41,863 nt of DNA from positions 9,491-51,353 of the forward strand of contig JAOZQG010000003.1 of the NCBI GenBank assembly GCA_029932365.1, given 5' to 3'. The translations under genes and the position numbers were made by a program. This DNA is from a bacterium. Lineage in GTDB: Bacteria; 4484-113. The notes below the pieces were generated by a model that saw only the letters and a list, made by a program, of their open reading frames with translations, did no database searches and was not told the origin of the DNA. Below, one piece after another: positions 1 to 41,863 of this stretch (the stretch's first letter is position 1; the number at the start of each line of letters is the position of its first letter).

Positions 1-150
1 GACGGGAGGTTCGTTTCGATAAACGCTGGAAGCTTAGTGAAATCCCAACGCGGCATCGGCGCGATTATATCAGAGGCTTAGTTTATCGACGGTCGCAGTG
101 ATTGTGCGTAAGGCGAAACGCGCGTTACCTGAAGAATGCTCTGGCGGCGG

Positions 151-156
151 TATAAT
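151..156 (+). promoter_or_regulatory. -10 box upstream of the first S8 protease
   Basis: A perfect TATAAT preceded by GG (GGTATAAT) lies about 60 nt before the ATG at 217. No convincing -35 is visible; the best candidate, TTACCT at 125-130, is 20 bp away. The implied leader contains GAGGA about 12 nt before the ATG. Positions 1-150 hold no gene I can support; a TATAAT on the minus strand at 69-64 could serve a gene to the left of the window. Confidence 0.5.
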
Positions 157-216
157 GAGTGTTGGATGATTTAGCGCTACGGTATCGTGCGCACTTCAAT
201 ATGAGGACTAATTCTC

Positions 217-3200
217 ATGTCTGTTAGATTCCTCAGCGGCTGGATACTGCTAATCTCGCTGCTTGCAGCTTTTGTCGCCTGCGGCAAATCCTCACATAAG
301 AGCCCGGGCGTCCTTCCCGCATTGTCGGAAGGCGCTCCCGTATCCGGCGAAGTTTCGCGGCTTGACAATCATGGTTTCGGCACGGAAGGCTTCGTCCCGG
401 GAGTGGACTACTATCCCGACAGGTTTGTTGTCGGTTTCACAGGTAGCGCCAAGCGCACAAGCGGCTCGCCCGCGCAGGTTGACTACAATCCCAGCTCAAG
501 GCTGTATGCCAATGCGAGCCTGGCGTCGCTGGCGCGGGAGATTCGCGACCGCTACGATGTGACGCTGGACAAGGAAGCCTACGTTCGCGGGGTGAACTTC
601 GCAAGCTACAAAACAAAAGACGGCTCGTGCGCCAAAAGCGTAATGGAGCGGATTCAGGCGGATTACGCCGACGCTATCGAATATATTGAATACGACGGGA
701 TTCGCTACCTGCAGTACGTCCCCAACGATCCCGATTATCCAGATAACCTCTGGGGCATGGTGAAGATTAACGCCGAAGACGCGTGGGATACCGAGAAAGG
801 CGACAGCGAAGTATTGGTCTGTGTTATCGACACCGGCGTGCGCTATTCCGGCGATACCGAGAGCGATGCGCCCGACCACGAGGATCTAGCTGATAATTAC
901 CTGCACCCGCCTGACCACTGGCCCGACGAGCAGTTCGATATTTACGATGAGGACAACGTGCCGGAGGACGCACACGGCCACGGATCTCATTGCTCTGGCA
1001 CTATTGGCGCTGTGGGTGATAACAGCAAGGGCGTCGTCGGCGTCGCCTACGAGGTAACAATGGTGATGATCCGCGTGTTCGGGCCCAGCGGTGGTTGTCC
1101 TGATAGCTGGGTAGCCACGGCGGTTGAGCTGGCGACGGAGATAGAATCCGATGTCATCAGCATGAGCCTGGGAGGCACCTTCCCCAACCTGGCGACGAAG
1201 GAAGCTTGCGAAGACGCTTACGACGAGGGTATCTTTCTTGCTGTGGCCGCTGCCAACTCCAACACAGACAAGCCCTACTACCCCGGCTATTACGAGGTCA
1301 ACTGTTGCGTCGGCGCTACTACCAGCACCGACAGCCGGGCTAGCTTCAGCAACTACGGGCAGTGGGTGGACATTGCCGCTCCTGGCGTTAGCATAAAGTC
1401 TTGTGGCTGCGCATCGACTTCAGCGTACATGAAGTGGGGCGGCACCAGCATGGCCACGCCCCACGTCGCAGGCGCGGCGGCCCTGCTCCTCAGCTATGAC
1501 AACACGCTCACGGTGGACGAGCTGCGCTCGGCGCTGGAAAGCACGGGCGCGGATCTCAGCGATTCCCAGTGGGGCAACCCCGACATTGAGCGCCTTGATG
1601 TGGACGCGGCGCTGGATTTCGTAATCGGCGACGAATTCGGCGTTCCGCCCACGGTCAGCATTGACAGCCCCGACGGCACTTCTTCAGTCAGCGGCACCGT
1701 GACGATTGAAGCCAGCGCATCGGACAGCGATGGCTCGATACTGAAGGTGTTCTTCTATGCCGACGGCGCTCAACTGGGCACCGATGACAGCGAGCCATAC
1801 ACTTGCGATTGGGATACTACTAAGTATCTGAACAAGGCCTACACGCTGAAAGCCGTGGCGCTGGATAATCAGCATATGACCGATGAGGATACGGTTTCGG
1901 TTAACGTGTCCAACACGGTCCAGACTCCGAATTACTTTATTGACTTTGAAAGCGGCTCCACTGGCTGGTGGAGCACCAACGAGGACGGCTCCGGCTACTG
2001 GCAGCTCGTGGACGATGACGGCGCCAGCGGAACGCACAGCTTCCACCAGGGCGGCGCGGGTGGCGGCAACTACGGCTACCAAGATTTCGACCGCCTTTTC
2101 TCACCGGTCTTTGATCTGAGCGGGCTGGAAGCGGTGCGCCTGAAGTTTATGCACCACTACGCCTTCGCCAGCTACGACTACGGCTATGTTATGGTGAATG
2201 ATGGCAGCCACGATTTTATCTTCTTGGACAGCTTCGGTCCCGGAACGCTCCCATCATGGACGCAAGAAACTTACAGCCTTAACGACTACATCGGCGAAAG
2301 CATCCAGGTAGTTTTCCTCTTCGAGGAATTCGGAGGAGGCTATGCCGCCGGCTGGTGGATTGACGATTTCGCGATTGAGAAGAAAACCGACCCCTGCGAC
2401 ATAGACATTACCTCGCCGGACGCGGATGCGGAGGTCAGTGGCACGGTGGATTTCGCCGCTGACGTAACCGACGACATTGAGGTTACGCTGGTGGAAATGT
2501 ACATAGATGACGAGCTGAAGGCCGATTTCACCGACGATGGCCCCTACGAATACTCCTGGGTAACGACCGACTACCATGGCGGACTGCACAGCCTGAAGAT
2601 TTACGCCGAGGACGAATGGCCAACCTCCAGCGAGGAGAGCATAAACGCAACGGTCAAGAACCACACAATCACTGGAGCCGATGTCACTTCGGGCATAGCT
2701 GGCGATACCGTAACTATAGAAGGCACGTATTTCATCGCTGATAGCGGCGACACTTACAGCGATTCTACGGATAAGCTTTACTTCAGTGGCGCGTCGGGCT
2801 GGTGCGAGGCGGCGGTGAATGACTGGCAGAAGGAAGAAATTGAAGTGATTGTGCCCGACGGCGCGGTTACCGGCCCGCTGATGGTGGATATAAACGGCGC
2901 CGAAGTTACGTCCGGCTTCGACTTCACCATGCTCCCGCATATAGACGCGCTCAATCCGGCCATCCAGGTTGTCGGCGGCGATATCACTGTCGAGGGCACT
3001 GGTTTCGGGGCGTCGGCCAACGAGGACAGCGTGGTGGACATCGGCGGTGTTGAAGCGGCCATCGTGTCGTGGAGCACAGAAGAAATCGAGATTACCATCC
3101 CCTCTGGGGTGACGCAGTCAGACCTGACAGTAACCGTAACCTCGGGGACGAGTAACGCCGTTGTCTTTACGCCGAAGCCGAATATCACCGGGCTTGACCC

Positions 3201-3468
3201 CGACCGTACCTGGCCGGGCAACGAGATAACCATTACCGGAACCAGCTTCGGGGATGACCAGGGCAGTAGCAATGTTACCTTCGCCGGCCCTGTTGAAGCC
3301 GGGGAACAGGACATTGTTAGCTGGAGCGAAACCGAGATTGTGGTGGTCTTGCCCGAGGATTCCGGACGGGGCGATGTGGTCGTAACGGTAAACGGCGTTG
3401 ACTCCGAGGGTGAATTCCTTATAGTAATACTGCCCCCGCCCGATTTGGGCGATTTGCAGCAGTACTAA
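217..3468 (+). CDS. Subtilisin-like (S8) serine protease lipoprotein with Ig-like and TIG/IPT repeats
   Basis: A secreted, probably outer-membrane-anchored protease of 1083 aa. A lipoprotein signal peptide ends at Cys22. Residues 60-180 form a propeptide-like region (YYPDRFVVGF). The S8 catalytic domain has Asp205 (VIDTG), His255 (HGSH) and Ser411 (GTSMATPH), with oxyanion Asn347. An Ig-like domain follows (about 475-570), then a jelly-roll-like segment starting FIDFESG (about 570-730), a second Ig-like domain (about 730-810) and three TIG/IPT units to the end, finishing PPPDLGDLQQY. The catalytic domain has eight cysteines that the paralogue at 10531 lacks. The C-terminal part from about residue 730 closely matches the C1 protease that follows. 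The ATG at 217 is chosen because it gives the signal peptide directly. Substrate is unknown. Confidence 0.93.
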   Translation: MSVRFLSGWILLISLLAAFVACGKSSHKSPGVLPALSEGAPVSGEVSRLDNHGFGTEGFVPGVDYYPDRFVVGFTGSAKRTSGSPAQVDYNPSSRLYANASLASLAREIRDRYDVTLDKEAYVRGVNFASYKTKDGSCAKSVMERIQADYADAIEYIEYDGIRYLQYVPNDPDYPDNLWGMVKINAEDAWDTEKGDSEVLVCVIDTGVRYSGDTESDAPDHEDLADNYLHPPDHWPDEQFDIYDEDNVPEDAHGHGSHCSGTIGAVGDNSKGVVGVAYEVTMVMIRVFGPSGGCPDSWVATAVELATEIESDVISMSLGGTFPNLATKEACEDAYDEGIFLAVAAANSNTDKPYYPGYYEVNCCVGATTSTDSRASFSNYGQWVDIAAPGVSIKSCGCASTSAYMKWGGTSMATPHVAGAAALLLSYDNTLTVDELRSALESTGADLSDSQWGNPDIERLDVDAALDFVIGDEFGVPPTVSIDSPDGTSSVSGTVTIEASASDSDGSILKVFFYADGAQLGTDDSEPYTCDWDTTKYLNKAYTLKAVALDNQHMTDEDTVSVNVSNTVQTPNYFIDFESGSTGWWSTNEDGSGYWQLVDDDGASGTHSFHQGGAGGGNYGYQDFDRLFSPVFDLSGLEAVRLKFMHHYAFASYDYGYVMVNDGSHDFIFLDSFGPGTLPSWTQETYSLNDYIGESIQVVFLFEEFGGGYAAGWWIDDFAIEKKTDPCDIDITSPDADAEVSGTVDFAADVTDDIEVTLVEMYIDDELKADFTDDGPYEYSWVTTDYHGGLHSLKIYAEDEWPTSSEESINATVKNHTITGADVTSGIAGDTVTIEGTYFIADSGDTYSDSTDKLYFSGASGWCEAAVNDWQKEEIEVIVPDGAVTGPLMVDINGAEVTSGFDFTMLPHIDALNPAIQVVGGDITVEGTGFGASANEDSVVDIGGVEAAIVSWSTEEIEITIPSGVTQSDLTVTVTSGTSNAVVFTPKPNITGLDPDRTWPGNEITITGTSFGDDQGSSNVTFAGPVEAGEQDIVSWSETEIVVVLPEDSGRGDVVVTVNGVDSEGEFLIVILPPPDLGDLQQY

Positions 3469-3567
3469 GATGTCGCTCCAGGCGGCGATTCCTCGCCGGG
3501 GCGGCGGAACCTTGAACGTAAGGGCTTTGCAGACTACACTCGTATTCGGGAGGACAGGCGGCGCAAC

Positions 3568-6228
3568 ATGATTCATTTGTGCGGTTCCGGAACTGGACGG
3601 ATAAACAGAACCCGCATACGCCAAATCCTGCGGGTGCTGCTGGTTGTCAGCGCTTTGGCGCTCGTTGGCTGCGGCGGAAGCGGCAAATCCCCGCCCACGC
3701 TTGTTGATACTGCCGATATCGCAGATTCCACTAAGTCTGAACAGGCGGATGCGCAAAGCCAGGGGCAAGATGAGAGCAGCGAATATACCCATCTGGTGAA
3801 AGTGACGATGCGGCCGCAGGAGCCGTTGGAGGCCGGGCCGGGGCTGCCGTTGCCATCACCCTCGGAGGCTCTCGGGCTTCTGCCTGAAGCCAAAGCAGGC
3901 TCAACCATTGAGGAAGCACTGATACGCTCAGGTTCTTCCTACGAGGAAGCTTTGCCGCATAGCAGGATTTCGCGGGATGGCGACTATCTCGTATTCAATG
4001 CCGAACCCGGCGACGACAGGTCTGCGCTATCCTGCGAATTTTCGTTCGCCGCGTACCGTTTCTCAGTTGCGGATTACGACGGAAGTCAGACGATGGGATT
4101 TGATTGGGGACTCCCCCCGAGCGGATGAGGGATTGACCGGCCTGAGTTTCAGGTCGGCTTTGGAAATTTCTCTGACGATACGTGGGAATGGTACGAGGGG
4201 CCGCGCGACGACGTCCTGACGCTTGAGTCCTATGAGCCTTACACTGCGGCTGACGGCGATGTGCTGGCAGTGGTTGTGCTGGATGACACAATGGAGTTCA
4301 CGCTCAAGCAACTGGCTGTGGGTGAATACGAAATCCGCGCCCTGGGCGATGAATGGTCAGGAAGTATCTCTGAAATCGACGCGCAGCGCTGGGCCTCTGC
4401 ATCGGAAAGAGACGCGCAGCGCCGGGTTTCGGACCTGCCGGCGTCAGTTGACCTTACCAGCGGCTGCTCTCCGGTGAGAGACCAGGGAGGGATTGGCTCC
4501 TGCACCGCGTTCGCGGTCGGCCCCGGCGCCTACGATTACGAGCTGGGGAGCATCTACGCCTACTATGGCTGGGATTTCAGCAACGACTTCAACCTGTCCA
4601 GCCCGAAGTGGCTCTACCGCAAGACCGGGTCGGGCTGTGGCCCAACTTCAGGCCGAACTACCTGGAAAGTGGTGGATTTTCTGGAGACGGATGGCACATC
4701 CAGCGAAGAGAACTGTCCGTATACGAACGTATGCGGTAGCGACTGCACCAGCCAGGACGCATACGACGACGCGGAGCTTCTCCAGATTGACAGCTGGTCA
4801 TTCGTATTCCGGTACTGGACCGAAGATGAAATAACTCCTATCAAAGATGTATTAGCCAATGAAGAGCGCGTGCTGGTGATGCGCACGAATGTGGATAATG
4901 GGATATTTGGCTACGAGCCTGGTGACGTATGGAACTACACAGGGCCTACAATTGGCGGGCATGCGATGTGCGTCGTTGGCTATGATGATTCCATAGAAGC
5001 GTTTAAGGTGCGCAATAGCTGGGGTGCTGACTGGGGCGATAACGGTTACCTGTGGATTGGCTACGAAACATTTTTGAATTACAGCGGCGCGCAGATTTAC
5101 TGCTGCAAGATGGTGGATTCTTTCGACGAGGATGTTCGCCAGCGGTTCTTGCAGCCCCCGTCCATAACCATCACTGCGCCGTCGGATGGGGCCACGGTTT
5201 CGGGAACGACCGATTTCGCCGCGGACGTAACGGACAACACCGCAGTCGAGCTTGTTGAAATGTACATTGATGGTGAAATGGTGGCCGATTTCACCAGCGA
5301 GCCGTACGAGTACTCCTGGGACACGACCGACTATCACGGCGGCGCGCACACGCTAAAGGTCTACGCGGAGGATGACACTTCCGTGTGGTACGAGGAGCAG
5401 ATAAGCGTTTATGTTGAAAATCACACGGTCACCGGTATCAATCCTGAATCCGAAATTACGGGAGCGACGGTCACCATTGAAGGAACCTGCTTCCTGGGTG
5501 GAGACGGCGATGCTTACAACGGTTCGACCGATAAGGTTTTCTTTAGCGGAGTTTCGGGCTGGAGCGTGGCAACGGTGACTGACTGGCAGGCGGAAGAAAT
5601 CGAGGCGGTCGTTCCCGACGATGCGGTAACAGGTCCGGTCAAGGTGGACATTAACGGGGCGGAAGTCACCTCCAGCTTCGATTTTCCGGTTCTCCCGCAC
5701 ATAGACGCGCTGAATCCTCCCGCCCAGGAGATAGGAGCTAACATCATCATTGAGGGAACCGGCTTTGGCACATCGGCCAACGAGGACAGCTCCGTGGACA
5801 TCGGCGGCTTGAAGCCGACGATTATATCTTGGGCCAACACTGAAGTTGAGATAACCATCCCATCCGGTGTCACTAAATCGGACCTAACTGTTACCGTGAC
5901 GGCGGGGACGAGTAACGCAGTTGTCTTCAAGCCCAAGCCGAACATCACAGGGATTGATCCTGATCGGGTATGGCCGGGCAGGTGTATAACGATTACGGGA
6001 GTCAGTTTCGGCGACGAAGCAGGTGACAGCACGGTTACTTTTGCGGGGCCGGCTCAGCCGAAAGTGGAGCAGCCCGCAGAATGGAGTGATTCGGAAATAG
6101 TTGTAGAGGTGCCGGAAGGCGCGAAGCGGGGCGACGTGGTGGTGACCGTTGACGGCGTTGATTCGGAAGGTGAGTTTTTGATAGTCATCCTTTCCCCGCC
6201 AGTACTGGGCGGTATCCAGCAGTACTAA
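3568..6228 (+). pseudogene. Papain-like (C1) cysteine protease lipoprotein with TIG repeats, interrupted by in-frame TGA
   Basis: One reading frame runs through with a single TGA at 4126-4128. Upstream are a lipoprotein signal (LVGC, Cys35) and an N-terminal region. After the stop the same frame continues without a start into sequence that reads as normal protein (DRPEFQVGFGNFSDD) and then the catalytic domain. Papain signatures are Gln in DQGGIGSC with Cys at 4501-4503, His in GGHAMCVVGYD and Asn in RNSWG. An Ig-like domain and three TIG units follow, ending PPVLGGIQQY. From about 5150 to the end it is closely similar to the C-terminus of the S8 protease at 217. The downstream part alone would have to start at GTG 4261 with no ribosome site and no export signal. 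A nonsense mutation, sequence error or readthrough are all possible; TGA is a normal stop elsewhere here (purA). Confidence 0.8.
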
Positions 6229-6229
6229 G

Positions 6230-6817
6230 CTAGGGTTCGGGCTGATGACGTCTCTTGAGCATGAACAGGGGCATCTGGAACGCGAAATCGTTCGCCAGCT
6301 GAAGGCCGACGACTATCCCACCCTCAGTGTCGAACAGCAGGTGCCTGTCGTGCGTTTCAAGGAGCATTTCGCGCTGACCTCGTTCCTCAAATTTGTAATA
6401 GCGGCTTACTTCGCGCGTACTGGTGCCGAGCGTAACTCCCGTCTTTGTTTGGATGTTGGGGAATTCGGTGCAAAACTGACCGGCGAAGTATTTCATGTTC
6501 ATCTGATCATTGATGACCAGCATTATTACATCCACTTTGTTGTCCTGATTGATGTCACCGACTATGAAGCTGTAGTTGCCGTAGACGTCCTTAAATTCAA
6601 GGTAGCGCGGATCCCGGGAGACGTTGTTATCCGCTATGCGCTCGCCAAGCGATTCAGCTATCCCGTCCTTAACCAGACGATAATCGCTCCCCAGGGGCGT
6701 GCCCAGGCCGAAACTCTCGTCCGTCAAAAGCTCCCTGTACGGGTCGGGCTTCTGGCAGCCGAGCGCGGCGCACATCAGTGCCAGAACAGCCATCAGCCTT
6801 ACTGCTCCAGTCAACAT
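6230..6817 (-). CDS. Small lipoprotein of unknown function with EF-hand-like loop
   Basis: A 195-aa protein with a lipoprotein signal peptide (MLTGAVRL..., Cys21 in AALGC). The mature part contains one acidic loop, DINQDNKVDV, resembling a calcium-binding EF-hand or dockerin loop, and otherwise no family I recognise. The frame is open further upstream, but the ATG at 6817 is chosen because it begins the signal peptide and sits about 35 nt downstream of a TATAAT on the same strand. Its stop lies 2 bp from the end of the convergent C1 protease gene. A role at the cell surface is an inference from the signal only. Confidence 0.7.
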   Translation of the reverse strand: MLTGAVRLMAVLALMCAALGCQKPDPYRELLTDESFGLGTPLGSDYRLVKDGIAESLGERIADNNVSRDPRYLEFKDVYGNYSFIVGDINQDNKVDVIMLVINDQMNMKYFAGQFCTEFPNIQTKTGVTLGTSTREVSRYYKFEERGQREMLLETHDRHLLFDTEGGIVVGLQLANDFAFQMPLFMLKRRHQPEP

Positions 6818-6856
6818 TGCCTTGAGGATTGCAGGATTAATCAGACTCGGTATGAG

Positions 6857-6862
6857 ATTATA
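6857..6862 (-). promoter_or_regulatory. -10 box (GGTATAAT) for the small lipoprotein
   Basis: Read on the minus strand this is GGTATAAT. It predicts a transcript start near 6850 and a leader of about 33 nt before the ATG at 6817. It lies back to back with the plus-strand box at 6890. Confidence 0.5.
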
Positions 6863-6886
6863 CCATCGTGTTTGCGGGCCGCAGCC

Positions 6887-6895
6887 TGCTAGAAT
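6887..6895 (+). promoter_or_regulatory. Extended -10 box TGCTAGAAT, leaderless start of the SpoIID-like gene
   Basis: TAGAAT at 6890-6895 with a TGC extension ends only 7 nt before the ATG at 6903, so the transcript start and the start codon should almost coincide. No ribosome-binding site is present or possible in such a leader. No good -35 is visible, as is usual for extended -10 promoters. Confidence 0.55.
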
Positions 6896-6902
6896 AACTC
6901 GT

Positions 6903-8234
6903 ATGCGGCCTGTTGTTGTTTTTGCGCTTTGCCTTGCGCTCATTTGCGCATCGTTTGCGCACGCGGCCGAAGCAGGCCCCGCGGGCGAGGCGCGAAGCAG
7001 CAAAGGCGAGCCAGTGTTTATTCGGGTTCTGCTGAGTGCACATCTCCCGCGTCTGACAATCGGGTGCGATACTGGAATTTCCGTATGCGAGCCGGACGGA
7101 ACTGAGTTTGGCTGGCTGATTCCGCCAGTAACGGTAGCTGTTAGGGCGGCACAGATAACGGTCAACGACGTGTCAAGCAGCTTTACCGGCGATATATTGA
7201 AACTAATCCCGAAGCAGGGCGGCCTGCTGCGCTTTCAGAACAATAGCTATCGGGGAGCATTACAGTTGAGCCTGAATGCACCTGGCAAAGTGCTGCTAAT
7301 AAATATCGTTGAGCTTGAGGACTACCTTCGCGGCGTTGTGCCCGCTGAAATCCCCGCGTTGTGGCCGGCTGAGGCCGTGAAGGCGCAAGCAGTAGCCGCA
7401 CGCACCTACGCCTTTCAGCGGGCGTGCAGTAGGAAGAGCGCGCCGTACGATGTAACCGCTGACGTAAGCGATCAGCTCTACTTGGGTGTAACCAGGGAGC
7501 ATCCCGCGTCCGATTCGGCTGTCGCGGCGACAGCCCGGATGGTTGTTGTGCACGGCGGCCAGCCAATCATCGCCTATTACCATGCGTGTTCAGGGGGTCA
7601 TACGCGCGACGGGCCCCATCCTTATCTTGTGGGTGTGGAAAGCCCGGAGGATTCTCCGTACGACGAGTGGCAACTGGAATTTACGCTGAATGAATTGGCT
7701 AACATCTTGGACGCAAGCGGCTTTGACGTGGGAAGCCTGAGAGATATTCAGACTGTATCCGCACCTGATGTTAGCGACGGGTATCGTGTAGCATTCACCG
7801 GCGTCCGGGCGCGCGTGGAGCTTACCCCATCGCAGGTGCGTAATCTGCTCGGTCGCGACAAATTCCGCAGTCCACGTTTCCAAATTGAACCTGTGGTCGG
7901 GGAAGCCGAAGGACTTGCCGAACTTAAGCACTGGATGCGCACAACGCTAATATCGGCCGAAGATGAAACCGAGGTTAAAGTGCGTGGCTGCGTGGTAACC
8001 AGCGGGAGAAAGGCGCTCAAGCTAACCGGCACGCACTATGTGCTGTCGCGGGTGCAAACGGTAGAGAAAGTACGGTTCGTTGGCGGGGGGTACGGCCACG
8101 GTCTGGGCATGTCTCAGTACGGCGCCAAGTATATGGCGGAACAGGGATCCGACTGGCGGGAAATAATCCATCACTACTATACGGGCGTGGAAATCGTTGA
8201 CTTGCGCGAGGTCGGGCGTATGCCGGCATTCTAG
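6903..8234 (+). CDS. SpoIID/LytB-domain secreted protein (probable peptidoglycan lytic transglycosylase)
   Basis: A 443-aa protein with a signal peptide (cleavage likely after AHA, residue 21). The SpoIID domain begins about residue 130 (LLINIVELEDYLRGVVP), with the candidate catalytic Glu149 in VVPAEIP, then AVKAQAVAARTYA, the YYHACSGGHT segment and the closing GGGYGHGLGMSQYGA near the C-terminus. SpoIID proteins cleave denuded glycan strands of peptidoglycan; in non-sporulating bacteria they act in cell-wall remodelling. There are no sporulation genes nearby, so a sporulation role is not supported. The ATG at 6903 gives the signal peptide and matches the -10 box. The stop overlaps that of the convergent deacetylase gene. 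Confidence 0.85.
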   Translation: MRPVVVFALCLALICASFAHAAEAGPAGEARSSKGEPVFIRVLLSAHLPRLTIGCDTGISVCEPDGTEFGWLIPPVTVAVRAAQITVNDVSSSFTGDILKLIPKQGGLLRFQNNSYRGALQLSLNAPGKVLLINIVELEDYLRGVVPAEIPALWPAEAVKAQAVAARTYAFQRACSRKSAPYDVTADVSDQLYLGVTREHPASDSAVAATARMVVVHGGQPIIAYYHACSGGHTRDGPHPYLVGVESPEDSPYDEWQLEFTLNELANILDASGFDVGSLRDIQTVSAPDVSDGYRVAFTGVRARVELTPSQVRNLLGRDKFRSPRFQIEPVVGEAEGLAELKHWMRTTLISAEDETEVKVRGCVVTSGRKALKLTGTHYVLSRVQTVEKVRFVGGGYGHGLGMSQYGAKYMAEQGSDWREIIHHYYTGVEIVDLREVGRMPAF

Positions 8235-9007
8235 AATCCGGGCTGACACCAGTCCCGGACGAGCTTCAGCGGGTCCTGTATCGTTAGCGGAGTTTCGCTT
8301 AGAAACGCCTGAGCGTATTTGCACCTTACCAGACGTCCGTACTGGCGGGCGACGCTTTCAAAAAATGCCCTCATCTGGGGATTCTTCTTAGGATCACCGA
8401 ACTGGGTGCTGTGAGCCATAACAGAATCTATCCACCGGTCGTAGAAATCGTCTACCGGCACGATAAAAGTGGGTGTAACCTGCGGCGGCAGAAAATAGTA
8501 AAACAGCGCTTCTGCCTGATGTGGAGGATAGCCCAGTTCCAGCTTTTCTAAATGCGCGTAGTTGAAAGCGTGGCTTGCCAGCAGCCCCGTCTTGATATGG
8601 TCATTGTGTCCGCGCCCACGCCCGGGCGCCTGCCCGTAATACGGAGCGAAGATAATCTGAGGACGCAATCTGCAAATCACACGGGCCAGCGCCAGGCGGT
8701 GCTCAGTCGTATCGTCCAGACCGCAATCGGGAAGTCCCAGCGTCCCGCGAAAATCCAGCCCGAGTATGCCTGCAGCCCGCTTGCATTCTTCTCTCCGCTG
8801 CTCAAGGGTGCCGCCGGAACTCATCTCGCCTTCGGTAATGTCCACAATTGCGGTCGTGGCGCCGGAAGCCTTCAGCTTAGCTAAAACGCCGCCGGTGCCA
8901 ATCTCGGCGTCATCTGGGTGCGGGGAAAAGACCAACACCTCCGCCTTGAAGTCGTCGCGCATCTCCTGCTGGGGGTATGTTTGGCGTAGAACACCTGACG
9001 GTGGCAT
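8231..9007 (-). CDS. PIG-L/LmbE-family deacetylase, BshB1-like
   Basis: A zinc-dependent N-acetylglucosaminyl deacetylase-type protein of 258 aa. The metal motif is SPHPDDAEIG (His30, Asp32, Asp33), followed by GEMSSGGTLEQRREE, which is typical of the bacillithiol-biosynthesis branch BshB1 that deacetylates GlcNAc-malate, and a downstream GHNDH motif. No bshA or bshC lies in the window, so a bacillithiol role rests on motif resemblance. The frame is open to a TTG at 9025, but ATG 9007 is preceded by GGGAGAAGG and is preferred; ATG 8962 is a shorter alternative. A promoter is visible at 9080-9107. Confidence 0.75.
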   Translation of the reverse strand: MPPSGVLRQTYPQQEMRDDFKAEVLVFSPHPDDAEIGTGGVLAKLKASGATTAIVDITEGEMSSGGTLEQRREECKRAAGILGLDFRGTLGLPDCGLDDTTEHRLALARVICRLRPQIIFAPYYGQAPGRGRGHNDHIKTGLLASHAFNYAHLEKLELGYPPHQAEALFYYFLPPQVTPTFIVPVDDFYDRWIDSVMAHSTQFGDPKKNPQMRAFFESVARQYGRLVRCKYAQAFLSETPLTIQDPLKLVRDWCQPGF

Positions 9008-9079
9008 TACCTTCTCCCGCTGCAAAATGATAGACGCAGAAGCTTCGCCGGAAATGCTCTAGGATGCATAATTTCATCG

Positions 9080-9107
9080 ATTATAGCTTATCTTGGCTGC
9101 ACTGCAA
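9080..9107 (-). promoter_or_regulatory. Sigma70-type promoter for the BshB1-like gene
   Basis: On the minus strand: TTGCAG at 9107-9102, a 16-bp spacer, and TATAAT at 9085-9080. The predicted leader to the ATG at 9007 is about 65 nt. Its -35 is one base away from the -35 of the purA promoter on the other strand. Confidence 0.6.
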
Positions 9108-9108
9108 G

Positions 9109-9137
9109 TTGACCCGGCGATGCGGTGCATTTACAAT
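9109..9137 (+). promoter_or_regulatory. Sigma70-type promoter for purA
   Basis: TTGACC at 9109-9114, a 17-bp spacer and TACAAT at 9132-9137. Transcription would start near 9144, giving a leader of about 25 nt that contains the ribosome-binding site GGGAGGAAAG just before the ATG at 9169. Confidence 0.65.
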
Positions 9138-9168
9138 ATCATTTTCAAATCGCAGGGAGGAAAGTCCT

Positions 9169-10461
9169 ATGACCGTAGTCGTTATAGTAGGTTCACAATG
9201 GGGCGACGAAGGCAAGGGCAAACTGACACATTATTTGGGTCCTGACTTCGACCTCGTAGTGCGCTTTCAAGGTGGCAGCAACGCCGGGCATACGGTTAAG
9301 ACCCATGGCGAAACCTACAAGTTCAACCTGCTGCCCTCGGCGATACTGTATCCCGACCGTACGTGCCTGATGGCTGATGGCATGGTGGTCAATCCGGCAA
9401 GGCTGCTCGATGAGATAAAGTTTCTCAAGAAAAAGAACCTGTGGGGCGACAATCTTCGTATCGGCAGCCATGCTCATCTTGTTATGCCCTACCACATCCT
9501 TCTGGATGAGCTGGAGGAGAAGCGCCTGGGGGGCCGTGCAATCGGCACGACCAAACAGGGAATCGGGCCGTGTTATGCGGATAAGTTCGCGCGCCTGGGA
9601 ATACAGATAGGTGATTTGCTGCATCCCTCGGCTTTAAGGGAACGCCTTGGCACGGTCGTGGAGCTGAAGAATGCCATGCTGAAGGGCGTCTACAACCACG
9701 ATGAGCCATACTCGGTGGATGGCCTCTATGACAATCTTATGCGAGCAGCCGAAACACTCGGACCTCTGGTAGTCAGCTCTGTGGAAACGGTTCGCGGACA
9801 TATTGAGCAAGGGAATTCGGTTCTATGCGAGGGGGCGCAGGGAGCGTTGCTGGATGTCGATTATGGCACATATCCTTTTGTGACTAGCTCTCATACTGTG
9901 GCCGCCGGTGCCTGCTTGGGAACCGGGATTTCAGTCAGCGAGATAAACAAAGTTATTGGAGTTTCCAAGGCCTATACGACTCGGGTGGGTAACGGTGTGT
10001 TCCCCAGCGAACTCACCGGTGAGACCGGCAATCATATGCGGGAGCGGGGGCTGGAGTACGGAACCACAACCGGCCGTCCCCGAAGGTGCGGCTGGCTTGA
10101 CCTTGTTCTCCTGCGATACACCCTTAAGATACATGGATGCACCGAACTGGCCCTTACGAAGATAGATGTGCTGGACGGCTTGAAGACAGTGAAGGTGGTA
10201 GGTAGTTACCGCAAGAATGGAAGCACCTCGACCATCACTGAAATATCGGACCGGCAGCTTTCGCAATGCGAGCCGGTATATGAGGAGTTCAAGGGCTGGG
10301 AAGGCCCGATATCCGGTGCGCGCTCTGAGGAAGAGCTGCCACCTGAGCTTGTGCGATTCGTAGATTTCGTCGAACAGGAAGTAGGAGTCCCCATTAGAAT
10401 GCTGTCTTTGGGGCCGGACCACGATGAGACGGTCTGGAGAATCCCTAAGATACAAATTTGA
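9169..10461 (+). CDS. purA: Adenylosuccinate synthetase
   Basis: A 430-aa cytoplasmic enzyme that joins IMP and aspartate using GTP to give adenylosuccinate, the first committed step to AMP. The N-terminal GTP-binding loop GSQWGDEGKGK is present, as are GGSNAGHTV, the TTKQGIGP segment, the SSHTVAAGACLGTG region and the C-terminal TTTGRPRRCGW and LTKIDVLD motifs. Length matches the family (about 430). The frame is open upstream to 9064, but the ATG at 9169 has a strong ribosome site (GGGAGGAAAG) and a good promoter in front of it. It appears to be transcribed alone. Confidence 0.97.
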   Translation: MTVVVIVGSQWGDEGKGKLTHYLGPDFDLVVRFQGGSNAGHTVKTHGETYKFNLLPSAILYPDRTCLMADGMVVNPARLLDEIKFLKKKNLWGDNLRIGSHAHLVMPYHILLDELEEKRLGGRAIGTTKQGIGPCYADKFARLGIQIGDLLHPSALRERLGTVVELKNAMLKGVYNHDEPYSVDGLYDNLMRAAETLGPLVVSSVETVRGHIEQGNSVLCEGAQGALLDVDYGTYPFVTSSHTVAAGACLGTGISVSEINKVIGVSKAYTTRVGNGVFPSELTGETGNHMRERGLEYGTTTGRPRRCGWLDLVLLRYTLKIHGCTELALTKIDVLDGLKTVKVVGSYRKNGSTSTITEISDRQLSQCEPVYEEFKGWEGPISGARSEEELPPELVRFVDFVEQEVGVPIRMLSLGPDHDETVWRIPKIQI

Positions 10462-10520
10462 GCCGTTTGGAAGCACTCTTTGCCCCGAAGCAATGGGCGT
10501 CAAGGGAAGCGACCAGACGG

Positions 10521-10526
10521 TATAAT
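10521..10526 (+). promoter_or_regulatory. -10 box (GGTATAAT) at the start of the second S8 protease
   Basis: TATAAT preceded by GG ends 4 nt before the ATG at 10531 and 10 nt before the in-frame GTG at 10537. A transcript from this box would be leaderless or nearly so, which favours either start over an upstream one and makes GTG 10537 a real alternative. Confidence 0.5.
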
Positions 10527-10530
10527 AGAA

Positions 10531-13500
10531 ATGAAAGTGAGTGCACCAAGGGGACAAACGTCTCGAAGGTTCGTTGCGCTTGCTGTGGGAGTCCTTTCAG
10601 GGCTCATACTGGCGACCGGCTGCGGTGAGCGCGGGAATGTTGTGCCGGGTCCTCCGCGTGTGGCGCCAGAGCGTAGCGTTGCGCGTATAGCAGATATAGA
10701 CCATTATCCCGACAGGATAATCGTGAAGTTCGCACGAGACGCAGCCCCTCCGGCTGGCGTCGACACAGGCAGCGCCGGATTGCCCCCGTCGGTGCTGTAT
10801 CAAAACACCGCCCCGGCGTTCTTTGCGCGCTATCTCGCAGAGCGGTTTGATTTGGCTATCAAGCAGGAGGCCTATGTGCGGGAGGTCAATTGGGCCTGTT
10901 TCAAAGCTGAATCCGCTGAATTAGCATCGCATCTGCTCGAGAGACTCCCCGCAGCCTATCCCCTTGAAGTGGAGTATGCGGAGTACGACGGGCGATTTGA
11001 GCCAAACTTCGTCCCTAACGACCCATTTTATCCCGGTAGCATGTGGGGAATGGAGAAGATAAACGCCGAGGACGCGTGGGACTCCGCCACGGGCGATGGA
11101 ATAAAGATAGCCGTAATTGATACGGGCATCCGCTATAGCGGCAATCTCTCCTCGTCAGTGCCTGACCACGAAGACCTGAAGGACAATGTGATGCATCCGC
11201 CGGATTACTGGCCAGATGAAAACCTTGACCTGGTGGACGAAGACAACATACCAAACGATACAGTAGGTCACGGGACGCACGTTGCCGGAACCGCCGCTGC
11301 CGTCGGAGACAATGGGAAGGGCGTTGTTGGCGTGGCGTACGAGGCAGACATTATCCCCATCAAGATATTCTCTTCCGACGAGCAGCTTTACTACTCCCGC
11401 GCCATACAGGCGATTACGCTGGCGACAGAATTGGACGCAAACGTCATAAACATGAGCTTCACCGGCAGCTGGCTTTCTCGGACACTGAGCGAGGCGCTGA
11501 CGGATGCCTACGACCAGGGGATCTTGCTGGTAGCGGCGGCGGGCAACAAGGCTCTGACGAAGCCGTGGTATCCCGCAGGCTACCAGGTCGTTATGGCTGT
11601 CGGCTCGACAGGAACCCTGGACCATCGCTCCGATTTCAGTAATTATGGTCCATGGCTGGACATAGCCGCGCCAGGCTACGAAATCAAGTCCACATACTCA
11701 ACAACCTCTCAGTCCTACTGGTCTCTGTCAGGCACGAGCATGGCTGCCCCGCACGTTGCAGGCACCGGTGCGCTTCTGATGGAGGCTAATCCCGACTTGT
11801 CAGTTGGCGAGGTGCGGGCAACACTTGAGGCTTCGGGCGTAGACCTGGAAGACTCGGAGTGGGACAACACAACCATACGCCGCCTTGATGCGGGGGCCGC
11901 ATTGAGTTACAACCTCGGCAGCGCTCCCACGATAACCATCACCTCTCCGGAGAACGGCTCCACAGTTAGCGGGATGGTCACCTACAGCGTGAATGTGACG
12001 GACCCCGATGGGAGCGTGCTCAAAGTCTACTTCTACGTCGGCGACTACCTTCTAGCGATTGACACCACGACGCCCTTTTCGATCACCTGGGATACGACCA
12101 AGTTCCCAAACACGACCTACGACCTCTGTGCTATAGCCTACGATGACCAAGCCCAACGGGCCTCAGATACGATATCCGTCACGGTCTCCAATACTATTCT
12201 GGCGCCTGACTACTTCATCGATTTCGAGAGCGGAACGGGCGGGTGGTGGCATCTGGACGAGAGTGGGCCTACGAGCTGGCATCTATCTACTGAGGAAAGC
12301 TACAGCCCAACACATTCCTTCAAGATGGGTGATACGGGCAGCGGTTCTTACGGGAACAGCGAATATGACCTGTTATTTTCTCCCGTATTTGACCTCTCAG
12401 GCATTGAGCACGCTAGAGTTAAGTTCTACCACCGCCATCTTTTGGTGGGCCCCTGGGATACCGGCAATGTAACCGTTAATACCGGTGATGGCGAGTACCA
12501 CGTGCTTGCATCATACACGGACAATCAATATGACTGGAAGCTCGAAAACCTGCTGCTTGACGAGTATCTCGGGAAATCCATCCAGATTGTTTTCTTGATG
12601 GAGTCCAACAACACCGTTAATAGCAAGGGTTGGTTCATCGACGACTTCCGCCTCGTGAAATCCACAGATCCGCCATCTGTCGCCCTCACATCGCATCAGA
12701 ACGACGATGTTGTGAGCGGGACGATTACTGTAACGGCAACCGCAAGCGACGATGTTGATATCAGCAAGGTAGAGCTTTATGTAAACGATGAACTGGCCGG
12801 AAGCGACTCTATCCCGCCCTATACGTTCGAGTTCAACACGCTTGTCCTGCACGGCGGGGACAACGCTTTCCGCGTTACCGCATACGACGAGTTCCCCCTG
12901 ACCGTGAGCGACGAGGTGAATCTCATCGTTCAGAATCAGCAGATAACGTCAATTTGGCCCCAAAGCGCCACGGCAGGCACGGCTATGGATATCAATGGAA
13001 GCCACTTCATCTCGGATGGTGATGACGGCTACAATCCGGACACCGACGAGGTGTTTTTCGCGGGTGAAGGAGGTCTGTGTAAATCGGAAGTCAGCATCTG
13101 GGCCAAGAACTATATCTCCTGCACTGTGCCCCCCGAAGCTACAATCGGGCCGGTATATGTGGTAATCGGGAGTTCCTCCGTGGCCTCGGACGAGGAGTTC
13201 ATGATCAAGCCCAAGATTGATATCCTGAATCCTGATGCCCAGATTGTGGATGAAACAATCCTCATTGAAGGGAGCGGATTCCTTTCCGAGCAGGCAGACG
13301 GTAACGTCACTTTCAACGGGCTACAGGCGGCGAACGTGCGTACCTGGAGCACTCAGGCAATAGAGGTCGTCGTTCCGCACGGAGTCACTGCGGGGCCGGT
13401 GAAGGTGAAAACCGAAGTGGGTGTCAGTAACGGGGTCGCTTTTACGCCGGTGCCCCATATCACCATGCTATCCTCCAGCCGGGCCTACATAGGAAAGATG

Positions 13501-13740
13501 CTGACGATATTCGGTACTAGCTTTGGCAGTGATGCGAGCAAAGGCTCCGTGTGGTTCCACAATGGCGTTGAAGTGCCGGGGACTAATACGGTCTGGCAGG
13601 CAACGCAGATAGGCGTGTTCGTGCCAAACGGCGCGGAGACGGGCGATATATATGTGGCAGTCGGCACATACGAAAGTAACAGAGTTTGGCTTACCGTTAC
13701 ATTGCCACCGCCTTATTTGGGGGAACTAAATCAGTATTAG
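10531..13740 (+). CDS. Second subtilisin-like (S8) protease lipoprotein with Ig-like and TIG/IPT repeats
   Basis: A 1069-aa paralogue of the protease at 217 with the same order of parts: lipoprotein signal (LATGC, Cys31), propeptide with HYPDRIIVKF, VPNDPFYPGSMWGMEKINAEDAW leading into the catalytic domain (split here as VPNDPFYPG and KINAEDAW motifs), catalytic Asp197 (VIDTG), His247 (GHGTHVAGT), Asn in AAAGNK and Ser403 (GTSMAAPHVAGT). An Ig-like domain, a FIDFESGTGGWW jelly-roll-like segment, a second Ig-like domain and three TIG units follow, ending PPPYLGELNQY. The catalytic domain lacks the cysteines of its paralogue. ATG 10531 is chosen because it gives the signal peptide; the frame extends to 10480 but that part overlaps the promoter. 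Confidence 0.93.
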   Translation: MKVSAPRGQTSRRFVALAVGVLSGLILATGCGERGNVVPGPPRVAPERSVARIADIDHYPDRIIVKFARDAAPPAGVDTGSAGLPPSVLYQNTAPAFFARYLAERFDLAIKQEAYVREVNWACFKAESAELASHLLERLPAAYPLEVEYAEYDGRFEPNFVPNDPFYPGSMWGMEKINAEDAWDSATGDGIKIAVIDTGIRYSGNLSSSVPDHEDLKDNVMHPPDYWPDENLDLVDEDNIPNDTVGHGTHVAGTAAAVGDNGKGVVGVAYEADIIPIKIFSSDEQLYYSRAIQAITLATELDANVINMSFTGSWLSRTLSEALTDAYDQGILLVAAAGNKALTKPWYPAGYQVVMAVGSTGTLDHRSDFSNYGPWLDIAAPGYEIKSTYSTTSQSYWSLSGTSMAAPHVAGTGALLMEANPDLSVGEVRATLEASGVDLEDSEWDNTTIRRLDAGAALSYNLGSAPTITITSPENGSTVSGMVTYSVNVTDPDGSVLKVYFYVGDYLLAIDTTTPFSITWDTTKFPNTTYDLCAIAYDDQAQRASDTISVTVSNTILAPDYFIDFESGTGGWWHLDESGPTSWHLSTEESYSPTHSFKMGDTGSGSYGNSEYDLLFSPVFDLSGIEHARVKFYHRHLLVGPWDTGNVTVNTGDGEYHVLASYTDNQYDWKLENLLLDEYLGKSIQIVFLMESNNTVNSKGWFIDDFRLVKSTDPPSVALTSHQNDDVVSGTITVTATASDDVDISKVELYVNDELAGSDSIPPYTFEFNTLVLHGGDNAFRVTAYDEFPLTVSDEVNLIVQNQQITSIWPQSATAGTAMDINGSHFISDGDDGYNPDTDEVFFAGEGGLCKSEVSIWAKNYISCTVPPEATIGPVYVVIGSSSVASDEEFMIKPKIDILNPDAQIVDETILIEGSGFLSEQADGNVTFNGLQAANVRTWSTQAIEVVVPHGVTAGPVKVKTEVGVSNGVAFTPVPHITMLSSSRAYIGKMLTIFGTSFGSDASKGSVWFHNGVEVPGTNTVWQATQIGVFVPNGAETGDIYVAVGTYESNRVWLTVTLPPPYLGELNQY

Positions 13741-13765
13741 GTCAAAGCGGCCCGGTGCCGTGGTG

Positions 13766-13774
13766 TGCTAGAAT
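13766..13774 (+). promoter_or_regulatory. Extended -10 box TGCTAGAAT before the dockerin lipoprotein
   Basis: TAGAAT at 13769-13774 with a TGC extension. The predicted leader of about 25 nt contains AGGAG at about 13788-13793, some 14 nt before the ATG at 13807. Confidence 0.5.
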
Positions 13775-13806
13775 TTTAGCGCTTTCTAGGAGCGGGAATT
13801 ATTTAA

Positions 13807-15525
13807 ATGAGATCGCACGAATTATGCCTTATTGCGTTGGTGCTGGTATTGCTTTCCGCTTGTGGTGGCGGTAGCGCCGGGGTCTTGGAGCGCACCGTCA
13901 GCCCGGGGTCGGATATAGCTGCGCCGGTTCTGAGCGGTGTTGAGTACGCGCGCGGAAAAGCTATTTCCGGGCTCCCCACAGGCGTGATAGTCATCTGGGA
14001 GCGCGTGGAAGATCCGCTAGCGGTCGGCTACTACCTGTATCGCGATACACAGCATATTACCGCCGCTGATCCTGCGCTGCGCACTAACGGTGGAAATATG
14101 ATAGACCAGCCCGGCTCTGGCGCAACGGTCACATTTTACGACGAGTTCTATCCCGAGGTGGGGCAGACCTACTACTACCGTCTTTCTGTCGTGGATGTCT
14201 ACGATGAAGAAAGCGACTTGAGCAATGAGCTTAGCATTGAAATCTCCACTCAGGAAGTAACCGGCTTTGAGCCGGCTTCCGGCTATTACGGCGATACGGT
14301 GATTATTGGTGGCACGAATTTCGGCATTCACAACATAGATGATGACCACGTTTTCTTCCCCACGGATTCTTCAGATAGAGTAGAGGCCGAAATACTGTCC
14401 TGGGAGGATACCGAGATTCAATGCGTTGTGCCGACGGATGCGATTACCGGGCCGATTCAAGTTCAGATTGCAGGCACGGTGGCTAAGAGCGATGAGAACT
14501 TCGTGATATTGAATCCTTTTCTTATTTCCGTTACCCCGAAGTATGCGAGTTACAATGAGGAAATCCGGCTTGCTGGCGAGAATCTCACCGATTCGCCCGA
14601 AGCCGATGACGGGGTAACGTTCCCCGGCAACGTATTCATTGAATACGGCTCGGAGTATCTCGTATCTTGGTCGAATACGGAGGTTGTCCTTCGTGTCCCG
14701 CCGGTGATAGATGCGGAGGGGGAAATAACCGCTACGGTAGATGGCGAGGTTACTAACGGGCTGCCATTTTCCATTCGGCCTTACATTAGCGCGGTGACAC
14801 CGAGGAGGCTGGTTCCGGGTTCCCCTACAAAGGTATTTCTTGTAGGTCTCAATTTGGGCGATATTGTATCCGGTCGACTATACATTGTAGATGTTTCCGA
14901 TGAAAATCCCGTTGCACCGGTCGAGGTGACCGATCCGCACATCCTTTCCTGGGACAATTACGAGATAGTGTTTCGCGTGCCGTTTATGCTATACGGCGAA
15001 ATGCCTGCTATCACGGTTAGGCGCGGATCGCACTGGAGCGATAATTACACGGTGGCGATGCTCGAGCCGCTCAGCATAGGTTTCCTCTTTCCCGCCCAGA
15101 ACTCAACTCTGGAGGCTCCCACGACAATTGCGGTCACCTCGGTGACCGATGTCACGCGTGTGGAGTTCTATCTAGGCTCAGCCAACTGCCCTCTTTATGT
15201 CGACGCTGAGGGTCCGGAGTTCTCCTTTGTGCTAGACCCGCAGGATTACACAAACGGCAGCTATTACATCAGAGCGGCGGCGTACCGGGGTGCCGAGAAA
15301 GCATACGCGCTCCTGCTGTTCGACATACTGACGCTTCCCGGGGACACCAACGGGGACGGCGTTGTGGACGATGCTGACATTGACCAAATCAGCTCTCACT
15401 TCGGATTGACCTCCGCGAGTCCGCTCTATCACCGTTATCTTGACCCTAACGATGACGGCCGGATTGACGAGCGGGATGTAAGCTACATCGGCTACCACTA
15501 TACGGGCAGCTTTGAGGAGTCCTAA
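13807..15525 (+). CDS. Lipoprotein with fibronectin-III-like, TIG/IPT, Ig-like and type I dockerin domains
   Basis: A 572-aa surface lipoprotein (LLSAC, Cys19). Residues about 40-145 look like a fibronectin type III domain, followed by three TIG/IPT units (about 146-230, 231-325, 326-425) and an Ig-like domain (about 426-510). The last 60 residues are a type I dockerin with two calcium loops, DTNGDGVVDDAD and DPNDDGRIDERD. Dockerins bind cohesins to build extracellular complexes, but no cohesin is recognisable in the window. There is no catalytic domain. TIG architecture is shared with the two S8 and the C1 protease genes, so it may belong to the same surface system. The stop codon directly abuts the GTG start of the next gene. 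Confidence 0.85.
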   Translation: MRSHELCLIALVLVLLSACGGGSAGVLERTVSPGSDIAAPVLSGVEYARGKAISGLPTGVIVIWERVEDPLAVGYYLYRDTQHITAADPALRTNGGNMIDQPGSGATVTFYDEFYPEVGQTYYYRLSVVDVYDEESDLSNELSIEISTQEVTGFEPASGYYGDTVIIGGTNFGIHNIDDDHVFFPTDSSDRVEAEILSWEDTEIQCVVPTDAITGPIQVQIAGTVAKSDENFVILNPFLISVTPKYASYNEEIRLAGENLTDSPEADDGVTFPGNVFIEYGSEYLVSWSNTEVVLRVPPVIDAEGEITATVDGEVTNGLPFSIRPYISAVTPRRLVPGSPTKVFLVGLNLGDIVSGRLYIVDVSDENPVAPVEVTDPHILSWDNYEIVFRVPFMLYGEMPAITVRRGSHWSDNYTVAMLEPLSIGFLFPAQNSTLEAPTTIAVTSVTDVTRVEFYLGSANCPLYVDAEGPEFSFVLDPQDYTNGSYYIRAAAYRGAEKAYALLLFDILTLPGDTNGDGVVDDADIDQISSHFGLTSASPLYHRYLDPNDDGRIDERDVSYIGYHYTGSFEES

Positions 15526-16068
15526 GTGACGGCGCTTTACACCCGTGGCGGCGACAACGGAAGCACTTCTACTCCGGGTAGCGGCAGGATAAGCAAGGCT
15601 GACCTGCGTTTGGAAGCACTCGGAACGATTGATGAACTTGGCGCAGTCGTCGGATTGGCACACTCGCTGGCGGGACCGTCCGAGCATCTACAAATTCTCC
15701 GGTCTGTTCAGGAGAAGCTGATTGCACTTGCAGCCGAGGTGGCTGCAGGTGGTTCATCTGCGTCGTTCGTGAAACAGCGTATCGTGGAGGCTGACACCAA
15801 GGAGCTGGAGCTAGCGATTGATTCCTGTCAAGAGCTTCTCCCAGAGCTAAGGTCCTTCGTCTTGGCTAACGGAGTACCTGCGGCGGCTGCGTTGCATTTC
15901 GCCCGGACGGTTTGTCGTCGCGCCGAACGGCGGATTGTCGATTTGCACGAGCGCAGTCAGCTTAGCCCGGCTGTCCTGAAGTACATCAACCGGCTTTCAG
16001 ACCTGCTGTTTGTGCTGGCTAGGTTGGTTAATCATGAAGCTCAGGATAACGAGGCAGAACGGCGCTGA
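15526..16068 (+). CDS. PduO-type cob(I)alamin adenosyltransferase
   Basis: A 180-aa cytoplasmic enzyme that transfers the adenosyl group of ATP to cob(I)alamin to make adenosylcobalamin. The ATP-binding N-terminus TRGGDNGSTS corresponds to the TKTGDxGxT motif, followed by GRISKADLRLEALGTIDELGA. The C-terminal NRLSDLLFVLARLVN and the RRAERRI segment are characteristic. The start is GTG at 15526, immediately after the TAA of the dockerin gene, with GAGGAG 8 nt upstream; the two genes are probably translated from one message. Adenosylcobalamin could serve radical enzymes encoded elsewhere; none that clearly needs it is here. Confidence 0.88.
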   Translation: MTALYTRGGDNGSTSTPGSGRISKADLRLEALGTIDELGAVVGLAHSLAGPSEHLQILRSVQEKLIALAAEVAAGGSSASFVKQRIVEADTKELELAIDSCQELLPELRSFVLANGVPAAAALHFARTVCRRAERRIVDLHERSQLSPAVLKYINRLSDLLFVLARLVNHEAQDNEAERR

Positions 16069-16078
16069 ACGGGGACTG

Positions 16079-16744
16079 TCAATTCAGGTGCGGATTATCA
16101 GCGGGCGGCACCTGTGAGAGAACCTGATTAAGCTTCCAAAGCTTCACCATCTCCTGGCGCATAAGCTCGTAACGCTCGATAAGGTCGTCTTTTTTTAGCC
16201 ATTCCTGCTTCCTGTGTGCTTCAGCGGGGAGGAATGTAGCTACGGCGTTTACGAGAGTGCCGAAGAACTCCCTCCACCTTTCCGGTTTCGGCAGCGTGAC
16301 CACCGGGCGCTCTTCGGTGAGTTTGAATCGTTGCACAAGCTCCACGAGGTCCGCCAGGGTTCTGCGGAATTGCTGGGTGGATGTTACATGCAGATGATCT
16401 GTCAGTACTGTGATATCCGCTATCGGGTGCGGGCGTAGCCGTACTACGCGCTTGATCCGTGCGCGAAATAGACCGTGCAAAGTAACACTGCTCGTTCCGG
16501 ATTCGCTGGTCGTGATGTCAACAATGCGGCCAAATGAGCCGAGCCGGGCGTATGGTTCAGGTTCTGCTTCAGAGACGTAACGCTTGGCAAGGAATACTCC
16601 TACCGGTAATCCCTGGGATTGAGCGGAGCTGAACAGCTCTTGGTGGTGCGGCAGCCCCAGCTCAAGGTCCACAAAAGTGTGCGGAAAGAACACGGTCTCC
16701 GGCAATGCCAGGAAGGGCAGATTGGCTGTGGGATAAAGAGCCAT
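16079..16744 (-). CDS. LON substrate-binding-domain protein
   Basis: A 221-aa cytoplasmic protein resembling the N-terminal domain of Lon protease without the ATPase or peptidase parts. Typical features are LPFLALPETVFFPHT at the N-terminus, the AKRYVSE and GRIVDI segments and GLFRARIKRVV. Stand-alone LON-domain proteins are widespread and poorly characterised. The ATG at 16744 overlaps the TGA of the FetB-type gene (ATGA), indicating translational coupling and an operon. The stop lies 10 bp from the end of the convergent adenosyltransferase gene. Confidence 0.8.
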   Translation of the reverse strand: MALYPTANLPFLALPETVFFPHTFVDLELGLPHHQELFSSAQSQGLPVGVFLAKRYVSEAEPEPYARLGSFGRIVDITTSESGTSSVTLHGLFRARIKRVVRLRPHPIADITVLTDHLHVTSTQQFRRTLADLVELVQRFKLTEERPVVTLPKPERWREFFGTLVNAVATFLPAEAHRKQEWLKKDDLIERYELMRQEMVKLWKLNQVLSQVPPADNPHLN

Positions 16745-17544
16745 CAGCGCAGCCTCGCTAACTCACTGTATCTTAATTGATGGCGGGGCGTGAAGAAACT
16801 GCGTATTCGGGCGAAGGCCACTGCTACGGCCGTAAGCGTGGCTCCGGCAGCGAGCATATACATCACTACTATCTGATATTTGGCGGCTTCTATCGCGGGC
16901 AAACCGGCAAGCACCTGGCCTCCGAAGATGCCCGGTATGTGCACAAGTCCCACCATGGCCAATGAGGTTACGGTTGGCACCATTCCAGTTCGCACAGCCT
17001 CTACGAGTGCAGGCTGAACCGCTTCGCGCGCGCTCGCGCCCAGAGCAAGCTTGGTTTCCACGATGGCTAAATTATCGTGTAGTAGCTTTCCTAGATTACG
17101 CTGGACGAGCAGTCCGGCGGTGACCGAGTTGCCTATTAGCATCCCGCCGAAAGGGATGATGTACTGGGGCTGGTACCATGGTTTGGCTGCCAGAATCCAC
17201 TTGCCGATGGGAAGTGTCAGAGCTACAAAAACGGCTGTAAGAACCGCAGCAAACAGCCAGAACGTGCTTCCCTTGCGCGGCGAATCTATCAGATACGCAT
17301 TGGCGGCCCCAGCGACTATCATCGAAAGGAACACAAGTCCCGTCACCCAGGGATTCTGCACTTCGAAAACAAGGTCCAGAACGAAGCCCAGGAGAACAAG
17401 CTGGGCGAAAGCACGCACGCCCCCGATTATGATGCCGCCTTCAACTCCCAGCCGGAGGAACCGGGACACGATAAGGGCAATAAGCACGAATCCGGCCGCG
17501 TATCCTACCTGCAACCAGCCTACACTGATGAAATCAGCGGGCAA
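16744..17544 (-). CDS. fetB: FetB-type ABC transporter permease (UPF0014)
   Basis: A 266-aa integral membrane protein with about seven hydrophobic segments. It matches the YbbM/FetB family: PFGGMLIGNSVTAG in the middle, then ETKLALGASAREAVQPALVEAVRTG and a GLVHIPGIFGGQVLAG segment. In E. coli FetAB exports iron and protects against oxidative stress. The start is TTG at 17544, supported by GGGAGG 10 nt upstream and by the 11-nt overlap with the end of the ATPase gene. The last base of its TGA stop starts the LON gene. Together with the ATPase upstream it forms a complete transporter. Confidence 0.85.
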   Translation of the reverse strand: MPADFISVGWLQVGYAAGFVLIALIVSRFLRLGVEGGIIIGGVRAFAQLVLLGFVLDLVFEVQNPWVTGLVFLSMIVAGAANAYLIDSPRKGSTFWLFAAVLTAVFVALTLPIGKWILAAKPWYQPQYIIPFGGMLIGNSVTAGLLVQRNLGKLLHDNLAIVETKLALGASAREAVQPALVEAVRTGMVPTVTSLAMVGLVHIPGIFGGQVLAGLPAIEAAKYQIVVMYMLAAGATLTAVAVAFARIRSFFTPRHQLRYSELARLR

Positions 17545-18214
17545 CGCTTTCTAACCTCCCGTTGTGCATGTGGAAAAGCCGGTCCGTGATTTCAAGGTGG
17601 CGTTCTATATGGCTGGTCATTATGGCGCTCAGTTTTTCATTGTGGCACACCTCAGCGATGAGGTCTGTGATGTGCTCGGCATTCTCCGGGTCTAACGCGG
17701 AAGTAGGCTCATCCAGAAGTATTACATCGGGTTGCAGCACCAGCGCGCGAGACAAAGCCAGGCGCTGCTTCTCGCCAACTGACAAGCTCCCGGCATCGTT
17801 GGCGGCAAGGGTGCGCGGAAGCCTTACTTTGTCAAGCAGTGTGCCTATATCATTAGGAGGCGTAAGGTCGCGGTGCAGACTGTAAACGTAGCGCAAATTC
17901 TCCTCGACACTCCCGGCCAGTGCTACCGGAATCTGCGAGATAAGACAGACACGACGCCGGTACTCCCGCATGTCAATTTCGTCCCAGCTCCGGCCCGAAA
18001 ACCACACTCTCCCTTCATCGGGTTCCTGCAAGCGGCAAAGCACTCGCATTAAGGTAGATTTGCCGCTACCGGACTGGCCGACAAGCCCCAAAATCTCTCC
18101 TTGTTTCAAGGTGAAACTAATGCCGTTCAGCAGGACCGTTGTTAAGCCCGCAGCATTATTGGATGAAGGCACGGATAAGCGCAAATCCTCCGCTCTGAGT
18201 ATCTCGGAATTCAT
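17534..18214 (-). CDS. fetA: FetA-type ABC transporter ATP-binding protein
   Basis: A 226-aa ATPase partner of the FetB-type permease. Walker A is GQSGSGKST, the signature is LSVGEKQRLALSRAL and Walker B is VILLDEPTSALDP, followed by a switch His in MTSHIERH. The Q-loop is in LISQIPVALAG. The start ATG shares one base with the stop of the preceding gene (TAATG), and the 3' end overlaps fetB by 11 nt, so translation is probably coupled through the operon. Transport of iron is inferred from the E. coli system only. Confidence 0.85.
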   Translation of the reverse strand: MNSEILRAEDLRLSVPSSNNAAGLTTVLLNGISFTLKQGEILGLVGQSGSGKSTLMRVLCRLQEPDEGRVWFSGRSWDEIDMREYRRRVCLISQIPVALAGSVEENLRYVYSLHRDLTPPNDIGTLLDKVRLPRTLAANDAGSLSVGEKQRLALSRALVLQPDVILLDEPTSALDPENAEHITDLIAEVCHNEKLSAIMTSHIERHLEITDRLFHMHNGRLESVAR

Positions 18215-19167
18215 TACGCTTTATCCTCACGGGCTTGCAGGTCGAGCAGGCAATACGTTATCAGCGGGAACAGTATTTCCAGGTTGCCGGTGAGCGCGTA
18301 TCCTTTGCCGTGGGGCAGCGTCGGTCTGCGCACGATGTTTTCCTGAGGTCGGTAGTGCTGAATCATATCCAGATTCACGGCTGTGAAATTCTTGACTTCG
18401 TGGCCTAGATTGCGTGCAACCGACAGGCATTTCAGAAACACCTCGGGCAGCACCACGGCCGAACCGGCGTTGATAAACACGCCTCCCTCCAGCTTACTAA
18501 CAGCCGCTGCAAGCCTGCGGAAATCAATCTCCGTCGCTTTGCCTGTCGCAGCGCCATCAGCGCTCGGGTGCATGTGAATGATGTCAGTCCCGTAAGCGAC
18601 GTGTACCGTGAGCTGAATGCCTTTAGCGTGGCAGAAGTGCGCCAGCGAAATTTCACGAAACGGCAGCTCGCTTTCTGCGATCTTGCGCCCTACGGCGGCG
18701 CCAATGCCTTCGCCGCTGCTTGCGCCTTCAGCGATGGCGTTATTAAGAAACTCAGCAGTTTCCTTGGCCATCCCGAAACTGCCATCCTGTATTGCTTCAG
18801 TGACATCTTCGCTCGTTTCCCCGATCATCGCAAGCTCTACATCGTGGATAACGCCCGCCCCATTCATCGCTACGCACGTAATAAGGCCGGCATCAATCAG
18901 CTTGCTGATGTAAGGTGCCATGCCGAGCTTAATCTGGTGAGCGCCTGTAGCGAGGATAATCTCCTTGCTCTCCCGAGACGCTGCAACGATGCGTAAGCAT
19001 ATGTCCTTAAGGTCGCGAGCCCGCAAAATATCTGGCAGGGATTCGAGGAAACGTACGAAACTGCCCTCCGGCGGCAACACCTTGCCAAAGGACTCATTCT
19101 TCACGAGATTCTTTCGGTGCTTTAGCGGATAGGTTCGGACCTTGTCCAAATCAATAGGCTCCGTCAT
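18214..19167 (-). CDS. Conserved protein of unknown function, possibly deoxyhypusine-synthase-like
   Basis: A 317-aa cytoplasmic protein. Recognisable stretches are TYPLKHRKNLV at the N-terminus, GAHQIKLG, MNGAGVIHDVELA, GTDIIHMHPSADG, GGVFINAGSAVVLPEVF and NFTAVNLDMIQHYRP. I recall similar bacterial proteins annotated as hypothetical, sometimes as deoxyhypusine-synthase-related with a Rossmann-like NAD fold; I am not sure of that link and there is no eIF5A substrate in bacteria. ATG 19167 is chosen over the longer frame (to 19215) because AAAGGAG sits 6 nt upstream. The gene lies in an operon with alanine dehydrogenase and a CoA-transferase, which hints at amino-acid or carboxylate metabolism. 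Confidence 0.6.
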   Translation of the reverse strand: MTEPIDLDKVRTYPLKHRKNLVKNESFGKVLPPEGSFVRFLESLPDILRARDLKDICLRIVAASRESKEIILATGAHQIKLGMAPYISKLIDAGLITCVAMNGAGVIHDVELAMIGETSEDVTEAIQDGSFGMAKETAEFLNNAIAEGASSGEGIGAAVGRKIAESELPFREISLAHFCHAKGIQLTVHVAYGTDIIHMHPSADGAATGKATEIDFRRLAAAVSKLEGGVFINAGSAVVLPEVFLKCLSVARNLGHEVKNFTAVNLDMIQHYRPQENIVRRPTLPHGKGYALTGNLEILFPLITYCLLDLQAREDKA

Positions 19168-19284
19168 CAGCGGCTCCTTTGTCAGCCTTGCCCAGCTTAC
19201 AAGAAGCCGGGGCATTTCACAAGTACCGATAGCGTTTTCTTGCTAACGCGCTGTAACTATAGAGCCAGAGGCCGGTTATAAGGG

Positions 19285-20583
19285 TTAGAAGTACTTGTGT
19301 TTGACCGCAAACTCCTGGAGGCCTTCTCGGAAGTCAGGATGGGCTAGCTCTATGAGAGCCTTCGCACGCTGCCGGCGGGTCAGCCCGAAAAGGTTTACCA
19401 TCCCGTACTCGGTACAAACCCATCTCACGTCAGCGCGCGTGTCAGTTACGCCTGCACCTTCGGCCAAAGCACCCACGATACGAGAAACCTTACCGCGCTT
19501 TGCGGTAGAAGGCATTGCGATTACGGGCAGGCCGCCCTTGCTGCGCGCCGCGCCCCGGATGAAGTCGAGTTGGCCGCCAAAGCCTGAGTAGACCGAGGTT
19601 CCAATGGAATCGGAGTTTACCTGGCCGGTCAGGTCGATCGATATGCATGAGTTAAGCGCAACCATCTTGTCGTTTTGGGCTATGATAAATGGGTCGTTGG
19701 TGTACTCCACAGGATGCGCTTCGATGAACGGGTTGTTGTCAACATAGTCGTATAGCTTCTCGCTGCCCATCAGGAAGCAACAGATAACTTTTCCTGTGTG
19801 AATAGTCTTCTTATCTCCTGTGATGACGCCCAGGTTCATCAGCTCCATAGCGCCGTCGCTGAACATCTCCGTGTGGATGCCCAGGTCCCGCTTCTCTTTA
19901 AGGAAAAACAGCACCGCGTCCGGAATAGCGCCGATGCCCATCTGCATAGTGCTGCCGTCTTCAATGTGCTCCGCAATCAGACGGCCTATTTCGCGTGAGA
20001 CATCGTCAATATCGCCTGCGTGGTATTCGTATAAGGGGTGGTCGGCCTCAACGATTCGGTGAAGTTTGCTGATATGCACAAACGAATCCCCCAGAATACG
20101 GGGCATCCTGGGATTGATCTCGGCAATGACAAACCTGGAACTCCGGACTGCTGCGAGAGTCATTTCTACGCCGACGCCAAGGCTGCAGAAGCCGTGTTCA
20201 TCCGGCGGCGAGACTTGGACAAGCGAAACATCCAGGGGAAGAATGCGCTCGTAGAACAGCTTTGGTATCTCGTACAGGAAGATTGGTGTCCAGTCGGCTC
20301 GTCCTTCGTTTACCGCCTGGCGTACGTTACCTCCGCAGAAAAGCGCGTTATGGCGGAAATGCCCTTCCATTTCCGGGGCCGCGTAGGGGCAGTCGCCAAA
20401 GGTAAGAATGTGAATTATCTCCACGTTTTCCACCCGGTCGCGGATGTCCACCAGATGGTCTACTAAAACCTTCGGCGTAGCGGCACCAGGATGGATGTAA
20501 ACCCGCATACCGGATTCGATGACAGACAGCGCCTGGTCCACAGGAGCGACCTTGTCTTTATACTTCTGAAGCCAGGTGAACAT
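19285..20583 (-). CDS. Acetyl-CoA hydrolase/transferase family (4-hydroxybutyrate CoA-transferase-like)
   Basis: A 432-aa class I-type CoA-transferase that moves CoA between carboxylic acids through a glutamyl-CoA intermediate. The candidate catalytic Glu239 is in HTEMFSDG, matching Glu238 of the clostridial 4-hydroxybutyrate enzyme. Other family segments are VQVSPPDEHGFCSLG, MGIGAIPDAVL, GFGGQLDFIRGA and VCTEYGMVNLFG. The start follows the alanine dehydrogenase stop by 2 bp, so the two are cotranscribed. Which acids are used cannot be read from the sequence; acetate, propionate or 4-hydroxybutyrate are candidates. Confidence 0.88.
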   Translation of the reverse strand: MFTWLQKYKDKVAPVDQALSVIESGMRVYIHPGAATPKVLVDHLVDIRDRVENVEIIHILTFGDCPYAAPEMEGHFRHNALFCGGNVRQAVNEGRADWTPIFLYEIPKLFYERILPLDVSLVQVSPPDEHGFCSLGVGVEMTLAAVRSSRFVIAEINPRMPRILGDSFVHISKLHRIVEADHPLYEYHAGDIDDVSREIGRLIAEHIEDGSTMQMGIGAIPDAVLFFLKEKRDLGIHTEMFSDGAMELMNLGVITGDKKTIHTGKVICCFLMGSEKLYDYVDNNPFIEAHPVEYTNDPFIIAQNDKMVALNSCISIDLTGQVNSDSIGTSVYSGFGGQLDFIRGAARSKGGLPVIAMPSTAKRGKVSRIVGALAEGAGVTDTRADVRWVCTEYGMVNLFGLTRRQRAKALIELAHPDFREGLQEFAVKHKYF

Positions 20584-20585
20584 GA

Positions 20586-21710
20586 TTACTTGGCCTCCCG
20601 CGAAGGCGCCCCAGGTGTACGCTTCTGGTGGTGCAGTTCATGCAACGGCGGGTGCAGGATGTTCCCTTCTACGATGAAAGCGCCGGAGCGAAAAATCTCG
20701 CCTTCCTCGATTACTTTCAGCGGTTCGCTGGCGGCACCGAGCTGGCGCAGCAGCGGGATCAGCGCGTTATTGTGAGCGCGGGACGCGGTGCGTGCAACGT
20801 TGCTCGTAAGGTTGGGCACGCAGTAGTGCAAAATCCCGTCCACTGTATAGATCGGATCCGAGAGTGTTGTGGGTCGGCTGCTCTCGGCGAGGCCTCCCTG
20901 ATCAATTGACGCATCGATTATCAGGGAGCGCGGCATCATTTCCTTCAGCATTTCGTGCGTAATCAGCTTCGGAGCGGTTTCTCCGGGCTTGTGGGCTGCG
21001 CCAATAATAACGTCAGCAAACGATACGAGCTTGCGTATTGAGCGATCGGTACTCATCAGCGTGTTGATACTGCCGAGAAAGTCCCTGTCGAGCTGCTGGA
21101 GCTTGCGGAAGTCGGTATCAAGGACAAGAACGGCAGCGCCGGCCTGGATAAGAGTAAGGGCGGCGTGATACCCGAACACGCCGCCGCCGATAATCCCGAC
21201 AACTGCCGCAGGGACGCCGGGAGTGCCGATCAGCAGCTTGCCCCGACCGCCTTCCTGAGTTTCCATATATCGGGCGGCGATTTGGGGCATCATACGCCCG
21301 CCAATCTCACTTGCAGGTGTACGCAAAGGTGCGTAATTCTCTTCTGTCATCTCCTCGTAGCAAAGCGTCGTGACTCCTTTCTCCGTGAGAACATCAAGAA
21401 GGGACTTAGGGGCTACCAGCAGGTGCATAAAGGCGCCGATAATCTGCCCTTCGCGGATATAATCGTATTCCTTTGGGGTGGGAGCTTTGACCTTGCAAAC
21501 CACTTGTGCGCGTCCATAGACTTCCTCCGGTGAGAAGACTATCTCCGCGCCGCAAGCGTGGTATTCGCTATCGGTGAATCCCGCATCGTCTCCGCAGTCC
21601 TTCTCGCAGAACACTCTGTGGCCTGCGTCAACCAGTTCCCTGACTCCTGTCGGAGTCATTCCCACGCGGTACTCGTCGGTTCGAACTTCCTTGGGAATCC
21701 CAAAATCCAT
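20586..21710 (-). CDS. ald: Alanine dehydrogenase
   Basis: A 374-aa NAD-dependent enzyme interconverting L-alanine with pyruvate and ammonia. The N-terminus MDFGIPKEVRTDEYRVGMTP, Lys75 (KVKAP) and His96 (AFMHL) match the substrate-binding Lys74/His95 of the family, and IGGGVFG is the NAD-binding loop; IDASIDQGG and DGILHYCVPN follow. The segment after HYCVPN departs from the usual NMPGAVPRTST version, so a related specificity is possible. The ATG has AGGAGG upstream. It heads the minus-strand operon running to 16079. Confidence 0.88.
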   Translation of the reverse strand: MDFGIPKEVRTDEYRVGMTPTGVRELVDAGHRVFCEKDCGDDAGFTDSEYHACGAEIVFSPEEVYGRAQVVCKVKAPTPKEYDYIREGQIIGAFMHLLVAPKSLLDVLTEKGVTTLCYEEMTEENYAPLRTPASEIGGRMMPQIAARYMETQEGGRGKLLIGTPGVPAAVVGIIGGGVFGYHAALTLIQAGAAVLVLDTDFRKLQQLDRDFLGSINTLMSTDRSIRKLVSFADVIIGAAHKPGETAPKLITHEMLKEMMPRSLIIDASIDQGGLAESSRPTTLSDPIYTVDGILHYCVPNLTSNVARTASRAHNNALIPLLRQLGAASEPLKVIEEGEIFRSGAFIVEGNILHPPLHELHHQKRTPGAPSREAK

Positions 21711-21794
21711 ACCAGTCCTCCTGAAGACTGCATGTGAAGCTTATCACAAACAGCCGTTAAACACGAACTCAATCGTCTTACGCAGATAACCCTG

Positions 21795-21803
21795 TGCTAG
21801 AAT
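21795..21803 (+). promoter_or_regulatory. Extended -10 box TGCTAGAAT before the epimerase gene
   Basis: TAGAAT at 21798-21803 preceded by TGC. The predicted leader of about 24 nt has no obvious ribosome-binding site before the ATG at 21834. The box lies in the 123-bp gap between two divergent genes. Confidence 0.5.
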
Positions 21804-21833
21804 ACCAGAGACCACGCCCTGAGACAACATATT

Positions 21834-22775
21834 ATGTCGCGATTCCTGGTTACCGGGGGAGCGGGCTTTATTGGCTCGAACTTGGTTAGGCATTTAGCCG
21901 CCGCCGGAGAGCGTGTCCGCGTAATCGACGATATGTCTACGGGCCGTCGGGAGAACCTGGCGGACATCCTGCCCGACATAGAGCTGGTGGAGGAGACTGT
22001 CTGCAATCCTGAAGCCTGCCGCCGAGCTGTCGACGGAATCGATTATGTCCTGCATCAGGCGGCGCTCGGTAGCGTGCCCCGTTCCGTCAAGGACCCACAG
22101 GCGTCTAATGAAGCCAATGTAACGGGCACGCTCAATATGCTTGTTGCGGCGCGCGATAGTGGTGTGCGCCGTTTCGTCTGCGCTGGCAGCAGCAGTATCT
22201 ATGGCGACACGAAGGAGCTTCCCAAGGTCGAAACGATGCCCTCTAATCCGATTTCCCCCTACGGTGTCACGAAAGCTGCAAAAGAACACTACTGCCGGGT
22301 GTTCACTAGGGTCTACGGGCTGTCCACGGTCGTGCTTCACTATTTCAACGTGTACGGGCCCCGCCAGGATCCGCAGTCAGCCTATGCAGCGGTGATTCCG
22401 CGTTTCGTGAGCGCGCTGCTAAGGGGTGAGCGGGCCGTCATTTACGGCGACGGACTGCAAACCAGGGATTTTACATATATCGACGACTGCATTGCGGCCA
22501 ACCTGCTAGCGTGCAAGGCTGAGAGCGATGTGGATGGTGAAGCGTTCAACATCTCGTACGGGCAGCAGGTATCCATCCGCGCTGTCTATGACGTCATCTG
22601 TGAGCTCCTCGGGGCGGACGTGGAGCCCGTGTACGCCGACCCCCGGCCGGGCGACGTCCGCGACTCGCTCGCAGATACAGCGAAGGCGCGAAAGATGCTG
22701 GGATACAGCCCGCAGTACGACATCCGGGCCGGGCTGGAGAAGGCCATAGGCTGGTATCGGGAGCATCTAACCTGA
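21834..22775 (+). CDS. NAD-dependent sugar-nucleotide epimerase (UDP-GlcNAc/UDP-Glc 4-epimerase type)
   Basis: A 313-aa extended short-chain dehydrogenase. The NAD loop is TGGAGFIGS at the N-terminus; the catalytic set is Ser119-121, Tyr143 and Lys147 (SPYGVTK). HQAALGSVPRSVKDP resembles the WbpP/Gne group that interconverts UDP-GlcNAc and UDP-GalNAc, and YFNVYGPRQDP is typical of the superfamily. It precedes a flippase and a glycosyltransferase, so it probably supplies a sugar nucleotide for a surface polysaccharide. Confidence 0.88.
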   Translation: MSRFLVTGGAGFIGSNLVRHLAAAGERVRVIDDMSTGRRENLADILPDIELVEETVCNPEACRRAVDGIDYVLHQAALGSVPRSVKDPQASNEANVTGTLNMLVAARDSGVRRFVCAGSSSIYGDTKELPKVETMPSNPISPYGVTKAAKEHYCRVFTRVYGLSTVVLHYFNVYGPRQDPQSAYAAVIPRFVSALLRGERAVIYGDGLQTRDFTYIDDCIAANLLACKAESDVDGEAFNISYGQQVSIRAVYDVICELLGADVEPVYADPRPGDVRDSLADTAKARKMLGYSPQYDIRAGLEKAIGWYREHLT

Positions 22776-22785
22776 TGACCGGCTC

Positions 22786-22811
22786 AAGCGTCCTCCCGCA
22801 GCGCTTTTTTT
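22786..22811 (+). terminator. Possible weak Rho-independent terminator after the epimerase gene
   Basis: AAGCG at 22786-22790 pairs with CGCTT at 22802-22806 around an 11-nt loop, followed by a run of Ts to 22811. The stem is only 5 bp, so termination would be partial at best. Confidence 0.3.
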
Positions 22812-22883
22812 GCTTTGCCCGCATTTATAGATGCTAACTAATGGCGACTTAACTGCCATAAGATCCGCCAGGGCGTTAAAGGG

Positions 22884-24197
22884 ATGAGTTTCGTCCGACA
22901 GGGAGTGGGTACGCTGGCCAGCCGCACAGCCCTTTATGCGGCGGCGTTCTTCGCGAACATTCTCATTGCCCGTTTCCTGGGCCCCGAAGGCAAGGGTCAG
23001 GTCAGCCTGGTTATCTTCACTATTACCATCGTGATCGATCTTGCCGCGATGGGCGTTCCCTCAGCGCTTGTTTTCTTTGTGGGCCAACGGTTGCACGATG
23101 TCCGCCGCCTGTTCGGAGCGGGAGTTGTTCTTTATGCCGCGCTGGTAGTCGCTTTCAGCCTGCTTTATCTCGCTGTTATCCCGCATCTGCACGACACGCT
23201 GTTCTCGAAGCTTCCGCTCTGGCTTATGTACTTCCTTCTGCTCGCCTTCCCTATAACCTCGGCTACTCGTTATGCCCAGCACATCGCGCTTGGCCTGCGC
23301 CAGGTCTTCCGCTTCAACTTCGTATCGGTTCTCGACCGCGCTGGCTATGTGACTTTGCTGCTGATAATTCTCTGGGGGCTGGAACGCAGCGTAGTCGGCG
23401 TGGTTGCGGCTGAAGTCCTGGCGCGGCTGATTTCGTGCACTGTGGCGCTTTACTGGCTGCTGTCCACGGTTAAGCCGGTGCTGGGCTTCGGTCGCAAGGT
23501 GATGACGTCCCTGCTCGGCTATGGACTGCGGGCGCACCTGATGCTGGTAATCGCGCTCATTTCCTATCGCGTCGGATTGTATGTCCTTCGCTATTTCCAT
23601 GACGACGCCACGGTGGGTCAATACTCTATCGCACTCAACGTTGCGGAAGTGCTCCTATTTATCCCCAACTCCTTCGGTATAATTTTGTTCTCGCGCACCA
23701 GCGGCAGCACTAAAGAAGAAGCTGACCGCTTTACACCGATTGCGGCGCGAAATGTTTTGCTGGTAACGATTATCGCCGCAGCGGTTCTGGCAATTGCAGC
23801 TCCGGTACTCGTGCCCCTGGTATTCGGCCGTGACTTCAGGCCCGCGGTATCGCCTTTCTTTGTGCTTCTGCCGGGAGTGGTGATCTTTGCCCTCTATCGC
23901 GTATTGTCCTACGACATCATCGGGCGCGGATTCCCCCTCCGCGTTTCCATAGCGTCGGCCACCGGTCTGCTGGCCAATCTGGCTACGGCAATAATACTGG
24001 TACCGGCGATGGGCGCGATGGGCGCAGCCTGGGGGAACTTCGCGGGTTATGTGGTGACTACTATCATAATCACCTATATATTCCTGCGGCTATCAGGCAA
24101 CCGGCTGGCTGACGTTATCTTCTGGAGGCGTGGCGACTTTCGCCACTACCGCAACATCATAGACAAGCTTCGCGGCAGCCCCCCAACTGAGGAGTAG
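22884..24197 (+). CDS. Wzx-type polysaccharide flippase
   Basis: A 437-aa integral membrane protein with about 12-14 hydrophobic segments. The N-terminus GVGTLASRTALYAAAFFANI and IARFLGPEGKGQVSLV are typical of the Polysacc_synt/Wzx family, which flips lipid-linked oligosaccharides across the inner membrane. The late segment AMGAMGAAWGNFAGYV also fits. It lies between an epimerase and a GT4 glycosyltransferase. The ATG is preceded by AAAGGG. Confidence 0.85.
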   Translation: MSFVRQGVGTLASRTALYAAAFFANILIARFLGPEGKGQVSLVIFTITIVIDLAAMGVPSALVFFVGQRLHDVRRLFGAGVVLYAALVVAFSLLYLAVIPHLHDTLFSKLPLWLMYFLLLAFPITSATRYAQHIALGLRQVFRFNFVSVLDRAGYVTLLLIILWGLERSVVGVVAAEVLARLISCTVALYWLLSTVKPVLGFGRKVMTSLLGYGLRAHLMLVIALISYRVGLYVLRYFHDDATVGQYSIALNVAEVLLFIPNSFGIILFSRTSGSTKEEADRFTPIAARNVLLVTIIAAAVLAIAAPVLVPLVFGRDFRPAVSPFFVLLPGVVIFALYRVLSYDIIGRGFPLRVSIASATGLLANLATAIILVPAMGAMGAAWGNFAGYVVTTIIITYIFLRLSGNRLADVIFWRRGDFRHYRNIIDKLRGSPPTEE

Positions 24198-24218
24198 CGG
24201 CTTCGCGTAATCCACCAA

Positions 24219-24227
24219 TGCTAGAAT
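24219..24227 (+). promoter_or_regulatory. Extended -10 box TGCTAGAAT, leaderless start of the glycosyltransferase gene
   Basis: TAGAAT at 24222-24227 with TGC in front ends 8 nt before the ATG at 24236. An upstream in-frame ATG at 24218 overlaps this box and would not be on such a transcript. Confidence 0.5.
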
Positions 24228-24235
24228 CTCAGGCG

Positions 24236-25426
24236 ATGGGATCGGGTCCGATAAAGGTGCTGCAGGTTGCCGGAGTGGACCATTCTTTCAACCTGTATCT
24301 CCGCGCCTTGATCGACGCGATGCAGGCTGAAGGCTGGCAGGTGGATATCGCGGCCACACTTTCGGGTGGTGAGGATGAACTGCGTAAGCGCGGATTTCGG
24401 GTATTCCCTGTGCCCTATGGTCGTATGAGGGAAGTAATCCCCCTCTGGCGTCGCCTGTGGATGCTTGTACGCCTTATGCGGCGGGAGCGCTATCACGTTG
24501 TGCACACGCACAATCCGCTGGCGGCTTTTGTCGGACGGATCGCGGCGCGCATTAGCCGAGTACCGGTCGTCGTCTATACGGTGCACGGCTTCAACTTCCA
24601 CGAATACACGCCCCCGCTGCGCCGCTTTATGAGTATGCTCGCAGAGCGTGTCGTCGGCCGCTGGACGCATCTTGTATTCTCCCAGAGTAAAGAAGACTAC
24701 GAGCTGATTGTGCGCGAGCGAATTGTGGAGCCTGGCCGCGCCCTTTGGATTGGCAACGGCATTGATCCTGCGGTATTCAATCCCGACAGGTTCCCTCCCG
24801 AGGAGCGCCGACTTATCCGCGAAAAGCTGGGGATCCCCGAAAGCGTAAGAGTTGCAGGTATGCTCACGCGTTACTCCTACGAAAAAGGAATGTTCGAGTT
24901 CATACGGGCAGCGTCGGCGATCTCGCAGCGTATGCGCGACGCCTGGTTTATGATTGTCGGAGGGGCCATATGGGGGAACCGCAACCGGCCGACCGATGAA
25001 ATCCTGCGTGCCTACGCTGAGGAGCACGGGGTATCCGACCGGCTAGTGCTTCCCGGATTCTGTAAAGATGCAGCGGCGATGATGGCTGCGATGGATGTGT
25101 TCTGTCTACCCTCGTATCGGGAGGGGCTACCGCGCTCGATAATTGAAGCTATGGCAATGAAGCTTCCGGTAGTGGCGACCGACATCCGCGGCTGCCGCGA
25201 AGAAGTGATACCGGACGAGACGGGCTTTTTGGTGCCCCCGCGCGATGCGGAAACGCTCGCCACGGCACTGGAGCGCCTTCTCGCCGACATCCAGCTGTCC
25301 GCTTCGTTTGGCAAACGCGCCCGCGATATAGTCCTGCGCGATTATGTTGAAAGCGACGTGGTGCGCAGGCAGATTGACGCTATCAAACGGGTGCTGGACG
25401 AACATAAGCGAGATTCCTGCGGATGA
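24236..25426 (+). CDS. GT4-family glycosyltransferase
   Basis: A 396-aa cytoplasmic or membrane-associated glycosyltransferase of the GT-B fold. The N-terminal domain carries VLQVAGVDHSFN and HTHNPLAAFVGRIAA; the C-terminal domain has NGIDPAVFNP, GMLTRYSYEKGM and the nucleotide-sugar motif REGLPRSIIEAM (EX7E type). Members add a sugar to a lipid-linked glycan. ATG 24236 is preferred to 24218 because a -10 box sits between them. It follows the flippase by about 40 bp and completes the glycan cluster. Confidence 0.88.
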   Translation: MGSGPIKVLQVAGVDHSFNLYLRALIDAMQAEGWQVDIAATLSGGEDELRKRGFRVFPVPYGRMREVIPLWRRLWMLVRLMRRERYHVVHTHNPLAAFVGRIAARISRVPVVVYTVHGFNFHEYTPPLRRFMSMLAERVVGRWTHLVFSQSKEDYELIVRERIVEPGRALWIGNGIDPAVFNPDRFPPEERRLIREKLGIPESVRVAGMLTRYSYEKGMFEFIRAASAISQRMRDAWFMIVGGAIWGNRNRPTDEILRAYAEEHGVSDRLVLPGFCKDAAAMMAAMDVFCLPSYREGLPRSIIEAMAMKLPVVATDIRGCREEVIPDETGFLVPPRDAETLATALERLLADIQLSASFGKRARDIVLRDYVESDVVRRQIDAIKRVLDEHKRDSCG

Positions 25427-25473
25427 ACCCGTGTGTCGTAACCGCCATATGCGGACTTGAACTGCGCTCTGTG

Positions 25474-26574
25474 CTATTTCTTCTTCGGCTCAGCCGCAAC
25501 CAGCATCCCGCAAGCGGCTGATATTTCCCGTCCGCGGCTACGCCGGTAAGTCGCAGTGACACCCGCAGCTTTCAGGTAATTCTGGAATTTCTCCGCCTCC
25601 GCCTGTGGAGTTGCGCGAAACCTAACAACCGGTGAAGGGTTAAACTCTATAAGATTAATGTGGTAGGACTTGAATCCCCGAAACCGGCTTCGCAGGCGGG
25701 AGGGCGGGACGGTCTTCCGCTGCCGGGGAACAACGCCGTAGGCTAAAGACGCCAAAGCCGCTGCATCTTCCAGCGAATCGTTTACGCCATCAAGTAAAAT
25801 GTATTCTAAAGTCACCTTTCCCAGCCCTTCGGACATAACTAGCTCATCGAACAGGCCGCTGAGGGGAAGGCGCGCAGCCATGGGCATGTGCCGCTTGCGC
25901 TGTCCGTCTTCCGTGAAATGAAGGGAGAGAGCAAGTCCCGCTCCCGGGAGCTCTCGGGCAAGACGGGAGATGCCGCCCTTTAGTCCCACTGTGGAAACGG
26001 TGAGCCGCCGCGGGGAGCAAGCCTGGCCGTCAGGATGCACCAAGTGCTTCAGTGCTAGCACAACCTGTTTAAAGTTAGCCAGCGGCTCGCCCATCCCCAT
26101 CAGGAGTACGCGATACGACGAAAGACCATGTTCGTTGGCAAGGTGGTAGACCTGGTGCAGCATTTCCCCTGCCAGCAGGTTTCGCGTTAGCCCGAGTGTG
26201 CCGGTGGCGCAGAAGCTGCAATGAAAGCTGCATCCGGCCTGCGTGCTTATGCAGAGGGAACTTCCGCTGCGCGACGGGAGATAGACCGCCTCAAAAAGCG
26301 CGTTGTCGTCGGCGCGAAACAGATGCTTAACTGCGCCATCGCGGCTCTTTATCCTGTGAGTTACCTTGGCCAGTGTCAAGGGAAACTGCTGGGCGAGATT
26401 CTGCCGCATCTGTTTTGGCAGGTTGGTCATCTTCTCGTAATCGAGCACTCGTTGCGCGTGAAGCCATGAGTAGAGCTGTTGAGCGCGGTAATCCGGCCCA
26501 TTAATAGTAGCGGGTTCGCGTCGCCATTCCTCTTGCGTAAAGCCCAGCGGATCGCTATCGCCAATACGTTCCAA
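25474..26574 (-). CDS. rlmN: Dual-specificity 23S rRNA/tRNA adenine C2 methyltransferase, radical SAM
   Basis: A 366-aa radical SAM enzyme that methylates C2 of A2503 in 23S rRNA and A37 of some tRNAs. The iron-sulfur motif is CSFHCSFC (Cys115, 119, 122) and the mechanistic cysteine is Cys355 in AACGML. GMGEPLANF, RLTVSTVG and NLIEFNPSP are characteristic. A basic stretch of about 20 residues (PRQRKTVPPSRLRSRFRGF) is inserted before NLIEFNP compared with ordinary RlmN. The substrate loop reads LSLHFTEDGQRKRHMPM where LSLNAP is usual. The start is TTG 26574; no ATG occurs before residue 49. It follows the lipoprotein gene by 9 bp. Confidence 0.9.
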   Translation of the reverse strand: MERIGDSDPLGFTQEEWRREPATINGPDYRAQQLYSWLHAQRVLDYEKMTNLPKQMRQNLAQQFPLTLAKVTHRIKSRDGAVKHLFRADDNALFEAVYLPSRSGSSLCISTQAGCSFHCSFCATGTLGLTRNLLAGEMLHQVYHLANEHGLSSYRVLLMGMGEPLANFKQVVLALKHLVHPDGQACSPRRLTVSTVGLKGGISRLARELPGAGLALSLHFTEDGQRKRHMPMAARLPLSGLFDELVMSEGLGKVTLEYILLDGVNDSLEDAAALASLAYGVVPRQRKTVPPSRLRSRFRGFKSYHINLIEFNPSPVVRFRATPQAEAEKFQNYLKAAGVTATYRRSRGREISAACGMLVAAEPKKK

Positions 26575-26583
26575 CGGTGCCGC

Positions 26584-27858
26584 CTATTCCTTCTCCCGGC
26601 CAAACGCGACTATGGGGTGATCTTCGGCAGTGTAGCCCAGGGCTTCCCGGACCTGCTTGAGCAGACGAGCGTGAAGCTTGAGCATCGGCTCAATAATTCT
26701 CTCCTGTCGCCGGCAGCTTCGTTCTATGGCTAATAGCTCTGGGTCATTGGATGCGCCGCTTTTAGTAAGCGGCAGGTGAAGCAGCTCGAATTCATGGCGG
26801 AGAGTCTCCGAGACGCTGTCATAGAAATCAAGCACTTGCTCAAGCTTCTGGGCTCTCTCGGCGTCAGCATTCTGTTTGCAGGAGTTTTTTAGCGCTTCAA
26901 GCACTCGTCCTGTATGGTAGTGATAGATGCGGTCTACCGGGCGCGTCTCACTGGCCTTATGTAAAAAGACTAGTAGCTGCCACAGATTTTCGGGATCGCC
27001 CGCGAATTCCTCGTCTTCCAGCATCGCCTCGACCATTTGCTGCATCGGGGCGTAAGGATAAAGCCCGAAGTGCCACTGAAGGTCGAAATACTCGTCCCGG
27101 TCGGGCACAAAGGTCCAGCGGTTAATGGTGAGCGGAAGTGGCGGGGCAAATACGAAGTGCCCTTCGGTGCGTTCGTTGCCCTGGATGATGTAATCCAGGC
27201 ATTTTTCGAGGTCCTTATCCACTCGAAACTGGTGAATGGCCATAAAGTACGGGACATACCAGTTCTTAGACCACATCCTCGCAGCGCGCCGCATTACAAT
27301 TTCGTATTTTTCCTCATAGCGCTTCCAGCGCAGCTGATCGATGGTGCCGAAGCGGTAAAAATCTCCGCACCGTAACGGTGCAACGTAGGCGTAAGCCATC
27401 AGGAAGTGCCACGCCGGATTATCCTCCTCCATAGTGATGCCTTTTTGAATGTAATTAAGCGAGTTTTCGTACTCGCCATGTTTCGGAAGTAGGTAGTACC
27501 CGTAAGAGACGTAGTTAGCGGGTTCGGTCGGATCTTGCTCAATAGCGTCCTCAAAGTTCTGGCGAATGATGGGATTGGCTGTGAAGTAGACCTTGTTTAA
27601 CTCGTCCTTCATCTCCTTCTGTTCGGCCTCACTTGCGCTGTCGTATTTCTGGATAAAGACGCGGTGAAGTAATGTCTGCTGGGACCAGGCCTTGCGGATG
27701 CCTTCTCCGCCCAGGGGCACGGTAAGGCGGTCGTAAGTAAACTCGCGGTCGGGATCGGTTTTGGGCGTGGTGTCTTCCTGTTGCGGTGGTGCGGGATTGC
27801 ACGCGCCGAGGGTGAGCGCCAGCATCGCGAGAAATAGCTTTAGTATTAAATCTCTCAC
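26584..27858 (-). CDS. TPR-like lipoprotein of unknown function
   Basis: A 424-aa protein with a clean lipoprotein signal (LTLGAC, Cys20). The centre has helical repeat-like sequence rich in Tyr and Trp, for example YVSYGYYLLPKHGEYENSL and NPAWHFLMAYAYVAPL, that resembles TPR repeats but is degenerate. No catalytic motif is visible. The GTG at 27858 is chosen: the frame is open to 27942 but that part would overlap the -10 box and encodes no signal peptide. The TATAAT at 27873 ends 9 nt before the GTG, so the message is probably leaderless. rlmN follows 9 bp downstream. Confidence 0.72.
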   Translation of the reverse strand: MRDLILKLFLAMLALTLGACNPAPPQQEDTTPKTDPDREFTYDRLTVPLGGEGIRKAWSQQTLLHRVFIQKYDSASEAEQKEMKDELNKVYFTANPIIRQNFEDAIEQDPTEPANYVSYGYYLLPKHGEYENSLNYIQKGITMEEDNPAWHFLMAYAYVAPLRCGDFYRFGTIDQLRWKRYEEKYEIVMRRAARMWSKNWYVPYFMAIHQFRVDKDLEKCLDYIIQGNERTEGHFVFAPPLPLTINRWTFVPDRDEYFDLQWHFGLYPYAPMQQMVEAMLEDEEFAGDPENLWQLLVFLHKASETRPVDRIYHYHTGRVLEALKNSCKQNADAERAQKLEQVLDFYDSVSETLRHEFELLHLPLTKSGASNDPELLAIERSCRRQERIIEPMLKLHARLLKQVREALGYTAEDHPIVAFGREKE

Positions 27859-27867
27859 TGTCAGCGA

Positions 27868-27873
27868 ATTATA
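27868..27873 (-). promoter_or_regulatory. -10 box TATAAT, near-leaderless start of the TPR-like lipoprotein
   Basis: TATAAT on the minus strand lies 9 nt before the GTG start at 27858. The spacing to the start codon equals the spacing of the tRNA promoter box to the tRNA 5' end on the other strand. Confidence 0.5.
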
Positions 27874-27919
27874 ACAGCTCCCGCAACTACGGCGGCTTTG
27901 CGCGCGTGTAGGATTTAGG

Positions 27920-27925
27920 TATAAT
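27920..27925 (+). promoter_or_regulatory. -10 box (GGTATAAT) for tRNA-Glu
   Basis: TATAAT preceded by GG, ending 9 nt before the first base of the tRNA. It diverges from the lipoprotein box about 50 bp away. Confidence 0.55.
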
Positions 27926-27934
27926 TCCTCGCAC

Positions 27935-28010
27935 GGCCCCATCGTCTAGTGGCCCAGGACGCAGCCCTCTCAAGGCTGAAACACGGGTTCGACTCCCGTT
28001 GGGGCTGCCA
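27935..28010 (+). tRNA. tRNA-Glu (anticodon CTC)
   Basis: A 76-nt cloverleaf with an encoded CCA. The acceptor stem GGCCCCA pairs with TGGGGCT (first pair G-U), the anticodon stem CAGCC/GGCTG closes the loop CTCTCAA with anticodon CTC at 27969-27971, and the T stem ACGGG/CCCGT closes TTCGACT. It reads GAG codons. It is an ordinary Glu tRNA and would not read TAG. Confidence 0.95.
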
Positions 28011-28078
28011 GATTTTGTGAATTCATCTGGCGCAAAATGGCGCTCCCTTCTGGAGGCTTACGGAATCAGGATGCTTAT

Positions 28079-28750
28079 TCAACTGGTAGGGGCATCCGGT
28101 TCTTGGTGGCGGACGATTTCGCCTTCGCTCATGTAGATGACGTTCTCGGCGATATTGGTGGCGTGGTCGGCGATGCGCTCCAGGTGGCGCGCAATCCCCA
28201 GCAGGTCCAGCAGGTGGATGACCTCGTCGGGATTGGTCCGGTGCCGGTCAAGGATGCAGTCGTAGGCGTCGCGCTTTCTAGCGTCAACCGCATCGTCCGA
28301 ACTGCGGACCGCCCTTGCAGCTTTGGCGTCCATGTTGATCAGCGCGTGTGTGGCTTTTCGCAGCATCGCCTGGGCCCGGTCAGCCATGTCCACGAAGTCA
28401 AATATCTTATCGATATGGCTGTAGCCGCTCAGCCGTTCCGCTTTCCTCCCGATGCCGGCTGCGAAGTCGCCTATGCGCTCCAGGTCGCTTGTTATACGCA
28501 AGACTGCAACGATGAATCTCAAATCAACCGCGACCGGCTGATGGAGAGCCAGGATTTTAAGGCAATCTTCCTCGATTTCCACTTCCAGTTCATCAATCTT
28601 GGCGTCATTTTCGTCTACTGCCAGTCCAAGCTCGGTGTTGCGGGTGAACACGGCCTCCACGGCCTTATGTACGGCTTCGCCCACTTCAGCGCTCAGGCCA
28701 AGCACTTTTTTCTTCAAATTTTCAATCTCTTTTCGGAAATGTACGGTCAT
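28079..28750 (-). CDS. phoU: Phosphate transport regulator PhoU
   Basis: A 223-aa cytoplasmic helical protein that passes the state of the PstSCAB transporter to the PhoR kinase and restrains phosphate uptake. Two PhoU-type three-helix repeats are visible, with the metal-binding pattern ITSDLERIGDFAAGIGRKAE and again ARHLERIADHATNIAENVIY. Length matches the family. It is the last gene of the pst operon, 18 bp after pstB, and ends close to the convergent tRNA gene. Confidence 0.95.
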   Translation of the reverse strand: MTVHFRKEIENLKKKVLGLSAEVGEAVHKAVEAVFTRNTELGLAVDENDAKIDELEVEIEEDCLKILALHQPVAVDLRFIVAVLRITSDLERIGDFAAGIGRKAERLSGYSHIDKIFDFVDMADRAQAMLRKATHALINMDAKAARAVRSSDDAVDARKRDAYDCILDRHRTNPDEVIHLLDLLGIARHLERIADHATNIAENVIYMSEGEIVRHQEPDAPTS

Positions 28751-28768
28751 CTCGGCCTCCGTAGTCCC

Positions 28769-29668
28769 TTATCCGAATCGACCCGTAATGTAATCTTCGG
28801 TTTGCTTCTGATCCGGGTTGGTGAATAGCTGCTCGGTGGATCCGAACTCCACCAGATGCCCCTCGTAGAGGAACGCAGTGAAGTCGGAAACGCGCGCCGC
28901 CTGCTGCATGTTATGTGTCACGATGATTATGGTGTAATCGCGGCGCAGTTCTTCGATAAGGTCCTCAATGCGCGTGGTGGACTGAGGGTCCAGCGCCGAA
29001 GCGGGCTCGTCCATAAGCAGTATCTCGGGTTGCACCGCGAGCGCTCGGGCGATGCAGAGCCTTTGCTGCTGACCCCCTGATAGGCTGAGGGCGTTGTCAC
29101 GCAGCCTGTCCTTCACTTCGTCCCACAGCGCCGCCCGCTTCAGGCTGACCTCCGCGAGCCCTTCAATCTCACTCCGGCTAAGGCCGCCGTGGAGACGGGG
29201 GCCATAGGTTACATTGTCGTAAACCGACTTGGGAAAGACGTTTGGCTGCTGGAATACCATGCCCACCGCGCGACGCAGGGACACTACATCGAGATTAGTC
29301 CCGTAGATGTTTTTCTTGTCCACCAGCAGCTCGCCGGTCACATAGCACGATGGGATAAGGTCATTCATCCGGTTGATAGCGCGCAGCAGAGTGCTTTTGC
29401 CGCAGCCGCTGGGTCCGATAATGGCCGTAACCACCCGTTCACGGAAAGAGAGGGTAACTTTTTTGACGGCTTCGTTGCTTCCGTAGAAGACGCTGAAGTC
29501 CTTGGCCTCGACCATTACCCGGCGCTGGTTTATCTCTTTTTCGTCGAAGGACTTGCGCGTCAGGCTTCCCGGCAATCCGGCTTCGGAAGGATGGTTCACA
29601 CCATTTATTGCAGCTTCAATCGCCCTATTATGTTCGGTAGCCGTCTGTGTCGTCAGTGTTTTTTCCAT
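28769..29668 (-). CDS. pstB: Phosphate ABC transporter ATP-binding protein
   Basis: A 299-aa ATPase of the PstSCAB importer. Walker A is GPSGCGKST (residues 85-93), the signature is LSGGQQQRL and Walker B is [28 protein letters not shown] and [11 protein letters not shown] are typical of PstB. A non-conserved N-terminal stretch of about 50 residues precedes the usual start, where METs at residues 52 might be the real start; 29668 is kept because GAGGG precedes it and the spacing from pstA is 5 bp. Confidence 0.93.
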
Positions 29669-29673
29669 GTGGC

Positions 29674-31296
29674 TTACCCTCTTAGCCCCCTGGATATCTT
29701 GGCGCGCATAAAAATCGCCGTAGCGTTGAGCAGCAGCACTATTGCCACTAGCGAGAGTACCATGCCGTATTGCACGTGCCTGATTTCATCAACCAGCTGG
29801 TGTTCGGTCGCCAGGTTGTAAATTGTCCACGGCAGAGCCGGGGACGGCTTGCTCAGCGTTTCCCATATGTTCAGCGGAAGTCCTACGCTTACGGCTGCGG
29901 TGAAAATGATGGGCGCAGTCTCGCCGGCGGCGCGACCCATGCTGATGACTATGCCGGTCAATATGCCCGGCAGTGCGGCGGGCAGTACAACGGTAAGAAC
30001 GCATCTTCCCTTGCTCGCACCAAGGCCGAGCGAAGCTTCGCGATAAGTTGTGGGCACCGCTTTGATGGCCTCTTCCGACGCGCGGATAACCGTGGGCAGC
30101 ACGAGCAGCGCTAGTGTCAGGGCACCGGCAAGCACACTCTTGGAATCGGAAACGCCCACTACGTTGATGAAAAACGCAAGCCCGAACAGGCCGAATACGA
30201 TGCTGGGCACAGCAGCCAGAGTATCAATGCAGGAGCGAACTACCCGGACAAAGGGTGTCTTTTTTGCGTACTCGGAAAGGTATACCGCCGCGGCCACGCC
30301 GAACGGTATGGCTAACAGCAGCGCGCCGATTGTAAGGTATATCGTCCCCAGAACCGAGGGCCAGATGCCGCCGAAGAAGTGCGCGTCCAGGGATTTGTCG
30401 GTGATGAACTGCCAGTAAAAAGTCCAGTGGGGCAGCATCATCTCTTCAAGGCCACTTTCGATCATCCCGAAAATGGGCTCAACAGGAGTTCCCCGGAATT
30501 GCTCCACTCGCGGAACTTCCTGAGCTTTCCTCATCCCCGCTTCGTCGGCTTGAACATAAACCTCTTGAAAAAGTATCTGATGGGCGACCAGTTGTGCGCG
30601 GTCCCATCTCGTTTCGCCGTACTGGTCGCGAACCAGCACTGGTTCCGGCTCACCCGGTAGCGGTCCGAAAAGCCGGCGAAGGAGGTACTTAAGGTCTTCA
30701 AGGTTGGCTGCATAGATTTCCCGCTTTGAAAGGTCGACACCCTTGATGGTCTCAAGATAATTTTCGGTCATCGAGAATATCTCGCTCATTGCGGTATCGG
30801 CGTATTCGGGTCTTTGCTCCGACTCCATAAGGGATGTCGCAAGACTCCTGGCTTCCTCGTTGTCCGACGATTCGATTACCGCCATAAACTCGTCACGCAG
30901 TTTTCTCGCAGAGTCAAGCAGCACTCCGGTTTCTTCGGCGCGAAGTCCCTCTGCCTGCCGGAGCTCGTCCTTGTAGCTTCTGTAAGCCTCCTTGGCTGCG
31001 TCTTCAAGGTGGGCTACGGCTATGCCGGCTTCAAACGCCTTAATAGCATCGAAGATGGGCTGTCGGGCTAGCCGGGCGCGGCTGTGCTCTATCTGGACGA
31101 TTTCAGAATCGCCGCGTGAGAAATGCTCAAGGAAGAGCGCTCTACGCTCAACAGTTTCTTTAAACAGCACCGCCCCCATTCCCCGGACTACTATTGGCCC
31201 GAGAACAACGAGCAGCGCTACGACAAGCATTGCGGTAGCGAACCAGCCGGTGCAGGTAAATGCCTTATCGAGCGTCTTGCGAGTGGAAATCAGCAC
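29674..31296 (-). CDS. pstA: Phosphate ABC transporter permease PstA with large periplasmic insertion
   Basis: A 540-aa inner-membrane permease, about 240 residues longer than the usual 280-300. A first membrane segment (about 16-36) is followed by a hydrophilic, helix-rich segment (about 45-290) before the ordinary PstA core starts at [20 protein letters not shown]. The core keeps the permease loop ([13 protein letters not shown]) and [12 protein letters not shown]. The insertion contains charged repeats such as [20 protein letters not shown] and lies between the first and second membrane segments, so it should be periplasmic. Some alphaproteobacterial PstA proteins have an added N-terminal domain (DUF3333); whether this is related is unknown. 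The gene overlaps pstC by 7 bp. Confidence 0.9.
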
Positions 31297-32495
31297 TGCT
31301 TATGTCTCCTCGTAGCAACGCGACGGGCCCTTGCTCTGTGAGCGACGCGCTGGGCGGACCATTCGCTAACAAGGTTACATACGAAGACGAATAAAAGAAG
31401 GACCACCGCCAGTGCGAAAAGGACGCTGTAGCGGGACGCGCCGGTAACCTGGTCGGCTTCGCCCATTTCTCCGGCGATAGTCGCTGTGATTGTCCTGACG
31501 GGCTCGAGGAAGTTGTAAAACGGGCTGGGAATTTTGGACGCATTGCCTGAGGCCATCCACACCACCATCGTCTCCCCCGCAGCGCGCATCACACCCAGCA
31601 CTATTGCCGCCAGAATGCCGCTCTTGGCCGCAGGCACGACCACCTTGAGCAGCGTTTCCGCGCGGGTGGCACCCAGCGAATAACTGGCCTCGCGCAGGGT
31701 CCGACCCACCGCAGTAAGCGAATCCTCAGAAACGCTTACGACCGTCGGTATGGCCATAATGCCCAGGATTATCGCCACATTTAGCGCGTTAGTACCGCTG
31801 ACTACTTCAATCCCCATCAGCGCTCTGAACATAATGAAGGTCAGGAATGCCGTGCCAGCGAGGAAGAGCACGAGCAGTGTCGTGCGGGCGGCCTTGCCGC
31901 CGGATTCGGGAATCCAGTTGGTGGCGGCGTCCGCTCCCACAGTGGAGAGGATGACGCCTGCCGGAATTACTATAATCGCCGCGCCCGCGGCCAGAAGTAT
32001 GCCGCCATGGCTCTGCAGTAGCGGGGCAAATACTACAAGCGCGAAGAACCCGTAAACAACGGACGGTACTGCCGCCAGAAGCTCAACCACAGGTTTGACC
32101 ACCTGGCGAACGCTGAACGGAACCACGTCGCTCAGAAAAAGCGCTACGATAAGGCCCAGCGGCGCCGCAACCAGCGTAGCGCCTAATGTCACCATAGCGC
32201 TGCCGTAGAATAGAGCGAGCGCGCCAAACTCGGGTGAAACGTTCGAGGGGAACCAGTTCACGCCTGTCAAAAACTCGGTGAATCCCTCTTCGCGGAAAAA
32301 TGGAATAGCCTCGCGAAAGATAAAGACGAAGATAAAGAGCACCGCCAGCACTGAACTGGATGCAACAATGAAGAGCAGGCCGTTGATACTTCTTTCAAGC
32401 AGCGCGGTAAGCTGCATCCTGCGTTTGCTGGCGGTGATGCGGTCGCGGAGAGAGCGTTTTCGTACGGTCTTCCGGGTGGGTGCGATTGACTCCAT
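31290..32495 (-). CDS. pstC: Phosphate ABC transporter permease PstC
   Basis: A 401-aa inner-membrane permease pairing with PstA. Six or so membrane segments are visible, starting with LLFIVASSSVLAVLFIFVF; the core has SAMVTLGATLVAAPLGLIVA, AAVPSVVYGFFALVVF and the permease loop EASYSLGATRAETL followed by MRAAGETMVVWMA. It is longer than typical PstC (about 310) because of a longer N-terminus and a hydrophilic stretch around residues 205-215. It follows pstS across a strong hairpin, with GGAGAG before the ATG. Confidence 0.92.
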   Translation of the reverse strand: MESIAPTRKTVRKRSLRDRITASKRRMQLTALLERSINGLLFIVASSSVLAVLFIFVFIFREAIPFFREEGFTEFLTGVNWFPSNVSPEFGALALFYGSAMVTLGATLVAAPLGLIVALFLSDVVPFSVRQVVKPVVELLAAVPSVVYGFFALVVFAPLLQSHGGILLAAGAAIIVIPAGVILSTVGADAATNWIPESGGKAARTTLLVLFLAGTAFLTFIMFRALMGIEVVSGTNALNVAIILGIMAIPTVVSVSEDSLTAVGRTLREASYSLGATRAETLLKVVVPAAKSGILAAIVLGVMRAAGETMVVWMASGNASKIPSPFYNFLEPVRTITATIAGEMGEADQVTGASRYSVLFALAVVLLLFVFVCNLVSEWSAQRVAHRARARRVATRRHKQC

Positions 32496-32530
32496 TCAGA
32501 TACTCTCCGACGCCCTACAGACGCGGCAAC

Positions 32531-32563
32531 GGGACCGGAGATGCGGGAGTGGTCTCCGGTCCC
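32531..32563 (-). promoter_or_regulatory. Strong hairpin between pstS and pstC, probable mRNA processing/stability element
   Basis: Perfect 11-bp inverted repeat: GGGACCGGAGA at 32531-32541 and TCTCCGGTCCC at 32553-32563 with an 11-nt loop. No T run follows on the minus strand, so it is not a classical terminator. In the transcript it would protect the 3' end of the pstS message or attenuate readthrough, which gives more binding protein than permease. Confidence 0.7.
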
Positions 32564-32589
32564 CCGAACCATGCAATCTCACCGGCGTT

Positions 32590-33438
32590 CTAGTAATTAG
32601 TGACCGGCACAAATCCAAGACTCTCAATGATTTCCTGCCCCTTCTCGGAATAGTGCATCGTGACCAGAGCATGGACGTGGCTGCCCAATTGCGGATAACC
32701 GTTGGTAAACATATACAGCGGCCGGGCAATGGGGTAGGTGCCCGCCTGGATTGTCTTTCGCGTGGCGGCGACTCCATTAACCGGGAGACTTTTGACCGTC
32801 CTGTCCACAAAGCCAAGGCCAACGTAACCGATGGCCGCCTGGGTGCTCTGAACCCGCTGGCGGACCGCGCCGTTGCTGCCCACATACTCCACGTCAGAGG
32901 CCATCTTGTCCTTGTTCATTACCTTCTTCTCGAAGGTCTCATAGGTGCCGCTATTGGTGTCGCGGCTGATAACGACAATCTTCATGTCCGGCCCGCCGAG
33001 TTCCTTCCAGTTGGTGATATCGCCGGTGTAAATGGCCTTCAACTGCTTCAGGGTAATCGCCTTCACCCCGTTGCTGGGATGAACGATAGGCGCCACGCCG
33101 TCCATGGCGATGGTGTGGGCAACCGGCATAATGCCTTTGCTGGAGCAAGCGCTGAATTCCTCCGGCTTCATGAAGCGGGAGAGATTCGCAATGTCGCACT
33201 TGTTGTTAAGGAGGCTTTTTACGCCGTTTCCACTGCCGGACTCGCTGACGGTGATGTTAACGCCGGGATGGGTTCTCATGTAGTACTCGGCGAAAGCCTT
33301 GGCGATGGGACCAACGGTGGTTGATCCGTCCATGACAATAGTCGTGGCGGCGAACGCGCTGCTTCCCGCTGCGAAAATCCCTAAGATCACTGCCGCTGAT
33401 AGGGCGGCTAAAAACGAAATGTAAAACCGATTCCTCAT
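32590..33438 (-). CDS. pstS: Periplasmic phosphate-binding protein PstS
   Basis: A 282-aa secreted protein with a signal peptide (cleavage after SSAFA). It binds phosphate and delivers it to PstCA. Recognisable parts are MDGSTTVGPIAKAFAEYY, SESGSGNGVKSLLN, IYTGDITNWKELGG and SRDTNSGTYETFEKKV. The ATG at 33438 has GGAGAAC in front and begins the signal peptide; the frame to 33480 is not used. It precedes pstC with a 94-bp gap holding the hairpin. It lies downstream of the porin, perhaps on one transcript from the Pho-box promoter. Confidence 0.94.
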   Translation of the reverse strand: MRNRFYISFLAALSAAVILGIFAAGSSAFAATTIVMDGSTTVGPIAKAFAEYYMRTHPGVNITVSESGSGNGVKSLLNNKCDIANLSRFMKPEEFSACSSKGIMPVAHTIAMDGVAPIVHPSNGVKAITLKQLKAIYTGDITNWKELGGPDMKIVVISRDTNSGTYETFEKKVMNKDKMASDVEYVGSNGAVRQRVQSTQAAIGYVGLGFVDRTVKSLPVNGVAATRKTIQAGTYPIARPLYMFTNGYPQLGSHVHALVTMHYSEKGQEIIESLGFVPVTNY

Positions 33439-33573
33439 TGAGGTTCTCCTTTCTCCTTTAATGGTTGGTTTTAAATCCATATTTCACATGCCCTTACATT
33501 GTTGGGCGAATTGTCTAGCACCACTCGGCTTATCAGCAGCACCCGAGTCCCGCGTTGACCGCGGCAACATACG

Positions 33574-34890
33574 TTAAAACTTGAATTTAAAGTCAAGCTG
33601 TAAGCGCTTATAGCTCTTGCCATCCGTAAGCCCGGCGTCATTCAGGAAATAAGTTAGGCCTAGTTTGGTGTTTTTCGTGAGTGCAACACCGAGGCCGAAC
33701 TGATGGCCCTTGCCGTCAGTGCCGCCGCCGGCGAAGTCGGAGTCGCAAAAGGCTCCAAGGACTGCGTCGGCTTCAAGCCGGCGATAGTTGTACCCAAACT
33801 CCCATTCCCCCGGATTCCTGGCCTTACCTAGCTTTGTGCCAATTAGCCAGCCTTTGTCGTCCGTGGCAGCGTCGTTATTAACCACGTAATTGCCGTAGAG
33901 GGTGAACGGGGTTTCTCCCAGCTTCGTGCCGATTTCGGCGAAGGCCTCAAATTCCCTGAAGCCAGTGGCATAGGTGATATCGCCGGTGTTCGGGTCGGTG
34001 ACAACGCTGTTTCCGAAGCTGTCCGTGGCGTCTACCAGCGGCCTCATTCCTTCTACATTGGTGAACGCGTAGTAACCGACGCCGATAGTGGCTTTGGTAT
34101 TGCCGCCCTTCAGGTTCAAGCCGCCTTGCGCTCCAAGCAGGCGGGCGTCCGCCGCGGCCTTTCGCTCGTCAGCCCAAAAGTGCGCCACGTTCAGGAACGG
34201 TTGCGTTTCGCCTGAGCCCTCAAACATAATGGCCAGGCCTTCGGGGTTAAGGTCGCCGTCCCAGAGCAGCTGGCTCCCGCCGGGCTTAAAGAAAGGATTG
34301 GACATCTTTCCGCCGTATACCTTCACATTCTCGCTCGGATGCCAATCGAAGTATGCGCGGTCAAGCCAGATGTTCTTGCTGGAAAACGCGCCATCTAGCG
34401 TTTGGTTCGTGGATACCGGATCTGCCGAGCCGGAGGCCAGACGGACTTTTATGTCCGCCTGGTCGCTGACTTTGCCGGAAATCCCGAGGCGTGCACGGAC
34501 GCGCTCGCGGTTACGGCTCTTTTTGCCGGCCTGGCTGATGTGTTCGTAGCGGTAGCGCATGTCGCCGCTAATTTTCACCTTGGATACCCAGGACGGAGCT
34601 GGTTCCTGTTCACCCAGTTCGTCCACCTTTTCCGTGTTCGCGCTTAGCCCGCCTTCCACCGCGGCTAGCCTTTCGGAAAGCTCCTCGATTTGAGCCTGCT
34701 GTTCCTTGATTATCTCCATCAGGTCGGCTATGTCGAGTCCGGTGTAATTACTGTCCGGGCCTTCAACCGCCTCCTGAACGACAACCGGTTCGGCCGAATC
34801 GGTTTCATCCGAAGAGGATGCTTCCCCAGCCTGAGCGGCAAAAGGCAGCAAAAGCAGTGCGAACAACACGATTGCCAGTGCTTTTTTCAT
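33574..34890 (-). CDS. Beta-barrel porin with N-terminal coiled coil, probable phosphate-regulated porin
   Basis: A 438-aa outer-membrane protein. A signal peptide (cleavage near AQAGE, residue 21), an acidic linker, a short coiled coil (about 55-80: EIIKEQQAQIEELSERLAAV) and a barrel domain made of alternating strands follow, ending with the terminal Phe of FKFKF. It resembles the putative-porin (Porin_5-like) family. The ATG at 34890 has AGGAGG 5 nt upstream; the frame open to 35055 is not used. It lies between phoR and pstS and has the Pho-box array about 190-225 bp upstream, so it is probably a phosphate-starvation porin, like PhoE or OprP in other phyla, but not homologous to them as far as I can see. 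Confidence 0.85.
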   Translation of the reverse strand: MKKALAIVLFALLLLPFAAQAGEASSSDETDSAEPVVVQEAVEGPDSNYTGLDIADLMEIIKEQQAQIEELSERLAAVEGGLSANTEKVDELGEQEPAPSWVSKVKISGDMRYRYEHISQAGKKSRNRERVRARLGISGKVSDQADIKVRLASGSADPVSTNQTLDGAFSSKNIWLDRAYFDWHPSENVKVYGGKMSNPFFKPGGSQLLWDGDLNPEGLAIMFEGSGETQPFLNVAHFWADERKAAADARLLGAQGGLNLKGGNTKATIGVGYYAFTNVEGMRPLVDATDSFGNSVVTDPNTGDITYATGFREFEAFAEIGTKLGETPFTLYGNYVVNNDAATDDKGWLIGTKLGKARNPGEWEFGYNYRRLEADAVLGAFCDSDFAGGGTDGKGHQFGLGVALTKNTKLGLTYFLNDAGLTDGKSYKRLQLDFKFKF

Positions 34891-35077
34891 GAAACCTCCT
34901 GTGTGTGGGTTCGGTGAGCCGTCGGATCTCAACGTGAGAATCCTGCGTGGTAGCCCGTGTTGCAGATCGGCGGAAAACGCAGCGTCAACTTCTCCAAATA
35001 AGAAGACTCCACGAGCCTTCATCCGGTGTCTACGTAAACGCCGTCCGACTCTCACGGACTTAAGCTATCCCTACTTA

Positions 35078-35115
35078 ATTAGGGATGGATTAGTCTTTCG
35101 TTAGTTTTGTGTTAG
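35078..35115 (-). promoter_or_regulatory. Pho-box-like array: four 11-bp direct repeats
   Basis: On the minus strand the pattern is CTAACAC AAAA, CTAACGA AAGA, CTAATCC ATCC, CTAATTA AGTA: a 7-bp half-site plus a 4-bp AT-rich spacer, repeated every 11 bp with half-sites starting at 35115, 35104, 35093 and 35082. The E. coli PhoB box (CTGTCAT plus 4 bp) has the same geometry. A 7-bp inverted repeat (35067-35073 and 35080-35086) overlaps the last unit. The array faces the porin and pst genes. Confidence 0.75.
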
Positions 35116-35168
35116 CGCTAAGGACCTTTGTGGCGTGTATTCTGGGCTCGCGGCAGTCCTGTTAAAGG

Positions 35169-36941
35169 CTAATAAGTGGGGAGGTAAATGTAGAATGTAG
35201 AGCCTTTGCCCGGAGTGCTTTCTACATCCGCACGTCCCTTATGGGCCAGCGCCACGTGCTTTACTATTGCCAGCCCCAGGCCGGTTCCCCCGAACCGGCG
35301 GCTCAGGTGCTTGTCCGCCCGATAGAAGCGCTCAAAAATGCGCTCCAGATGTTCTCGGCCGATGCCTTCCCCTTCGTCGGTTACGCTTATAACTACTTCT
35401 CCTTCAATCAGCTTGGTTGCTATGTGCACGGTGTGGCCTTTGCCTCCATATTTCACCGCGTTGTCGATAAGGTTCATCACGGCCTGCTCCAGCAACGATG
35501 CGTTGATGTGTGCTTTCAAGTCTTCGGGACATTCAATATGTATCTTCACATTCATCTCTGCGGCCAGGGGCGCCGAGCTCTCGGCTGCACCCTCCAAAAC
35601 CGGTTTTATACGGTTCGGCGTAAGCGTTACTTGGTGCTGTTCCGCCTCCTGTTCGATCCGGGAGAGCACAAGCAAATCCTCAATAATCGAGTTTAGCCGG
35701 TCGGCGTGCCTTGCTATCGTTCTCAAAAACCGTTCTACATCCTCGCGCCTCTCCACCGATCTGTCCAGTAGCGTTTCGGCGAAGCCCTTAATGGCGGTAA
35801 TAGGAGTTCGCAACTCGTGGGAGACGTTGGCTACGAAGTCCTTGCGAATTCGCTCAAGCCTGGTCTCTTTGGTTACGTCCGTAAGGACAACCAGCGCGCC
35901 GATAGGATTCTCCTTGGCGTCCCTCAGCAAGGCGGTGGCGGCTTTGACCACACGCTCGTCTCCATTTCGAATGGTAATTGAAACTTCCCCCTGAATCTTC
36001 TCATCGAGGGCTCTGGATACCAGTTCCAGCAAAGCAGGGACTTGTGCAATCTCCTCAAGGCTTCTCCCCAGGCTATCTGTGGGCTTCACGCCGAACATCT
36101 TGGCGGCTGTGTGATTGGCGATGATGACACGCCCATCCAGTCCGACTGCGATCACGCCTTCGTTCATACTCGCCATGATGGCATTCAACTGATTACGCTG
36201 CTGGAGGACTTGCGCTAGCATCGAATCCAGCCGGGAAGCCATGTCGTTTAAGGCGCGGGCGAGTCCGGCGATTTCATCCGATCCGTCGGTGACAATGCGG
36301 TGCGTCAGCTCCCCTTCGGCGAATCTGTCGGCCGAGTGTCTGATATCCTCCAGGGGCTTGCTGATGCGCCGGGAGATAAACAGGCTGAGCACCGCCGCGA
36401 GTATCGCCGCAAAGATTGCCGCCGCCACTATGGTCCATTGAACTGCGCTTAATGCGCGGTTCACCGAGGCAACCGGTACGGAGACGCGTAAAACGCCAAT
36501 TATCTCGCCGTCATGCCTTATTGGTGCCGCTAGGTACAGCATCTGTCGGCGCACCGTTTTGCTGAAGCGGACCGAGCTGCCAATGTCTCCCTTCAGCGCC
36601 TTTGCCACTTCGGGGCGGGTGCTGTGATTGTCCATCACGTCCGGATCTTCATCGGTATCGCCGGCAACAGCGCCGACTGGCAATATAACGGTGATACGGG
36701 TCGAGGATTTGCTGCCAAGCTCTTTACACAGCCCGTCCACTCGTTCCAGATTATCTGCTTTCAAAAGCCCAACGAATTCGTCCTGCAGAAGGCGAGTGCG
36801 GATTTCAAGCTGTTTGGCGGTCTCCTCCAGATAGAACTGATGAAGTGAAGTTATGGAGTACCAGGTCACGCCAAGGATAGCTGCAAGTGTAATCAGCAAA
36901 TACGAAGGGAATAGCTGCCAGACTAGCTTTCTTCGGCGCAC
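35169..36941 (-). CDS. phoR: Phosphate-regulon sensor histidine kinase PhoR-like
   Basis: A 590-aa membrane kinase that phosphorylates PhoB under phosphate limitation. Parts in order: membrane segment 1 (about 11-30), periplasmic sensor (about 31-165), membrane segment 2 (about 168-190), HAMP (about 190-245), PAS (about 250-360), the H-box VSHELRTP with His375, then N-box NLIDNAVKYG and the ATP-lid motifs GEGIGREHLERIFERFYRA and GGTGLGLAIVKH. The large periplasmic domain is unlike E. coli PhoR, which lacks one, but is common in other phyla. The start is 3 bp after the phoB stop. Confidence 0.92.
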   Translation of the reverse strand: MRRRKLVWQLFPSYLLITLAAILGVTWYSITSLHQFYLEETAKQLEIRTRLLQDEFVGLLKADNLERVDGLCKELGSKSSTRITVILPVGAVAGDTDEDPDVMDNHSTRPEVAKALKGDIGSSVRFSKTVRRQMLYLAAPIRHDGEIIGVLRVSVPVASVNRALSAVQWTIVAAAIFAAILAAVLSLFISRRISKPLEDIRHSADRFAEGELTHRIVTDGSDEIAGLARALNDMASRLDSMLAQVLQQRNQLNAIMASMNEGVIAVGLDGRVIIANHTAAKMFGVKPTDSLGRSLEEIAQVPALLELVSRALDEKIQGEVSITIRNGDERVVKAATALLRDAKENPIGALVVLTDVTKETRLERIRKDFVANVSHELRTPITAIKGFAETLLDRSVERREDVERFLRTIARHADRLNSIIEDLLVLSRIEQEAEQHQVTLTPNRIKPVLEGAAESSAPLAAEMNVKIHIECPEDLKAHINASLLEQAVMNLIDNAVKYGGKGHTVHIATKLIEGEVVISVTDEGEGIGREHLERIFERFYRADKHLSRRFGGTGLGLAIVKHVALAHKGRADVESTPGKGSTFYIYLPTY

Positions 36942-36944
36942 GAT

Positions 36945-37628
36945 TTATCCTTTGAATCGATACCCCACGCCACGTACTGTTTCGACGTACTTGCCGTAAG
37001 TCCCCAGCTTCTTGCGCAGGCCCGATATCTGCACGTCCACCGCTCGGTCGGTGACCATGTACTCTTCGCCATGCACAGCCTCCACGATCTGGTAACGAGT
37101 GAAAACGAGCCCCCGGCGACTCGCAAGAAAGCGCAGGATTTCAAATTCGCTGCGAGTGAGTTCTACCAAACGCTGGCCAATGCGCGCTTCATACTTCAAC
37201 GGGTCTATTACAAGATCATTAACAACTACAGGTTCTTCTTTTCCTTCCGCCTCCTTGGCCTTTCGCCGGAGTACTGCCTTTATCCGGGCTATCAAAACGC
37301 GGGGACTGAACGGCTTGGTTACGTAATCGTCTGCTCCCAGCTCCAGCCCGACCACAATATCGGTGTCTTCCGTTTTGGCGGTGAGCATTACTATGGGGAT
37401 GCTTTGCGTGGAGATGCTGGTTTTCAGCCGTTGGCATACCTCCAGCCCATCGATATCCGGTAGCATCAGATCGAGGATGATAAGGTCGGGGGAAGACGAT
37501 TTGACCGAATCGAGCGCTTCTACGCCCGTGGCAGCCACTTTGACGCGATACCCCTCTCTGGACAGGCTATGGCTTACCAGCTCGCGGATATCGTCGTCGT
37601 CTTCGACAATGAGAACGGTCTTCTTCAT
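36945..37628 (-). CDS. phoB: Phosphate-regulon response regulator PhoB-like
   Basis: A 227-aa OmpR/PhoB-family DNA-binding regulator. The receiver has the acidic pair EDDDDIR, phospho-acceptor Asp53 (LDLMLP) and Lys in MLTAKTED; the C-terminal winged helix carries LTRSEFEILRFLASRRG and TDRAVDVQISGLRKKLG. Its likely targets are the 11-bp repeats upstream of the porin. Ribosome site CCGGAG precedes the ATG. Upstream is a 66-bp-period repeat that may include its promoter region. Confidence 0.93.
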   Translation of the reverse strand: MKKTVLIVEDDDDIRELVSHSLSREGYRVKVAATGVEALDSVKSSSPDLIILDLMLPDIDGLEVCQRLKTSISTQSIPIVMLTAKTEDTDIVVGLELGADDYVTKPFSPRVLIARIKAVLRRKAKEAEGKEEPVVVNDLVIDPLKYEARIGQRLVELTRSEFEILRFLASRRGLVFTRYQIVEAVHGEEYMVTDRAVDVQISGLRKKLGTYGKYVETVRGVGYRFKG

Positions 37629-37654
37629 TGTTTCTCCGGTGAGTCACGCCCAAC

Positions 37655-37758
37655 GCTGGTCCCACCTTAAAAAAGATGTTACCACACAAGCTATCACGTG
37701 ATATTCCGGCTCTTTCTCAAGCTGGTCCCACCTTGAAAAAGATGTTACCACACAAGCT
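37655..37758 (+). repeat. Two near-identical 38-bp direct repeats, period 66 bp
   Basis: Copies at 37655-37692 and 37721-37758 differ at one base (TTAAAAAAG versus TTGAAAAAG). They are separated by 28 bp of unrelated sequence and start GCTGGTCCCACCTT, ending ACCACACAAGCT. The spacing is a whole number of codons (22). They lie upstream of phoB. Confidence 0.85.
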
Positions 37759-37873
37759 TAGGCGGCTTTGCGCTACATACTCCCCGAGTGCCTGGCGCTC
37801 CATAGGCCTTATAAAGCTCTACGATTGCCCCACTTAAGCTGTTTGTTGATTAGGGTGCACAACACGTTTGCTT

Positions 37874-38278
37874 TCACGAATCCACACAGGGCGCAGGGAG
37901 CAAGTCGCGCACCGTAGCTTTGCGAAGCTGCCCATTCTCGACGAAGATGACTGCGATGTCTTCTCCGTAGAACCGGAGGAGTTCACGGCAGGCGCCGCAG
38001 GGCGATATCACCCTCGGCTCCTCTCCTTCTCCCATCGCTACCGCTGCGATGCATTCGAACTCCCGCTCGCTGTTGGAGGCTGCCATTCCGAGCGCAACCG
38101 CTTCCGCGCATATGTCTATCGCATACGACTAAAGATGGACTCCAGCGTAGATGCGGCCGGACTTCGCGCGTATCGCTGCGCCCACGTGATGCCGCTTTTC
38201 GTGGTAATTATCGCGAATGATGTTCTTCGCGGCTTCAATGAGCTCGTTGTCCTTTTCCGTTATCGGCAGGTATTCCAT
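37874..38278 (-). pseudogene. Bsr-like cytidine/blasticidin-S deaminase with in-frame TAG
   Basis: A reading frame of 134 codons resembling the bacterial blasticidin-S deaminase Bsr: HHVGAAIRAKSGRIYAGVHL, then a TAG at 38129-38131, then SYAIDICAEAVALGMAASNS and the zinc motif SPCGACREL. All zinc ligands and the catalytic CAEA are intact on both sides of the stop. In Bsr the residue at the stop is Glu (HIEAY), so GAG to TAG is a single change. Cytidine deaminases hydrolyse the amino group of nucleosides; substrate unknown here. No good ribosome site is visible before ATG 38278. Recent inactivation or a sequence error is more likely than readthrough. Confidence 0.75.
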
Positions 38279-38439
38279 GGCACTTCACATTACTGGCAAA
38301 GGCGTTGCCAGGGGTAAGTGTGCTTCGCGAGTTTTTGCTGGCGAGAGAGCGAATTTTTCGGATATAGCTTTCTGAAGTCCATAAGATCGGGTGCGGGATT
38401 TGCATCAGGTGGTTTGGCTGCGAAGGTATGCATGACATA

Positions 38440-38901
38440 CTAACCGACACTTGGTCGGATACCTAGGGCAAGCGCCATTGACAACACCAGACCGCTTCCG
38501 ATCAGGCAGCCAGACATTTTCCCGAGAGCCGTAGTGACGGCCTCGCGCGACTCTCCAATACCGTGCTTGCGCAGCCATTGTGCTATGCCGCCCTCAAAAA
38601 AGCCGGCTATGCCGTCGGTCAGGGCGTCCCCGATTACGCCGCCGGTGATAGCCCCGGCGACACCAAAGAGAACACCGCCCCCGAACGCCGGGATGACCAG
38701 CAATCCAGTATCGATGCTGCCGAAGATGAGGTCAGGTACGGCTGATTTCAGCGAACGCTTCGCAAGGAGCAATCCCCCGAGCGGGATCAGAGCAAGGGCT
38801 AGCATGACCGGTCCAATGGCGATGCGCTGCTGGAGCGCGTAGACTCCTATCGCCGCAACAATGACTCCGAGGATTGCTACGTAGGCTGCTTGCCTGAACA
38901 T
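38440..38901 (-). CDS. Small integral membrane protein of unknown function
   Basis: A 153-aa protein with about four hydrophobic segments (YVAILGVIVAAIGVYAL, VMLALALIPLGGLLLA, LLVIPAFGGGVLFGVAGAI, GSGLVLSMALALGI). A glycine-rich stretch, GGVIGDALTDGIAGFFEGG, lies in the middle. I do not recognise the family. ATG 38901 is chosen because AGGAGG sits 7 nt upstream; the longer frame overlaps the hydrolase gene. Confidence 0.65.
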   Translation of the reverse strand: MFRQAAYVAILGVIVAAIGVYALQQRIAIGPVMLALALIPLGGLLLAKRSLKSAVPDLIFGSIDTGLLVIPAFGGGVLFGVAGAITGGVIGDALTDGIAGFFEGGIAQWLRKHGIGESREAVTTALGKMSGCLIGSGLVLSMALALGIRPSVG

Positions 38902-38945
38902 AGAAGACCTCCTGCAATGTAGTATAGCGTATCTCCCGTGTGCGG

Positions 38946-40073
38946 CTACTCCTTCATCCACGCTTCGGCGGCCTGCAACGGCTCTTCGGGAACATGGTGT
39001 GCGCCGTCGAACTCACAAAGAGTTACCGTGTAGTCATGCTCCAGAAGTGTGTCCCGTGCCTTATAACTCGCTTCAAGTTGCACCATCCGGTCGTGTATGC
39101 CGTGCGCGATAAAAACGCGCAACCGGCTGGCAGCGTCAAGGTCATCGTCGGTTAGCAGGTCGGTTTCCAGCCAGCCGGCGAAGCAAATAATGCCATCGAT
39201 AATATCGTGATGGTGGATGCCTGTGAGATACGCGAGGGTGCATCCCTGCGAAAATCCCAGCAGGTACACGCTGCCGATGTTGTATTCCCGGCAAAGCTGC
39301 CCAATCGCGCCGGCGACGTAGTCCTGTGACGCGGTTGAAACCTGCTTCCAGAATTCCTCATCATCGGGAAGTCCCGTAATCCAGCTATATCCGGTATCGC
39401 TGCCCGCGGAAAAGGAGTAAGGTGCCTGCAACGAAGCGAAGACGAAATCGTGTTCGGCAAAGCGGTCCCATAGCTTGATGAAATTGCCCGGCCTGCCCCC
39501 GTAACCGTGCAATCCCACCAGCAGCGTGTAGCTTTTTACGGGATCGTAATCGTCCGGCAGCTGGATGTAGCACTTCTGATACACTGACCCTTCAAGGAGC
39601 GCGAGCTTGCCTTTCTTGGAGTCTTCAGCTTTCTTCTCCGCTTGAAGCCGCTCGAGTGTCTCCCTAAAAATGTCGGTTTCGCGCACCGATTCAAAATCGG
39701 GGTCCCGGCCGATGTGACCGATATCCTCAAAGCCCGCTTTAACTGAACGCTCCACGAATTTCGCAGCCAGCTCCGCTTCACCCATCAGACCATAGCAGCA
39801 GGCGAGATTGTATATGCTTCCGCCGTCGCGCATGTTGCATCTGGCCAGCGCAAGATAATACTGCGCCGCCTTACGATACTCGCCGGAGTCGTAAGCTTCC
39901 CGTGCGGTTTTTTCGTATTCGGTAGTGTCCACATCCAGAAAATCGCCGATGCCTTCCGCCAGCGGGTCAATACTCTCCGGCTGCGACCAGTCAGTATCCT
40001 GAGCCATAGCACCTGATGACAAAGCGAAAAGCAGCAGAATGACCGCGATAACCAGACTAGTTAAGGCACGCAT
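38946..40073 (-). CDS. Secreted alpha/beta hydrolase with N-terminal TPR-like segment
   Basis: A 375-aa exported protein (signal peptide ending about AMA, residue 24). Residues about 50-140 look like a short TPR module (YDSGEYRKAAQYYLALARCN). The hydrolase domain begins at YTLLVGLHGYGG and has nucleophile Ser275 in GFSQG, Asp328 in HGIHDRM and His359 or 360 in GAHHVP, the carboxylesterase/phospholipase pattern. It probably cleaves an ester outside the cytoplasm; substrate unknown. ATG 40073 is chosen because GGAGG precedes it at 8 nt and starts the signal; an in-frame GTG lies at 40082. Confidence 0.8.
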   Translation of the reverse strand: MRALTSLVIAVILLLFALSSGAMAQDTDWSQPESIDPLAEGIGDFLDVDTTEYEKTAREAYDSGEYRKAAQYYLALARCNMRDGGSIYNLACCYGLMGEAELAAKFVERSVKAGFEDIGHIGRDPDFESVRETDIFRETLERLQAEKKAEDSKKGKLALLEGSVYQKCYIQLPDDYDPVKSYTLLVGLHGYGGRPGNFIKLWDRFAEHDFVFASLQAPYSFSAGSDTGYSWITGLPDDEEFWKQVSTASQDYVAGAIGQLCREYNIGSVYLLGFSQGCTLAYLTGIHHHDIIDGIICFAGWLETDLLTDDDLDAASRLRVFIAHGIHDRMVQLEASYKARDTLLEHDYTVTLCEFDGAHHVPEEPLQAAEAWMKE

Positions 40074-40150
40074 GGGATACACCTCCGGTGGTATACGACC
40101 ATTTTACTGGAATCGCTTGGAGATGGAAAATTGCGGTGGCGGCGAGATGG

Positions 40151-40456
40151 CTACCGCTGACGTGTTATCACGCAAAACACGCTCGACCCGTCAACTTCCA
40201 CTATTTCGACTCCGCCAGCGATATCTGCGGTCAGCGCGCGAAACTCATCGGCGCTAACGGTTGTGGCGGTGAATCCGTCCTTGCACACAATCACGCCATC
40301 GCCGGTTTTCGTATTCAATCTCGCGCATAGGATGATTGCTTCTGACCCGTAGGTTTGCCCGCCTTCGCAGGCGTTTCCATTGCAGCATATGGCGCGACGC
40401 AGCCGTGCAATCCACGCAGACGGGAATCGCCTTTCACCGCTTTCGTCAATTCTTTG
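40151..40456 (-). pseudogene. Start-less cysteine-rich reading frame, unknown
   Basis: An open frame of 101 codons with no ATG and no good alternative start, beginning just after a TAA and overlapping the end of the zinc-ribbon gene. The sequence looks like real protein: ICCNGNACEGG near the middle, then DGVIVCKDGFTATTVSAD and VEIVEVDGSSVFCVITRQR at the end. It could be a decayed gene, the 3' part of a frameshifted one, or chance. I do not recognise a family. Confidence 0.3.
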
Positions 40457-40676
40457 TTATCGAGCCCGAGTAGGTAACCGAGTGCGTCTTCAGCTTGATC
40501 CACTTCGCCTCTTCGATTCCGATGAGATTGCCGCAAGTACATCTTACTTCGCTGCCCTCGCGCACGCTGTTATCCTCTGTTATCCGCTCCTTCCACAGGT
40601 GCCACAGTCGTCCTTTACCGACCTTCTCATATCGGAACAGCTTCTTCCTGCAATTGGCGCATTTCACAGTTATCAT
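40446..40676 (-). CDS. Small zinc-ribbon protein
   Basis: A 76-aa protein with two cysteine pairs, CANC near the N-terminus and CTC-G (RCTCGNLIG) later, forming a zinc ribbon. The stretch KKLFRYEKVGKGRLWHLWKER between them and the ending IKLKTHSVTYSG resemble small conserved bacterial zinc-ribbon proteins of unknown function. The ATG at 40676 has only a weak ribosome site (AGAG). Its stop overlaps the start-less frame that follows. Confidence 0.65.
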   Translation of the reverse strand: MITVKCANCRKKLFRYEKVGKGRLWHLWKERITEDNSVREGSEVRCTCGNLIGIEEAKWIKLKTHSVTYSGSITKN

Positions 40677-40980
40677 CTCTATGTCGCCGTCCGGTAGTGC
40701 TCACACGCGAGGAAGCGCCGCACGCAATCAAAACCATCGTCATTGGCATCGAACGGACTCAAGAATCCCCCGCGCAATCCACCGCACGACAATCGTCCCC
40801 GTTCGTCCCGTCATTGCCCTTGCGTCCATATCCAATCCCTCTGCGCCCGTGTTTGCGGCAAGCCCATTATAAGTGTCTCGCTAAGCAGAGTCACTGTTTC
40901 AATACGAGTGTCAGGTGACTGAGTGCGCCCAGCACCCTTTAGTGAACACGCCCGAACCGCTTCGCTATCGCGCGATGCTG
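40677..40980. other. Intergenic stretch of about 300 bp with a minus-strand -10 box
   Basis: No gene is supported here. A TATAAT on the minus strand at 40871-40866 could start a transcript near 40859 toward the zinc-ribbon gene, with a leader of about 180 nt. A tiny frame at about 40815-40726 on that strand (start MDARAMTG, AGAGG before it) encodes 29 codons but has no family resemblance. Confidence 0.4.
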
Positions 40981-41220
40981 CTAGCGTTTGTCTCGATTAG
41001 CACCCGCTACCGCGGCTAAGACGGCGAAGAAGATGGCGACCTTAAGTGCTGTGTACCATGAGATTGTCCCCGCAACGAGTCCCTGAGCAACCGCGCCGGG
41101 AAAGAGATCAGGAATGGTCCACGCCCATAGCAGTTTCAGCAGGAGTAGTACAACCACGAGCACCAGCGCTACGAGCACAAGCACTCCGGGTACTGCAGCG
41201 AACGCCCAGTATTTACTCAT
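40981..41220 (-). CDS. Small membrane protein of unknown function
   Basis: A 79-aa protein with a long hydrophobic first segment (WAFAAVPGVLVLVALVLVVV) and a second one near the C-terminus (ALKVAIFFAVLAAVAG). ATG 41220 is preferred because GGGAGGAC precedes it; the longer frame to 41280 is not supported. No family recognised. Confidence 0.6.
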   Translation of the reverse strand: MSKYWAFAAVPGVLVLVALVLVVVLLLLKLLWAWTIPDLFPGAVAQGLVAGTISWYTALKVAIFFAVLAAVAGANRDKR

Positions 41221-41367
41221 AATCAAGTCCTCCCAGTTGATTGACAGCAGGCGTATAGCCTTTAACAGCCGAGCCTCCACGACCTAAGCATCCTAAGGAA
41301 GAACACCGGACTGCCTTCCTCGTGCGCGGTCACCATAAATCCCGCTTCCCTACCGCCACGCCCCGCG

Positions 41368-41863
41368 CTAATAATAAAACCAGATCGTGCGGTAGTCCCT
41401 GATGTTCTCGCCCCGGGCGGCCAGCTCTTCAAGATAGTTGTATATCGGCACATCCACGTAGTTATACGGCGGCATGGGCGTGATGTTCTTCTCCCAGGGG
41501 TGGAATTCGTAGACCCGCGAGCCGTCCGGCAGTATCATCACCAGCCTCCTATCCTGCATCGCCCGCAGGTGGTTCTTCCCCAGCTTGGGCACGTTGAAGA
41601 CGGGTTCGTCGGTGCGGTCAAGGCCCGGAAGCAGCCGCGCCTCCTCCTTGCGCTCCTGCAGGATGCGCGCAATCGGCACCATATAGCTTAGAGTCTCTTT
41701 CTTCCCCTTCATGTTGAAGACGTAATACGGGTCGATGCCGACGGCTTTCAGGTCCAGCCTGAGCTTCGCTGTCTCGAAGCTGCGCGAATTCTAAACGGTG
41801 AAAACCTTCTGGTTGTATACCGAAATGCCGCTCCGGCGCAGCTTCTGGATGGACTCCTGGAGT
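41368..41863 (-). pseudogene. KamA-family radical SAM protein, C-terminal part, with in-frame TAG
   Basis: The frame enters from the right edge of the window and ends at 41368. Readable parts are ISVYNQKVFTV, a TAG at 41791-41793, then NSRSFETAKLRLDLKAVGIDPYY (in pieces), KKETLSYMVPIARILQERKEE (in part), LLPGLDRTDEPVFNVPKLG, FHPWEKNITPMPPYNYVD and the terminus DYRTIWFYY. This C-terminus is typical of large lysine-2,3-aminomutase-like (KamA family) radical SAM proteins of unknown substrate. In relatives as I remember them the residue at the stop is Glu (FTxENSRRFE), so GAG to TAG is a single change. The radical SAM core lies outside the window. Confidence 0.65.

Follow-up and report, generated by a model that had tools for sequence, protein, structure and literature searches.

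How is a papain-type protease gene to be read when an in-frame TGA interrupts it, and why does it share its tail with an adjacent gene for a catalytically unrelated protease? Both questions arise from one stretch of 41,863 nucleotides (the window) in the metagenome-assembled genome of an uncultured sediment bacterium (GCA_029932365.1, here G000; 88.5% complete), in which a subtilisin-type gene (S8a), the papain-type gene (C1) and a second subtilisin-type gene (S8b) lie on the forward strand (Table 1). We compared these genes with those of G001 (CSMAG_2248), a sister species in the same genus as G000 and likewise metagenome-assembled, from a separate assembly, and of G002 (4484_113), a relative of both within the family. 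The original prediction took C1 to be a single gene, which is right only if the TGA at 4126-4128, breaking the frame 3568-6228 under the standard code, is decoded; this internal stop, which had been overlooked, is what makes the locus most interesting.

Table 1. Features of the protease locus, in window coordinates
Feature	Position	Strand	Basis or remark
S8a, lipoprotein subtilisin-type protease (S8, Big_7, MAM-like, module)	217..3468	+	Pfam, translation
Shared module in S8a, ending PPPDLGDLQQY	2392..3465	+	alignment with C1 module
C1, papain-type lipoprotein protease, 886 aa if internal TGA is read	3568..6228	+	translation, one internal TGA
Lipobox Cys35 (ALVGC)	3670..3672	+	read from translation; LVGC also in G001
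N-terminal beta-rich domain carrying the Sec position	3790..4347	+	conserved in 13 phylum homologues
Cys156, possible Sec187 partner; sole Cys of N-terminal domain	4033..4035	+	found in both G000 and G001
In-frame TGA, codon 187, predicted selenocysteine (SGUG)	4126..4128	+	conserved in G001, Cys in G002
Predicted bacterial SECIS hairpin, CCGGCCUG-AGUUU-CAGGUCGG	4137..4157	+	geometry as in SelD SECIS of the phylum
C1 catalytic domain	4435..5067	+	PF00112, 55 bits (Pfam)
Catalytic Gln306, Cys312, His465, Asn483	4483, 4501, 4960, 5014	+	intact
Shared module in C1 (Big_7 and three TIG)	5158..6225	+	Pfam, alignment
C-terminal end SPPVLGGIQQY	6193..6225	+	pattern search
S8b, second lipoprotein subtilisin-type protease, diverged module copy	10531..13740	+	PF00082, 194 bits
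Module copy in S8b, ending PPPYLGELNQY	12667..13737	+	alignment
Lipoprotein-like TIG/Big_7/dockerin protein without recognised catalytic domain	13807..15525	+	Pfam

The C1 protein and its G001 orthologue are 76% identical in amino acids, and the TGA stands at the identical codon in both genes. The aligned codon in G002 is TGC (Cys) and the frame there is open, giving two sequences with the TGA and one Cys-bearing counterpart. All other homologues from the phylum lack the loop that bears the TGA or have a shorter one, and a scan of genome contigs with the C1 alignment matched only G001 and G002, so that no further Sec orthologues were found.

Selection on the coding sequence acts on both sides of this codon: dN/dS was 0.19 over codons 61-186, 0.10 over codons 188-231 and 0.11 over the catalytic part, with a dS of ~0.7-0.9 since the split of the G000 and G001 species. 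Were the TGA a true stop, the gene would be a pseudogene, or would have suffered a nonsense truncation in the ancestor of both genomes. In favour of this reading, the TGA is a single break in an otherwise continuous frame, and the papain-type paralogues elsewhere in the family (G001:C10, G002:C47) mean that a loss could be tolerated. However, purifying selection upstream and downstream, the lack of any other stop or frameshift in the 886 codons of either genome, and the presence of a hairpin of SECIS geometry render a true stop very improbable.

Likewise very improbable is that the locus encodes two proteins, a 186-residue lipoprotein and a papain-type protease starting at GTG 4261 or later. 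Each half is open, and the GTG is equally placed in both genomes, yet the 44 codons that follow the TGA (188-231) contain no ATG, GTG or TTG, nowhere else in the N-terminal part is constraint as strong, and the downstream starts are not preceded by a Shine-Dalgarno-like sequence (at most 4 of 6 positions). Moreover, the split would cut a single beta domain in the AlphaFold2 model and leave the protease without a signal peptide, and the G002 relative encodes Cys at the site within an uninterrupted frame.

Downstream of the UGA, the sequence can fold into a hairpin whose 5-nt loop, AGUUY, starts exactly 16 nt after the UGA in both G000 and G001; each of the eight SelD genes that we found in the phylum can place a 5-nt NGNNN loop at this distance. 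Our strict hairpin test was passed by 10 of 12,092 distinct TGA contexts, the strict background being 6 of ~12,090. The published bSECIS model comprises a loop of 3-9 nt, a stem of 4-16 bp, a spacing of 16-37 nt, a G in the first two loop positions and a minimum free energy of at most -7.5 (PMC13188914). The G000 hairpin satisfies all of these rules, at an energy of about -13.7, and the six-pair hairpin of G001 satisfies all but the energy guideline, which it narrowly misses (about -7.3 kcal/mol vs -7.5), and is not the minimum-energy fold of its 42-nt segment (z 0.01). The SelD hairpins of this phylum range from -3.3 to -8.0 kcal/mol, most being weaker than that of G001.

The G000 genome encodes SelA, SelB, a SelD with an in-frame TGA and HdrA genes with an in-frame TGA, one of which (C79) has a canonical CSIU motif; HdrA genes of this kind occur in several genomes. 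SelB was recovered as two pieces of one frame (230 and 25 bits), a single piece falling below the curated cut-off of 242. G001 and further genomes of the phylum have a tRNA-Sec. None was found in G002, and neither a covariance model nor BLAST searches with the G001 locus revealed one in G000 (88.5% complete), where half of that locus matched syntenically, without the tRNA. Among molybdopterin oxidoreductases (PF00384), a TGA-containing match occurred only in G009 and not in G000. Reading of the UGA by a near-cognate tRNA (e.g., Trp), or its reassignment, would preserve the frame equally well, but of 21 genes sampled in the window, 4 use TGA as an ordinary stop, and it also ends the G001 C1 gene itself. 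The Cys at the aligned position of the open relative, the match in geometry to the SelD hairpins of the same genomes and the presence of Sec machinery likewise speak against such non-Sec decoding, which we consider very unlikely. As for an assembly or sequencing error, which the metagenomic origin of G000 and G001 might invite, the recurrence of the same TGA codon in two separate assemblies at 76% protein identity makes it scarcely credible.

Taken together, the conservation of the UGA, the constraint on both sides of it, the exchange of Sec for Cys, the SECIS geometry and the Sec machinery lead us to predict that codon 187 is very likely read as selenocysteine. The hairpin would then direct Sec insertion and yield one protein of 886 residues, composed in order of a signal peptide with a lipid anchor, a beta domain carrying the Sec (SGUG), the C1 domain and the tail. 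Its Gln306, Cys312, His465 and Asn483 are invariant in the three orthologues, and as the C1 domain thus keeps its normal catalytic Cys, His and Asn, Sec would not be the catalytic nucleophile. Instead, it would sit in a lineage-specific loop of the N-terminal beta-rich domain, whose AlphaFold2 model has a mean pLDDT of 81, the Sec loop itself being below 50. The C1 gene thus probably encodes a lipoprotein papain-type protease with the shared tail and with Sec in an N-domain loop away from the active site, possibly paired with Cys156.

This pairing is suggested by Cys156 being the only other Cys of the domain and by the Cys-containing relative, G002, which lacks Cys156 and has Cys185 instead, giving a CGC pair; across the three genomes, the domain thus holds either one Cys and the Sec or two Cys. 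Sec187 and Cys156 might accordingly form a reversible selenenylsulfide, and the N-terminal domain might control an exported protease in anoxic sediment, as a clamp or switch that responds to redox state. That such a pair controls a papain-type protease outside the cell we regard as a tentative, rather unlikely proposal. The presence of Cys156 is only correlated with Sec, the loop is modelled at low confidence, and SGU is no standard UxxC or CxxU redox motif.

How does the predicted protein relate to known ones? The nearest solved relative of its C1 domain is xylellain (3ois), with which it shares the papain-family fold and catalytic Gln, Cys, His and Asn; unlike xylellain, it has a Sec-bearing N-terminal beta domain, a lipobox and a Big_7/TIG tail. 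Among the matches listed in a search of 289 genomes, C1 domains occurred in other phyla without the N-domain combination or an internal TGA. In common with bacterial bSECIS selenoproteins such as SelD and HdrA, the C1 gene has an in-frame UGA, a Cys homologue, a downstream hairpin with a G in the first two loop positions, and SelA, SelB and SelD in its genome. Most known bSECIS selenoproteins are thiol oxidoreductases bearing UxxC or CxxU motifs, whereas the C1 product would be an exported lipoprotein protease whose Sec lies in an accessory domain. Our literature search found no papain or C1 selenoprotein, and the family is absent from two published tables (PMC9312934 Table 1; PMC13188914), so that, among the published lists checked, this would be the first papain-family selenoprotein. 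A trypsin-like serine protease predicted from the GOS metagenome (PMC9312934 Table 1) is also a protease-family protein for which Sec is predicted, but it has a trypsin rather than a papain fold and is absent from the 2026 catalogue (PMC13188914). That catalogue does include a selenobacteriocin, TIGR04081, with the same SGUG context (PMC13188914); the likeness spans four residues only, and the C1 protein did not match the TIGR04081 model.

Redox enzymes make up the great majority of the bacterial selenoproteins in the catalogues. If the prediction is true, a papain-family surface lipoprotein with Sec off its active site would be added to the known families, and sediment bacteria would use Sec in extracellular proteolysis as well. 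Were the redox switch real too, Sec in this genus, which belongs to an uncultured phylum, would serve the regulation of an extracellular hydrolase and not oxidoreductase catalysis. Genes of this kind are split by standard gene calling, and the orthologous Sec/Cys pair of G001 and G002 offers a ready test of what Sec contributes.

Turning to the tail, the claim that S8a and C1 carry the same C-terminal module was borne out by alignment of the three proteases: the C1 and S8a modules are 67% identical over 356 aa, and that of S8b is 35% identical to the C1 and 38% to the S8a module, the second S8 copy being as predicted. The Ig unit and three TIG units that had been described correspond to one Big_7 (PF17957) and three TIG (PF01833) domains, with tail matches exceeding the curated scores, followed by a PPxLGxLxQY end. 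This end also occurs on an M6 metalloprotease gene elsewhere, which the original prediction could not see, extending the unrelated catalytic classes that bear the tail. The pattern is confined to S8a, C1, S8b and the M6-type gene; as a terminal motif it turned up in just 4, 3 and 1 genes, respectively, when the three genomes of the family were searched, and the seven remaining genomes of the phylum had none. A scan of genome contigs with the module alone gave no match.

TIG and Big_7 domains are frequent in G000 and in the phylum, and the module could be taken for an ordinary TIG array implying no special tie between S8a and C1. Yet beyond this pair the best that the genome offers are partial TIG or Big_7 matches of 30-40%, and the adjacent pair is therefore far closer than an ordinary TIG array. 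In addition, the last part of the S8a and C1 modules in G001 is 86-97% identical in DNA, against 59-74% between C1 orthologues, and trees of the two module halves conflict, which indicates that gene conversion homogenised the G001 tails. These findings make an ordinary array highly improbable; gene conversion would keep the tails of the neighbouring genes similar. Big_7/TIG tails of other secreted hydrolases use the same domain families, but here a near-alike tail stands on S8 and C1 neighbours, and its lineage-limited end also on an M6 protein. The common tail is most likely a shared stalk or binding module of an exported protease set (two S8, one C1 and one M6).

The lipoprotein character proposed for these proteases agrees with the lipobox-like signal peptides that start all three (LVGC in C1, FVAC in S8a, ATGC in S8b), read from the translations. 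The suggestion that the module is the anchor fared less well, since with such N-termini anchoring would more simply be N-terminal. According to Pfam, both S8 proteins combine an S8 domain (in S8a, PF00082 at 170 bits over residues 197-447) with two Big_7, a weak MAM-like stretch and TIG, and the C1 protein combines its C1 domain with one Big_7 and three TIG. The TIG/Big_7/dockerin gene downstream of S8b has the same place as neighbour in G001 and G002.

The two S8 (subtilisin-type) proteases and the C1 (papain-type) protease of the window have a common C-terminal block, which consists of one Big_7 and three TIG units. Over about 356 residues, this module is 67% identical between the adjacent S8a and C1, while S8b, the second S8 copy, is 38% identical to S8a and 35% to C1. 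The remaining TIG/Big_7 proteins in the window's genome (G000; 1.94 Mb, 143 contigs, 88.5% complete), where the window is part of contig C64, gave only partial matches, at 30-40% identity. The original prediction that the adjacent pair carries the same module is thus upheld, and the module is not an ordinary TIG array in which neighbours are no closer to each other than to unrelated proteins. The suggestion that it serves as an anchor is not supported, because all three proteases start with a lipobox-like signal at their N-terminus, making a C-terminal anchor superfluous. In each of the three family genomes, S8b is followed by a TIG/Big_7 protein with a dockerin-type domain; such a domain also ends a further S8 protease.

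Features discussed in the text and their locations
Feature	Genome	Location
S8a	G000	window, at 217
C1	G000	window, 3568-6228
In-frame TGA of C1	G000	window, 4126-4128
S8b	G000	window, at 10531
TIG/Big_7 protein with dockerin-type domain	G000	window, 13807-15525
S8 protease ending in dockerin-type domain		L120:1054-4290
M6 metalloprotease	G001	L146:190-3477
M6 gene, cut	G000	L118:3-1163
Second-type C1 paralogues	G001, G002	L122:1049-2863, L123:1643-3235
SelD	G000	L097, contig C110
HdrA-type gene, copy read	G000	L132, contig C79
Molybdopterin oxidoreductase	G009	contig C1, 41255-41740

In a pattern search of ten genomes in all, PPxLGxLxQY followed by a stop matched 4, 3 and 1 genes in the three family genomes and no gene in the other seven from the phylum; the reversed pattern, used as a control, had one match across all ten. 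The fourth gene with this ending was read in G001, a genome of the same genus; it encodes an M6 metalloprotease (TIGR03296, 142 bits; cut-off 111) with Big_7, choice-of-anchor J and TIG domains besides the catalytic one, and its G000 copy is cut by a contig end. Given this carrier, one tail occurs with three classes of catalytic domain: S8, C1 and M6.

In G001 (Planctomycetales bacterium CSMAG_2248 in the public record), the gene order is that of the window, i.e., S8a, C1, then purA, S8b and the TIG/dockerin protein. When the two halves of the module were compared as trees, the first half grouped the sequences by gene (C1 with C1, S8a with S8a), whereas in the second half C1 and S8a of G001 fell together (support 0.96). 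Across the last four 40-column blocks, the module DNA of these two genes (L043) is 86-97% identical, as against 59-74% between C1 orthologues. Together, the conflicting half-trees and these identities indicate gene conversion between the neighbouring genes of G001. In the same-family genome G002 (Planctomycetales bacterium 4484_113; 4484-113 is also the name of a GTDB phylum), the C1 gene lies on a different contig and has four TIG units without Big_7, and C1 probably gained its S8a-type tail in the genus of G000 and G001. S8a has relocated: it adjoins S8b after purA in G002 (L044) and stands beside C1, upstream of a SpoIID-like gene, in that genus. G001 and G002 also hold a second type of C1 paralogue, lacking the Big_7/TIG tail and ending, by eye, in a fibronectin-like stretch.

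The C1 frame is broken by a TGA at codon 187, and the G001 gene has a TGA at the identical codon. In G002 the frame stays open, a TGC (Cys) codon takes the place of the TGA, and LPDCGCGANRPDF aligns with LPPSGUGIDRPEF. Nei-Gojobori dN/dS between the G000 and G001 genes was 0.19 for codons 61-186 and 0.10 for codons 188-231; the catalytic domain gave 0.11 and the module 0.15. No ATG, GTG or TTG occurs in codons 188-231, so it would be difficult to account for the constraint there if ribosomes stopped at the TGA. The later start codons are not preceded by any Shine-Dalgarno-like sequence (at most 4/6 matches). Reassignment of TGA was rejected, because TGA terminates 4 of 21 sampled window genes and the G001 C1 gene itself.

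G000 encodes SelA (365 bits), SelB including its C-terminal part, a SelD with an in-frame TGA in a CAGU context, and two genes of HdrA type that also contain a TGA in frame. The HdrA copy read shows the canonical CSIU context, followed 27 nt downstream by a hairpin with a GGUC loop. On the strength of these genes, the selenocysteine (Sec) machinery appears to be in use independently of C1. ARAGORN confirmed tRNA-Sec in G001 and other phylum members; neither G000 nor G002, whose assemblies are incomplete, yielded one. A molybdopterin oxidoreductase of another phylum member (G009) also has an in-frame TGA and is likely a Sec formate dehydrogenase.

Downstream of the C1 TGA, the DNA reads GGGATTGA-CCGGCCTG-AGTTT-CAGGTCGG in G000 and GGCGCGGACA-GGCCTG-AGTTC-CAGGTC in G001. 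SelD, found in 8 of the 10 phylum genomes, is a selenoprotein gene with its own in-frame TGA in every one, and a 5-nt loop (AGGCN, CGTGN or CGGGT) can be placed exactly 16 nt after that TGA, as in the C1 hairpin. When all fetched DNA was screened strictly for a 5-nt loop at 16 with six or more pairs and four or more G-C, 10 of 12,092 distinct TGA contexts passed (two C1, two SelD, six others); the screen was devised after the sites were seen, and its 0.05% background is a yardstick rather than a p-value. The G000 hairpin satisfies the published bacterial SECIS model (PMC13188914). The six-pair G001 hairpin, at -7.3 kcal/mol, falls just short of that model's -7.5 guideline, and the minimum-energy fold of its 42-nt segment is a competing one; SelD hairpins range from -3.3 to -8.0 by the same measure. 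Decoding of the UGA as Sec is, in our view, highly probable, and the overall reading, in which a single continuous exported protease bears the shared tail, is likely right.

The papain/C1 family is absent from a 2022 selenoprotein table (PMC9312934), which does list a predicted trypsin-like protease, and from a 2026 catalogue of 119 families (PMC13188914). No report of a papain/C1 selenoprotein was found in the open literature, most subscription papers being outside the reach of the search. C1 is a candidate new selenoprotein family within a known mechanism.

The catalytic residues of C1 (Gln306, Cys312, His465, Asn483) are unchanged, and its closest solved relative is xylellain (3ois). The model puts Sec187 in a loop (pLDDT < 50) that links two strands of the N-terminal beta domain; homologues from the rest of the phylum have a shorter loop without Cys. 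Each family member has exactly two chalcogen residues in this domain, Cys156 and Sec187 in G000 and G001, Cys185 and Cys187 in G002. From this correlation across two lineages we infer a possible selenenylsulfide Cys156-Sec187 in G000 and G001 and a possible vicinal-type disulfide Cys185-Cys187 in G002. That Sec acts as a redox switch is doubtful; alternatively, it could form a structural bond, bind metal, or be tolerated where Cys would do. No Pfam entry matched the N-terminal beta domain within the C1 protein. This domain recurs in dozens of other large phylum proteins (G003, G004, G005), mostly without a C1 match.
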